From: Bacteroidota bacterium
GTDB taxonomy: Bacteria > Bacteroidota > Bacteroidia > B-17B0 > Aurantibacillaceae
NCBI GenBank assembly: GCA_030681615.1
Contig: JAUXSA010000112.1
Location: 1 to 50,106 of the forward strand
Reading direction: 5' to 3'
Length of the DNA stretch: 50,106 nucleotides
Part shown: piece after piece, positions 1-50,106 of the stretch
How positions within the stretch are numbered: the stretch's first letter is position 1
Layout: each line of letters opens with the position of its first letter
Program-made: the position numbers and the translations under genes
The notes under the pieces: model-generated
Database searches by the model: none
Told to the model about the DNA's origin: nothing
Seen by the model: only the letters and a program-made list of their open reading frames with translations

Positions 1-2337
1 CCTGATCTCTGCGTTAAAATTACCCTTGCCGCCGTATATAGGATAACCTCCTTCGGGCGTTTGACGAATAAATCCGAGTGAATAATCTTTTTGTAAAGTA
101 AGCACCTCTCTAAAGGAAGGAAAAATTCCTGCAGAAGAAAACGTTCCATCAAAACGCAGGGCTTCGTTCCTGAAATTGTCCAAACTATCAATAGCAAAAG
201 GGTCAAGTTTAAAATAGAATTTATCTTTACCATAAACGCCTTTAAAAATAGAACGTTTATCATAAAAGGCATAACTCTCTTTAAAGCTTTGAAACGAAGG
301 GAAAGTAGGCGCACGTCCCCAGCCGCTTTTATTCTTGGGCGCATCAATGCGCAACTCTCCATTTACATTCTCAATTAAGGTTTGTACTTTTTTAAACGGA
401 ACATTACCGTTCACATCCGGCTCAAAGGCTTCAACATATATTTTAATAGAATCAATGGTTTTCATCTTCACTTTAAACTCATCATAATCAAAAACAAAAT
501 CTTTTCCAATAAACTCAAACTTTCCGGAAGATAAGGTGCCATTAAAATCTATCTGCCTGTTCTTCTTTAATACCAATTCTCCATTTTTTGGGAACATAAA
601 AACCTTTTGGGTATCACTTAGCAATACCTGCTTAACCCCTCGAACCGTTAGATCATAATTAAGCAAATTTAACGTGGCGTTATCTTTAACGTTAGAGACA
701 GTATCGTAACCTTTTGTTGAAGAATTTTTTGTTTGGGTAACGGAGTGTAATGTAATAATGTCATAATCGTGTTTGTGTTTTAAATTGTCAGCATAGTCAA
801 ATAATCGCTGCCTTACTTTTATAATATCTGTTTCGGGATCGTAATAAATTAAACCGTAAATGGCCATTTTAAAAATAATAGGTCTTAGATCTACTGCCAA
901 AAATTTAATGTGCTTGGCAAAATCAACCGTAGTGAACTGGGCTGGCTTATCATTTGCATTATAATACTCTATCATTTTTGAAATGGGACTAACCGTTTCG
1001 TTACCCCTGATACTCTCGGCCTTAGATCTTGTATAAAAGTCGGTCGATTCAAAATAAGCTTCGCCCTGAAAATTATTCGGTAAAAAATTAAAAGCCATTA
1101 AAGGCTCATCTAATTTCCAGAGTATTTGTTCAAAATACATATCGTATTTGTGAAAAGAGTTAGAGAAAGGTGTTTTTTGTAACCCATCATCGCCTCTTAA
1201 AATAGTTACAAGGCGCTTATCTACCTGGTAAGTAAAACTTAAGCCAGGATGATAAATAGTATCTTTATTCAGAAAAAACTTTACAGTTCCAGGATTGGCC
1301 ACTATTCTGTCTTTGCTCATCCCAAATGAACGCGCACTTATCTCTAAAAATTTTACACTGTTTCTTTTAAAAATAATACGGGCAGGGTTGCTGTTGGTAC
1401 CCGAACCTACAAATTTTGGTCCGCGCATACCAAAACCACCATCGTAGTCCACATCCGGATAAATATTTTTTACAACTAAACGTTTACTGTAAGAATCAAA
1501 ACGCGGATAGCTTAACTCTCCATTTTCGGTTATGATCCTGTCTGAGAAACGACCAACCTGCGCTTTATCAAAAAATTGTTTACCTACAAAGGTGGCTGTA
1601 TCACTGCCATAGTTACCGGTTTTACAATCAATGGTGTAACGTTTTATTGTGGCATATACATCTTTATCCAGGCCGCAACGTTCCCAGCTTATTTTACCAC
1701 CTTTTCCAACAAAATTTCCAACATTGGGGTAAAAGGTTCCGTTGGTTTCTTCGATGGCAATACTATCACCGCGTGGGTTTACACCAATCAGCGTTATATC
1801 TTTAAAAATAATTTTTGGTATGGTATCGTAATCAAACTTATAGTTTGGCTGGTAAGAGTAATAAATATACGAGGGGGTTTTATAAAAGGCATTATACCTG
1901 AACATGTTTTCGCCTAAAACAATAAGTTCCTGAACACCCCCAATTGATTTTTTAGAAAGGATCTTCGTTAAACATAAATGCCAGTTTTGAAAAGTTTCGG
2001 TAGCTAATTTTTTTTCAAGAGCGGTGTATAGGGCTGTAAAATAACCAGTAATAAACGGGTTTGGTTTTAAACGTTTAGCAGCCATTAAATTACAGATCTT
2101 AATGGTGGCTTCCTTATAATAACCTGCTATATAATTCTCTTCCCAATATCTGGCAAAGGTTCGCATATAGGTTTCAGCTTCTAGCCTGTTGGATGTATTT
2201 TCAATAAAATAATTATTTAAGTCGTTAATGAATTTTACAGTATCATTTGATAATTGACTGCCCTTTTGAGAATAACCAAAAAAAGATAGAAGAAAGAAAG
2301 TTATAAGCAGTAATTGTTTTTTGAACCCGAAAAGCAT
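1..2337 (-). CDS. Large secreted protein of unknown function (partial, C-terminus beyond left edge)
   Basis: The minus-strand frame beginning at ATG 2335-2337 stays open to the first base, giving at least 779 codons with no stop, so the C-terminus lies outside the window. The first 23 residues form a clear signal peptide: Lys pair, hydrophobic run, then GYSQ before the mature chain. I do not recognise a named family. The first 150 or so mature residues look helical. The rest is rich in short beta-like segments, including a stretch near residues 590-640 with alternating phrases such as FNGTLSSGKFEFIGKDF that recalls AsmA/TamB-like beta repeats; this likeness is an inference only. Upstream, 183 bases separate it from the divergent SiaB-like gene, so it is probably transcribed alone from that gap. 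An envelope or surface role is likely; the function is unknown. Confidence 0.75.
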   Translation of the reverse strand, partial: MLFGFKKQLLLITFFLLSFFGYSQKGSQLSNDTVKFINDLNNYFIENTSNRLEAETYMRTFARYWEENYIAGYYKEATIKICNLMAAKRLKPNPFITGYFTALYTALEKKLATETFQNWHLCLTKILSKKSIGGVQELIVLGENMFRYNAFYKTPSYIYYSYQPNYKFDYDTIPKIIFKDITLIGVNPRGDSIAIEETNGTFYPNVGNFVGKGGKISWERCGLDKDVYATIKRYTIDCKTGNYGSDTATFVGKQFFDKAQVGRFSDRIITENGELSYPRFDSYSKRLVVKNIYPDVDYDGGFGMRGPKFVGSGTNSNPARIIFKRNSVKFLEISARSFGMSKDRIVANPGTVKFFLNKDTIYHPGLSFTYQVDKRLVTILRGDDGLQKTPFSNSFHKYDMYFEQILWKLDEPLMAFNFLPNNFQGEAYFESTDFYTRSKAESIRGNETVSPISKMIEYYNANDKPAQFTTVDFAKHIKFLAVDLRPIIFKMAIYGLIYYDPETDIIKVRQRLFDYADNLKHKHDYDIITLHSVTQTKNSSTKGYDTVSNVKDNATLNLLNYDLTVRGVKQVLLSDTQKVFMFPKNGELVLKKNRQIDFNGTLSSGKFEFIGKDFVFDYDEFKVKMKTIDSIKIYVEAFEPDVNGNVPFKKVQTLIENVNGELRIDAPKNKSGWGRAPTFPSFQSFKESYAFYDKRSIFKGVYGKDKFYFKLDPFAIDSLDNFRNEALRFDGTFSSAGIFPSFREVLTLQKDYSLGFIRQTPEGGYPIYGGKGNFNAEIR

Positions 2338-2520
2338 AAGTAAAAATTATTTAACCAAATATAATTAATCAATTAGGTAATTAATAATAAATTTAAATTT
2401 TTTAGTTGATTTGGGTGAATTTAGGCTTGCAAACTGTAGAACCCAATTTGAGCAGTAAAATGACCCCACTTTACAACTTAATTTTTATAATTTGCAATAA
2501 TATTGTATGTTTGATTGATT

Positions 2521-3645
2521 ATGCAGATAACTAATAGCGGAAAATATTCGTCTATAGCCGAATTATTTAGAGTATTAAACCATTATCAATTAAACTATGC
2601 ATATAATGGCGACTTCACTAACGACCTTACCGAACGTATTTTAGCCCTTGCCGAAACCAACATGGATGTGGAAAGCGAGAGCTTAAAGATCAAAAAAAAG
2701 GTGTATTTTATTATTGTTGAATCGCTTCAAAACATTACCAGGCATCAGGGCAGCAGTAAGGACGCGCGTTTAAGGGATGGTTTTTTCTCTATTCATAAAT
2801 TTTTAGGTGGATACCTTGTAGGTTCAGGAAATGAAATAGAAAATGACCATATTAAACCTCTTTCAGAGAAACTTGATAAAGTAAATTCTTTAAGTCAGGA
2901 TGAATTAAAAGAGTACCAAAAGGAGGTTTTAAGTGCAGGAGGTTTTTCTGAAAAAGGAGGCGCAGGCCTTGGCCTGATAGAAATGGTGAGAAAGAGCGGC
3001 AATAAATTGCAATACCATTTTGATAAGATAGATGAGAAGAACTCTTATTTTTATTTTCAATCAAAAATTACGGATGCACAGCCACTCGAAAATTCTGAAA
3101 TCGAAAAGCATAACCATGAAATAGTTAAAAGTGTACATAAAGCTGTAACTGAAAATAATTTAAAGATCTTTTTTCAGGGTCAGTTTAAACATGAAAATGT
3201 TCGAAGCTTGTTATCAATGGCGGAAGGAAGTATTTACCTGACCGAAAAATTTGGGTTTAAAAAAACATCGGTTGCCATTATGATAGAGCTGCTTCAAAAC
3301 ATAAGTTATCATGCTGCCGGTATTAATAATAGTGATGAACGACCGGGACTGTTTATGGTTGCTGATAACAATAATGTGTGTTCACTTATTACCGGAAACT
3401 ACATTGAGAACATTAAAATTGATGCGGTGATAAAAAAGATCGATTTTGTAAATTCGTTGGATAATGCTGCTATTGAAAAATTGTATCTGGAAACAATCGT
3501 GTTGGATAATAATGAAGTAAAACAAGGTGCCGGGCTTGGATTTATTGATATAAGAATAAAAAGTAAGAATAAGATAGAGATTGAAATGGTGCCCTACACT
3601 GATGACAAGACCTTTATAATTATAAAAGCAAATATTAGTTATTAA
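2521..3645 (+). CDS. Tandem SiaB-like protein kinase (two fused SiaB domains)
   Basis: The 374-residue product consists of two copies of a SiaB-type (DUF6272) GHKL-like kinase domain, about residues 1-185 and 190-374. Copy 1 has an N-box ESLQN (67-71) followed by H75 and a glycine box GGAGLGLIEM (about 146-155). Copy 2 has ELLQN (256-260) with H264 and QGAGLGFIDI (about 335-344). The key residues therefore recur about 189 residues apart, and both halves keep the ATP-lid glycines. Known SiaB proteins are single domains of about 180 residues that phosphorylate the partner SiaC. ATG 2521 is preferred over an in-frame TTG two codons upstream. The SiaC-like gene follows after 4 bases, so the two are almost certainly co-transcribed. 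I infer a cytoplasmic Ser/Thr kinase of a partner-switching pathway; whether both halves are active cannot be seen. Confidence 0.8.
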   Translation: MQITNSGKYSSIAELFRVLNHYQLNYAYNGDFTNDLTERILALAETNMDVESESLKIKKKVYFIIVESLQNITRHQGSSKDARLRDGFFSIHKFLGGYLVGSGNEIENDHIKPLSEKLDKVNSLSQDELKEYQKEVLSAGGFSEKGGAGLGLIEMVRKSGNKLQYHFDKIDEKNSYFYFQSKITDAQPLENSEIEKHNHEIVKSVHKAVTENNLKIFFQGQFKHENVRSLLSMAEGSIYLTEKFGFKKTSVAIMIELLQNISYHAAGINNSDERPGLFMVADNNNVCSLITGNYIENIKIDAVIKKIDFVNSLDNAAIEKLYLETIVLDNNEVKQGAGLGFIDIRIKSKNKIEIEMVPYTDDKTFIIIKANISY

Positions 3646-3649
3646 AAGT

Positions 3650-4021
3650 ATGGCAATATTAGATTTAGATTCCACCGAAGATTTACCTTGTGTATTATTT
3701 GACAGTGAAAAAGGTATTTTTGAGATCTCAAAACGTTCTCTGCCCGAAAATGCAATTCTATTTTATGAGCCATTGATCAATTACGTTAACGAGTATCTAA
3801 GATCGCCTAAAGAGGAAACGAATATTGTTTTTCATTTTGATTATATAAGCACATCTTCAACAAAGCAGATCATGAAGATGATCATGCTTTTCGATCAGCT
3901 TAAACAAAGTAAAAAAGTTAATTTAAACTGGAATTACGATAAGGGAGATGTGGATATGCTGCAAACAGGAAAGAGGCTGGAGCAGTTAACCAGTATGAAG
4001 TTTAATTTTACGGAGATTTAA
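3650..4021 (+). CDS. SiaC-like regulatory phosphoprotein (DUF1987)
   Basis: The 123-residue product matches the SiaC/DUF1987 family, a small STAS-like fold that acts as the phosphorylated partner in the SiaABCD switch of Pseudomonas. The segment FDYISTSSTK places a threonine at residue 68, the position I recall as the phosphorylated Thr68 of SiaC; this agreement comes from memory of the family and not from an alignment. The gene begins 4 bases after the double SiaB kinase, and its stop overlaps by three bases the stop of the convergent PP2C phosphatase. Kinase, substrate and phosphatase thus sit together. The downstream target is unknown: Pseudomonas uses the diguanylate cyclase SiaD, and no GGDEF protein is encoded in this window. 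Confidence 0.8.
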   Translation: MAILDLDSTEDLPCVLFDSEKGIFEISKRSLPENAILFYEPLINYVNEYLRSPKEETNIVFHFDYISTSSTKQIMKMIMLFDQLKQSKKVNLNWNYDKGDVDMLQTGKRLEQLTSMKFNFTEI

Positions 4022-6219
4022 ATTTTAAAACCAACAATCAGCACATCATCAATTTGTTTGGAATCGCCTTTCCATTCGTCAAAAGTTTCTTCAAGCATAT
4101 ACCTTTGCTTTTCAACTGAAAGTGTATGTATTTGTCCTAATAATTTTTCGTAACGCGAGGTTAAAAATTTCTTTTTCGATTCTTCGCCTATCTGGTCCAC
4201 ATACCCATCGGTAGACATATAAACCATTACTCCATCTCTTAGATCTAATTCAGCCGAAGTGATCTTTTCAGTTTTATCTATCGCAAAAATGCCGTTAATA
4301 GAGCTGATCTGTGGTTTAATTTCTTTTGTGTTATAATTATCTACAATATAAATGGATTGGTTGGCCCCTGCAAAAAATAGTTTTTTAGCAAGATGATCGA
4401 TCTTACAGATAGAAATATCCATGCCATCTGTATTTAACTCTTCCTTTTCTTTATTTACCAAAGTGCCAGAAAGACCTGTTGCCAATGAATTAATGATCAA
4501 TGCCGGGTCGTGAATTTTTTTATGGATGATGATCTCGTTAAGCAAAGTACTGCCCACCATACTTAAAAAAGCGCCAGGCACGCCATGGCCTGTACAATCC
4601 GCAACAACAATAAACGATTCGTGACCTTGTTTAGAGTACCAGTAAAAATCACCACTTACAATATCTTTTGGAATGTAGGTAATGAATAAATTAGGTATAT
4701 GCGCCGTAATTTCATCTTCTGAAATTAAAATAGATTCTTGTATGCGTTTGGCATAACTAATACTTGAAATGATCTGGCTTTGTTTTTCTTCTACCAGATT
4801 TTTTTGACGTTCAACTTCTAATTTTTGAAGCGTGATAATTTTATTTGCTTTTTGTTTGTGCTGGTTGCTTCTAAAAATAAATATGGCAAGTATTACCATA
4901 AAAATAAATGCTACAATAAATAAATTCAGTAATGCTTTTTGTTTATCGTTTATTTGTTTGGCCGCGTCCTGTTTTCGTTCTTGCTCTAATTTGGTAAGAT
5001 TTTCTTTTTGATCAAACTCATAATTCATTTCGGCACGAATGCTTTTTTCAGTATCTATGAGCTTTGTTAAACTATCCCTGTACTGTATATACATTTTATA
5101 GTTTTGTAAAGAAGCCCGATGATTACCCATTAATTCTTCCAGCTCTGACAAATAGTCGTACGACTGGCTTATGCCCTCTACCTGGCCGATCTTTTTATAT
5201 AATTGTAATCCAGTATTGAAATATTTTTTTGCCTCCTGCGCATTTCTGGCCCTATCTGCCGAAGATCTTTTTGCTTTCGACATAAATGAAACACCAATGT
5301 TTGAATTTATTAAAGCTAACTCTCCCTGGTTACCAATTTCCTCCAAAATTTTTAATGCTTTGAATTGTGTGGCAAACGACTTATCAAAACTGCCCTGCAT
5401 TTCGTAAACATTAGAAATATTTAAATAGGCAATGGCAACGTTCCGGTTGTTTTTAGATGCTTCGGCAATCTTTAAAAATTTAAAAAAGTAATCCAGCGAC
5501 TCCTCAAATTTACCCTGCTCCGCATATACTGTTCCAATATTTGAATAAGAAATGCCCATGGTGGATTTATCACCTATTTCGGTACTTAATTTTAAAACCT
5601 TGTTATAATACTCAAGCGATTTATTATAATTCTTTTGCCTGTCGTAAGTAATGCCCAGGTTGTTATAAATGGTAAGGATCTCATCTTTATAATTAACCTC
5701 GTCAATTAATTTTAAAGCCCTATAATAATGATCCAGTGAGGCTGCAAAATTATCCTGGTAGTTATATAGCTCCCCTATTTTGTTAAGGCATAAAGATGTT
5801 TTGTAATTGTTACCGATCTCTTCCCTTAACTTTAATTCCTTTTTGTATTGCGATAAAGCATTTGCATAATTTTCCTGGTTCTCAAATGTGTAAGCAATGC
5901 TTTGGTACGAATTGGCCAACCAGTTCTTCGAAACAGAAATATCTAAAGCTGCCACTAATTTTTCGGAAATTATTTTTGCGATACTGGCGTATTTAATGGC
6001 TTTACTATAATCCCTTAAACCTACATACTCTTTACTTAAACTAATTAAAGTGCTAATTCTTACAGTGTCATCCAGGCTGGCCGATGAAGATTCGGCATTC
6101 AGTGTTTTTATAACAGATTGTAATGAATCGATCGCATGGTTTTGCGCGCTTAAATTCTCTTTTTCGAAAAAGAAAAAAAGACAAAAAAAACAAAGTATAT
6201 TTTTAAAAATAAGTTTCAC
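4018..6219 (-). CDS. TPR / transmembrane / SpoIIE-type PP2C phosphatase (SiaA-like role)
   Basis: The product has 733 residues. A signal peptide or N-terminal anchor (1-26) is followed by about seven TPR repeats (60-390, with recurrent phrases such as NNLGITYDRQKNY), a charged coiled coil, one transmembrane helix (429-449), a second coiled coil (455-495) and a SpoIIE/PP2C domain (500-732). Metal-binding acidic motifs are intact: DIVSGD (519-524), ADCTGHG (D541), DGMD (598-601), STDG (D671) and IDD (724-725). This layout suggests a periplasmic TPR sensor controlling a cytoplasmic serine/threonine phosphatase, and the facing SiaC-like protein is the obvious substrate. Pseudomonas SiaA has a different sensor region, so only the role is equated. 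The start is GTG 6219, since an in-frame stop lies two codons upstream. Confidence 0.85.
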   Translation of the reverse strand: MKLIFKNILCFFCLFFFFEKENLSAQNHAIDSLQSVIKTLNAESSSASLDDTVRISTLISLSKEYVGLRDYSKAIKYASIAKIISEKLVAALDISVSKNWLANSYQSIAYTFENQENYANALSQYKKELKLREEIGNNYKTSLCLNKIGELYNYQDNFAASLDHYYRALKLIDEVNYKDEILTIYNNLGITYDRQKNYNKSLEYYNKVLKLSTEIGDKSTMGISYSNIGTVYAEQGKFEESLDYFFKFLKIAEASKNNRNVAIAYLNISNVYEMQGSFDKSFATQFKALKILEEIGNQGELALINSNIGVSFMSKAKRSSADRARNAQEAKKYFNTGLQLYKKIGQVEGISQSYDYLSELEELMGNHRASLQNYKMYIQYRDSLTKLIDTEKSIRAEMNYEFDQKENLTKLEQERKQDAAKQINDKQKALLNLFIVAFIFMVILAIFIFRSNQHKQKANKIITLQKLEVERQKNLVEEKQSQIISSISYAKRIQESILISEDEITAHIPNLFITYIPKDIVSGDFYWYSKQGHESFIVVADCTGHGVPGAFLSMVGSTLLNEIIIHKKIHDPALIINSLATGLSGTLVNKEKEELNTDGMDISICKIDHLAKKLFFAGANQSIYIVDNYNTKEIKPQISSINGIFAIDKTEKITSAELDLRDGVMVYMSTDGYVDQIGEESKKKFLTSRYEKLLGQIHTLSVEKQRYMLEETFDEWKGDSKQIDDVLIVGFKI

Positions 6220-6331
6220 TGATTACAATTGAGGCGAAGGAAAACTAAAATTAGCTTATATTTACATCAGGCAAAAATATTTTTTAACAGTTATCACCTC
6301 ATTTCCTTGCAATTTGTTCATTAAAAAATCG

Positions 6332-6361
6332 TTTGGGAAGCCTTTAAAATCAATATCTTTA
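6332..6361 (+). promoter_or_regulatory. Candidate Bacteroidota-type promoter of purL
   Basis: TTTG at 6332-6335 is followed after 18 bases by TATCTTTA at 6354-6361, one mismatch from the TAnnTTTG -7 consensus. The predicted transcription start would be about 10 bases before the purL ATG at 6378. Position and spacing fit; there is no experimental support. Confidence 0.35.
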
Positions 6362-6377
6362 ATGCTTAATTTTAATT

Positions 6378-8609
6378 ATGGCAACACTAAAATATTCAGA
6401 ACAGTTGGCTGATGTAGAAGCAGCAAAAAACCTTGGTCTTTTACCCGAAGAGTTTGATAGGATAAAAGAAATACTTGGCCGGACACCTAATTTTACTGAG
6501 GTTTCTATCTTTTCTGTAATGTGGAGCGAACACTGTTCATACAAAAATTCAATTACCTGGTTAAAAACATTACCAAAAGACGGGCCACATATGTTGGCAA
6601 AAGCCGGCGAAGAAAATGCCGGTTTAGTTGATATTGGCGACGGTTTGGCTTGTTGCTTTAAAATAGAATCTCATAATCATCCAAGTGCTATAGAACCTTA
6701 TCAAGGTGCAGCAACAGGGGTTGGCGGTATAAACCGCGATATATTTACAATGGGCGCTCGTCCCATAGCCCAATTAAATTCACTACGTTTTGGAGACCTT
6801 AGTTCGGCAAAAACACAATGGCTACTTAAAGGCGTGGTTAAAGGTATTGGCGATTATGGCAATGCTTTTGGAATACCAACAGTTGGTGGGGAAGTGTTTT
6901 TTGATGAGTGTTATAATGTTAATCCTTTGGTAAACGCCATGAGCGTAGGTATTGTAAAGCAAGGCGAAACAGTAAGTGCAACCTCATACGGAGCAGGTAA
7001 TCCTGTGTTTATTGTTGGTTCTTCAACCGGAAAAGATGGTATTGCGGGCGCTGCTTTTGCAAGTAAAGACCTTACCGAAGATTCGGCCAAAGACCTACCA
7101 TCAGTACAGGTGGGCGATCCCTTCCAGGAAAAATTATTATTAGAAGCTACTTTAGAAGTTATTAAAACCGGTGCCGTTGTTGGCATGCAGGATATGGGTG
7201 CAGCAGGCATTACCTGTTCTACCTCTGAAATGAGTGCAAAAGGCGAGCACGGCATGAATATTTGGTTACACAAAGTGCCAACACGCCAGGCAGGCATGCA
7301 TCCTTTCGAGATCTTATTATCAGAATCGCAGGAGCGAATGTTGGTTGTTGTTGAAAAGGGCAAAGAAGATCTGGTAAAAGCAGTGTTTGACAAATGGGAT
7401 CTTAATTGCGAGCAAATAGGCGAAGTAACTACGGGCGATCGTTTAAAATACTACATGAACGACGAGCTGGTGGCAGATGTACCGGCAGGAGTTTTAGTAT
7501 TGGGTGGTGGCGCCCCCGTTTACAAACGCGATTATAAAGAGCCGGCATACTATGCCGAATCAAAAATGTTTGATATTAATTCCGTTTTTGAACCAACAGA
7601 CCTTAAACCTATCATGCAGTTCCTTGCCAAACATCCAAATTTAGCAAGCAAACGTTGGGTGTATAACCAATATGATAGTATGGTTGGAACCATTAATATG
7701 AGTACTAATAAACCAAGCGATGCTGCTATTGTAAATATTAAAGGAAGTAAAAAAGGCCTTGCCATGACGGTAGATTGCAACGCGCGTTACGTAAATGCAG
7801 ATCCTGAAATTGGATGTGCTATTGCTGTGAGCGAAGCTGCACGTAATATTGTTTGCAGCGGTGGTATACCAAGTGCAGTTACCAATTGTTTAAATTTTGG
7901 TAATCCGTATAACCCCGAAGTGTACTGGCAATTTGTTGGCGCTATAAAAGGCATGAGCAGTGCCTGTTTAAAATTTCAAACTCCGGTAACAGGCGGTAAT
8001 GTTAGTTTTTACAATCAATCAAGTTACGAAGGGCCGGTTTTTCCAACACCTACAATTGGAATGATAGGAATATTAGAAGATAAAGGTTTACAAACAACAT
8101 TAGATTTTAAGAACGAAGGTGATACCATATATTTAATTGGCGAGAGCAAGAACGATATTTCTTCTTCAGAATATTTATATAGCTTTTGTAAAGTAAAGAA
8201 TAGCCCTGCACCTTATTTTAATTTAGATACAGAATATAATGTGCAACAAGCAATTAAGTCGGTTATTAAATACAAATTAATTAACTCTGCACATGATATT
8301 AGCGACGGCGGTTTATTTATGAACCTGCTGGAAAGCGCGATGGTAAACAATTTAGGTTTCGAGATCAATACAGAGATCTCTATACGTAAAGACGCTTTTT
8401 TGTTTGGCGAGGCCCAAAGCAGAGTAGTGGTAAGCGCGTCAGAAAGCAATAAACTTAAGCTGGAAACAGAATTAAAAAAAGAAAATGTACAATTCATTAA
8501 ATTAGGAACTGTTAAAGGCAAGTCGGTGATTATTGACGCTGTCAATTACGGAACCGTTAGTGATTACAAGCATTCTTTTGATACAAGTATTGAAGGATAT
8601 ATGAATTAA
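6378..8609 (+). CDS. purL: Phosphoribosylformylglycinamidine synthase subunit PurL
   Basis: This 743-residue protein is a small-type PurL, the ATP-dependent subunit that converts FGAR to FGAM in purine synthesis when supplied with ammonia by PurQ and PurS. Family motifs are clear: [21 protein letters not shown] near residues 97-118, the AIRS-type [15 protein letters not shown] region near 247-261, [10 protein letters not shown] near 541-550 and the second-half HDISDGGL segment near 641. The length matches the usual 730-750 residues of this form, as opposed to the roughly 1300-residue fused enzyme. The neighbours are not purine genes, so it is probably a single-gene unit, closed by the hairpin at 8642-8677. 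Confidence 0.97.
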
Positions 8610-8641
8610 CAGTTCGACACGCTCACCGCAACATTAGTAAT

Positions 8642-8677
8642 AAAAAAAGGGCTTCAAATTTTTGAAGCCCTTTTTTT
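8642..8677. terminator. Bidirectional intrinsic terminator
   Basis: A perfect 10-bp stem, GGGCTTCAAA (8649-8658) with TTTGAAGCCC (8661-8670), is flanked by A-run on the left and T-run on the right. It lies between the convergent purL and DUF4142 genes and can end transcription from both sides. Confidence 0.85.
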
Positions 8678-8690
8678 AATTTATTTCGTA

Positions 8691-9263
8691 TTATCTATTC
8701 TTTAAATTATCTTCTGCTGCTTTCACCATTTCTAAATGCGCACTAACTTCAGGCGCTGTTTTTTGAGCCCAGGCTTTAATTTCAGAATCATCAGATTTTT
8801 CGGATATTTTATTAAGCTTATCAAGCGCCGCTTCGTGTTTATCTTTCATTTTAGAAATATAATCTTTATCATAATTTATTCCTGTTTTTTCTGTCAGATT
8901 CTCAATTTCTCTATTCTGATCATCTGTAAGGTCGTTTGGAAGTGTAATAGATTTTGAAGCTGCTAGTTTTTCAATAGCCACGTTCATCTTTCCATGAGTT
9001 TCTATCATCATAACAGCAACGTTTTTTACTTCCGCAGTTGATGCGTTTAGCGATGCGTTCTCTGAAGCTTTAATTTCGAACATATTAGCCGAGTAGGCCT
9101 CTACTAATTGGCCAGCGCCCTTTTCTTCTTTGCGGTCAAGATTTTCTTCATTCACCTCTTCGGCAACTTCCTTTGCATCTTTATTATCTGAGCAAGATGT
9201 TGCGATTGTAACAGCAAGACCTAAAACGGTAATGCTGGTTGTTAGTTTTTTTAATGTGATCAT
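8691..9263 (-). CDS. DUF4142-type lipoprotein
   Basis: The 190-residue product begins with a lipoprotein signal ending in the lipobox IATSC (Cys24), followed by an acidic linker and then a helical domain. That domain, about residues 50-188, has the ferritin-like pattern of DUF4142: paired helices with MIETHGKMN, KDYISKMKDKHEAALDKL and an AHLEMVKAAEDNL ending. DUF4142 proteins are common in Bacteroidota and Proteobacteria envelopes; their biochemical role is not established. It probably sits in the periplasmic face of a membrane. It forms a single-gene unit facing purL and sharing its terminator. Confidence 0.8.
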   Translation of the reverse strand: MITLKKLTTSITVLGLAVTIATSCSDNKDAKEVAEEVNEENLDRKEEKGAGQLVEAYSANMFEIKASENASLNASTAEVKNVAVMMIETHGKMNVAIEKLAASKSITLPNDLTDDQNREIENLTEKTGINYDKDYISKMKDKHEAALDKLNKISEKSDDSEIKAWAQKTAPEVSAHLEMVKAAEDNLKNR

Positions 9264-9370
9264 TGATATTTATTTTTAAGAATTTATTTGCCTATATTAT
9301 AATAAAACTGTGCCAGCGTTATATGCTTTGCAAGCTCATAAATGAACCCAAATAAACATCTCAACAAATA

Positions 9371-9396
9371 AAAACGGGAAAATATTTCCCTGTTTT
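9371..9396 (-). terminator. Probable terminator of the small basic-protein gene
   Basis: Read on the minus strand, GGGAAA and TTTCCC form a stem around a 3-base loop, extended by AAAAC/GTTTT with one bulged base, and followed by GTTTTTATTTG. It lies about 60 bases after the stop of the gene at 9458-9715. Confidence 0.5.
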
Positions 9397-9457
9397 CCAC
9401 AAAAACAAACCCCGCCTTTTATAGAAGGGCGTAGACTGTAAAAATTAACACGAAAAA

Positions 9458-9715
9458 TTATCTTTTACTTTTTTTATTTGTGCTTTTTAAATCTTTTTGT
9501 GGCGGCTGCTCCGTTTCATAATAATTTGGCCCATCAAAACCTTTACCGGTTCCTTTGTTATTTTTTAGATGACCACCTTTATTATGTCGTTCGTCCTTGT
9601 TTCTTTCTTTATTGGATTTTTCGCCGTTGTTTCGCAAAGCACTACCTTCCTCTTTTTTCTCAGCAGGAGTTTCACTTTTTTTTACTGTAGAATTCTTCTT
9701 TTTTAAAATAGCCAT
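9458..9715 (-). CDS. Small basic, low-complexity protein of unknown function
   Basis: The 85-residue product starts with ATG and is dominated by Lys, Glu, Asn and Gly, with few hydrophobic residues, so it should be largely disordered. It carries KKK and KEE blocks, a GGHLKNNKGTGKGFDGPNYYE segment in the middle and a KSTNKKSKR tail. There is no signal peptide or membrane segment. I do not recognise the family; such small charged proteins in Bacteroidota are sometimes stress-related or nucleic-acid binding, but nothing here proves that. A hairpin follows the gene and 92 bases separate it from dusB upstream. Codon use looks ordinary for the window, which supports it being real. Confidence 0.6.
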   Translation of the reverse strand: MAILKKKNSTVKKSETPAEKKEEGSALRNNGEKSNKERNKDERHNKGGHLKNNKGTGKGFDGPNYYETEQPPQKDLKSTNKKSKR

Positions 9716-9807
9716 AACATTATTTTTTAAAGGTATTAATACAATATAAAATCATGCCAAGTAAACAAAAACTTTAATAAAGTTAGATTATAAAGATCTG
9801 TAAGACC

Positions 9808-10800
9808 TTACAGTGCTTGCAATTCGGGCATTTGACTCACCGAATCCAATAACTCAAATAATTCTGCGGAAGAATTAAGTGTTACTAATTTTGTACGGGT
9901 GTCTTTAAAATTAGGAATGCCTCTAAAATAATTCGAGTAGTGGTTACGCATTTCCAACAAACCTAGTTTTTCGCCTTTCCATTCAACCGATTTTTGTAAA
10001 TGCAGTTTGCAAACTTCCACACGGTTTACAATAGTTGGTTTTGCCAAATGCTCCCCTGTTTTAAAAAAATGTTTTATCTCGTTAAAGATCCATGGGTAAC
10101 CAATGGCCGCACGACCTATCATAATTCCATCAATGCCGTAATTGTTTTTATATTCTAAAGCTTTTTCGGGACTATCCACATCGCCATTACCAAAAATTGG
10201 AATTTTGATGCGGGGATTATTTTTTACTTCTGCAATGTATTTCCAGTTGGCGGAACCTTTATACATTTGCTGGCGCGTACGACCATGAATTGATAATGCT
10301 TGTATTCCAATATCCTGTAAGCGTTCTGCCACTTCTATAATATTAATGCTCGCATCATCCCAACCCAAACGGGTTTTAACGGTAACCGGTAAACTGGTGC
10401 TTTTTATAACAGCTTTGGTCAAGCGCACCATCAGGTCAACATCTTTTAAAACGCCCGCGCCCGCACCTTTACATACTACTTTTTTTACAGGGCAACCAAA
10501 ATTAATATCCACAATATCCGGGTTAGCGGCATCTACAATTTTTCCTGAAAGAGCCATGGCTTCTTCATCGCCACCAAATATTTGTATACCAATTGGACGT
10601 TCGTAATCGAAAATATCGAGTTTTTTACGGCTTTTAATAGCATCGCGAATAAGTCCTTCGCTGCTTATAAATTCAGTGTACATCAAATCGGCGCCATATT
10701 GTTTGCAAACCAAACGAAAAGGCGGATCACTTACATCCTCCATGGGCGCAAGTAATAAGGGAAAATCCGGAAGTTCTATTTTAGGGCCGATCTTTATCAC
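9808..10800 (-). CDS. dusB: tRNA-dihydrouridine synthase (DusB type)
   Basis: The 330-residue product is an FMN-dependent dihydrouridine synthase that reduces uridines in the tRNA D-loop. The motifs run in the expected order: LAPMEDVSDPPFR (18-29), DINFGCPVKKV (98-108), TVKTRLGWD, LSIHGRTRQQMYKG, PIFGNGDV and DGIMIGRAAIGYPWIF, which together make the TIM-barrel and flavin-phosphate site. The C-terminal helical domain ends with RNHYSNYFRGIPNFKDTR. The length is normal. It stands alone on the minus strand between unrelated small genes. Assignment to the DusB subgroup follows the overall pattern; the exact uridine modified cannot be read from sequence. Confidence 0.93.
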   Translation of the reverse strand: MIKIGPKIELPDFPLLLAPMEDVSDPPFRLVCKQYGADLMYTEFISSEGLIRDAIKSRKKLDIFDYERPIGIQIFGGDEEAMALSGKIVDAANPDIVDINFGCPVKKVVCKGAGAGVLKDVDLMVRLTKAVIKSTSLPVTVKTRLGWDDASINIIEVAERLQDIGIQALSIHGRTRQQMYKGSANWKYIAEVKNNPRIKIPIFGNGDVDSPEKALEYKNNYGIDGIMIGRAAIGYPWIFNEIKHFFKTGEHLAKPTIVNRVEVCKLHLQKSVEWKGEKLGLLEMRNHYSNYFRGIPNFKDTRTKLVTLNSSAELFELLDSVSQMPELQAL

Positions 10801-10865
10801 GCCGCAAAGGTAGTGAATTTAGACGGTATTACTTAGCTAAATAGGGCCTCTGCAGTTAAAAATAA

Positions 10866-11477
10866 TTAACGGGTAGGCTGATAATAAATATCCGCTAAAA
10901 GATTCTGCATGCCAGGTTTTAAAAGGTTTATACGACCAAGGGTAACGTTTATGGAAAGAGTTTGGTTAATGTAATAGAGCTTTTTATATGTTTTAAAATC
11001 TTTTGGTACAAATGGTAAACTAAAAGTTACTTTGTAATTATCGTATTTAAAATTAGTGTTTGTGTTACTTGTGTTTACGATACTATTCTCTGAACTAAAA
11101 ATATTCAACTCAATGGTTTGATCATGCCATTTATTATTGAAAAATATCTGTCCGTTAAGGTTAAAGCTTTTTGTATTTTGATTGCTTAATGGTGGGAACA
11201 TTTCTTTTTGAAGTTCGGCCCTAAAATACAGGCAACTATCCTTTGTATTGTATAGCCATGTTTCGCTTGTATCTCCCGGAATTTGATAATCGGCAAAGTC
11301 TATTTTTAAATAGAAGTTGTTTTTGCTTTCATCATAAAATAAATAAGATGGGCCTTTGATGGTATAACAATCGTTCTTATCAAGACAAGATTCTATTGAC
11401 GTAGACGAAGATACGATCTCCTGAGGTAAGACTTTAAATGAAATAAAAAATAAAAAAAGTATATAATGTAATTTCAT
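10866..11477 (-). CDS. Secreted protein of unknown function, possibly YceI-like
   Basis: The 203-residue product has a short signal peptide ending near residue 19 (FKVLPQ) and a mature part rich in beta-strand patterns, with LNGQIFFNNKWHDQTIELNIF in the middle and a long final strand region. The alternation of strands and the phrase about a modified expected target (NGQIFFNNKWH) recall YceI-type lipid-binding barrels, but no diagnostic motif is visible, so the likeness is only a suggestion. It has no lipobox. It lies between dusB and the VOC-domain gene on the same strand, with about 45-65 base gaps, and could be co-transcribed. Function unknown; a periplasmic location is likely. Confidence 0.6.
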   Translation of the reverse strand: MKLHYILFLFFISFKVLPQEIVSSSTSIESCLDKNDCYTIKGPSYLFYDESKNNFYLKIDFADYQIPGDTSETWLYNTKDSCLYFRAELQKEMFPPLSNQNTKSFNLNGQIFFNNKWHDQTIELNIFSSENSIVNTSNTNTNFKYDNYKVTFSLPFVPKDFKTYKKLYYINQTLSINVTLGRINLLKPGMQNLLADIYYQPTR

Positions 11478-11523
11478 ATACCTCTTATACGCAAAGGATG
11501 TGCCAAAGGTTCGTTAAAATTAG

Positions 11524-12582
11524 TTATACTTTTTTCCTATTCATCCCCAAAGCCTTCAGCATCCAGTTTGGAAGCGGTTTTTCTGGCGCACGTTTTTTAA
11601 GGTCTAAATACCAGCCCCATTTTTTCATGATCGGTATTTTTTTGGTCTCTACAAACTCTATTAAAGCACCATCCGGGTCTTCAATATAAGTAAAGTGCCC
11701 GGCCGCTTCACCCATTTCAAAACCGGCACCGCCATCAACTGTAAAAGGATGTCCTGCGGCTTCGCAAGCTGTTTTTAAAGCCGGCATATTTTTAATGTCG
11801 AAACATAAATGTATAAAACCAAGATCGCCCCAAAAACGGTTCTCAAAAATTTTGCGCGGCGTATAATTTTTTGCTTCAATTAATTCTATAAAACTATTAC
11901 CAAATAATTTTGAGAAGGGCCCAACACGCTCTTTACTATGCGTTAAAATGGCGCGCTTGGCAGTTACTGCGCCGCCGGGTAATACAGCAAGATCGGCAAA
12001 ACTATTTTCGCCCGTAAACTGTACTTTATCGTAACCTAAAACAGTTGAATAAAATTTAATGGATCTTTCAATATCACTCACACCAATGATCATACCTATT
12101 GGTCCGCCGGTCTGTCTTAAACCTTTTCCAAACCAACGATCGTCTTCAATAATTTCGAATAAATTACCAAAAGCATCTTCCATAAAAAAATGTTCTTTGC
12201 CAACCGGGTTTTTTGAGATCTCTCCTAACAATTTTACATTCTTCGACTTTAAAAAATCGTAAGAAGCTTTTACATTTTCGGTCTTCATTTTAGCGCAAAA
12301 CAAGCCAAGATCGCCTAACTGAGGTTTAAACGCAGCAGCTTGCGGTGTGCGACTGGTGTATTGCCAGATCTCGAAACCGCCACCGCCTTTCATGTTAATA
12401 GCTAAAATAGCATGGCGTTTATGTGGTTTGCCACCGGTGTAGGGCAGCATTAAATTGGCTTCAGCGGCCTCTTCAAACACGGGCACATCCATGCCAAAAT
12501 GGTTATTATACCATTTAAAACCCTCATTAACATTGGCTACGCCAATTCCTACCTGTTGTATACCCGAAATTATATAAGTCAT
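11524..12582 (-). CDS. VOC-family (glyoxalase/dioxygenase-like) protein with two VOC domains
   Basis: The 352-residue product has two vicinal-oxygen-chelate modules. The first (about 4-155) starts IQQVGIGVANVNEGFKWY and ends FGNLFEIIEDD; the second (about 160-325) starts GPIGMIIGVSDIERSIKFY, includes FIHLCFDI and ends DPDGALIEFVE. In the second module a His and a Glu stand where metal ligands of VOC enzymes are expected, while in the first module the initial ligand position is Gln. Two-module proteins of this size include 4-hydroxyphenylpyruvate dioxygenase relatives and ring-cleavage dioxygenases, but the sequence does not match those closely. The substrate is unknown. It is divergent from kbl across 51 bases. 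Confidence 0.7.
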   Translation of the reverse strand: MTYIISGIQQVGIGVANVNEGFKWYNNHFGMDVPVFEEAAEANLMLPYTGGKPHKRHAILAINMKGGGGFEIWQYTSRTPQAAAFKPQLGDLGLFCAKMKTENVKASYDFLKSKNVKLLGEISKNPVGKEHFFMEDAFGNLFEIIEDDRWFGKGLRQTGGPIGMIIGVSDIERSIKFYSTVLGYDKVQFTGENSFADLAVLPGGAVTAKRAILTHSKERVGPFSKLFGNSFIELIEAKNYTPRKIFENRFWGDLGFIHLCFDIKNMPALKTACEAAGHPFTVDGGAGFEMGEAAGHFTYIEDPDGALIEFVETKKIPIMKKWGWYLDLKKRAPEKPLPNWMLKALGMNRKKV

Positions 12583-12603
12583 AGTGGTGTGATAAAACTT
12601 TTG

Positions 12604-12611
12604 TAAATTTA
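12604..12611. promoter_or_regulatory. Candidate shared -7 box between VOC gene and kbl
   Basis: The self-complementary TAAATTTA lies in the 51-base gap between divergent starts at 12582 and 12634 and is one mismatch from TAnnTTTG on both strands. It could serve either direction. This is weak because the gap is AT-rich. Confidence 0.2.
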
Positions 12612-12633
12612 TAGCAGTAAAAATACTAAAATT

Positions 12634-13836
12634 ATGTACGGCAAATTAAAAGAACAACTGCAAAAAACATTAGCTGAAATTGAAAACAATGGTTTATTTA
12701 AACGCGAGCGCGTTATTACTACGCCAATGGACGCTGTAGTAAAGGTAAATGGTAAAGATGTTATTATTTTTTGCGCCAATAATTATTTGGGTCTTTCATC
12801 TCACCCAAAAGTGATAGAAGGAGCCAAAAAGGCTTTAGACAGCCATGGTTTTGGCATGAGCTCTGTGCGTTTTATTTGCGGCACACAGGATATTCATAAA
12901 ACATTAGAAAAAAAGATAGCCGATTTTTTAGGCACAGAAGATACAATTTTATATGCGGCTGCTTTTGATGCGAATGGTGGAGTATTTGAGCCCTTGTTTG
13001 ATGAGCAAGATGCTATTATCAGCGATGAATTAAATCATGCAAGTATTATTGACGGAGTTCGCTTATGCAAAGCGCAACGTTACCGTTACAAGAATTGCGA
13101 CATGGCTGATCTTGAAGAACAATTAAAAGCATCACAAGCACAACGCAACAGAATTATTGTTACAGATGGTGTATTTAGTATGGATGGTTTTGTAGCGCCA
13201 TTAGATAAAATTTGCGATCTGGCTGATAAATATAATGCATTAGTAATGGTAGACGAATGCCACGCCAGTGGATTTATTGGTAAAACAGGAAGAGGAACGA
13301 TAGAAGCAAAAAATGTAATTGGTCGTGTTGACATTATTACCGGCACTCTTGGAAAAGCTTTAGGTGGCGCTATGGGTGGCTTCACATCAGGAAGAAAAGA
13401 AATTGTTGAGTTGTTGCGTCAGCGTTCTCGTCCATATTTATTCAGTAATTCTTTAGCGCCAAGTATTGTGGGCGCAAGCTTAGCGGTGTTTGATATATTA
13501 ACAGAGACCACAACATTACGCGATAAATTAGAGTGGAATGTAAATTATTTTAAAAAAGGAATTAAAGCAGCAGGCTTAGAAATTAAAGATGGTGATAGTG
13601 CTATTGTGCCTGTAATGTTATACGATGCAAAATTAGCCCAAACCTTTGCCGCCAAATTATTAGATGAAGGAATTTATGTGATCGGATTTTTCTTTCCGGT
13701 TGTACCAAAAGGTAAAGCGCGTATTCGTGTTCAATTAAGTGCTGCTCACGAAAAAGAACATTTGGATAAAGCTATTGCTGCTTTTGCTAAAGTTGGAAAA
13801 GAATTGGGTGTGATAAAGAACGCCACAACTGCGTAA
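12634..13836 (+). CDS. kbl: Glycine C-acetyltransferase (2-amino-3-ketobutyrate CoA ligase)
   Basis: This 400-residue PLP enzyme of the alpha-oxoamine synthase family interconverts glycine plus acetyl-CoA with 2-amino-3-ketobutyrate in threonine catabolism. Visible features are [13 protein letters not shown] (46-58), [15 protein letters not shown] (74-88), the PLP-stacking NHAS His135, DECHASG (D207, H210) and the Schiff-base lysine K241 in [14 protein letters not shown]. The SVRFICGTQ signature favours Kbl over serine palmitoyltransferase or AONS, which belong to the same fold; in Bacteroidota those paralogues also exist, so some doubt about the substrate remains. No threonine dehydrogenase gene is adjacent. 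The gene stands between two minus-strand genes. Confidence 0.88.
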
Positions 13837-13847
13837 GATCAAATAAT

Positions 13848-15719
13848 TTAATTTTTTCTTCTTTCTGCGATCAGCGAAACGTACAGTATTTTTATAGATT
13901 CTTTTGCGGATAGGTTGCGCGATGTGCAAGCAATAATAAAAGAAAATAAAAAACTTGAGAAAACGTTTATTATTCCTATAAGTAAAATGCCAATAAAAAT
14001 GGTTATCAGTTCTGCAATATGGTAAACGTAAATAGACCCTAAAGCAAATCCAAAGTTGCCGGAAGAAACCGTTACGTGGCGAATATCAAAAGGCAATCCT
14101 AAAAAAATTCCAATATTTCCGGCACCTCCTAAAATAAGTCCTAAAAACATATTACCAATAATAGCGCCAAGATTTTTTTCCACGAATGTTCCAATTTTTG
14201 AAAGAAATACTGGCGAATAATTTTGCGACCAACGCGGATGTTTTTTTATTCTCTCTGCAAAATCGGCAAAAACAACTTTGTTGTCGTAATAGCCTGTTAT
14301 GATTCCTGCCAGTGTTAAAAATATTCCTGTAATAAAAGCGTAAAATAAAGATAAACTCAAAAGCGGATGATTGGATTGAAATTGTTGATCTGCAACAGTA
14401 TAATCAAAAAATTGATAATGGAAAAAATATTTCAAGGTAAAAGCAATTAAAAAACAAAGAGGCAATACAATTATTAAATTTCCTGCTAACGAAATAAACT
14501 GGCTTTTAATAATTTGTTTTAAAACAAACGCAACATTGGCTCTGTTGTTTTTATCGCCTAAATTACCTGCGATATAAGACGCTGTCATAGCGGGTTGCTT
14601 AGTGGCTAAAGTAAAATGCAAAAAATGCATCAATACAAATCCGAAACCATAATTTAAACCAAACAGTATACCTTCAAAAAAGAGCGACAATTGCAATTGA
14701 TGGATATAATGCTTTATAAATACAAGAAAAACGATGATCAAGCCTCCACCCATAGATGAGCGAAATAATTTTTTATTTTCATTTCTTGAAAAGCCAATAT
14801 AATCTTCTCCTTTTTCAGAAGTGTGGCTCATTATCCGTGAAGCTAACAATCCGGTATTAGTTCTGATGAAATTTTTTACACTGTATTTTTCGGCATCGGC
14901 TTTTAGTAAAGAATAAGCAAGCTTTTTTGCGGCTGTATCTTTTATCTCTTTATCGGCCGAAAAAATATGCATCAATATACGTATCCGTTTAATATGTTGC
15001 TCGGCACGTTTTATTAAAAAAGTTAAGTGTAGACTGGTGCCCATGTTATCTTTTTCTGCAACGAGTCCTTGAAATATTTTCTCACAACGGTGTAATTCAA
15101 TAAGCACAACGGTACTTTTTTGTTCTTTTTCAGTGGAATTATCTTCTGTTTCAACAAATTCATTTATTGCTCTGTTTAATTCAAAAAAAGGCGAATGTGT
15201 GTCATCTGCCTCGGGTAATTTTAACACAATGTAAGGATCTACGCCAAGCGTAACTAAACGGTGCGATAAGATGACCAATGCATTTTTAATTTGCATATTA
15301 AAATTAGTCTGGTAGTAAGAATTTTTAAGAATAAGAAAAGAAAATATCCTCGACCAATTTGCTTCATCTATTTTATTTACCCAATCGTTATTTTTATTGC
15401 CAAATAAAAACGAAAGAAAATTACTTAGCTCGGTTTTATTAGTTAAAGGTGGGAAGAATTTATACTTAATGCGTTTAATTAATTCTGAAAAAAAACCGAG
15501 GCTTGAATTGATGCCATAATCTGTAAATGCATTTACAAAAAAAGCCTTTTCAAGAAATAGGGGTGTAAAATTTTTTAATTCTTTTTGAAAATCTTCATTT
15601 GTTTTTTGTTTTGTAAGTAATTCAGAAAGACGGGCATTAAAATCATTTTTTACAGAAAGTTTACGAATATCTTCTAAAAAAAGAAAGAGATTTATGTATT
15701 TATATTTTTTAAGTTCCAT
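13848..15719 (-). CDS. SpecificRecomb (Gcr-type) family membrane protein
   Basis: The 623-residue product matches the so-called site-specific recombinase family (PF10136). The N-terminal half (1-310) is soluble and helical, with KRAEQHIKRIRILMHIF. The C-terminal half has about seven to nine transmembrane helices and the family hallmark FGFVLMHFLHFTLATKQPAM together with the upstream EDYIGFSRNE and a glycine-rich GGG stretch. The name comes from annotation history; the membrane topology and lack of any recombinase catalytic motif argue against DNA recombination, and its true role is unknown to me. ATG 15719 is preferred to an in-frame TTG 27 bases upstream. It ends 11 bases from the end of kbl, convergent. 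Confidence 0.75.
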   Translation of the reverse strand: MELKKYKYINLFLFLEDIRKLSVKNDFNARLSELLTKQKTNEDFQKELKNFTPLFLEKAFFVNAFTDYGINSSLGFFSELIKRIKYKFFPPLTNKTELSNFLSFLFGNKNNDWVNKIDEANWSRIFSFLILKNSYYQTNFNMQIKNALVILSHRLVTLGVDPYIVLKLPEADDTHSPFFELNRAINEFVETEDNSTEKEQKSTVVLIELHRCEKIFQGLVAEKDNMGTSLHLTFLIKRAEQHIKRIRILMHIFSADKEIKDTAAKKLAYSLLKADAEKYSVKNFIRTNTGLLASRIMSHTSEKGEDYIGFSRNENKKLFRSSMGGGLIIVFLVFIKHYIHQLQLSLFFEGILFGLNYGFGFVLMHFLHFTLATKQPAMTASYIAGNLGDKNNRANVAFVLKQIIKSQFISLAGNLIIVLPLCFLIAFTLKYFFHYQFFDYTVADQQFQSNHPLLSLSLFYAFITGIFLTLAGIITGYYDNKVVFADFAERIKKHPRWSQNYSPVFLSKIGTFVEKNLGAIIGNMFLGLILGGAGNIGIFLGLPFDIRHVTVSSGNFGFALGSIYVYHIAELITIFIGILLIGIINVFSSFLFSFIIACTSRNLSAKESIKILYVSLIAERRKN

Positions 15720-15892
15720 TATTTGCCCTGCCTCAAATGTAACCAAATACAGGAGCTTTTATACATTGTGGATTAATTTCCACATCCTTTTGTATCTTTT
15801 GTTAAAATCCTCGTTATTTAACAGTATAAACCCGTTAAAAACAGGAATAAGATTTGATGCCTATTTATACAATAACTTTTAAATATAAAGCC

Positions 15893-16003
15893 ATGTATTC
15901 AAAGGAAATTAAGTTAGACCCCGTTTCGAGATTTTTATCAGGAAAATTTTCTAAAATAATTGTAGTTGTTGCAATAATAATTGCCGCCTGCTTATCTGTT
16001 TAA
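15893..16003 (+). CDS. Putative 36-residue single-pass membrane peptide
   Basis: An ATG at 15893 opens 36 codons to a TAA at 16001-16003. The first 19 residues are polar and basic (ends SRFLSGKFSK) and the rest is one hydrophobic helix (IIVVVAIIIAACLSV), a typical N-in small membrane protein. The stop abuts the stop of the convergent S4 gene. It sits alone in the 284-base gap between two minus-strand genes, which its presence would explain. No homologue is known to me, and short ORFs arise by chance, so this is a candidate only. Confidence 0.4.
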   Translation: MYSKEIKLDPVSRFLSGKFSKIIVVVAIIIAACLSV

Positions 16004-16381
16004 TTAATCCGGATCGTTAAACCCAAAAATATCGCGCCTGTCTTTTTTAGTTGGCCTGCCTGAACCTTTTGGACGTTTAATATTTGTATTAAAAAATACA
16101 GAATCCAATTTCTCTTGTTTGGTTTGTGTTGGCGAATGATCTTTATAATGTTTTTGTGCAAGTTCAAAATTCCCACGCTTTTCTATTAATGCTGTTACTT
16201 CAATTATTTTTTTTATATCTCCAATAGTGAGTGTATAACGTTCGCCTATTTTTACAATATGCGAAGGTTTAAAATTGTCGCCATCTAGTTTTACTTTGCC
16301 GCCTTTAATGGCTTCAGATGCAAGCGTGCGCGATTTGTACATGCGAATGGCCCACAAATAAGTATCTGCCCTTACTTCCAT
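16004..16381 (-). CDS. hslR: S4-domain RNA-binding protein (Hsp15/HslR type)
   Basis: The 125-residue product has an N-terminal S4 domain (about 3-62) with the Hsp15 pattern: R-x-DTYLWAIRMYKSRTLASEAIKGGKVKLDG followed by PSHIVKIGERYTL. The C-terminal tail is basic and ends RPTKKDRRDIFGF, typical for the family. Hsp15 recycles 50S subunits that still carry nascent chains and binds 23S rRNA; this is known for E. coli and assumed here. Its ATG follows directly on the stop of the upstream T9SS cargo gene, with no base between, so translation is probably coupled. The downstream end converges on a small membrane-peptide ORF. Confidence 0.82.
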   Translation of the reverse strand: MEVRADTYLWAIRMYKSRTLASEAIKGGKVKLDGDNFKPSHIVKIGERYTLTIGDIKKIIEVTALIEKRGNFELAQKHYKDHSPTQTKQEKLDSVFFNTNIKRPKGSGRPTKKDRRDIFGFNDPD

Positions 16382-16981
16382 TTACCTATTAATAATAAAT
16401 TTAGATGAATAAGATCTTTGGCCATCATTTAACTTAAGTAGGTAGAGGCCATTATTGAGCTCAGCTACACCAATGGTAAGCAGATCGAATTGAGTAGTAA
16501 GATCTATTTCTTTTATGGGATTTCCTTTTTGATTCAAAATAAACCCGGTTACTTTTGTGTTATTTGTACTGTATATTCTAACAGTTAACATATCTGAAAT
16601 TGCAATAACCGGATTTGGATAAATGATCAAACTACTGTTAAGGATCTCCGCCACAAAAATTCTTTTTATCGTTGAGGTTTCAATAGGAACAAGGTCTACT
16701 TTATAATAATTATTTACGTTAATGAGCGGATTAGTGTGTAAAAAACTTATATTTTCATCGGTTGCCGTATTGCCGCAAACTCCGGGATAATTATAAACCT
16801 GAGTAAAATTTACTGAGTCGGCGCTATGCCAAATAATATAACCATTGCAAGAAGTACCTTTAGAAACAGTAAATTTTACGCCCACACTTGCACCCGCAAG
16901 AAACACGTTTAAATTGGTAATGCGCTGTGCCAAACCGCTAAACCAAAAAACAACAAATATAAAAATGAATATTTTTTTCAT
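16382..16981 (-). CDS. Secreted protein with T9SS type A sorting domain
   Basis: The 199-residue product has a signal peptide (1-18, ending SGLAQ), a beta-rich domain with a probable disulphide pair (CNGYIIWHSAD...GVCG) that resembles a fibronectin-like fold, and a C-terminal domain from about residue 115. That domain has the T9SS features IYPNP at the start, a GxxxxEID middle strand and an ending GLYLLKLNDGQRSYSSKFIINR. Such domains direct export across the outer membrane and attachment by PorU, whose gene lies at 39593-43522. The cargo function is not recognised. Three bases separate it from the BNR protein gene upstream, so the two form an operon with the S4 gene behind them. Confidence 0.75.
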   Translation of the reverse strand: MKKIFIFIFVVFWFSGLAQRITNLNVFLAGASVGVKFTVSKGTSCNGYIIWHSADSVNFTQVYNYPGVCGNTATDENISFLHTNPLINVNNYYKVDLVPIETSTIKRIFVAEILNSSLIIYPNPVIAISDMLTVRIYSTNNTKVTGFILNQKGNPIKEIDLTTQFDLLTIGVAELNNGLYLLKLNDGQRSYSSKFIINR

Positions 16982-16984
16982 ATA

Positions 16985-18565
16985 TTATTCTTCGGTTATC
17001 CAAACAAATTCATTAATGCCATTATAGTAAAATGTTAACACATAATTTCCTTTTGGTAAACCTAATTTTTTAGAATTAACAGTTAGCACATTATTTCCCT
17101 TTTTAACTTTAAGATCTTTTACAACTAGTTTTTCAAAACTTGCATCAAGTGGTTTTGTAATGGCAGCAGTTAAAACAATATTGTTATTTGCAGTATAATT
17201 TACTTTAAGCCGGGGTGCATATTTAAAAGTTTTCTCAAGGGTAATTTCATTTACGTAATTTTTTTTGTAATTAGCTAAAACACTATCGTTAATTATTGCT
17301 GTATAAATGCTGAGTTGTTTTTTTTCATCCATCTGCATCCAAATAGGACGGATATTATTTTTCACAGCGCTCAGTCCAATATAATCGCCAAAAAAAACAT
17401 CTCTAGCCGGTTTAAAAGAAGTTTCATTTACTTTATAATAATCAAATTTTAAACCACCGTTTTTACTTACTGCTAGATAAAGATCAGTGCTTAAATTATC
17501 TGCATAATTTTGCCTGTCGTAATATAAAACATACACGTAACCGGTCTTTTGGTCCACAGTCATAAATGGCATAAATTGCTCTTTATGGTTTGGTCGGTAG
17601 GTTATAAGAATGGGCTCCGTCCACGTTTCACCTTTATCATCGCTATACACTAAAAAAACATCTTTGTTTTTTTCGCCGTTCTTTTCATCTCCCCAACAAA
17701 CATAAATTCGTCCGCGGTTAGGTCCGTTACTATTATCACATGCGGTAAAGGGCAAGCCGTTAGCTCTTTGAATGCCATTTATCTTATAATCCCAACCATT
17801 TTTAATGGGTGTAATTATTTTCTCTTCTTTTAAAAAAGTAGTTCCGCCATCCAGCGATCGTTGAAAGACCAATCCTTTTGGTCCGGCCCAGGCAATGTAG
17901 AGTTCGCTGTTTGGGCCTACGCAGGGTGTTGCACCTTCAACGGTATTGTCACTATCCGCACAATCGCCGGTAAAGGCACTTATTTTTTTTGGTTCTGCCC
18001 AGGTAACACCTCCATCTTTTGAATTGGAGTAACGAATAATAGAAGTGTCTTTTGGATCGGAACTTTCATACACATCAAATTGAGTCCACGATACATGAAT
18101 GGTATTTGTTCTTTCATCAACACAAGCCCAATGTTTATCCTGTACTTTTTTTGCATTTTTGCCAACGCCAGAACAATTAGGATAGGTTTTTCCAAAGTCG
18201 GTAGATCTGTTCAATACGATCCTATCTACCCAACTAGCACCAGGTGTTATTTTTGGATTTGGAAACGAAAGGTGCATATAAAAAGCAGTTTGCGCAGTAT
18301 CCCAAAATACCATAGGATCGCCATACACGTTAAATTCGTTACAGGTTAAACCATTACGTTGCCATGTTAAACCGGCATCATTACTATAGTAATAGCTTGC
18401 AAGGTTAGCTCCGGCAATAATTTGCTGCGTGTTCTTTGGATTAATAGCAATAGTAACTTCTTCTGGCTCGAACTGACTGCTAATTTTAATATTTTGAATT
18501 TGCGCAAATAACGCATTGAAACATAAAACTATAAAAAAAATAAAGGTTGTTTTAGTTGATTTCAT
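16985..18565 (-). CDS. BNR-repeat sialidase-fold secreted protein
   Basis: The 526-residue product has a signal peptide (1-21, ending ALFAQ) and a beta-propeller built from BNR/Asp-box repeats: YYSNDAGLTW, NRSTDFGKTY, RYSNSKDGGVTW, QRSLDGGTTF, VYSDDKGETW and VSKNGGLKF, six in all. After residue 430 a beta-sandwich module follows with a hydrophobic ending. Such propellers are often called exo-alpha-sialidase, but the Asp-box is structural and occurs in many non-enzymes; the arginine triad and FRIP motif of true sialidases are not evident. It lacks its own T9SS domain. A three-base gap links it to the downstream cargo gene, hinting at a shared surface role. Enzymatic activity is not supported. 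Confidence 0.7.
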   Translation of the reverse strand: MKSTKTTFIFFIVLCFNALFAQIQNIKISSQFEPEEVTIAINPKNTQQIIAGANLASYYYSNDAGLTWQRNGLTCNEFNVYGDPMVFWDTAQTAFYMHLSFPNPKITPGASWVDRIVLNRSTDFGKTYPNCSGVGKNAKKVQDKHWACVDERTNTIHVSWTQFDVYESSDPKDTSIIRYSNSKDGGVTWAEPKKISAFTGDCADSDNTVEGATPCVGPNSELYIAWAGPKGLVFQRSLDGGTTFLKEEKIITPIKNGWDYKINGIQRANGLPFTACDNSNGPNRGRIYVCWGDEKNGEKNKDVFLVYSDDKGETWTEPILITYRPNHKEQFMPFMTVDQKTGYVYVLYYDRQNYADNLSTDLYLAVSKNGGLKFDYYKVNETSFKPARDVFFGDYIGLSAVKNNIRPIWMQMDEKKQLSIYTAIINDSVLANYKKNYVNEITLEKTFKYAPRLKVNYTANNNIVLTAAITKPLDASFEKLVVKDLKVKKGNNVLTVNSKKLGLPKGNYVLTFYYNGINEFVWITEE

Positions 18566-18573
18566 TATACATA

Positions 18574-18581
18574 CAAAAGTA
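18574..18581 (-). promoter_or_regulatory. Candidate -7 box of the BNR-protein operon
   Basis: On the minus strand TACTTTTG is a perfect TAnnTTTG match, 8 bases before the ATG at 18565. I found no good TTTG at the expected -33 position, so support is partial. Confidence 0.3.
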
Positions 18582-18700
18582 ATACAAATTGTTAGTTCTG
18601 TTAGAGTTCAGCTCCCCAACGTATCAAAATCCCCCTAAAAGGGGCTTATTTTTTCTTTTTATATGTCGGTCAAAATCTTACCTTTAACCTTTATTTTTTT

Positions 18701-20098
18701 ATGGAAAAATCTACAATTAATGCTTATTTAGATCAAAACAAAGAACGCGTTTTGAACGAACTTTTAGATCTTTTAAGAATACCATCTGTAAGTGCCGATA
18801 GCACGTATAATGCAGACGTCCTTAAAACGGCAGAAGCTGTTAAGCAACGTTTAATTGAGGCCGGGGCCGATAAAGTGGAGTTATGCCAAACCGATGGTTT
18901 CCCCGTTGTGTATGGTGAAAAAATGATCGATCCTAAAAAGCCTACTGTAGTTGTTTATGGCCATTACGACGTGCAGCCTGCAGATCCGTTAGAACTATGG
19001 AATTCACCACCTTTTGAACCGGTTATAAAGAAAACAGACATTCACCCTGATGGCGCTATTTTTGCCCGTGGCGCCTGCGATGATAAAGGACAGATGTATA
19101 TGCACATTAAGGCTTTTGAATTAATGATGAAAACAAATACATTGCCTTGTAATGTTAAGTTCATGATAGAAGGTGAAGAAGAAGTTGGTTCACCCAGTCT
19201 TGGCCCCTGGATAATTAAGAACAAAGAAAAATTAAAAGGAGATATTATTTTAATTTCTGATACTTCAATAATTGCTAACGACACACCAAGTATTGATACC
19301 GGTTTACGTGGTTTAGCATATATGGAAGTAGAGGTAGTTGGTCCGAACCGCGATTTACATAGTGGTGTATATGGCGGGGGCGTTGCCAATCCAATAAATA
19401 TTTTATGTAAAATGATAGCAAGCTGTCATGATGAGAACAACCATATTACTATTCCTGACTTTTATGCAGATGTAATGGAGCTAAGTGCTGAAGAGCGTGC
19501 TGAAATGGCAAAGGCTCCTTTTGATCTGAATGATTTTAAGAAAGATCTTAAAGTAGATGATGTGCATGGCGAGAAAGGTTATACAACTATTGAGCGTACA
19601 GGTATTCGTCCAACCTTAGATGTGAATGGTATTTGGGGTGGTTACACCGGCGAAGGTGCAAAAACAGTTTTACCAGGAAAAGCATCTGCTAAAATAAGTA
19701 TGCGTTTAGTGCCTAATCAAAACTCAGATAAGATCAGTGCTATCTTTCAAAAATATTTTGAGAGTATTGCGCCAAAATCAGTTAAGGTTACAGTTAAACC
19801 ACATCATGGTGGCGAACCTTATTTTTTAAGTTCAGATAACAATGGTTACAAAGCTGCAAGCATGGCTATGCAGGAAACTTATGGTAAAAAACCTGTACCA
19901 ACACGCGGAGGCGGCAGTATTCCAATTGTTGCATTATTCAGACAGGAGTTAGGATTAGATAGTATCTTATTAGGCTTTGGTTTAGATTCGGACGCACTGC
20001 ATTCGCCAAATGAACATTACGGTTTATTTAATTTTTATAAAGGCATAGAAACTATTCCTTTATTTTATAAACACTATACGCAGCTTTCGGCCAAGTAA
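18701..20098 (+). CDS. M20-family dipeptidase
   Basis: The 465-residue product is a di-zinc M20 metallopeptidase. Metal-site motifs are GHYDVQP (H88, D90), GACDDKGQ (D127) and EGEEEVGS (157-164), the last carrying the general base and a ligand. The lid (dimerisation) domain runs from about 200 to 350, with LHSGVYGGGVANP. The C-terminal RGGGSIPIV and DALHSPNEHYG complete the site. There is no signal peptide, so it is cytosolic. The closest known types are cytosolic nonspecific dipeptidase (CNDP2/DUG1-like) and related M20 peptidases; the substrate is not determinable. Two short envelope-protein genes follow 12 bases later on the same strand. Confidence 0.9.
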   Translation: MEKSTINAYLDQNKERVLNELLDLLRIPSVSADSTYNADVLKTAEAVKQRLIEAGADKVELCQTDGFPVVYGEKMIDPKKPTVVVYGHYDVQPADPLELWNSPPFEPVIKKTDIHPDGAIFARGACDDKGQMYMHIKAFELMMKTNTLPCNVKFMIEGEEEVGSPSLGPWIIKNKEKLKGDIILISDTSIIANDTPSIDTGLRGLAYMEVEVVGPNRDLHSGVYGGGVANPINILCKMIASCHDENNHITIPDFYADVMELSAEERAEMAKAPFDLNDFKKDLKVDDVHGEKGYTTIERTGIRPTLDVNGIWGGYTGEGAKTVLPGKASAKISMRLVPNQNSDKISAIFQKYFESIAPKSVKVTVKPHHGGEPYFLSSDNNGYKAASMAMQETYGKKPVPTRGGGSIPIVALFRQELGLDSILLGFGLDSDALHSPNEHYGLFNFYKGIETIPLFYKHYTQLSAK

Positions 20099-20110
20099 CT
20101 AAATTTAATT

Positions 20111-20356
20111 ATGAATTTAAGCGATTGGATAGGAACCAGCGGCGTTACAATTCTTTTAATTGCTTTTGCACTGAATATTTTAAAAAAGATAAGCCCCGAA
20201 TCAAAAAGCTATCTTATTATGAATGTTTTGGGAGCATTACTAGCAGGGGTTTCCAGTTATATGATTCATTTTTGGCCCTTTGTTATCTTAGAAAGCGTTT
20301 GGACATTGGCAAGCCTTGCCGCATTAATTAAAACTTTAAAAAATGAAATCAATTAA
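20111..20356 (+). CDS. CBU_0592-family small membrane protein
   Basis: The 81-residue product has two to three hydrophobic helices: about 10-26 (GVTILLIAFALNILKK), 36-53 (LIMNVLGALLAGVSSYM) and 56-74 (FVILESVWTLASLAALI). It begins LSDWIG, and SKSYLIMNVLGA plus FVILES.W match the pattern I associate with the CBU_0592 family, whose function is unknown. It lies 12 bases after the M20 peptidase gene, and its final 14 bases overlap the start of the LEA-like lipoprotein gene, so the three genes are probably one transcript. It is likely an inner-membrane protein. Confidence 0.65.
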   Translation: MNLSDWIGTSGVTILLIAFALNILKKISPESKSYLIMNVLGALLAGVSSYMIHFWPFVILESVWTLASLAALIKTLKNEIN

Positions 20357-20810
20357 ATCATTATTCCTATTTATTTTATTTTTTACATTTTGTTTTACAA
20401 GCTGTAAAGATTTTAAAGAAGCGCAGTGCACCGGTGTTAAAGGTTTTAAGATCAACAAAATTAATGCGCAGGGGATTGATGCGGATATTTTATTGGGCAT
20501 TAAAAATCCGAATCAAATGGGGTTTTCAATTTACAGAAGTGAGTTTGATGTTATTTATAGTGGCATTAAATTAGGAAAAGCAAAACTTTCAAAACGCGTG
20601 CGTATAGCAGGCAATACAGAAAAAACCTACAGCTTTAATTTAAAAAGTAATTTTAAAGATGCCAATCCTATGGACGTAATGAAATTAGTAACTAGCGGCG
20701 GTAAAGGAATGATCGAAGTTATAGGTGATCTTAAAGCCGGAAAATTTTATTTAAAAAAACGCTTTCCTGTTAAGATCAAAGAAAGAGTGGATATGATGAG
20801 CAAAGATTAA
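20343..20810 (+). CDS. LEA type 2 (WHy domain) lipoprotein
   Basis: The 155-residue product has a lipoprotein signal with Cys21 in FTSC and a single LEA14/WHy-type domain from about 35 to 150. The family trait is seen in the strand pair DADILLGIKNPNQMGFSIYRSEFDVIYSG, where an NPN motif sits in a beta-sandwich, followed by GKAKLSKRVRI. LEA type 2 domains occur in plant desiccation proteins and bacterial envelope proteins; the molecular role here is unknown. The gene overlaps the preceding membrane-protein gene by 14 bases and ends 4 bases inside the converging yqgE. Confidence 0.7.
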   Translation: MKSIKSLFLFILFFTFCFTSCKDFKEAQCTGVKGFKINKINAQGIDADILLGIKNPNQMGFSIYRSEFDVIYSGIKLGKAKLSKRVRIAGNTEKTYSFNLKSNFKDANPMDVMKLVTSGGKGMIEVIGDLKAGKFYLKKRFPVKIKERVDMMSKD

Positions 20811-21346
20811 TTCACCGATGGATCATTTCCAAAATCGGCAAAGATACTGTAAGTGTTTTTTATTTCGCTCAATTGTAAACGCCAAAGATCTTCAGCCTCA
20901 TTACCAAAAAAACCCGATTCAACATTTTTATTGATGAGCCAATGTTTTTTCTTGATCTCAGCTTCTAACTGACCTTCGGCCCAACCACTGTATCCTGCAA
21001 AAAAACGAACGTCGTACGATTTTACTTTGCCGTGTTCAATTAAATGCATTAGTTCATAAAAATCGCCGCCAAAATAAATATCATCTTTTATTTTAACCGA
21101 ATCGCTAAGATCATTTCCTAACCTGTGAATATAAAAGAGCTGGTCTTTAGCAACCGGACCGCCCTCATAAATTGGAAAATTGCCATTCTTTATTTCAGGC
21201 TTCACATCGCGTAATTTAAAATCTGTTTTAAAATTTAAAACAAAACCAAGCGATTCAACGGAGCCGTGATTAGTAATATATACCACCGAGCGGTTAAAAA
21301 AACCGTCCTGCAATAAAGGATGTGCTATAAGCATGTCGCCTTCCAT
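20807..21346 (-). CDS. YqgE/AlgH family protein
   Basis: The 179-residue product matches the YqgE/AlgH family (DUF179). Near the start, GDMLIAHPLLQDGFFNRSVVYITNH is the family signature, followed by SLGFVLNF, YEGGPVAKDQLFYIHR and FAGYSGWAEGQLEAEI, all typical. The length is usual. AlgH was named as a transcriptional regulator of alginate genes in Pseudomonas, but its biochemical role remains unclear. The ATG shares one base with the stop of the upstream glycosyltransferase gene (TAATG), so translation is likely coupled. Its end overlaps the convergent LEA-like gene by 4 bases. Confidence 0.88.
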   Translation of the reverse strand: MEGDMLIAHPLLQDGFFNRSVVYITNHGSVESLGFVLNFKTDFKLRDVKPEIKNGNFPIYEGGPVAKDQLFYIHRLGNDLSDSVKIKDDIYFGGDFYELMHLIEHGKVKSYDVRFFAGYSGWAEGQLEAEIKKKHWLINKNVESGFFGNEAEDLWRLQLSEIKNTYSIFADFGNDPSVN

Positions 21347-22596
21347 TAATTAAAGTTAGATAATTTTATTTGAATTTTACGTAAATAAATAAGCAGATCT
21401 TTTTCATTTGTTGTTGGAAACGAATTTTCATGTTTCTTTAGTAAGGCTGCGACTTCTGAGCGAATAGCTTCGTTAGGATAATAATTATCCCTTGCAAAAT
21501 GTACAAATTTTAAAAGCATAAAAGCATCAAACCAATCATAAAAACGTTTTTGAAATTGTTGTTTTGAAGTAGTATGTTTTTTTATTTCAGTGAGTTTATT
21601 TTCAAAATCATTTTCTGATAAAAAATGTTTAACGGATGGAGAAAATGAATTCAGATCGAAATGACCTTCATGAAAATTATAAGAAAAAAGCAGTTTCAGA
21701 TCTTCAAAACTTTGAAAAGCATAGGTTTCAAATGTTTCGGTTTTTTTCTCAATAAAATTTTGTTGTGCGCGGCCTGTACCAAAAGGTACGCGTGTACTTA
21801 TGCGTGAGCTTGGGTAAACAATAGCAGCATTTAATTCAATTACTTTACCATAATGAAAGACCTTGTTTAAAAAATAAAAATCTTCACCGGCTTTTCGTTT
21901 ATTCATGCCACCAGCCTTACAATAAACACTTGCTTTAACCGCCATGCTGCTACCAATAGTATGAAAAGCATATGGAAATTTACAATAAGCTAAAGCTTCT
22001 TTATAATAACGCAAAAACAATTCGTAATAAATTATTCCTTTTTTAAGTGTTTCGTCTTTTTCGTTTTCAATATCGTGCTCAAAATGCAGGCAAATGGTAT
22101 TATATGTTTCGGGAGCAATGGCAAATTTTTCAAGTTCAAGTAAATAATTTTTATTCACCGTGCAATCGCCATCTAAACAAACTAATAAGCCATCATATTC
22201 AATTTGTTCAAAACGGCGGATGGCTTCATCCATTCCAATTTTCCGAGCTAAACCAACACCTGCATGTTTTGGTGGCAGGTCATTCACCAAAATAAAATGA
22301 AAGAACAAATTACCATTAATGGTAAATAATTTTTCCAGTTCGGTTTTCTGTTTTTTGTGAAATTCTTTTGCTTCCGAATCGCCTTCAGCGCAATTTAAAA
22401 CTATAATTACCTCTGTAATAATAGTTGGTTGAACGCCATCTAATAAAGAAGTAAGTGTTTTTTCAAGCTCAGGTTCACAATAAGAAGGAATAATAACGAT
22501 CTGTTTACAAGCCTTGTTAATTGTTTCCCTAATAAGTTTTGTTGTATTGCTAAACTTATTTAAATAGGTTTGTGTTATTATTTTTAGAGCACTCAC
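21346..22596 (-). CDS. Family 2-like glycosyltransferase
   Basis: The 416-residue product has a GT-A fold domain from about 30 to 270. IVIIPSYCEPELEKTLTSL is the nucleotide-sugar binding start, LLVCLDGDCTV contains the metal-binding DGD, and AGEDFYFLNKV is the GT2-type ED acceptor-base region. It has no membrane segment, so it should be cytosolic or peripheral. The C-terminal 130 residues are helical and unassigned. Donor and acceptor are unknown. The start is GTG 22596; only 20 bases separate it from the divergent folA, so at least one promoter must lie within a neighbouring coding region. It overlaps yqgE by one base. Confidence 0.8.
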   Translation of the reverse strand: MSALKIITQTYLNKFSNTTKLIRETINKACKQIVIIPSYCEPELEKTLTSLLDGVQPTIITEVIIVLNCAEGDSEAKEFHKKQKTELEKLFTINGNLFFHFILVNDLPPKHAGVGLARKIGMDEAIRRFEQIEYDGLLVCLDGDCTVNKNYLLELEKFAIAPETYNTICLHFEHDIENEKDETLKKGIIYYELFLRYYKEALAYCKFPYAFHTIGSSMAVKASVYCKAGGMNKRKAGEDFYFLNKVFHYGKVIELNAAIVYPSSRISTRVPFGTGRAQQNFIEKKTETFETYAFQSFEDLKLLFSYNFHEGHFDLNSFSPSVKHFLSENDFENKLTEIKKHTTSKQQFQKRFYDWFDAFMLLKFVHFARDNYYPNEAIRSEVAALLKKHENSFPTTNEKDLLIYLRKIQIKLSNFN

Positions 22597-22616
22597 TTTA
22601 CAAAAATAAGTTTATT

Positions 22617-23102
22617 ATGATAATAGCAGCTATAGTTGTAACAGATTTAAATAATGGTATTGGTAAAGACAACCAATTATTGTGTCATTTACCTGCCGAC
22701 CTCAAATTTTTTAAAGCTACCACCATGGGATGCCCTATAATTATGGGCCGCAAGACCTACGAAAGTATTGGGCGTTTATTGCCGGGAAGAAAGAATGTAA
22801 TTATTACCCGCAGTGGCGATTATAAAGTAGACGGAGCCGAGATCTTTCATTCAGTAGAAGGCGCTTTGAAATATTTGACAGAAGATAAGATCTTTATTAC
22901 CGGAGGCGCGGAGATCTTTGCTGCTTCAATGGAATACATTAACGAGATTTACAGAACAGTTATTGATCATAAATTTGAAGCAGATACCTTTTTTCCGGAA
23001 ATAGATGAAAAAGAATTTAAACTCGTTTGGCAGGAACCACATAAAGCCGATGAAAAGAACAAGTACGATTTTAGATTTCAGAAGTGGGAGAGAATTAAGT
23101 AA
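22617..23102 (+). CDS. folA: Dihydrofolate reductase
   Basis: The 161-residue product is a standard-length DHFR, which reduces dihydrofolate to tetrahydrofolate with NADPH. Visible elements are IIAAIVVTDLNNGIGKDNQLLCHLPADLKFFK, where D28 takes the place of the catalytic acid, then the NADPH-binding GRKTYESIG, GRKNVIITR and ITGGAEIFAAS. The ATG at 22617 is preferred over an upstream TTG that would add 15 residues lacking family similarity. It is divergent from the glycosyltransferase gene and is followed by an imperfect palindromic repeat that separates it from mqnD. Confidence 0.95.
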   Translation: MIIAAIVVTDLNNGIGKDNQLLCHLPADLKFFKATTMGCPIIMGRKTYESIGRLLPGRKNVIITRSGDYKVDGAEIFHSVEGALKYLTEDKIFITGGAEIFAASMEYINEIYRTVIDHKFEADTFFPEIDEKEFKLVWQEPHKADEKNKYDFRFQKWERIK

Positions 23103-23107
23103 ATATC

Positions 23108-23197
23108 TAACCACTAAGAACACGAAGAAGGCACAAAGCTCCCAAAGCATTTTTTCTTAGCGCTCTTTATGAAAAAACTTTGTGCACTTTGTGGTTA
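23108..23197. repeat. Imperfect intergenic palindrome, TAACCAC family
   Basis: This 90-base element begins TAACCACTAAG and ends CTTTGTGGTTA, so its ends are inverted copies with one mismatch in 11. Inner copies of CACAAAG and its complement CTTTGTG also pair, as do a TTTTTTC and a GAAAAAA run. It fills the gap between convergent folA and mqnD and may also act as a terminator. The style is that of short dispersed intergenic elements seen in Bacteroidota genomes; this is from general familiarity, not a search. Confidence 0.7.
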
Positions 23198-23199
23198 AG

Positions 23200-24027
23200 T
23201 CAATCAATCACCAATTTCTCATCATTGTATTTAAATAAATTTAATTCTTTGGCTTTATTGAATAATAATTTAACAGCATTAATTCCTGTTTCGCCAAGAT
23301 CGATAGAAAAATCATTCACATAAAGGGCGATGTGTTTTTTCATTACCTCTTCGCTCATTTCCTGTGCATGCGCTCTTACATAATCCATACAACTTTCAGG
23401 GTTGGCAAAAGCAAACTCTACACTTTTTTTAATTAAACGATTTACTTTTTGTTGAAGTTCGGGATCCATGTCCCGTTTCATAACAATGCCACCAAGTGGA
23501 ATAGGGGCGTGGATCATAGCATCCCAATATTCGCCAAGGTCTAATATTTTTTCAAGTCCTTTTTCTTTATAAGTGAATCTGTTCTCATGAATGATCAAGC
23601 CGGCATCCACTTCACCGCTTAAAACAGCATTTTCTATCTCATTAAAAATATATTCTTTTTTATCTTTCAGATTAGGAAAAGCAATAGACAATAATAAATT
23701 AGCAGTAGTTAATTTACCGGGAATTGCCACCTTCATATTCTCAAGATCGAGTTTAAATTTTGTAGAATGAACTAATAAAGGACCACAATTAAAACCTAAA
23801 GCACTGCCCGAACGTAATAAAATATAATGGCTTAACGCGTAAGCGTATGCATGATAGCTTAATTTTGTAATATCTAAATAACCATGTAAGGCTTTTTGAT
23901 TAAGTGATTCAACATCTTCCAGGCGGACTTCAAATTGCAAACCTTCTGTATCAATTTTATTATGAATGAGTGCATCAAAAATAAAACAATCATTTGGGCA
24001 AGGCGAATATCCTATTGTGAGTTTCAT
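23200..24027 (-). CDS. mqnD: 1,4-dihydroxy-6-naphthoate synthase (futalosine pathway)
   Basis: The 275-residue product is MqnD, which converts cyclic dehypoxanthine futalosine to 1,4-dihydroxy-6-naphthoate in the alternative menaquinone route. It has a periplasmic-binding-protein-like fold and the family start LTIGYSPCPNDCFIFDAL (3-20), then DITKLSYHAYAY, GCGPLL-like NCGPLLVHS and GLIIHENRFTYKEKGL with the conserved His. The length is typical. The ATG overlaps the stop of mqnB by four bases (ATGA), so they are co-translated. No mqnA, mqnC or mqnE lies in the window, so the rest of the pathway must be elsewhere. Confidence 0.93.
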   Translation of the reverse strand: MKLTIGYSPCPNDCFIFDALIHNKIDTEGLQFEVRLEDVESLNQKALHGYLDITKLSYHAYAYALSHYILLRSGSALGFNCGPLLVHSTKFKLDLENMKVAIPGKLTTANLLLSIAFPNLKDKKEYIFNEIENAVLSGEVDAGLIIHENRFTYKEKGLEKILDLGEYWDAMIHAPIPLGGIVMKRDMDPELQQKVNRLIKKSVEFAFANPESCMDYVRAHAQEMSEEVMKKHIALYVNDFSIDLGETGINAVKLLFNKAKELNLFKYNDEKLVID

Positions 24028-24686
24028 TTGTTGAGGTCTGTAATAAGAGTAACAACAAAACTATTCAAATTGTTTATGGCTAAAGGCATATTCCATTTGC
24101 TTTTATCCCTTTTTTCTACGTAATTAGAAATAGCCCTTATTTGAAAATAGTTTTCTGATAAACGGCGGCAACCCCTAAGAAATGCTGCGCCCTCCATACT
24201 TTCAACGTCGGGGTTAAAAAGTGCAACTATATTTTTAACACTTTCATCATTACCATGAACTTTATTAACGGTAATTCCATTCACTTTTTTTAAACTATTC
24301 ACCGCAGGAATATTAGCCACCAAATTATTTTTAAAAATATTGGTTCCGCCTAAGCCCATCTCTGCATATTTAATAAACATAAGATCATCTTCTGCACCCA
24401 TTTCACTTAAAACATCTTCTGTTACATTTACCAGTTCACCAATTTTTAGATCTCTTTTAAATGCCCCGCAAACGCCGATATTTATAACATAGTCAAATAA
24501 GTTATGCGAATACCTGCCCATATTATAGGCTGTATTAACCATGCCAACGCCGGTTATTAAAATGGAAATATCCGGATCGTTATCACACATAAATAAACCG
24601 TCTTCGCTTGTAACATTAATATTAAAATGCGTTAAAAGTGGTTGGATCTCTTGTTTTGTAGCGGCAACTATTAAAAACTTAGGCAT
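24024..24686 (-). CDS. mqnB: Futalosine hydrolase
   Basis: The 220-residue product belongs to the nucleoside phosphorylase/MTAN superfamily: LITGVGMVNTAYNMGRY, NIGVCGAF near residues 75-83 and the C-terminal VESMEGAAFLRGCR with the substrate-binding ESMEGA. Together with mqnD next to it this identifies futalosine hydrolase, which removes hypoxanthine from futalosine; the superfamily alone would leave MTA/SAH nucleosidase possible. ATG 24686 is preferred to a TTG six bases upstream. A perfect TAATTTTG box ends three bases before this ATG. The gene is divergent from a PTPS gene across an intergenic palindromic repeat. Confidence 0.9.
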   Translation of the reverse strand: MPKFLIVAATKQEIQPLLTHFNINVTSEDGLFMCDNDPDISILITGVGMVNTAYNMGRYSHNLFDYVINIGVCGAFKRDLKIGELVNVTEDVLSEMGAEDDLMFIKYAEMGLGGTNIFKNNLVANIPAVNSLKKVNGITVNKVHGNDESVKNIVALFNPDVESMEGAAFLRGCRRLSENYFQIRAISNYVEKRDKSKWNMPLAINNLNSFVVTLITDLNK

Positions 24687-24689
24687 ACT

Positions 24690-24697
24690 CAAAATTA
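24690..24697 (-). promoter_or_regulatory. Candidate -7 box of mqnB-mqnD
   Basis: TAATTTTG on the minus strand fits TAnnTTTG perfectly and lies three bases before the mqnB ATG, which would give an almost leaderless transcript. No convincing -33 element was found. Confidence 0.25.
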
Positions 24698-24713
24698 ATC
24701 AATACTATTTAAT

Positions 24714-24815
24714 TTGCCGCAGATTTCATGGATTAGCACAGATTTTTCTATTTATTATAATCTATTAGCCAAAATAATAAAAAGGAATCTGTATCATCTG
24801 CGAAATCTGTGGCTA
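24714..24815. repeat. Imperfect intergenic palindrome, CAGATT family
   Basis: The left arm reads GCCGCAGATTTCATGGATTA and the right arm, on the opposite strand, GCCACAGATTTCGCAGATGA; both continue to a second CAGATT. The arms match at roughly three of four positions and are separated by an AT-rich centre. The element occupies most of the gap between divergent mqnB and the first PTPS gene. It differs from the TAACCAC element 1.5 kb away. Confidence 0.65.
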
Positions 24816-24833
24816 AATATATCCGGATTTGCG

Positions 24834-24841
24834 TAAATTTG
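24834..24841 (+). promoter_or_regulatory. Candidate -7 box of the first PTPS gene
   Basis: TAAATTTG is a perfect TAnnTTTG match four bases before the ATG at 24846. If used, the transcript would be leaderless or nearly so. No clear -33 element is visible. Confidence 0.25.
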
Positions 24842-24845
24842 CAGT

Positions 24846-25256
24846 ATGGTTTATCTTACACGTCACGAACACTTTAATGCGGCCCACAAACTGTACAATC
24901 CAACCTGGAGCGAAGAAAAAAATGTTGAGGTGTTTGGCAAATGTGCTAATGGTAACTGGCACGGACACAATTATGAATTAATTGTAACTATAAAAGGCAA
25001 TATTGATCCTGATACCGGGTTTTTAATGGATGTAAAAGTATTGAGTGCTATTTTGCAAGAGCATGTTTGCGAAAAATTAGATCATAGGAACCTTAATCTG
25101 GATGTTGATTTTATGTCTGGCGTATTGGCAAGCACCGAAAATCTTGCCATTGCTATTTGGAAACAAATTGTGCCACATTTGCCTAAAGGTGTTGATTTAC
25201 ATTGTGTTAAACTATACGAAACGCCCCGTATTTGTGTAGAATACTTTGGTAATTAA
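24846..25256 (+). CDS. 6-pyruvoyl-tetrahydropterin synthase family protein (copy 1, BH4-type motif)
   Basis: The 136-residue product has all PTPS active-site parts: zinc ligands H14 (FNAAHKL), H39 and H41 (HGHNY), catalytic C33, the D79-H80 pair (LDHRNLNLD) and E125 (LYET). The catalytic cysteine stands five residues before HGH (C-x5-HGH), as in animal PTPS; bacterial QueD of the queuosine pathway normally has C-x3-HGH. This favours a 6-pyruvoyl-tetrahydropterin synthase acting on dihydroneopterin triphosphate, though PTPS paralogues can be promiscuous. A second copy and folE follow on the same strand, which supports a pterin route. No queC, queE or queF is present nearby. Confidence 0.85.
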   Translation: MVYLTRHEHFNAAHKLYNPTWSEEKNVEVFGKCANGNWHGHNYELIVTIKGNIDPDTGFLMDVKVLSAILQEHVCEKLDHRNLNLDVDFMSGVLASTENLAIAIWKQIVPHLPKGVDLHCVKLYETPRICVEYFGN

Positions 25257-25416
25257 CTTTTTTTCCTGAAAAGATTTCTTAACTTTATTCTCGGAAACAA
25301 TTTTGTAAAATTGTAGATCAGATTTATAGACTCTTTGTAAGCAAACTTCTTACACACCGTTTATAAAAAATTAATTAGTATAGCTTAACCACCTATTTCT
25401 GATTTAATAAAAAAAC

Positions 25417-25830
25417 ATGGAGCAGAAAATTGCTGTTTATAGAAAGGAACATTTTAACGCTGCACACCGGCTTCATAATCTGGCGTTAAGCGATGCGGAA
25501 AATGCTTTGCTTTTTGGTAAATGCAATTATGCCAATTACCACGGACATAATTACGAATTAATTGTAAAAGTAATTGGTGTGGTTGACCCTAAAACAGGGT
25601 TTGTAATTGATCTGAAAGTTTTGAGCGATCTGGTGAATACGTATGTTATAGAAAAATTTGATCACAAAAATTTAAATTTAGATACTAAAGAATTTAAAGA
25701 TCTAAATCCAACAGCAGAAAATATTGCAATAGTTATTTACAATATTTTACGGCCGCATATCGACAAAAAATACGAATTAAAAATAGTGTTATATGAAACA
25801 GAAAGAAATTATGTTGAATACCCTGCATAA
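25417..25830 (+). CDS. 6-pyruvoyl-tetrahydropterin synthase family protein (copy 2, BH4-type motif)
   Basis: This 137-residue paralogue of the gene upstream keeps the same active-site set: H17 (FNAAHRL), C36, H42 and H44 in CNYANYHGHNYE, D82-H83 (FDHKNLNLD) and a C-terminal LYET glutamate. The spacing is again C-x5-HGH. The two copies are alike over their whole length (FNAAH, FGKC, HGHNYELIV, LDHKNLNLD segments) yet clearly diverged, so this is an old duplication. A 160-base gap separates it from copy 1, while its end overlaps folE by 38 bases, tying it most closely to folE. The two copies may act on different pterins or form mixed hexamers; neither is shown. Confidence 0.85.
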   Translation: MEQKIAVYRKEHFNAAHRLHNLALSDAENALLFGKCNYANYHGHNYELIVKVIGVVDPKTGFVIDLKVLSDLVNTYVIEKFDHKNLNLDTKEFKDLNPTAENIAIVIYNILRPHIDKKYELKIVLYETERNYVEYPA

Positions 25831-26503
25831 AGAAGATACAGTGTTGTTAAGTGCCGATGAGATCGGGAACGAACATATTGGCACCAGTATTGAAACGCCT
25901 ATGAAAAAAAACGCCTTTGATATGAGTAACGACGAAAAAATAAAAAAGATAGAATTCCATTTTAAAGAAATTATGGAAACACTTGGATTAGATCTTAACG
26001 ACGATAGTTTAAAAGGAACACCGAACCGCGTTGCAAAAATGTATGTAAACGAAATTTTTAGTGGATTGGATCCTGCAAAAAAACCCATTGCAAAATTATT
26101 TGATAATAAATACCAATACAACCAAATGTTGGTTGAAAAAGATATTACCTTCTATAGTAATTGTGAGCATCACTTTGTTCCCATTTTTGGAAAAGCGCAC
26201 GTAGCTTATATTTCAAATGGAAAAGTAATTGGTCTTTCAAAATTAAATCGTATTGTTCAGTATTTTTCTAAACGTCCGCAAGTGCAGGAGCGTTTAACAA
26301 TACAAATAGCTAAAGAATTACAAACTGTTTTAAAAACAGAAGACGTGGCAATTTTAATTGATGCCAAACATTTGTGTGTTTCTTCAAGAGGGGTTGAAGA
26401 CGCAAATTCTGCTACTGTAACTTCTTTTTACGGAGGAAAATTTGCTAACGAAACTACCAAACAGGAATTCTTAAAATATATTGAAATGAAAACGCAGTAT
26501 TAA
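25793..26503 (+). CDS. folE: GTP cyclohydrolase I (FolE type)
   Basis: The 236-residue product makes dihydroneopterin triphosphate from GTP, the first step to folate and tetrahydrobiopterin. Zinc ligands are visible in YSNCEHHFVP (C124, H126, H127) and HLCVSSRG (C195), with GLSKLNRIVQYFSKRPQVQERLT between. The first 45 or so residues, before the MSNDEKIKKIEFHFKEIMETLGLDL start of the family core, are a charged extension. An internal ATG at 25811 is an alternative start; either one overlaps copy 2 of PTPS, so the two genes are translationally coupled. The joint arrangement supplies substrate directly to PTPS. It is followed by a bidirectional terminator. Confidence 0.93.
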   Translation: MKQKEIMLNTLHKEDTVLLSADEIGNEHIGTSIETPMKKNAFDMSNDEKIKKIEFHFKEIMETLGLDLNDDSLKGTPNRVAKMYVNEIFSGLDPAKKPIAKLFDNKYQYNQMLVEKDITFYSNCEHHFVPIFGKAHVAYISNGKVIGLSKLNRIVQYFSKRPQVQERLTIQIAKELQTVLKTEDVAILIDAKHLCVSSRGVEDANSATVTSFYGGKFANETTKQEFLKYIEMKTQY

Positions 26504-26522
26504 TAATGCAATTCCAATAAAT

Positions 26523-26556
26523 AAAAAAGGCTGCTTAATACTAAGCAGCCTTTTTT
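26523..26556. terminator. Bidirectional intrinsic terminator
   Basis: A perfect 9-bp stem, GGCTGCTTA (26529-26537) with TAAGCAGCC (26542-26550), has an A-run before and a T-run after it. It separates the convergent folE and metalloprotease genes. Confidence 0.85.
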
Positions 26557-26572
26557 ATTATTACTATTAAAA

Positions 26573-28879
26573 TTAGTTTCTTACAACTCTGTAATAAGAA
26601 TTTCTGTTATTGTTAGTTACGTTAATAAAATAAACGCCAGTACTTACATTTGAAAGGTCAAGTGTTTCGTTAAGCTCTGTTTTATTATTATATTGCTTTT
26701 GTACAATTACTTTACCTAAAACATCAATAACTTTAACTTCTGTTACACTTTCTGATTGTAAATTTCCTACGGCAAAATTTACCTCATTATTAAATGGGTT
26801 TGGCCACACTGCCAAACCAATGGGATTATTCTGTGAGAATGAATTTAAACCAACGTTAATAGAGATCTGGAAATTGTTATTGCTAACATCATAAAATATA
26901 TTTCCTTTAGATTCAACTTTGATCCTACAGGTTGTGATACTTGCACTTAAAGTAGGCGCAGTAATTAATTCTGTACCATCATTAGGTGTTGAACCTAACA
27001 AAGTACTATAAGTTGTGCCACCGTTATAGGAGATCAATACTCTAACAGAGTCGCATGAAACAGGCGCAGCATTCGTTCCGTTTACAGCCCATGTAATTGT
27101 TTGCGGTGTACCTACACCCCAGATAATACCAGTTGCATCGGGGTATGTAACAGCTAAAGGACCCGCTGTGCCGGAAACAGTTACGTTATTGATGGCGTAA
27201 CAAACGCCTCCTCCGCCCATTTTATTATCGCGGGCAGTTAACCTGAATTGTAAAGTTTGTTGAGTTGCAGGTACGTATTCTCCTTTTGTACCAGTATAAT
27301 TTCCACTTAATACAACACTTTGTTTAGGGAACATACGTGAAGGCGTTGGAGTAGGAGTATAAGACATAAAGTAATTTTTGTTACCTGAATTCCAATTACC
27401 TGCAACCCCAAGGTTTGTTTCTTCCCATGAATAAGTTAAAGCATCACCATCTGGATCCAAAGCACTTCCGGTTAAAATAAACGGTGTAGATTTTGGAACA
27501 ACATAATTGCCTGAGCCTGTAACTACCGGAGGTTGGTTACCTGTTGTAGTTGTAACAGGGCAAATGTTACCGCTACCGCCATTTGTAAAATTAACGATCT
27601 CATCGTAACTAATAGCGTGAAAATAAGCAATGCTGTTTGGAGCAAGGTCCTGAGACCCACAAATACCAGCATATGCCATAATGGTAATACCGCTACCAGG
27701 TTCAACAGCAGTTGAAGCATTTCTGTTTCCACCACCACAACTACTAACCGTTGAATTAAAAGTATGATTGCCGGCAAACTGGTGCCCAACTTCGTGAGCT
27801 ACATAATCAATATCATACGGATCGCCAACCGGACTTGGACTTCCTGTAATACCACGCGCTTTATTAGAAGTGCTACATACACAACCTAAATTTGCTAAAC
27901 CGCCGCCACCGGTGCTAAATGTGTGGCCAACATCGTAATTTGCAGAACCAATATTAGCTGTTATTACAGTTTGACTTTCTCCAATTAAAGTGCCCGCACT
28001 ATTATTTCCATTGAATGGATCGCTTGCAGCACTGGTAAATACAATCAAAGTTTCAGTAGCTACCAGAACTAACCTTACCGCTACTTCTGTTTCGTAAACA
28101 CCATCTACACGGTTAACACTTGTAACAATTTTTGCTAAAGTTTGAGCAACAGTTGGTGTAGTAGAACCTGTTGCGGCTACAGCATATTCGCCAGTACAGG
28201 CAACTGCTAAACGATAAGTTCTTAATTGTGCGCCAACACATACCGCAGGCGGTGGCATACTACTTACCGCTGCTTCGTTTTCGCCTTTTTTTTTAGGCGA
28301 AGTTGACGATTGTGTTTTTTCAGGATCGGTAATAACACCAACTTCAGGAAGTTTTTGAGATGGATCTTTTACAAAATCTGCGGTGTAATAGGTGATATAA
28401 TCTTTTAGATTCTGCAAACAATATGGATCTATAAAATAATCACCGTTAATAGAACGTACCATGCCATGAAAACCAAATTCAGGTGTCCAATCTAATTTTC
28501 CGTTTGCGTAAACATCATCAATACCTTTTATACTATATGTTTTAATATCCGGAAATTGTGCTGCTAAGCCTGGTTCCATAATAGGACTTTCAACAACTTT
28601 AAATTTTTGAATAGTTCCATTCGGTAAGGGTAAGGTTATGATGCATGTACTTTGATTTATTCTCACATTTTTTTCGTGCGGAGCAGAAAGCAATTGTGTT
28701 TTAAGATCGTTACCATTTAATTGAAAAGCCAGATATTTATTTGGCACTATCTGTCTTTTTCCGGATTGGGTAATTGCCGATTCACTAATTGGCGACCAGA
28801 ATTTATCATTATTACTTTGGGCGTTAATACCAAAGGACAAAAATAAACTTAGGGATAATAAAAGTGTAGTTTTTTTCAT
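26573..28879 (-). CDS. Secreted M12/reprolysin-like zinc metalloprotease with T9SS sorting domain
   Basis: The 768-residue product has a signal peptide (1-20, ending GINAQ), a propeptide-like region (21-210), and a metzincin catalytic domain (about 215-440). The zinc motif HEVGHQFAGNH sits at 362-372, followed by a cysteine-rich stretch and the AYAGICGSQ turn with the nearby methionine (ITIMAYAG) as a candidate Met-turn. After it come beta-sandwich modules (about 450-680) and a C-terminal T9SS type A domain beginning VWPNPFNNEV and ending YFINVTNNNRNSYYRVVRN. It should be exported through T9SS and either anchored or released. The substrate is unknown. The gene stands alone, with a good promoter upstream. 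Confidence 0.88.
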   Translation of the reverse strand: MKKTTLLLSLSLFLSFGINAQSNNDKFWSPISESAITQSGKRQIVPNKYLAFQLNGNDLKTQLLSAPHEKNVRINQSTCIITLPLPNGTIQKFKVVESPIMEPGLAAQFPDIKTYSIKGIDDVYANGKLDWTPEFGFHGMVRSINGDYFIDPYCLQNLKDYITYYTADFVKDPSQKLPEVGVITDPEKTQSSTSPKKKGENEAAVSSMPPPAVCVGAQLRTYRLAVACTGEYAVAATGSTTPTVAQTLAKIVTSVNRVDGVYETEVAVRLVLVATETLIVFTSAASDPFNGNNSAGTLIGESQTVITANIGSANYDVGHTFSTGGGGLANLGCVCSTSNKARGITGSPSPVGDPYDIDYVAHEVGHQFAGNHTFNSTVSSCGGGNRNASTAVEPGSGITIMAYAGICGSQDLAPNSIAYFHAISYDEIVNFTNGGSGNICPVTTTTGNQPPVVTGSGNYVVPKSTPFILTGSALDPDGDALTYSWEETNLGVAGNWNSGNKNYFMSYTPTPTPSRMFPKQSVVLSGNYTGTKGEYVPATQQTLQFRLTARDNKMGGGGVCYAINNVTVSGTAGPLAVTYPDATGIIWGVGTPQTITWAVNGTNAAPVSCDSVRVLISYNGGTTYSTLLGSTPNDGTELITAPTLSASITTCRIKVESKGNIFYDVSNNNFQISINVGLNSFSQNNPIGLAVWPNPFNNEVNFAVGNLQSESVTEVKVIDVLGKVIVQKQYNNKTELNETLDLSNVSTGVYFINVTNNNRNSYYRVVRN

Positions 28880-28899
28880 GTGTATATGATATATATACC

Positions 28900-28930
28900 C
28901 AAATCTAAAAAATTAAACTCAAAGAAACAA
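28900..28930 (-). promoter_or_regulatory. Candidate promoter of the metalloprotease gene
   Basis: On the minus strand TTG (28928-28930) precedes TAGATTTG (28900-28907) by 20 bases; the second is a perfect TAnnTTTG match. The ATG at 28879 lies 20 bases further on. Spacing fits the Bacteroidota consensus. Confidence 0.45.
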
Positions 28931-28949
28931 CTAAACCGTTTAGATGTGC

Positions 28950-29828
28950 TTATTGCCGCCTATCAAGCCCCCACATCATTTTATTGCGGAGTGTGGTGAA
29001 AAAATGTTGCCCTTCAAGGTTAATAAGATTGATCCTGAATTTGGCTTTTTTAATAATTATTTCAGAGTTGGAAGGAATTTGTGCACTGCGTGAATCAAGA
29101 GCAATATTAAAACTATCGCTTCGGCCACTTACTTTAAAACTAATTTGTTTATTGTTTGAAACAACTATGGGTCTTACTGTTAAGTTATGCGGTGCAATAG
29201 GTGTGATAATAAAATTATCCGAATCGGGCATCATAATTGGTCCGCCACAGCTTAAAGAATAAGCAGTAGAGCCCGTTGGTGTAGCAACAATAAGACCATC
29301 TGCAAAATATGAGTTAAGAAAAACGCCATCAATATAGGTGTCAATATTTATCATGGCGCTACTATCTTTTTTATGAATAGTAAATTCATTTAAAGCATAA
29401 TTTACATCTGCAAAACAATTAGAGCAACCGGTGATCTCAATTAATTCACGTTTATCTAAAGTAAACTCTTCTTTTAATAATTGCATTAATGCCTTTGTAA
29501 GATCATCCTTATTAACGGATGCAAGGAAGCCCAAACGCCCTGTATTTACGCCAAGAACCGGGATGCCTGAATTTTTTAAAAGTGCAACCGTTTCAAGCAT
29601 GGTGCCATCGCCACCTAAACAAATCAAATACGAACCCTTTGAGATCAGCTCCTCTGAATTTGAAAAAGTATCTATTGGAAGATCGAACTTATAATTTTCT
29701 TTTAGGAATTTGTAATAAGGTTCATAGATGATCAAATTCACCTTCTCAGTTTTGAGCATAGTATAAATTTGTTCAATATAAGCCGAATGATTATCTTTTG
29801 TTGAACGCGCGTAAACTGCAATTGTCAT
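28950..29828 (-). CDS. nadK: NAD kinase
   Basis: The 292-residue product phosphorylates NAD to NADP. The GGDGT motif at 72-76 carries the catalytic aspartate D74, followed by GVNTGRLGFLA and, near 180, the second hallmark TPTGSTAYSLSCGGPI with the NE/D segment earlier (ALNEFTIHK). The length and the order of motifs are standard for bacterial PpnK. It lies 43 bases downstream of selD on the same strand and could be read from the mnmH-selD promoter, although the gene products have no obvious link. The next gene downstream is the metalloprotease, with its own promoter. Confidence 0.95.
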   Translation of the reverse strand: MTIAVYARSTKDNHSAYIEQIYTMLKTEKVNLIIYEPYYKFLKENYKFDLPIDTFSNSEELISKGSYLICLGGDGTMLETVALLKNSGIPVLGVNTGRLGFLASVNKDDLTKALMQLLKEEFTLDKRELIEITGCSNCFADVNYALNEFTIHKKDSSAMINIDTYIDGVFLNSYFADGLIVATPTGSTAYSLSCGGPIMMPDSDNFIITPIAPHNLTVRPIVVSNNKQISFKVSGRSDSFNIALDSRSAQIPSNSEIIIKKAKFRINLINLEGQHFFTTLRNKMMWGLDRRQ

Positions 29829-29871
29829 GTGTGAACCTGTTTTAAATTCATGTACTAATTTGTTTCAGGCC

Positions 29872-30945
29872 CTACGAAGATAAGGATTTCTCAATTCTTA
29901 TTACTTTTTCTTCTTTTTTTATCATTTTGCCTATTGGAACGATAAAATTTTCGAGACCATTCTTTTTTAACAACTCTTTTACCTCGTTAGCAGCTGTGGG
30001 TTTTACAGAAAATAAAATACCGCCGTTCGTTTGCGGATCAGGCAATAAATTAAATGCTTCCATTACATCTACATCTGCTTTTATTTTTGTATCGGCACTA
30101 TAGGCATTCCAGTTCCTGAAGGTAGCATCGGGAATAGTATTTTGTTTTAAATAAAAAGATACGGAGGCAATTTTTGGAACAGCAGAATAATCAATAACCG
30201 CTGATAAATCACTTCCTTTTGCCATTTCTATTAAATGACCTAAAAGACCAAAACCAGTAACATCTGTCATGGCCGTTACGCCGTTTAACTTTCCTAATTC
30301 TTCACCAACAGTATTTAATTGTGTTAACTGCTCAATTAAAATTATTCTGTCTTCTTCTTTTAATAAACCTCTTTTTTGTGCGGTTGATAAAACGCCAACA
30401 CCAATAGCTTTGGTTAAAAAAAGAAGATCTCCTTCCTGCGCGGTATCATTTTTTTTGAGATCCTTTATGTCGATCAATCCGTTAACTGATAAACCAAACA
30501 TAGGTTCTAATGTATCAATACTATGCCCACCCGCAAGTGTAATTCCTGCCTGCGCACAAACAGCTCTTGCGCCTTCAATTACTTTTTGCGCAACAGATGT
30601 TGGAATTTTTTGAATGGGCCATCCTAAAATTGCCAGGGCCATAATTGGTTTACCGCCCATCGCATACACATCGCTAATGGCATTTGCAGCAGCTATTCTT
30701 CCAAAATCAAAGGCATCATCTACAATTGGCATAAAAAAATCGGTGGTTGAAATTAACGCAGTTCCATTACCCAGATCATAAACGGCGGCGTCATCATTGC
30801 TACTGTTGCCAACCAATAAATTTTTTGATGGTTGCGAAACAGAACCTTGCAGGATCTCTTTTAAGACCTGCGGCGCAATTTTACAACCACAACCCGCGCC
30901 GTGTGCGTATTGTGTTAAGGCAAATGTATTATCTGTTATTGACAT
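29872..30945 (-). CDS. selD: Selenide, water dikinase
   Basis: The 357-residue product makes selenophosphate from selenide and ATP. The catalytic N-terminus TQYAHGAGCGCK has C19, C21 and K22, equivalent to the E. coli region with C17 and K20; the position often taken by selenocysteine is an ordinary Cys here, so the enzyme needs no Sec insertion. AIRS-type ATP-binding segments follow (STTDFFMPIVDDAFDFGRIAAANAISDVYAMGG, LAGGHSID, TDVTGFGLLGH). It overlaps the end of mnmH by 17 bases, giving a clear two-gene unit for 2-selenouridine. Whether the organism also makes selenoproteins cannot be seen; no selA or selB is here. Confidence 0.95.
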   Translation of the reverse strand: MSITDNTFALTQYAHGAGCGCKIAPQVLKEILQGSVSQPSKNLLVGNSSNDDAAVYDLGNGTALISTTDFFMPIVDDAFDFGRIAAANAISDVYAMGGKPIMALAILGWPIQKIPTSVAQKVIEGARAVCAQAGITLAGGHSIDTLEPMFGLSVNGLIDIKDLKKNDTAQEGDLLFLTKAIGVGVLSTAQKRGLLKEEDRIILIEQLTQLNTVGEELGKLNGVTAMTDVTGFGLLGHLIEMAKGSDLSAVIDYSAVPKIASVSFYLKQNTIPDATFRNWNAYSADTKIKADVDVMEAFNLLPDPQTNGGILFSVKPTAANEVKELLKKNGLENFIVPIGKMIKKEEKVIRIEKSLSS

Positions 30946-31981
30946 GCTTAATTATTTTTTCTGAATTTATTTTTGCGTCAACGGAAGTCATTTCAAGCAG
31001 GCTTATTTTTTTTTCGGCATCTTCTCTTTTATAAGTGTTCCGTAAATAAAGTTTATCGTAATATCTTAAAAGCACCGAAAAGCAATTCCTCATATCGTCT
31101 TCCAAAATAAAGTTAACGGCATTTTTTGTTTCGAGGCCGCCTAATTTTTTTTTGATACGGATAATGGCGTTAATGATCTTTTCTTTACTGTACTTTCCAT
31201 AATCAACAATAATATGGTTTAAACGTTCCTCAAAAGGAATGTTTAAAAAAATAACAGGGCAAGATCGCATACTTGTAAAAAAGGGAAGAGGTATATTAAC
31301 ATTTCCTATTCGCTGACTTTCATCTTCTAACCAAATAATTGCAGATCCATTATTCGTGTTGTGTTTATCTAATTCTGCGGCCAATAAATTCTCGAACATT
31401 TCCTGAGAAGGTTGTGAATGAAGATCTAAATTTCCAAATGCCGAACCTTTGTGTAAAGCTAAACCTTCAAGATCAATTATTTTTTCGTTCACCTTTTTTA
31501 ATTCGTTTAACACACCTGTTTTATTACTGCCCGTGTAACCACCAACAATGCGTAATTCGTAATTTTTGGTGAATTGTTGTAAGGCGTAGTTCCGATAAGC
31601 TTTGTAACCACCCGCGAGCAAATACACTTTAAAGCCATAAAGATCTAACAGCCAGGCAATGGCCGCGCTGCGCATACCACCTCGCCAGCAATGCACGCCA
31701 ATTTCTTTTGTTTTTTTTTCTGCAACCAGTTTTTCAACTTCTTCAATTATTTTTACAGTTTTAGTTCCAAAATAATCGAGACCAATTTTTATAGCTTTTT
31801 CCCTGCTTTCCTGTTTGTAGGACGTGCCTACAACTTTCCTTTCTTCATTTGTAAAAAGTGGTAATGATAAAGCGCCTGGAATGTGAGCGTGTTCATATTC
31901 ACCCGGACTTCTTACATCTATCACAATTTGGTTTTGGGTTAATTGGAGGAACTCTTGTATGTTTAATTTTGTGATGGACAT
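30929..31981 (-). CDS. mnmH: tRNA 2-selenouridine synthase
   Basis: The 350-residue product replaces sulfur by selenium in the wobble 2-thiouridine of tRNAs for Lys, Glu and Gln, using selenophosphate. The N-terminal rhodanese domain has IDVRSPGEYEHAHIPGA and the active cysteine C98 in VHCWRGGMRS. The C-terminal half has a P-loop-like GGYTGSNKT (147-155), where Asn replaces the glycine usually before the lysine of Walker A. The gene overlaps selD by 17 bases. The start at ATG 31981 gives the standard length and follows a 119-base gap that also holds the terminator of the OmpA-family gene. Confidence 0.93.
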   Translation of the reverse strand: MSITKLNIQEFLQLTQNQIVIDVRSPGEYEHAHIPGALSLPLFTNEERKVVGTSYKQESREKAIKIGLDYFGTKTVKIIEEVEKLVAEKKTKEIGVHCWRGGMRSAAIAWLLDLYGFKVYLLAGGYKAYRNYALQQFTKNYELRIVGGYTGSNKTGVLNELKKVNEKIIDLEGLALHKGSAFGNLDLHSQPSQEMFENLLAAELDKHNTNNGSAIIWLEDESQRIGNVNIPLPFFTSMRSCPVIFLNIPFEERLNHIIVDYGKYSKEKIINAIIRIKKKLGGLETKNAVNFILEDDMRNCFSVLLRYYDKLYLRNTYKREDAEKKISLLEMTSVDAKINSEKIIKHVNNR

Positions 31982-32036
31982 GCGCTACCACAAATATGCA
32001 CATAAAATTACGTTTGTGGAATAATAGAATTGTAAC

Positions 32037-32068
32037 AAAAAAGAGCAACCCTAATTAAAGAGTTGCTC
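32037..32068 (-). terminator. Terminator of the OmpA-family gene
   Basis: On the minus strand GAGCAAC (32062-32068) and GTTGCTC (32043-32049) form a 7-bp stem followed by TTTTTTG. It lies about 30 bases after the stop of the gene at 32101-34245. Confidence 0.65.
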
Positions 32069-32100
32069 CCCCACAATAGATCAACCGCACTTACCAACAT

Positions 32101-34245
32101 TTATTTTTTGTTAATAGTAAATTCAACCCTGCGGTTCAAAGCTTTTCCTTCATCAGTTTCGTTGCTGGCAATTGGTTTAGTCTCACCAAATCCTGATTGT
32201 TGCAACCTACTGGCAGCAATCCCTTTAGAAACAAGATAGTCAACTACCGCTTTTGCCCTGTTGGCTGATAAAGTTTGATTGGCATCATCGTTACCTACAT
32301 TATCGGTATGGCCAGAGATCGTAATTTCCATTACTGGATTATCAGAAAGTATTTTTACTAATTTATCTAATTCAAGAAAAGAAGTAGAGAGAAGGTCCCA
32401 TTTTGCAGTTTCAAAAAAGATATTGTTCAAACGAATGGTTTCCCCAATTTCTACCGGAACTAAATAAAGATCACGCGTAATTTCTTTGTACTCCGAAATA
32501 TTTGAAAGATCTAAATTATCAGAAACCGCAATAAAACCGGGCGCATTGGCATTAAAAGAATAATTTTTACCATACGGCAAAACTATTTTATAATCACCAT
32601 TATTAGGATTGCTTCTTGCAATACCAGCTTCGCCGCCACCAGGCAAAAATTGATAGAGAATAGTTGCATCAATATTTTCTTTTGTTTTTGCGTTAATAAC
32701 TTTACCGCTTACAAGTACTACCGGGTTTGGTTTTATTTCATCCTTTAATTTAATTCTAACTATATCACTTCCACCAATGGCATTACGTGTGCTAACCATG
32801 TAAGCGTAATAACCCGATGCTGCAATACTGTAATTAGCATCATCGCCTACCGTGTTTATAGTTGAACCTAAGTTAACAGCCACACTCCAGTTTAACCAGG
32901 TATCATCCAAACGCTTGGCAAAAAAGATGTCACGTTTACCAAGCCCCCCAGGCCTATCACTACTAAAATATAATGTTACACCATCAGAGGCCAGGAAAGG
33001 TGTATCTTCTTTATAAGAGGTATTAAAAGTTTTTCCAAGGTTCATAGGTTTGCTCCATGAATTATCCTTTTCACTAAAAAAACTTACATAAATATCGTTG
33101 AACTCACTTTCTTTTGTTTCAGAAAAACTGGTCAGTAATGTTTTACCGTCATTGGCATAGTACGATCCTACATATTGTCCTTTCACCATATCATCATAGC
33201 CTTTTAATTTTATTTTTTCCGGAATGCTCCATCCGCCCATTATTCTTTTTGTAAAAGAAAAACCTAAACCCTGGTTTACGCCATTTTTGTATGCACCTTT
33301 AACAAGCATAGTATTGCCATCGGGTGTTATGCCTACAACTTTATTTAAATTGTCTTTATTGAAAGGTGTGGCCATATGTTGTGAAGTGCCCCAGGCCGAA
33401 TCTGTTTTACTCCATTCGCTGAACCAAATATCTTCACCATTAGCCGGATCAAAATTAGAGGGATGATCGGAACGAATAAAGAACAATGTTTTTTCATCAG
33501 GTGAAATAATCGGCGCTATCTCGTTGTATTCTGAATTTACTCTTCCGCCGAGATTTCCTGACTCGCCTGGTTTTAAACCTTTAAGAAGTGTATTGATATC
33601 TTTTTTTACGTTCAATACATTAATATTTTTTTTATCAAAACCATATACATAATTAGCAGCACTTGCATCTTCTACTTTTGTGAATTCTGGTTTATTGACG
33701 TTGTATTTTTTTATGATCTCGTCAAACGTATATTTTGTATCAGAATCTAAAACACCCACAGCGTCTATTTGTGGTTCTGCTTTTGCAGCCAAGCCACTTA
33801 TTTTAATTTTAATCGTCTTAATTTTTTTTGTTCGTTCAGGCATGTTGATTGTAAATAAACGATAACCGGTAGTTGCCGGATCGGCTGGTTTTTCATACAC
33901 TGGTGTACCTGTTCCTTCTTCATCTAATAGTTCTACTTTTACAATATTACCGCAAGAGTTATTTTCAACTATAAATATTTGTTTGGCTTCCTGTGGTGTT
34001 TTAAGATCGAGCCACAGTTGCGCACTTTTTTGTTTATTGGCAGTGGCGCAGCGCTTGCTGGGTTCGCCATAATTTTTCGCATCAGGAGCGCCTGTTGCCA
34101 TACGCGCATTAAACTGGTCTTTATTGGTTATTTCGTTATCGTAATTGATGGAAAATGCCCATTGAATTTCCTGTGCATTTAATTTAACCGGAAAAATAAA
34201 GAGCAAAAATAGTATTGCGCTAAGTGATCTTATAAAAGTTGTCAT
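32101..34245 (-). CDS. OmpA-family envelope protein with PD40-like propeller (PorE-like)
   Basis: The 714-residue product has a signal peptide (1-24, ending LNAQ), a beta-rich domain (30-190), a PD40/WD40-like propeller (about 230-500) with repeated phrases such as SPDEKTLFFIRSDHP, SDGVTLYFSSDRPGGLGKRDIFFA and YYAYMVSTRNAIGGSDI, a carboxypeptidase-regulatory-like module (about 510-590), and a C-terminal OmpA peptidoglycan-binding domain (about 600-712) with ISGHTDNVGNDDANQTLSANRA. The order propeller, CRD, OmpA resembles PorE of the type IX secretion system, but the N-terminal TPR of PorE is absent, so this is a relative and not a confident PorE. It should sit in the periplasm or outer membrane. 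It follows the lipoprotein gene at 34317 with a terminator-like hairpin between. Confidence 0.8.
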   Translation of the reverse strand: MTTFIRSLSAILFLLFIFPVKLNAQEIQWAFSINYDNEITNKDQFNARMATGAPDAKNYGEPSKRCATANKQKSAQLWLDLKTPQEAKQIFIVENNSCGNIVKVELLDEEGTGTPVYEKPADPATTGYRLFTINMPERTKKIKTIKIKISGLAAKAEPQIDAVGVLDSDTKYTFDEIIKKYNVNKPEFTKVEDASAANYVYGFDKKNINVLNVKKDINTLLKGLKPGESGNLGGRVNSEYNEIAPIISPDEKTLFFIRSDHPSNFDPANGEDIWFSEWSKTDSAWGTSQHMATPFNKDNLNKVVGITPDGNTMLVKGAYKNGVNQGLGFSFTKRIMGGWSIPEKIKLKGYDDMVKGQYVGSYYANDGKTLLTSFSETKESEFNDIYVSFFSEKDNSWSKPMNLGKTFNTSYKEDTPFLASDGVTLYFSSDRPGGLGKRDIFFAKRLDDTWLNWSVAVNLGSTINTVGDDANYSIAASGYYAYMVSTRNAIGGSDIVRIKLKDEIKPNPVVLVSGKVINAKTKENIDATILYQFLPGGGEAGIARSNPNNGDYKIVLPYGKNYSFNANAPGFIAVSDNLDLSNISEYKEITRDLYLVPVEIGETIRLNNIFFETAKWDLLSTSFLELDKLVKILSDNPVMEITISGHTDNVGNDDANQTLSANRAKAVVDYLVSKGIAASRLQQSGFGETKPIASNETDEGKALNRRVEFTINKK

Positions 34246-34263
34246 AGAATAATTTTTTAAAGG

Positions 34264-34300
34264 AAAGCCTCATCTTGCAATAAATGCTTAATGAGGCTTT
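34264..34300 (-). terminator. Terminator-like hairpin after the lipoprotein gene
   Basis: AAAGCCTCAT and ATGAGGCTTT form a perfect 10-bp stem with a 17-base loop. On the minus strand CCTTTAAAAAATT follows, so the T-run is weak. It lies 17 bases after the stop of the gene at 34317-35339. Confidence 0.5.
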
Positions 34301-34316
34301 TAAATTTATAGATATA

Positions 34317-35339
34317 TTATTTTTTGCCCTTATCAAGTTCTTTCTGCATATAACTACCAATTTTATTGGCGCAACCTGCTATCATGTTATTATAAGCAAC
34401 ATAATTTAATTTGTCGTTCTCGGTTTTTTTAACTTCATCTTTAATTTTCGGGTTAATCGCAAGTCCTTTTTTGAACGGAATGCGCACGCCACAATAGAAT
34501 AAACCTTTACTGTAAAAATTATTATCTTTTTTACCTTCTTTTAATGGAGTTGGATTTGGACCAAGTATATGCATGTTAACAGCACTTAACCAAAAACGCG
34601 TTCTTGACCATTTTGTATCTGCTAATTGATTATTAAAAATGATCATTACAGCATCTACTTCTAAACTTTTGCAAAGATCATATCCAACAGATTCGATCAT
34701 TTGTCCATCGATACTTCCATTAAGATTTTGAGCGGCAACGGCTTTCTTTTTGTCGTCAGAAATTTCCGATTTATTTATTTTTACCAATTTATATCCGTCT
34801 GCAGCTTCATCCATTTCAATTGTTGTGCCTAAGTTGCCCGCTTTTTTCGCCCACTTGGTAAACTTCTCACCTATTTTGTTTCCTGTAGTATGTTTTACAA
34901 CAAAATCATTATAAGCTTGTTTTTTGTCATCGTCTGTTATGAATTCAGATGGCGTTAACACATCAATACCATAAGTTTTAAAAGTGGCTTTTAATGTTTC
35001 GATACTTTTTGAAGAAAAGTCGTTAGCAAAAATCTTTCCGTTCGCGCTTCCGGTATTTGTAGTGTTATATGTTTTACCAGTAGAGTTAGTGCCGCTTACT
35101 TTTGTAATGCCCGGATCATCAATATAAAACGATACCAATGCAATACGCTTTGGCATTTTCCCAAGCGCCGCCATATCAACAGCAAAACCTCTACCGTTAT
35201 CATTAATTTTACTACGGTTAAAATCATACTTGGCTTTGCTTTTAAGATCGGTTTTTGCAGCATAGCTCGAAAGCTTTGGCGCACTACACGCAGCAGTTAA
35301 TAGTACTGCCGCTACTGTTAGGGATAAAAGATTTTTCAT
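34317..35339 (-). CDS. Lipoprotein of unknown function
   Basis: The 340-residue product has a lipoprotein signal ending in the lipobox LTAAC (Cys18) followed by Ser-Ala, and a long mature part with KNSG-rich and basic segments. A region around 60-80 (MPKRIALVSFYIDDPGI) and the strand phrases VDAVMIIFNNQLAD and FWLSAVNMHILGPNP suggest an alpha/beta fold that might be related to peptidoglycan- or TonB-associated lipoproteins, but I recognise no family. It is divergent from the exported-protein gene at 35477. A palindrome lies in that intergenic gap and could control it. No function can be given. Confidence 0.65.
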   Translation of the reverse strand: MKNLLSLTVAAVLLTAACSAPKLSSYAAKTDLKSKAKYDFNRSKINDNGRGFAVDMAALGKMPKRIALVSFYIDDPGITKVSGTNSTGKTYNTTNTGSANGKIFANDFSSKSIETLKATFKTYGIDVLTPSEFITDDDKKQAYNDFVVKHTTGNKIGEKFTKWAKKAGNLGTTIEMDEAADGYKLVKINKSEISDDKKKAVAAQNLNGSIDGQMIESVGYDLCKSLEVDAVMIIFNNQLADTKWSRTRFWLSAVNMHILGPNPTPLKEGKKDNNFYSKGLFYCGVRIPFKKGLAINPKIKDEVKKTENDKLNYVAYNNMIAGCANKIGSYMQKELDKGKK

Positions 35340-35408
35340 TTGTTTTTTGTTTTAAGTTGATTATTGTGATTAATACGGTACAAAGTTGCGGCAACCTTCA
35401 AAATTCTG

Positions 35409-35430
35409 AAATACCCACGATTGGGTATTT
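35409..35430. promoter_or_regulatory. Perfect palindrome, probable operator
   Basis: Arms AAATACCCA (35409-35417) and TGGGTATTT (35422-35430) are exact inverted copies around CGAT. The palindrome lies between the divergent starts at 35339 and 35477, about 20 bases upstream of a perfect -7 box, where a regulator would contact the -33 region. No T-run follows, so a terminator is unlikely. Confidence 0.6.
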
Positions 35431-35450
35431 AGTGGTTTTTGAAACTGCCG

Positions 35451-35458
35451 TAGTTTTG
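35451..35458 (+). promoter_or_regulatory. Candidate -7 box of the exported-protein gene
   Basis: TAGTTTTG is a perfect TAnnTTTG match ending 18 bases before the ATG at 35477, the expected distance. The palindrome at 35409-35430 covers the position of the -33 element. Confidence 0.4.
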
Positions 35459-35476
35459 TAACCAAGAATACAGACC

Positions 35477-36454
35477 ATGAAAAATAGATTTAAAACAAAA
35501 CAATTGTTATTTGCAGGCTGCTGTGCATTATCATTAATTACGCAGGCGCAAAGTGTATCGTATAAGGTAATTGAGAACGATCCGGATAAAAGAAACCTGT
35601 TCATTCATCTTAATCCGTTCAACGCACAGGCTTATATGTCTGATATTACTATTGGTTATAATATACAGGCAACCTGGATGGCTGCCAAGCACTTTCAACT
35701 CCAGGTAGATTATAGAAAAGCATATCTTGATATGAACGCCACGGGAATCTTTTCGCCTGAAGGACTTAAAAAATCAAGCCAGATAGAAATTGGAGGCGCT
35801 TTTAATTTTGTGAACAGAATTAAAAACATTTCGCACAGGGTTGTGTTAAAGTCAAGCACATCTGGGAAATACACTTATACTTCTTCAATTTATGTAATGG
35901 GCGAAGCGCGAAGAATAAAATCATTAAGAGGCGGTTTTCTAACGCTTTTTAGCAATCACAAAATAGTTAATGATTTTACGCAATCTTCCGAGGGTGGCAT
36001 GCAGGGTAAAACAGCTGATGGGGAAGTAAAGTATTTTCGTGACAGTATAAATTTTGAAACCATTAACTTTACTGCTCGCAGCGTGGGATTTTATGGCGGA
36101 ATTGATTTTAAAACAATAAAGCAGCTTATAGTAAATGCTGATGGCTATGGCACAAAATCCTGCAAAACGGTAAACAATTTTTATTTAGACGCCCTGTTTA
36201 CACCTTTGGTAGTTTATGATATAAAACCAAATGCGAACCAGGCAGCATTTTCAAATATTGATATTAACATTAAAGAGAATAAACGAAAGGTTTTAGGTTG
36301 GCGATTGGGATGGCAATATACATTAAATCAGCCTTGCGGATTTAATGCTAAGATGGAAATTGGCCAGCAACCCGGTGTAGCAACCAAAACTTTTTTTATG
36401 ACCTTTGGTTTTGGAATAACCATTGGGCTTAAGACCAAAATGTTGCCTATATAG
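35477..36454 (+). CDS. Exported protein of unknown function, possible outer-membrane barrel
   Basis: The 325-residue product has a signal peptide (1-24, ending ITQAQ) and a mature region of alternating strands, with amphipathic segments such as FQLQVDYRKAYLDMNATG and a final GWRLGWQYTLNQPCGFNAKMEIGQQPG...FGFGITIGLKTKMLPI that ends in strands typical of an outer-membrane barrel. No family is recognised. It is divergent from the lipoprotein gene across a region with a palindrome and a good -7 box, so it is likely regulated. It is followed by the tRNA-Arg gene on the same strand, about 80 bases later. Confidence 0.65.
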   Translation: MKNRFKTKQLLFAGCCALSLITQAQSVSYKVIENDPDKRNLFIHLNPFNAQAYMSDITIGYNIQATWMAAKHFQLQVDYRKAYLDMNATGIFSPEGLKKSSQIEIGGAFNFVNRIKNISHRVVLKSSTSGKYTYTSSIYVMGEARRIKSLRGGFLTLFSNHKIVNDFTQSSEGGMQGKTADGEVKYFRDSINFETINFTARSVGFYGGIDFKTIKQLIVNADGYGTKSCKTVNNFYLDALFTPLVVYDIKPNANQAAFSNIDINIKENKRKVLGWRLGWQYTLNQPCGFNAKMEIGQQPGVATKTFFMTFGFGITIGLKTKMLPI

Positions 36455-36497
36455 CTTATTTATGGGATTTATGTTTCTGTAATCTCAACCATTTTGC

Positions 36498-36505
36498 TAT
36501 TTTTG
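36498..36505 (+). promoter_or_regulatory. Candidate -7 box of the tRNA-Arg gene
   Basis: TATTTTTG is a perfect TAnnTTTG match ending 29 bases before the first tRNA nucleotide. A -33 element is not clear. Confidence 0.35.
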
Positions 36506-36534
36506 CAGTCTGGTTTTTGAATAAAAACCACGAA

Positions 36535-36607
36535 GGCACCGTAGTTCAATGGATAGAATAGAAGTTTCCTAAACTTTAGATGCAGGTTCGATTCCTGCCG
36601 GCACCAC
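36535..36607 (+). tRNA. tRNA-Arg(CCT), with a defective-looking acceptor stem
   Basis: A cloverleaf fits: D-stem GTTC/GAAT, anticodon stem GAAGT/ACTTT with loop TTCCTAA giving anticodon CCT, variable region of four bases and a perfect T-stem GCAGG/CCTGC. The acceptor arms read GGCACCG at the 5' side and CGGCACC at the 3' side; pairs 1-72, 2-71, 5-68, 6-67 and 7-66 form, but 3-70 is C-A and 4-69 is A-C. The 3' arm would pair fully if it read CGGTGCC. No CCA is encoded, as usual for the phylum. A tyrosine recombinase gene follows 260 bases downstream, so the 3' part may come from an integrated element. Confidence 0.85.
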
Positions 36608-36619
36608 AGATATGCCATA

Positions 36620-36647
36620 AACCCAACAAACAAATGTTTGTTGGGTT
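36620..36647 (+). terminator. Terminator of the tRNA-Arg gene
   Basis: AACCCAACAAACA (36620-36632) and its complement at 36635-36647 form a 13-bp perfect stem, followed by TTGTCTTT. It lies about 12 bases after the tRNA. Confidence 0.7.
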
Positions 36648-36729
36648 TTGTCTTTACCAGTATTTACAGGCATTTCCGTCACTCATCAGAAAAATCAGAC
36701 CACCTTAAATTACTCTGTTTTTGCCTATT

Positions 36730-36749
36730 TGTGTACCCATTGTGTACCC
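36730..36749 (+). repeat. Direct repeat TGTGTACCC, possible recombinase site
   Basis: TGTGTACCC occurs at 36730-36738 and again at 36741-36749, an 11-base period, about 120 bases before the integrase ATG. Such direct copies near an integrase can be arm-type binding sites. No other copies were found in the gap. Confidence 0.4.
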
Positions 36750-36868
36750 GTTCTTTTTTTAGGGGTGGTAGATCTCCGCCAGTTATACTTTCACGGCAAC
36801 CACTTATTAAAAAATCAAAAATAACCAAACTTAAAATCAATTTTCACCGTTATAATATATAGAAATCT

Positions 36869-38302
36869 ATGGCAACAATTCATTTTTATCCCAGATTTGA
36901 CCGACCAATAAAAGACGGTTCGGTAACTGTTTGTTTAATGTTTTCATTAAACCGAACACAACGACTTAAAATCAGTACAGGAAAACTTATTCCTCTAAAA
37001 AAAGAATATAGCAAACTTACACTTGAAGAAATACAAAAAATCCCAATCGAAAAAAGAGAAGAAATGTACTATTGGGATTTTCAAAAAGAAAGAGCGATAA
37101 AAGGTTTTGCCGGATGGGAAAATTTAAACAACCATTTAGATAAGGAAAAGGTAAGAGCGAACGATGTAGTATCCAAATTTGAATACAGAGGTAGGCACTT
37201 AACTCTTGAGTTATTTAAAAATGCCTTTTCAAAAATAAGCGCAACAGATAATTTTAAAGAATACTTTACAGCACAACTTGAGCAAAGAAAACATCTGATT
37301 TCCAAAGAAACCTATAAAGGATACAAATCAGTGATAACCAAAGTAGATAATTTCAAACCGAATGTTACAATTGGAAATATTGATTATCGTTTTTTAACCC
37401 TGTTTGAAAATCACATGCTTAAACCTATAATTGATGACGGTCTTGGAAACATTCAAAGTACCGTTTCAAAAACCATGAAATCAGTCAGAGCCTTAATTCA
37501 AATTGCTATTAAGAATAATGATTTTCCAAAAGAGGCTTACCCCTTTATTGATTATAGAATAAAGCATGTAGATCCTTTATTAACCTCTAGGGACTACTTA
37601 GAGCCTGAAGATCTGACAAAAATAGAAGAATTGCTTTCACCTGAAAGAATCTCAGAGTTGACAATAGGTGAAATAAAAGCTGTAAAACGGTTTTTATTTG
37701 GGTGTTATACAGGATTAAGATTTTCTGATGTAAATAACTTGTTTAGGAGTAAACATATTTTTGCAAAGTGGGTTCATAATCCACAAACAAAAGAATCGCT
37801 TTATAAACATTACATTGAATTAAGGATGGGAAAAACGGATCAACCGGTTTTCATACCACTTATTGATAAAGCTCTGGATTTAATTAATGAAGCAGATGAT
37901 GATAAAATATTTGAGACAATATCAAATCAAAAAATAAATAAACATCTGAAAAGCATTAATAAAAAAGCCAAATTAGATAAAAAACTATCTTTCCATGTCT
38001 CCCGACACAGTTTTGCTACAATCTGCTTTTTATATGGAATACCAGAAAAAGTTGGGCAAAAACTTTTAGGCCATAAAAACAGGAAATTTACTGAGATATA
38101 CACGCACCTATCTCAAAATAAATTGTTTTATGAAATGGATAAGTTAAATAGAGGTTTAAGCCACTATGAATTATTAGTTGATGAAACAAATGATAAGAAA
38201 ACAAATATGAAAGAAATTATGCCAATGCTTCAAAATTTAAGCCAAGATAAACTAGAAAAAATCAAAGACTTGATTAAGTTAATTAATGGAAAAGCTGCAT
38301 AA
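36869..38302 (+). CDS. Tyrosine recombinase / integrase
   Basis: The 477-residue product has an N-terminal arm-binding region (1-120), a SAM-like core-binding domain (about 125-225) and the catalytic domain (about 240-420). Catalytic residues are visible: R284 in TGLRFSDV, K322 in MGKTDQP, H376 and R379 in HVSRH, H402 in LGHKN and nucleophile Y411 in IYTHLSQ. A helical C-terminal tail (420-477) extends beyond the usual end. All six catalytic residues are present, so it may be active. It points away from the tRNA-Arg, the standard layout for a tRNA-integrating element of Bacteroidota. A 38-base region with the TGTGTACCC repeats lies upstream. Confidence 0.92.
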   Translation: MATIHFYPRFDRPIKDGSVTVCLMFSLNRTQRLKISTGKLIPLKKEYSKLTLEEIQKIPIEKREEMYYWDFQKERAIKGFAGWENLNNHLDKEKVRANDVVSKFEYRGRHLTLELFKNAFSKISATDNFKEYFTAQLEQRKHLISKETYKGYKSVITKVDNFKPNVTIGNIDYRFLTLFENHMLKPIIDDGLGNIQSTVSKTMKSVRALIQIAIKNNDFPKEAYPFIDYRIKHVDPLLTSRDYLEPEDLTKIEELLSPERISELTIGEIKAVKRFLFGCYTGLRFSDVNNLFRSKHIFAKWVHNPQTKESLYKHYIELRMGKTDQPVFIPLIDKALDLINEADDDKIFETISNQKINKHLKSINKKAKLDKKLSFHVSRHSFATICFLYGIPEKVGQKLLGHKNRKFTEIYTHLSQNKLFYEMDKLNRGLSHYELLVDETNDKKTNMKEIMPMLQNLSQDKLEKIKDLIKLINGKAA

Positions 38303-38415
38303 AAGATTAAAATGTTCAATGAAAAGCTTAGGTTTTATCAGGGATAACCCATAATGTATTCAATGGCAATCCATGGATTAACCAGCGACAGGCCAAGGAT
38401 TAGTCAATGAAAATA

Positions 38416-38446
38416 CAAGGGAGTGATAAAGACACTCCCTTGTTTA
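38416..38446 (+). terminator. Hairpin between integrase and winged-helix-like gene
   Basis: CAAGGGAGTG (38416-38425) and CACTCCCTTG (38433-38442) form a perfect 10-bp stem with a 7-base loop, followed by TTTAAC. It could end integrase transcription or act as an attenuator for the gene at 38477. Confidence 0.6.
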
Positions 38447-38476
38447 ACTCTTAAAAGCACTTAAAAAGATATAGTT

Positions 38477-38935
38477 ATGGAAACTTTCAGTTTAAATTTC
38501 CTTTTAAAGGATCTAAAAAAATTAGACAAAGAAGAACTTTTTGAAAAAGTAAAAGATCTTTACTATGAAAATCAAAAATTAACTAATAGAGTTTTTGATT
38601 TAGAGGAGCTAATGTCGAAGCAGGAGAAAAAAATTGAAAAGAAGAAGTCTAAAATAGATAAAATTATAAATTATGATGGTTATAATACCGAATGGATTAT
38701 GACAGAAAAGATTGTTTTCATCTTAAAAAGAAATAAAGTAGCGATGAGCACAATTCAAGTAGTAAATGAACTTTTAAAAATAGAACCAAATCTAAACGAA
38801 ATTTATAAAGACAAAGTAAGAACTATTTCCAATTACATTTATAACACCTTGAGGCTTGGATTTATTAAAAGAAGTGAGAAAGCAGTTGGAGGTGGATATA
38901 ACTACGTAATAAAGCAGCAGTCGGTGACCACTTAA
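38477..38935 (+). CDS. Coiled-coil / winged-helix-like protein of unknown function
   Basis: The 152-residue product has two parts. Residues 1-70 form a charged helix with coiled-coil character (YYENQKLTNRVFDLEELMSKQEKKIEKKKSK). Residues about 75-148 look like a winged helix: a first helix WIMTEKIVFILKR, a second TIQVVNELLKI, a recognition-like helix DKVRTISNYIYNTLRLGFI and a wing GGGYNYVI. This suggests a small DNA-binding protein with dimerisation through the coil, perhaps a regulator of the element, but the family is not recognised. A hairpin stands just before it. It converges on the STAS-like gene with one base between the stops. Confidence 0.65.
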   Translation: METFSLNFLLKDLKKLDKEELFEKVKDLYYENQKLTNRVFDLEELMSKQEKKIEKKKSKIDKIINYDGYNTEWIMTEKIVFILKRNKVAMSTIQVVNELLKIEPNLNEIYKDKVRTISNYIYNTLRLGFIKRSEKAVGGGYNYVIKQQSVTT

Positions 38936-38936
38936 A

Positions 38937-39320
38937 CTAATCATATTGATATGTCTTCAGCCACTCAATTGCTTCATCATAATTAATAAAAAACTTAGTA
39001 GGGATTAAATTTGAATTGAATTTTACAAAAAAATTTGCTGTTGATCTTCTTAACCCATTTGTCATAAGTATAGCACGGGCAATTGTATTTGCTTGTGTTT
39101 GCCTTTTGTCAATAAACACTTTTGCTTTTTTATCAATTTTAAAAACTTTGCGAATATCTATCAATCTTACACAAGGCTTATTTTTGGTAATGTGTTTAAT
39201 CACTAAATAATTATCAATAGCGTCCTCCACATCCACAACAACTCTTATATTCATCACCAAATGTAAAATACCATTCTCATCCAAATAGATTTGGGCCGTG
39301 CGTGTTTGGGTTTTGTTCAC
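38937..39320 (-). CDS. STAS-like protein (DUF7793 type)
   Basis: The 127-residue product has the layout of STAS-like (SpoIIAA/DUF7793) domains: a first strand GILHLVMNIRVVVDVEDAIDNYLVIK, PCVRLIDIRKVFKIDKKAKVFI, and a C-terminal helix-strand part ANFFVKFNSNLIPTKFFINYDEAIEWLKTY. The resemblance is to DUF7793 proteins I recall from Flavobacterium; function unknown. The start is GTG 39320, since an in-frame stop lies two codons upstream; an internal ATG at residue 23 would remove the first strand. It lies within the accessory region next to the integrase. Confidence 0.55.
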   Translation of the reverse strand: MNKTQTRTAQIYLDENGILHLVMNIRVVVDVEDAIDNYLVIKHITKNKPCVRLIDIRKVFKIDKKAKVFIDKRQTQANTIARAILMTNGLRRSTANFFVKFNSNLIPTKFFINYDEAIEWLKTYQYD

Positions 39321-39592
39321 ACATTAAAGCTATATAAAATCAGATATCTGGTAATTTCAATCATATAACTGGTTAAATTATTATAGTAAGTGGTTAATCT
39401 AAAGGCGTTTTGGACAAATTATACACCTTTAACAAAGCCTGTTTCATCTTAAGGTTTGGAGTAAATTTAAGGATTTGAGAGAGTTTCACAAAAAAATACA
39501 ACATTATTTTGTTACACCATATCAAAAAATGATCGCTATAAATTTCTATATTTTTAAAAACATATTATGCGCTGGTAGAAAAAAATATAAAC

Positions 39593-42500
39593 TCAATTTA
39601 GTATAACTAATTTCTCGGTTTTTTCTGCCTTTTGATTTTCAGTATTGAGAATGGCTAATTTATAAATATAAACGCCTCTACCAAGCTTATCACCAAATTC
39701 GTCTTTTCCGTCCCAATCAATGCCTTCAGGCCTAAAGCCTTCGCACGTTACATTTTTTTGTATGGTTTTTACATTTTTTCCACTAATAGTAAAAATTTGT
39801 ATAGTTATCTTTAATGGATTACACGCTTGATTGTGTTCTAAGAAAAATTTAGTATTTGTGGTAAACGGGTTAGGGTAATTTAACACTCGTTTTAATGCTA
39901 ATTCTGCGCTAGACGCTACTATAAAATCAGAGCTGACAATTGCAGAGTTGTTTTGGATATCCCAAGCTTTAAATGTAAGGCGATGAGTTCCTTCAGCTAA
40001 CTCTTCAAACGGAAATCGCACCTTGCCACTTTGATAACTATTTAAATTAGCCTCGTAATAATCATTTAATACAATAGGCTTACTGGTATTCTCGTCTAAA
40101 ATAACGGTTATATCATGACCAATGCTAGACCCCAATGTATTAATTCCACTCGAATCAGAGAGGCTAGCATACATAATAGGTTTTTCATTTGTAGTGCCGC
40201 CATTTACAAAACCTTTATCATTTAAGTACACTGATAGTTGCGGAGGCTCATTATCAATGATTGGATTTTTTGCACTACCACCAACTTTTACATTTTTAGT
40301 ACTGCCTGCCGCATCCACTATTCCATTAGTTGCATAATAACTGATTTTTCCCGGCCCAATGGCAAAACTAATGTCTTTTGGAACGATAAATGAAAAAGAA
40401 AAATCTCCATTCTTAACTTGTGCTTTACCTCGATATAAAATATTTTTTTGGAGATTGAAAGTGAAGGGATTCCCTGGCGAAGACATATACGAATCAGCAT
40501 CATTTAATAAACATGTGATACTTTGCTCTTTATCAAAAACAGTTGGATATACAATACCATTAAAATTAGATAATTTGTTGCCAGAAGTATCTGCAATAAA
40601 ACCGGTTATTGTTACTTTGGCTAAAGCTGAAATAGTATCGACACTTGATGATGTGACAATATTATTATTGATCTTAGAGGTAATTACTTTTTGTTGTGGA
40701 TACGCTAAAGGCATTGCGGGGTCACCAATTAGGTGAAAATTAGCGTAATAAATTGATTGACCCAAAATTGATTTTGTCTTCTGAAGAATATCGCCCAATG
40801 CAGGCATTTTTCCGGTTGGAAGTTTTTTAAACAGATTATTCATTAAAGTAGTATTTAATACAAAATTTGTAGATGAAAACGCTAAACGGCATGTCGTTAG
40901 TAATGCAATAGAGCCTCCTTTAGGATTTAATAAACAAAGTTCGCCTGCCGAAGTTCTATCAGGGTCATCATAACGACTAAATTCACAAGTTGCAGTTATA
41001 AAAAGAGGTAAATTATTAAAATTAGTTAATCCATTAATTACCGGCACATCTAAAATTCGTTCACCAGTAATCCCTACTTCACCGCCATGTCCAGTATAAT
41101 TAATTAGTAATGCCCCTTTTTTAAAACGTCTTAAAAGGTCTTGTGCAGCGTCCGGTATTCTTTGTCCCCCTGGAGTAGAAAATTGTTGATAGGCATCTAA
41201 ATAGATTTTATCAATATTATAGTTAGGATAACCAAATTGAATAATATTAGATAATTGATCAGCCTGACTCATGTGAGTAGATTGATCTTCATCATCAGCA
41301 AGATAAACCAGCCAATTCCTCCAATCACCCATTGCCGAACCTGTTATTGCATTGCAATTTTCAGGAACCGCGTCCTGAATTTTAAAATTAGGGTCATTTT
41401 TGTAATAATTTTCGATTTTGTCAACAACATTTATTACTTCCTGCAAATTTTTACAAGTTAATCTTCCAACCCCAATATCAATACTTCCAACGCCTTCGGC
41501 GTTAGCACCTTCATTAAAATCCATTAATCCATAAAAATCATCAACAGTTGTACTATTTAAAAATGATTTTGAGTCGAATGTTTGATACGTAGGAATTAAA
41601 TTTGTATTTGTTAAAATGTTTCTATTAATATTATTATACGAACCATCGCCTACCAATGCGACATATTTTACCTGTTTCCCGTTAGAAATATTTCTGCTGT
41701 ATAACATCCTAATAAAATCTCTAATTCCACAAACATCGGGTCTTCCGCTACTAAATTCATTATAAATTTGATCGATGTTTGCAACAACATAAGATAAACC
41801 TTCTTTTTGCTGATGCAGTGAAGCTAGGCGTTGTGCTTGGGCAATAAACAGTGGATGTGTTATTAAAACATAATCCGCTTGTTGAAGATTATGCAAGTTT
41901 TGATTTGTCACTTTCGAGACAAAATTTGGTGTATAAAAATCTATTCCAGGAGAAAGTGCATAAGTATTTAACGAATCAGCATTAGCTATAAACGTGATGG
42001 TATTGCCGCTGTTAATATATTGTTGCGCATAGGGGTTAATTGGATCTGTAACATTCCATAATAGAGGAGTTGTTGACAATGGATTTGTAATGCTAAAACT
42101 ACAAGTATTTCCTAGTGCCGAAACTCGTGTATCCCTAAATTCAAATTGTTTTAATGTAATATTTAGTTTTCTTCTCGCATTAATAGTTATTTTATCGAGC
42201 CACGCAACACAATTTGCTGTTTGCTTTGAAATATTTAAGCTTATTGCGTTCGGATCGTTTAAAAGACCTTTACCAATCTTACTTTGAACATCGACATAGT
42301 CTGCCAAATAATTATTTATATTAACGGGGCCAGTACTTAAGGTGTAATTTAAACCTGCTCCACTTATTTGATAGGTTCCTCCTGAAGAACCTCTCCCTGC
42401 CATTGTTACTTCAGAAATAATTGTATCTCCAACAATAAAATCCCCGTCATTCCAGTTAAACCCATAGTTTGTAGTAATATCAAAATACTCTCCATAAAAC

Positions 42501-43522
42501 TGACGGCCACTTTTTACAAAATTAATATGATTGCTTTCGGAAAAATTATAGTAATCAAATGAAGTAGTAGTAATATTTGGAATTAAAATCGACGAAGGCG
42601 ACGATTGTATTCTTTTACCCAATCCTAAGTTAACATTAATAAAATAAAAGCTTGTATCACTATACAAATTTTTATCGTGTCTGAATTTTAGACCGCTAAC
42701 TGATTTAGTATTAGTCCAACCTGTTGCATTGTTTGCATAAAACAAAACATAATCTGTATCGTCAAAACTACCGTCGTTTTCTCCAATTACTTCTATTGCA
42801 TTTTCTTCAAGGTCGTCATATCTAAATGCTGAATTTAATTCTGGTAGCATTCTACCACCATTTCCATAAATTCGTATATTTTTTGGATTTAAATTAGAAA
42901 AATTCACGCCAATTTTCGCTAAAAACGCTTTATCGATCTTATGAAATCCCGTGCGAGTGACACCAATCTTAAACCATTCTCCAGTAGCTAAAACTGAATT
43001 GTTTTTAAAAGCAGAAGAATTGTTTAATCTCCGTATATTATCATTTGTAATTTGCCAATTAACACTATAATCAACTAGTTCTTCAAGCTGATTTAAACTA
43101 TTTAATCTAAAAGGAATTAATTTATGTTGATTCAAATTTTCATTCTTACATAAACTGGGAGTAGAAATCACTTCAAAATTTTGAGTTAAGAATTTAAAAA
43201 ATTGTTTTTTTAAAATAGTTGCATGTGGCTCCATTACAACTTCAGTTTTTTTAACTACTAAAGTCGGGATCGCATTTTGATTATAGTTCGTGGTTTTTGA
43301 AATAATGTAAAAAGGAAAATTATTTCTATTCGGATCGTACTGTCCATTTTTTATTTCAACTTTTAATAAAACCGTATCGTTTTCAGTGGAGGCAACAATA
43401 TTTGAATTGATTGCTTTGGGAGCTTGTTCAATATTTAGCTCTTGCCCAATTTTTTTTTGACTAAAAAAAGAATTGCAAATCATTAAAAAGAAAACAAAAA
43501 AACAATTTCTAAGCATATTCAT
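39593..43522 (-). CDS. porU: Type IX secretion system sortase PorU
   Basis: The 1309-residue product has a signal peptide (1-21), a large beta-rich N-terminal part (22-560) and a gingipain-like C25 peptidase domain (about 560-960). Catalytic residues are visible: H812 in YTGHGGEVG and C846 in TATCEFSRYDDPDRTSAGE, 34 residues apart as in known PorU (H657 and C690 in Porphyromonas). Late immunoglobulin-like modules and a FlgD-like C-terminal domain (NYPNPF...GIDWDGKDEFGDKLGRGVYIYKL) end the chain. PorU removes the sorting domain of cargo and joins the protein to surface lipopolysaccharide. The usual partner gene porV is not next to it. It is the last gene of a minus-strand surface-protein block. 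Confidence 0.93.
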   Translation of the reverse strand: MNMLRNCFFVFFLMICNSFFSQKKIGQELNIEQAPKAINSNIVASTENDTVLLKVEIKNGQYDPNRNNFPFYIISKTTNYNQNAIPTLVVKKTEVVMEPHATILKKQFFKFLTQNFEVISTPSLCKNENLNQHKLIPFRLNSLNQLEELVDYSVNWQITNDNIRRLNNSSAFKNNSVLATGEWFKIGVTRTGFHKIDKAFLAKIGVNFSNLNPKNIRIYGNGGRMLPELNSAFRYDDLEENAIEVIGENDGSFDDTDYVLFYANNATGWTNTKSVSGLKFRHDKNLYSDTSFYFINVNLGLGKRIQSSPSSILIPNITTTSFDYYNFSESNHINFVKSGRQFYGEYFDITTNYGFNWNDGDFIVGDTIISEVTMAGRGSSGGTYQISGAGLNYTLSTGPVNINNYLADYVDVQSKIGKGLLNDPNAISLNISKQTANCVAWLDKITINARRKLNITLKQFEFRDTRVSALGNTCSFSITNPLSTTPLLWNVTDPINPYAQQYINSGNTITFIANADSLNTYALSPGIDFYTPNFVSKVTNQNLHNLQQADYVLITHPLFIAQAQRLASLHQQKEGLSYVVANIDQIYNEFSSGRPDVCGIRDFIRMLYSRNISNGKQVKYVALVGDGSYNNINRNILTNTNLIPTYQTFDSKSFLNSTTVDDFYGLMDFNEGANAEGVGSIDIGVGRLTCKNLQEVINVVDKIENYYKNDPNFKIQDAVPENCNAITGSAMGDWRNWLVYLADDEDQSTHMSQADQLSNIIQFGYPNYNIDKIYLDAYQQFSTPGGQRIPDAAQDLLRRFKKGALLINYTGHGGEVGITGERILDVPVINGLTNFNNLPLFITATCEFSRYDDPDRTSAGELCLLNPKGGSIALLTTCRLAFSSTNFVLNTTLMNNLFKKLPTGKMPALGDILQKTKSILGQSIYYANFHLIGDPAMPLAYPQQKVITSKINNNIVTSSSVDTISALAKVTITGFIADTSGNKLSNFNGIVYPTVFDKEQSITCLLNDADSYMSSPGNPFTFNLQKNILYRGKAQVKNGDFSFSFIVPKDISFAIGPGKISYYATNGIVDAAGSTKNVKVGGSAKNPIIDNEPPQLSVYLNDKGFVNGGTTNEKPIMYASLSDSSGINTLGSSIGHDITVILDENTSKPIVLNDYYEANLNSYQSGKVRFPFEELAEGTHRLTFKAWDIQNNSAIVSSDFIVASSAELALKRVLNYPNPFTTNTKFFLEHNQACNPLKITIQIFTISGKNVKTIQKNVTCEGFRPEGIDWDGKDEFGDKLGRGVYIYKLAILNTENQKAEKTEKLVILN

Positions 43523-43604
43523 ATAATTTAAGTTTAATGATTAGATATTTAACGGTTTTCTCATCAAAATATTGTTAGTTTTTTTACTATTTAGGTACGT
43601 AAAA

Positions 43605-43636
43605 TAAAAAATTCAGGATAAATTAATTACCCTGAA
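43605..43636 (-). terminator. Terminator of the T9SS cargo gene at 43660
   Basis: On the minus strand TTCAGG (43631-43636) and CCTGAA (43612-43617) form a 6-bp stem with a 13-base loop, followed by TTTTTTATTTT. It lies 24 bases after the stop, upstream of porU, so porU has its own promoter. Confidence 0.5.
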
Positions 43637-43659
43637 CTCATTTAACATTTGTGCTAAAA

Positions 43660-44424
43660 TTAGTTTATTACGAACTTTTTTGTTGTAGTAGAATTTGCAG
43701 TCTGTAAACTAGCAAAATATACTCCTTTTGAAAGATTATTTATATTGATTTTAATACTATTTTTTCCGTTGTTTAACTGGTGTTTTTCTATTAATACTAA
43801 TTCACCAAGAGAATTATAAATAATTACATCCGAGGACGTATTTAAATCTGAATTAAAAAGTAGATTTAAATCATCACTTGTAGGATTTGGAGTGATGATA
43901 AATTTATTTTCTGATAATTGTGTTTTCTTGATCCCGGCTGGAGTGGCGTTATACTTAATTGATATTTGAACCGAATCGTTTGCATTACTGGTATTTTGAA
44001 ATGTATATTTAACAATACTTTGGCCAACAGCTGTTGCTTCATCAAGATCAGCTACCAACATTTGATATTGACCTTGTAATTCTGATGCACTTTGCATTGA
44101 ATTTAAAGTTAAAGGATTAGGAGAAACAATAGTTGGCGGCCCATAACAGCTTCCAGCAATACAAAAATACGCCTCTGCTGTTGATGTACCAGCAGTGTTT
44201 AGGAGTACATCATAACGCTTAGCGATATAAGATTGAGTGGTTGGCCCCACATTTTTTATATCAATAGTAACTTTTGTATTACTCACCGCCTGTGTTGTTT
44301 CATAAATTGACTCATTTGGTGCTAACGTTGTGGCAGTTCCATTATTACTGAGTAAAATACTTGATTGCGACAAAATTTGATTTGAAACAAATAATGCAAT
44401 AAAAGGTAAAATAAAGTTTTTCAT
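43660..44424 (-). CDS. Secreted protein with T9SS type A sorting domain
   Basis: The 254-residue product has a signal peptide (1-20, ending QILSQ), a beta-sandwich domain (25-165) that includes a probable disulphide (CIAGSC) and the phrase TVDIKNVGPTTQSY typical of surface adhesion-like folds, and a C-terminal T9SS domain (about 175-254) beginning ITPNPTSDDL and ending GVYFASLQTANSTTTKKFVIN. The ATG at 44424 is preferred over a TTG 27 bases upstream, since it starts the signal peptide. The cargo role is not recognised. It lies 59 bases downstream of the Omp28-type gene on the same strand and ends before a terminator. Confidence 0.75.
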   Translation of the reverse strand: MKNFILPFIALFVSNQILSQSSILLSNNGTATTLAPNESIYETTQAVSNTKVTIDIKNVGPTTQSYIAKRYDVLLNTAGTSTAEAYFCIAGSCYGPPTIVSPNPLTLNSMQSASELQGQYQMLVADLDEATAVGQSIVKYTFQNTSNANDSVQISIKYNATPAGIKKTQLSENKFIITPNPTSDDLNLLFNSDLNTSSDVIIYNSLGELVLIEKHQLNNGKNSIKININNLSKGVYFASLQTANSTTTKKFVIN

Positions 44425-44483
44425 AATATGTTTGATTTTTGACTTAAACAAATATAGTTAATTGACCGTAAAAAGACAAAAAG

Positions 44484-45335
44484 TTATCTCATTTTAACCT
44501 TTTCCACCTGCAAAACTTCTTTATTGGTGGCATCATAGGCAAATGCAACTAAATATAAGTGTTTATCATTAAATCCTGTTTTAATAGCGAAGTTAGGAAA
44601 TGACACACTAACAGAATCTTTTGGTGCAATCGGTGTAACCTTTAAGTTACTGCCCCACGTGCCGTTAATAGATTCGCGAAGCATGTGCATAAATACATAA
44701 TTTGGCACATAATCAGGGCTTTTACTATAATCTGTTTGAGGCCCAATTATACTATCCTCAATAAGAACAAGATTGAATTTAACATTATTAGGATAAGAAG
44801 TTTTAAATCTCGCAATTACACTTGTATTAAGCATTCTTGATGGTACATCATAACTTGGCTTAATTTCAAGACCCAAAATGTAAGTATCATTTAGAGCCAA
44901 TGAAACTGTTGTAGGCCATTTAGATTCCTTTTGTATGAGCCCATTACCAGCGTAATTCTTTCTGTTTACCATTCCATTCGGATTTCCAACAGCACTTACA
45001 CCAAAACCAGCTGAACCATCCCAGTCATTACCAGCTGTTGTAGTGTATGAAGTTGGGTGAGTTGAACTTGTTTTTGCGAAAAAGCCAGCATGAACCGCAA
45101 TTGTAACAACTTTGCCATTATACTGTTTGTATAAATTTTCAGCTACAATCGCTGCGGCCGGACAATTTCCACATTTATGGCCTGTATAATCTTCAAGTAA
45201 GACTTTTCTCACATAAATGTTACCATCAGTTGAATCATTATTATTATTTGAGGATTCATCAGGATAATCAACTTTATCGCATGATACAAAGATTAATGCT
45301 AGTAAGATAGAAGGTATAAAAGCTAATTTTTTCAT
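44484..45335 (-). CDS. Omp28-family lipoprotein with thioredoxin-like CxxC motif
   Basis: The 283-residue product has a lipoprotein signal with Cys19 (FVSC) and an acidic, Asn-rich linker. The Omp28-type domain starts KVLLEDYTGHKCGNCPAA, in which C55 and C58 form a thioredoxin-like CGNC pair, followed by VTIAVHAGFFA, the VGNPNGMVNRK segment that replaces the cis-proline loop, and a beta-sandwich C-terminal half. Omp28 proteins are surface lipoproteins of Bacteroidota; redox activity of the CxxC pair is possible but not proven. ATG 45335 is preferred to a TTG 21 bases upstream. It follows the DUF6029 gene with 26 bases between, so the pair is co-transcribed. Confidence 0.85.
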   Translation of the reverse strand: MKKLAFIPSILLALIFVSCDKVDYPDESSNNNNDSTDGNIYVRKVLLEDYTGHKCGNCPAAAIVAENLYKQYNGKVVTIAVHAGFFAKTSSTHPTSYTTTAGNDWDGSAGFGVSAVGNPNGMVNRKNYAGNGLIQKESKWPTTVSLALNDTYILGLEIKPSYDVPSRMLNTSVIARFKTSYPNNVKFNLVLIEDSIIGPQTDYSKSPDYVPNYVFMHMLRESINGTWGSNLKVTPIAPKDSVSVSFPNFAIKTGFNDKHLYLVAFAYDATNKEVLQVEKVKMR

Positions 45336-45361
45336 TTTCTCTATTTTTATATTCAAATATA

Positions 45362-47059
45362 CTAAAAAGTACTTGTAATTGAAAGAGCTATTCCATTACT
45401 GGCAGGTACATTTCTACAAACACCCCCTACACAAAAAATACCTGCTCTTTGTTTACCTGCGCTTAAGGATATACGATGAGGCCCACTTGTATAACCCGCT
45501 GAAACAAGGAAATAATGTAGTTTTAACTTTTCTTCGGGATTACCATAATTATATTGATCAAGTACCGCAAGAAAAATGTGTGTATTGGGTGTCCACTCAA
45601 GCATACTTGTAGCCCAGTTTCCCGCATTAGGATTGCTTTTATTATCTGAAAACAACCCCTGCGATTCAAGCCTTATTGCACTGTTAGATTTATACTTAAA
45701 AGTTAGGTCTATTACACCAATGTGTGAGGAAATATTCTCATATCCTGCATTTGGTGACCCGAACTGAACCATATTTTTATTATAAAATTGGTTCGCGTAC
45801 ATTAGATTAACCTTCCATTTTTTTGAGAATTTCTTACTAACTTCAATAAAAAAGTCGTGATAGTATTTTTCACCTATTTCACTGTAATTAGTTCTGTATA
45901 ATGTGTAGTGGGTGGTACTGTCATTCACTCCAATTTTATTCAATCCGTTTGCCTGTGAATAATTAATTGTAACCTCTGAGCCATATTTGCCACCCAGCCA
46001 CGACCCTTTTTTCTGCTTCAATTGTATCTCAGCCATTAATCCAGCTTCTCCTTTGGGTTGTGTTGCATAAGGATTTAAAGCAGGCATTAAGTAAGTATGT
46101 TGTCGCGTTGTTGCGGGTAAAAAATTAATTAATAAATTTTGCAAAGTAGCATCTCTATCACTTCTAAAAGCCATATTATCTATACGCTTTGCCTGTAGTA
46201 GAACTGAAAATCCTTTCATAGCATAAGATGTTGAAAGAAATAATGCCTCACCCTGCTTATAGCTGTAATAGGTTTTTCCATTTGCACTTGATGAATTATC
46301 AGCTCCAGGATCATTTTCTTTAATGACATACTCTCCAAAAAAATTAAATCCTTCACGATTTATTGTTACTCTTCCACCATAACTACCTACATTTTCAGGC
46401 AATTTTAAATTAGGATCTTGATCGGGCTGAAATTTACTTACAAAGCTTCCTCCGAATATTACTTTTGTTTTTATGTTTTTAGTGATTGAATCTAACATAT
46501 CATTTATGTTCAGTTCTCCATCAAATCCTCTTACAATTCCTGGCCCAATGGCAAAGAATGACCGTTGTTTCCCAACCAATCCTTTTAATGTTATTCCTTT
46601 ATATGGATTGCTTATTACCCTAATACCATCTAGTGAATTATCATATAATAGACCCGGTTCATAATATGTCCTAAACAATAAACCACTTCCAAACTGCTCA
46701 TAAATATTACCAATTGTTATGTCTAAAAGATCATCTTGGTAACGTGCAAAGCGATTGGTAATACCCTGACCTTTGTAACGCTGATCGAAACCTTGCATTA
46801 CGTTATTGTAAGCTTCATATCTAACTCCGGCAGAAAACTTACCTCTGTTGAAATTAATATTTCCAAATGCGTTTGACAGCATTTTTTCGGGTACTCTGGG
46901 TGCTCCTATTAAGCTGTCTGGATTATAATACTGTGCATCGACCTGAAAATTCCCATGAACAGAGTTTACAATATCTGAAACTTGTTGACTTTTAAGAATC
47001 GCATAGTTAAAAATAAAAATCAACAGATAAACTGCTGATAGAATACTCGTTTTTTTCAT
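45362..47059 (-). CDS. DUF6029-type outer-membrane protein
   Basis: The 565-residue product has a signal peptide (1-25, ending LKSQ) and a long series of amphipathic strands with many aromatic residues, ending GIALSITSTF with terminal Phe, the signature of an outer-membrane beta-barrel. The N-terminal phrases VHGNFQVDAQYYNPDSLIGA and FGNINFNRGKFSAGVRYEAYNNVMQGFD match the DUF6029 family as I recall it; its function is unknown. It lies between the cytochrome/YncE lipoprotein gene upstream (77 bases) and the Omp28 gene downstream (26 bases). The block suggests a barrel that works with surface lipoproteins, but no substrate can be named. Confidence 0.8.
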   Translation of the reverse strand: MKKTSILSAVYLLIFIFNYAILKSQQVSDIVNSVHGNFQVDAQYYNPDSLIGAPRVPEKMLSNAFGNINFNRGKFSAGVRYEAYNNVMQGFDQRYKGQGITNRFARYQDDLLDITIGNIYEQFGSGLLFRTYYEPGLLYDNSLDGIRVISNPYKGITLKGLVGKQRSFFAIGPGIVRGFDGELNINDMLDSITKNIKTKVIFGGSFVSKFQPDQDPNLKLPENVGSYGGRVTINREGFNFFGEYVIKENDPGADNSSSANGKTYYSYKQGEALFLSTSYAMKGFSVLLQAKRIDNMAFRSDRDATLQNLLINFLPATTRQHTYLMPALNPYATQPKGEAGLMAEIQLKQKKGSWLGGKYGSEVTINYSQANGLNKIGVNDSTTHYTLYRTNYSEIGEKYYHDFFIEVSKKFSKKWKVNLMYANQFYNKNMVQFGSPNAGYENISSHIGVIDLTFKYKSNSAIRLESQGLFSDNKSNPNAGNWATSMLEWTPNTHIFLAVLDQYNYGNPEEKLKLHYFLVSAGYTSGPHRISLSAGKQRAGIFCVGGVCRNVPASNGIALSITSTF

Positions 47060-47136
47060 ATTAAACTATTTAAGACACCTAATATATTCATTTCTTTTAA
47101 AAAAGATTAGAACAATTATGAAGTTTTGGAGGCAAA

Positions 47137-48600
47137 TTAATGTGTTATAGAATACCCATAAGGGTCTACCGATACTTCAGCTTTAAAACCAGGCACTAAT
47201 TTTAAGGTTTTTAGATCAATGGCAGTTACATAACCGTTTTTACCGTTGCATAATGATGCGTGGTGAGGGGCGGGGCCTCCTGAAATTACATTTCTATTTG
47301 TAACATATACCCGACCATGCTGATCATCTACCATTAAACCGTGAGGTTGATGGCCTGTGTAAATTTTAGCTAAAACAACATGCGAGTTAATATCAATTAC
47401 ATATACAGACCCTCTTTTTGTTGCTCCAAACGTAGTAATGTCCTCCATACATGAAACAAATAAATAATTTTTTGAAGATGCTATCGCCATTTCCTGTGGA
47501 GTATCACCAACCGGAATTGTTGAGATTACTTGACTTGTTGCCCTGTTAACTACTTTAATTTCATTTGATTTTTGACAGGTAACAAAATACTTTGAAAAAT
47601 CCGGGCTCATCAAAACCTCATGCGGGTCCAAAATAGAAGAATTTAATGGAATACCTGAATTATCTAAAACAATTTGCTGCAAATCAGAAAAGTCCGTTGC
47701 AATTTTGAAAATATAATTACTCATTTGCGAGGTAATATAAAGCGTATCATTTGTTTGGTTAATAGCTGAACCGTGTGACCAGTTTAAACCTCCAATAGCT
47801 GCTTTAACGATCATACTATCTGTTTGCACTTTTTTTACCTTACCACTACTCGACCAGTCAACTAAGTAAGCAAATTTACCATCAGAAGAAAGAATAAATG
47901 TATTCCAACTTCCAGCACCAATGTTAGCTTCTGCTACAAACGAATTATCACTAACCTTATATTTTTGAAAAACCCCCGCTCCTAAAAATGAAACGTACCA
48001 AAATTTATTATCAGGTGAAATTTTTACGAAATGAGGTGATTCAACATATCCATTTATTTTGCCAACATTTGTAGCACGCATGGCAAGCATTGTTGCCGCA
48101 TCAAAAGTGGTTATAAGATCACAACCCTGATTGGAAACGTAAAATTTTTTTCTGTTAGGGTTATCAGAAAATTTAACAAAGCCATCGGCATTTGAAGCAC
48201 CGTCCAAAATCCAATCATGTAAAGTTTTAACTTCTTCGTGTGTGAGAGCCTCAGAGCGTAATGGCATTTTTGGACTTAGCTGAAGAGTTCCAAATTCACT
48301 ATAAGAGTTTGTATAATAGATTAATGTACTATAATCAGGTCTAAAAGGAATAACAACTGCACCACCCCTGCTACCTTCAAACATTTTTTCCCATGATGTA
48401 AGAGATAAACCGCCGGCTGCCTCTTTACTAATATCATCATGACAGCCGCTTGTTGCACATTTTTTTACTATTATTTCTCCTATTTCTTGAGGGTAACCTT
48501 TATCACTCAGATCTATTTTGCCTATATCCTTTCTACATGATAATGCAAATAATAAAGTAATAATGATTAATAAAACTACAAGTATAAAATTTCTTTTCAT
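47137..48600 (-). CDS. Lipoprotein fusion of cytochrome-c-like domain and YncE-like propeller
   Basis: The 487-residue product has a lipoprotein signal with Cys22 (FALSC). A short c-type-cytochrome-like domain (about 35-140) has CATSGCH, a C-x4-C-H variant (C48, C53, H54) of the heme-attachment motif, and M112 in PKMPLRSEALTHEEVKTLHDWI as the likely distal ligand. Then comes a seven-bladed YncE-like beta-propeller (about 150-480) with blades such as HFVKISPDNKFWYVSFLGAGVFQKYKV and HEVLMSPDFSKYFVTCQKSNEIKVV. YncE-type propellers bind partners or metals, and no enzyme activity is implied. The domain pair suggests a surface or periplasmic electron-carrying lipoprotein; heme attachment through C-x4-CH remains to be shown. 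A small lipoprotein gene follows upstream. Confidence 0.8.
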   Translation of the reverse strand: MKRNFILVVLLIIITLLFALSCRKDIGKIDLSDKGYPQEIGEIIVKKCATSGCHDDISKEAAGGLSLTSWEKMFEGSRGGAVVIPFRPDYSTLIYYTNSYSEFGTLQLSPKMPLRSEALTHEEVKTLHDWILDGASNADGFVKFSDNPNRKKFYVSNQGCDLITTFDAATMLAMRATNVGKINGYVESPHFVKISPDNKFWYVSFLGAGVFQKYKVSDNSFVAEANIGAGSWNTFILSSDGKFAYLVDWSSSGKVKKVQTDSMIVKAAIGGLNWSHGSAINQTNDTLYITSQMSNYIFKIATDFSDLQQIVLDNSGIPLNSSILDPHEVLMSPDFSKYFVTCQKSNEIKVVNRATSQVISTIPVGDTPQEMAIASSKNYLFVSCMEDITTFGATKRGSVYVIDINSHVVLAKIYTGHQPHGLMVDDQHGRVYVTNRNVISGGPAPHHASLCNGKNGYVTAIDLKTLKLVPGFKAEVSVDPYGYSITH

Positions 48601-48664
48601 TTTTTAATAAGAGACAATCATTGCTAAAAGCATTAAGCAACATAGATTAATGCGTATTATACTT

Positions 48665-49042
48665 TTATTCAGTGATAGAAACGTTAAGTTCTATTTTATC
48701 TTTTCGTTCTTTCCATTTAATTTTTAAAGCAATACCACCTTTAACGGTAGCCTGAGAAACGCTATCGTAACCAATTCCATAAAAATAATAATTACCATAG
48801 CGCAGTCCTTCAAAATGTGTATGACCCTCTTTGTCTGTTTTTTGGCTTGCATCGTATTTACTAACATCTTCACCCGGAAAATCCTTCGCTCCATATTTTA
48901 CATAGACAGTTGAGAGAGGTATAACCCTGTCATGGTGTTTCGTAATTGCCGCAACAGTAACATCGCCGCCGGTATTGCTTTTTTTGCACGAAGTAAATAT
49001 AATTACAGATGCTAATGCAAGTATTAAAATTTTTGCTTTCAT
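48665..49042 (-). CDS. Small lipoprotein of unknown function
   Basis: The 125-residue product has a lipoprotein signal with Cys19 (FTSC), then a mature domain of about 100 residues built of beta-strands: RVIPLSTVYVKYGAKDFPG, KEGHTHFEGLRYGNYYFYGIGYD and IALKIKWKERKDKIELNVSI. The middle phrase TDKEGHTHFEGLRYGNYYFY has the pattern of a carboxypeptidase-regulatory or transthyretin-like fold (a strand pair with GLxxGxYxF). The family is not recognised. It sits 5 bases from the FG-GAP cargo gene and 64 bases before the cytochrome/YncE lipoprotein gene, all on the minus strand, and is likely part of one operon. Confidence 0.65.
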   Translation of the reverse strand: MKAKILILALASVIIFTSCKKSNTGGDVTVAAITKHHDRVIPLSTVYVKYGAKDFPGEDVSKYDASQKTDKEGHTHFEGLRYGNYYFYGIGYDSVSQATVKGGIALKIKWKERKDKIELNVSITE

Positions 49043-49047
49043 TTTTT

Positions 49048-50106
49048 TTATTGTTTAATTATTTTTTTTGTAATTATTGAAGACTCCGTATTATAGGAGA
49101 TAGATATTTTTATAAAATACAAACCAGATTCAAACTCATTAGTTGGTATTGTTTCAAAATTTGAAGAAATCTTACCGCTTCGTACTATTTGTCCCATAAG
49201 GTTTGTTACAACATATTCTCCTCCTTCAATAAACATATTTTTAACTGAAATGTTTAAGGATTCGTTGGCGGGGTTAGGATAGACATTAATGTTATTGTCA
49301 ATATTTTTTTCTACTTCTTTTAATGACACTTCCGGCCCCATTGAAGAGAAAAAACTTAACCCTCCTGAGCCATTGCCAATAAAGAGATCACGTTTATTAT
49401 CATTATTTACATCCTCAAAACAAACTGTTGATTGCCCACCTTCATTATAATTATTTGCATCAGCATCAATTAAAATACATGGATTTGTTATTACAGATGG
49501 CACATCATAATAATGCAATTGCCCATTAACATTACCAACTAAAAGCCTCGTATTAGATCCTTCATTGTAAAAATAAGGGACAGCATAACCATCTATGCCA
49601 TATAAATTCAAATCACTCTTTACATCAATGTTTCCAAAAAAATTAGTAATTAAACTAAAGGACGGAACTGTAGCTGAGCCAATGTTTTTATAATAAGCAA
49701 TTCTGCCATTTTTTGTGCCAATCATTAGATCAAGTTTACCGTCGTTATCGATGTCAAATAACTGCGGTGCGGCGGCGGCAGAATTGGTTGTGAAAGAAAA
49801 AGGGTTATTAAGAAATATTGAAAAATTACAAGGGTTACCCGCACCTCCAGTATTCTTTAACCAATGTATCTGCCCGCTGGACGTGCCAATGCAAATATCA
49901 ATATCACCGTCATTATCAATGTCACCAATCGTTGGCATTGCCGTATTTAAGCTGTACGCGCTCAATCCTGCGTAATCTCTTGTTATAAGGGAGTAGCTAG
50001 GTTGTGAAAGTGTGCCAACGTTTTCGTAAAGTGCGAGTTGTGCTTTTAAATTACTAATGTTATAATATCCATAAGTGCCTATTAAGAGATCTTTTTTTTC
50101 ATCGCT
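49048..50106 (-). CDS. FG-GAP-repeat secreted protein with T9SS sorting domain (partial, N-terminus beyond right edge)
   Basis: The minus-strand frame is open to the last base of the window, giving 352 residues with no start in view; the methionine-like TTG at 49965 is internal, since translation continues upstream with DLLIGTYGYYNISNL and further propeller strands. Repeats with the FG-GAP/VCBS signature recur: IGDIDNDGDIDICIGTSSGQI, LFDIDNDGKLDLMIGTKNGRIAYYKN and FEDVNNDNKRDLFIGNGSGGLSFF, where the DxDNDG loops bind calcium. The C-terminal T9SS domain begins VYPNPANESL and ends YFIKISISYNTESSIITKKIIKQ. It is a surface or secreted propeller protein of unknown target. The small lipoprotein gene follows 5 bases downstream. 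Confidence 0.8.
   Translation of the reverse strand, partial: SDEKKDLLIGTYGYYNISNLKAQLALYENVGTLSQPSYSLITRDYAGLSAYSLNTAMPTIGDIDNDGDIDICIGTSSGQIHWLKNTGGAGNPCNFSIFLNNPFSFTTNSAAAAPQLFDIDNDGKLDLMIGTKNGRIAYYKNIGSATVPSFSLITNFFGNIDVKSDLNLYGIDGYAVPYFYNEGSNTRLLVGNVNGQLHYYDVPSVITNPCILIDADANNYNEGGQSTVCFEDVNNDNKRDLFIGNGSGGLSFFSSMGPEVSLKEVEKNIDNNINVYPNPANESLNISVKNMFIEGGEYVVTNLMGQIVRSGKISSNFETIPTNEFESGLYFIKISISYNTESSIITKKIIKQ

Follow-up and report, generated by a model that had tools for sequence, protein, structure and literature searches.

Partner-switching modules built on SpoIIAB / RsbW and SpoIIAA / RsbV combine a GHKL serine kinase with a small substrate, a logic that recurs in the module described here, and SpoIIAB and RsbW themselves are single-domain anti-sigma kinases that bind sigma factors. 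To our knowledge the other partner-switch kinases are likewise single-domain proteins that pair with themselves. Characterised SiaB is a single-domain kinase that pairs with itself and phosphorylates SiaC on T68, and a complex of two SiaB with two SiaC molecules has been reported (PMC7278518 and PMC7647112). A search of the open-access literature found neither a tandem SiaB nor a paper on DUF6272. Here we analyse a locus within a 50,106-nucleotide stretch of DNA from a Bacteroidota bacterium (the window), in which two SiaB domains are joined in one kinase.

Results

The open reading frame at 2515-3645 on the forward strand encodes two SiaB (DUF6272) domains in a single chain, with the following features.

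2506..2513, + strand: candidate -7 promoter element TATGTTTG, 7 bp upstream of the ATG at 2521
2521..3645, + strand: tandem SiaB kinase gene, 374 aa from the ATG at 2521 (376 aa from a candidate alternative TTG at 2515)
2584..3060, + strand: N-terminal SiaB domain, predicted catalytic half, from domain bounds and conservation
2719..2733, + strand: N-box of the N half, E67..N71 in ATG numbering (E69..N73 in TTG numbering)
2959..2973, + strand: glycine box GAGLG of the N half, ending at G151 in ATG numbering
3085..3111, + strand: short linker joining the halves, residues 189-197 of the AF2 model (ATG numbering), pLDDT <50
3151..3624, + strand: C-terminal SiaB domain, predicted partner half, from domain bounds and structural alignment to 6kko_A
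3286..3300, + strand: N-box of the C half, E256..N260 in ATG numbering (E258..N262 in TTG numbering)
3526..3540, + strand: glycine box GAGLG of the C half, ending at G340 in ATG numbering

The original prediction of two complete SiaB-type domains was borne out by two family models, each of which covers the protein in two stretches. For PF19788 (Pfam; whole-protein E 6.7e-63) one half scores 126.9 and the other 93.5 bits against a cut-off of 26.6, and the second half is thus itself SiaB-like; for NF038262 (NCBIfam SiaB_fam_kinase; E 2.8e-64) the whole-protein score of 215.9 against a cut-off of 85 bits places the kinase in the SiaB family. The narrower equivalog NF038264 (biofilm regulation kinase SiaB) gives 97.2 bits, under its cut-off of 225. 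The halves align to each other with 27% identity at E 3e-16, so the repeat is not a chance resemblance, and each carries the N-box Glu and Asn and a glycine box at the residues first proposed (67-71 and 256-260; about 146 and 335). Seven related genome records show the reading frame at the same length of 376 aa, and the fusion is therefore no artefact of assembly or frameshift. The sequence TATGTTTG, found in seven of eight related sequences (the eighth reads TAAGTTTG), matches what we take to be the Bacteroidota -7 promoter consensus, TAnnTTTG, and its position suggests a start at the ATG at 2521 with a very short leader.

Next to the kinase lie the two further genes of the module.

3650..4021, + strand: SiaC family phosphoprotein gene, 123 aa (PF09345, E 8e-30), after 4 intervening bases from the kinase
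3680..3682, + strand: SiaC D11, acidic in most tandem-partnered and K in most single-partnered SiaC
3851..3853, + strand: SiaC T68, predicted phosphosite, aligned to T68 of P. aeruginosa SiaC
4018..6219, - strand: TPR - TM - PP2C phosphatase gene, 733 aa, SiaA-like only in its C-terminal part
4030..4623, - strand: SpoIIE/PP2C domain, residues 533-730, with motifs SGDF, ADCTGHG, STDGYVDQ and DDV
5584..5787, - strand: best of five TPR_12 stretches in the sensor region, residues 145-212

The small protein encoded 4 bp downstream of the kinase, where a SiaC-like gene had been proposed, belongs to the SiaC family by its PF09345 score (103.4 against a cut-off of 24.5 bits) and the threonine aligned at position 68, and it matches P. 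aeruginosa SiaC (6kko_C) at E 2.3e-8, while scoring 61.7 bits against the equivalog NF038265 (biofilm regulation phosphoprotein SiaC), under the cut-off of 150. Position 68 is serine or threonine in all 56 tandem-partnered SiaC proteins, and residue 11 is D/E in 53/56 of these versus K in 47/53 single-partnered ones. The phosphatase gene faces the kinase and SiaC genes, as anticipated, its 3' end overlapping the SiaC gene by 4 bp; Pfam finds five TPR_12 stretches and a SpoIIE/PP2C domain, and the transmembrane segment was read by eye. The equivalog NF038263 (prot_phos_SiaA) matches residues 465-733 only, at 163.5 bits, under its cut-off of 700. The proposed SiaABC-like arrangement around a double SiaB kinase is supported. 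The suggestion that its TPR sensor differs from that of Pseudomonas SiaA stands in so far as a TPR region replaces the SiaA sensor; it is nevertheless not special to this locus, two further SiaC loci of the source genome adjoining PP2C genes with TPR-like N-terminal parts (TPR by eye).

The source genome holds seven SiaC genes versus four SiaB genes, and four of the seven SiaC genes lie on contigs where no SiaB was found. No match to GGDEF (PF00990) was found in this genome, which is estimated to be 97.79% complete, and the same search matched 8 of 14 control genomes; the SiaD-type (diguanylate cyclase) output of Pseudomonas SiaABCD was accordingly not found in it.

A class-level draw of 395 Bacteroidia genomes, with up to five candidates scored per genome, gave matches across both SiaB halves in 60. 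Fused SiaB proteins thus exist elsewhere in Bacteroidota, and the description of known SiaB as single-domain is accurate for the characterised protein of Pseudomonas, whereas in this class the double form recurs. A draw across the phylum (up to six candidates per genome; listed genomes of very high quality) gave both-half matches in only 2/296 genomes, which counts against wide spread; we think that, given such high quality, this draw leans toward other lineages. Further work used 65 tandem proteins gathered by similarity and family searches, a non-random set that includes the window and seven near copies. SiaC directly follows the tandem in 47 of the 56 loci left once nine with <5 kb of locus were excluded. 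Contig ends are close by at some of these loci, as at L160 with its 131 bp of downstream sequence, and L152 fell 9 bp short of the SiaC criterion. In a search for effectors, clustering of 351 ORFs within 5 kb of the tandem genes, with the eight window-group loci treated as one, revealed no near-universal neighbour except SiaC and PP2C; the widest other cluster spans seven loci, every one from family code f4 or f10, and two span five loci each in mixed families.

Both halves keep the nucleotide core, intact in 64/65 N halves and 63/65 C halves. The N-box glutamate and asparagine, which in the N half align with those of P. aeruginosa SiaB, are present in 65/65 and 64/65 N halves and each in 65/65 C halves, and the glycine box retains G151 in all 65 and G153 in 64 proteins, with the same counts for the equivalent positions of the C half. 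The C halves of window-type proteins evolve faster: mean pairwise identity is 0.39 for the N half versus 0.32 for the C half, the former exceeding the latter in 1849 of 2080 pairs. Residue 159 is R/K in 64/65 N halves versus 39/65 C halves, and residue 132 is K/R in 62/65 N halves and, in C halves, K in 20/65 and D/E in 26/65. Relaxation is not one-sided, since of 13 columns that clearly differ between the halves seven are relaxed in the C half and six (43, 71, 104, 105, 156 and 178) in the N half; G105, for example, is kept in 25/65 N halves versus 59/65 C halves. The N half is the nearer to single SiaB in just 34/65 proteins. Median dN/dS in the window group is 0.029 for the N half and 0.038 for the C half, from only 5 and 11 usable pairs of 28 because dS is saturated.

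The AF2 model of the window kinase (pLDDT 81.9) has a pTM of 0.81 over its two halves and that of a second fusion type 0.84; pTM is the sole basis for the predicted packing of one half against the other. Model residues 198-372, the C half, align with 6kko_A by VIA-align at Z 15.2 and rmsd 2.5 over 166 aligned residues.

At seven further loci two separate SiaB genes lie side by side, with a gap of -17 to 8 bp, and SiaC comes after them. Two of the seven pairs have an upstream SiaB that lacks the glycine box (GxG) and H77 beside an intact downstream SiaB, and the upstream gene of a third pair, L181, has S in place of G151; the upstream gene of L179 keeps all checked residues, which speaks against an asymmetric unit. 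Since the degenerating member of these pairs is the upstream one, the asymmetry has no fixed polarity.

Trees were built by a quick method with SH-aLRT as sole support. In an 88-domain tree of representatives below 50% identity, which omits nine tandem loci with long branches and three loci with a single SiaB (one from the window's genome), the N halves of the window type fall into a single clade and their C halves into a second one that repeats its subgroups. Because the two clades of this reduced tree mirror each other, the window-type tandem is most simply explained by a single old fusion. The C halves fall into two groups in a 126-domain tree, and a 238-domain tree needs three changes for N and two for C. 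A second event, a fusion or a fission, exists in the fused f16 proteins: their halves group with members of the unfused pairs: the N half with 4/7 upstream genes and the C half with 6/7 downstream genes (support 99 and 98 in the 238-domain tree, 98 and 99 in the 88-domain tree). The two upstream genes without a glycine box sit apart from the other upstream genes in the 88-domain tree.

A specificity salt bridge between SiaB residue 76, beside the N-box, and SiaC residue 11 was considered as a mark of the N half as substrate binder. Where SiaC11 is acidic, R or K occupies position 76 in 51/53 N halves, 8/8 singles, and 7/7 downstream and only 4/7 upstream genes of unfused pairs; where SiaC11 is basic, 49/54 singles have H at that position. 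SiaC11 changes once on the SiaB tree, leaving one independent pair, and column 76 places fifth or sixth by mutual information; the bridge was therefore rejected as evidence, and we treat the link as a hypothesis and clade marker.

Discussion

On the observed architecture, conservation, gene order and tree pattern we infer a dimer geometry, a catalytic half and a series of biochemical steps. The reading that we favour, with confidence evenly poised, is that tandem SiaB works as an asymmetric kinase, its catalytic N half covalently tied to a partner half in a pseudo-dimer; it is preferred because of the two-half models, the unfused SiaB pairs, the degenerate partners and the better-conserved N half. 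The working unit would be asymmetric, the two SiaB domains of the chain pairing intramolecularly as a pseudo-dimer in which the N half would phosphorylate T68 of the adjoining SiaC, while the C half, drifted outside the nucleotide core, would retain its ATP pocket, complete the dimer and perhaps tune it. The facing TPR-PP2C phosphatase would take the phosphate off SiaC in response to some signal, and unphosphorylated SiaC would act on a target other than a GGDEF enzyme of the source genome. Earlier ideas of an intramolecular dimer and of a catalytic half with a partner half each gain some support from the pTM values, the unfused pairs and their degenerate partners.

The C half, its ATP core kept, may however be fully active, which goes against an asymmetric unit. 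The relaxation of the N half at six of 13 differing columns, the small share of proteins (34/65) whose N half is the nearer to single SiaB, the lack of a fixed polarity in the unfused pairs, the grouping of only 4/7 upstream genes with the N half and the separate placement of the two upstream genes without a glycine box count against it as well. A symmetric double kinase, in which SiaC is phosphorylated to the same extent by either half and joining them only tethers an ordinary SiaB homodimer, is possible if somewhat unlikely: the core kept in 63/65 C halves, the 2:2 SiaB-SiaC complex reported in PMC7647112 and the relaxation of the N rather than the C half at six of 13 differing columns fit it, but not the faster evolution of C halves, their frequent loss of K132, R159 and K160, or the degenerate partner in some unfused pairs. 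A two-input or two-substrate kinase, its C half acting on a different SiaC paralogue or binding another ligand, we consider distinctly improbable; the surplus of SiaC over SiaB genes, the four SiaC genes on contigs where no SiaB was found, and residue 76, an R in the N half of the window kinase but a Y in the C half, agree with such a role, against which stands the single SiaC directly after 47/56 tandems. A duplication that made no difference to function, with a decaying C half, would explain the faster evolution of that half but is highly implausible given the core motifs retained in 63/65 C halves and the low dN/dS of those few pairs that could be used.

Returning to the asymmetric pair, a covalent and diverged SiaB pair has halves that can be mutated separately, a direct test of whether both protomers are needed, and it suggests that SiaC-based signalling forms a large network in Bacteroidia. 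Tentatively, and with less confidence than we attach to the asymmetric unit itself, the Bacteroidia might hold a class of obligate pairs of kinase and partner, fused at least twice or fused and then split, in which one SiaB has been demoted to an ATP-binding or pseudokinase regulator, within a network of some 60 PP2C domains versus a handful of SiaC that works without c-di-GMP.

Among known systems, SpoIIAB / RsbW chains align with the window C half at Z 9.7-10.7, but no linked sigma factor stands out within 5 kb of the tandem genes, where SiaC and PP2C are the only near-universal neighbours; more distant partners may exist. With P. aeruginosa SiaABCD it shares a kinase, a SiaC with T68 and a PP2C phosphatase; unlike that system, its source genome has no GGDEF match, its phosphatase has a TPR region instead of the SiaA sensor and the phosphatase gene is on the opposite strand. 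P. aeruginosa SiaB (PDB 6kko; DUF6272 / NF038262) resembles the window kinase in the fold of the C half (Z 15.2), the N-box, the glycine box and the adjoining SiaC, yet it is a single domain, whereas the window kinase carries two diverged domains per chain.

Domain architecture of the tandem SiaB locus

The ORF listing bears out the positions originally predicted for three adjoining genes:

2521-3645 (+), tandem SiaB, with two SiaB (DUF6272) halves in one chain
3650-4021 (+), SiaC
4018-6219 (-), TPR-TM-PP2C phosphatase

The presence of two SiaB domains in the kinase is confirmed, as both halves score over the curated cut-off of the DUF6272/SiaB profile (126.9 and 93.5 bits for the two halves; cut-off 26.6) and align with each other at E 3e-16, while the order of helices and strands is identical in both halves of the AF2 model. 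Structure comparison matched P. aeruginosa SiaB (6kko_A) to the C half (Z 15.2, rmsd 2.5, 166 aligned); the list of structure matches is scarcely a test of the N half, whose assignment is based on profiles. SiaC aligns a threonine at 68, the P. aeruginosa phosphosite position, and the expected acidic motifs are present in the PP2C domain.

The window is an entire contig (50106 nt) of a 4.28 Mb genome in 199 contigs with an estimated completeness of 97.79%. This genome holds 64 SpoIIE/PP2C matches (63 over cut-off), some being fragments or separate parts of a single gene, together with five SiaB domains in four genes, seven SiaC, 14 HATPase_c_2 matches (one of the 14 a strong short RsbW-type match; six over cut-off) and one STAS match; PP2C phosphatases are far more numerous than SiaB/RsbW-type kinases and SiaC/STAS switch proteins. 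Other features of the contig are:

1-2337 (-), a protein truncated by the contig end (at least 779 aa), its start signal-peptide-like by eye; no Pfam match at 1e-5
26573-28879, Por_Secre_tail metalloprotease
36535-36607, tRNA-Arg, with a phage-integrase family gene after it at 36869-38302; a possible integration site
39593-43522 (-), Peptidase_C25-domain protein of 1309 aa, possibly PorU of type IX secretion

Distribution and history of paired SiaB domains

In the class-wide draw, 61 of 395 genomes gave a tandem-alignment match at E <= 1e-68, spanning both halves in 60; the match in genome G452 is limited to positions 111-363 and that in G108 contains an internal TAA. These 61 genomes cover 30 of the 196 genera and, by a tally of the match table, 22 family codes. 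The phylum draw, which scored at most 6 candidates per genome, yielded both halves in only 2 of 296 genomes. Among 41 related genomes searched at the protein level, four others in the window's genus have full-length matches at 80-95% identity and four further genomes have them at 43-44%.

A reduced 88-domain tree places all 19 window-type N halves in a single clade (99) and their 19 C halves in a second one (83). Both clades divide into the same 6 and 13 members, a pattern that fits a single fusion followed by joint inheritance of the halves. The C halves fall into two groups on the 126-domain tree, so this is the simplest reading and no proof. The fused proteins L079 and L080 (family code f16) are separate from the window-type tandems. 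Seven loci carry two adjacent SiaB genes that are not fused, and the N half of L079 and L080 groups with four of the seven upstream genes (99 on the 238-domain tree, 98 on the 88-domain tree) and their C half with six of the seven downstream genes (98 and 99 on the same two trees), indicating that a second fusion, or else a fission, took place. A single SiaB, L119, also falls in the downstream-gene group on the 88-domain tree. The seven unfused pairs come from five genomes of the window's genus and one other; SiaC follows all seven, and a same-strand PP2C gene precedes six.

Association with SiaC and PP2C

The collection comprises 65 distinct tandem proteins, 56 of which, on loci over 5 kb, were used for neighbour counts. 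SiaC is the immediate downstream gene, in the same orientation, in 47/56, and a PP2C gene lies within 3 kb in 40/56, the first PP2C being on the opposite strand in 29 and the same strand in 11; the chance of a PP2C gene within a span of ~8 kb is about 12%, estimated from the 64 matches of the window genome alone. Three loci join PP2C and SiaB in one chain:

L151:5322-9944 (-), a chain of 1540 aa in one relative, combining Reg_prop (propeller) repeats with Y_Y_Y, PP2C and two SiaB domains; its SiaC gene begins 5 bp further downstream
L108:5655-8837 (+) and L109:5954-9148 (+), from two genomes of the window's genus, each a TPR-PP2C-SiaB chain about 1060 aa long

Such fusions support the proposal that phosphatase and kinase would act on one switch.

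Asymmetry between the two domains

Of the 65 tandem proteins, 64 retain the whole nucleotide core (E69, N73, N106, G151 and G153) in the N half and 63 in the C half; 49 of 55 single SiaB proteins retain it. After weighting to about 31 lineages, 13 of the columns that single SiaB proteins conserve well clearly differ between halves; seven are relaxed in the C half (145, 148, 158, 159, 160, 161 and 169) and six in the N half (43, 71, 104, 105, 156 and 178), indicating different losses in each. Column 132 is K/R in 62/65 N halves and 54/55 singles, and D/E in 26/65 C halves. The C half has diverged faster than the N half across the 65 proteins, and purifying selection appears to act on both halves in the window group, judging from few usable pairs.

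An asymmetric pair predicts an intact kinase next to a degenerate SiaB, and the sequences of the unfused pairs agree with this. The downstream gene keeps K76, K132, R159 and K160 in all seven, while the upstream gene deviates at one or more of these positions in six, some changes being conservative. Two related genomes carry upstream SiaB genes without the glycine box, which overlap the intact downstream SiaB by 17 bp and are pseudokinase-like:

L182:6403-6963 (-)
L183:6147-6707 (-)

Degeneration affects the first gene in the unfused pairs, whereas in the window type the second half drifts faster, so the polarity of the asymmetry is not fixed. The surprise lies in the recurrence and asymmetry of paired SiaB domains, fused or unfused, rather than in a lone fusion.

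Mechanism and comparison with Pseudomonas

In Pseudomonas, SiaB phosphorylates SiaC at T68, SiaA reverses this phosphorylation and unphosphorylated SiaC activates SiaD (PMC7647112, PMC7278518 and the eLife SiaC-SiaD paper). The window module is inferred to run the same phosphorylation cycle of SiaC, each tandem chain presumably consisting of one catalytic and one partner domain. AF2 models of the window protein (pTM 0.81, 36 sequences) and the second type (pTM 0.84, 31 sequences) suggest, as judged from pTM, a defined packing between halves. SiaC position 11 is D/E in 53/56 tandem-partnered proteins and K in 47/53 single-partnered ones, which would fit insulated SiaB-SiaC pairs, but this trait changed just once on the tree. 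Overall, the original observation is confirmed and its interpretation is partly supported. With 0 GGDEF matches in its genome, the window module differs from Pseudomonas in output.
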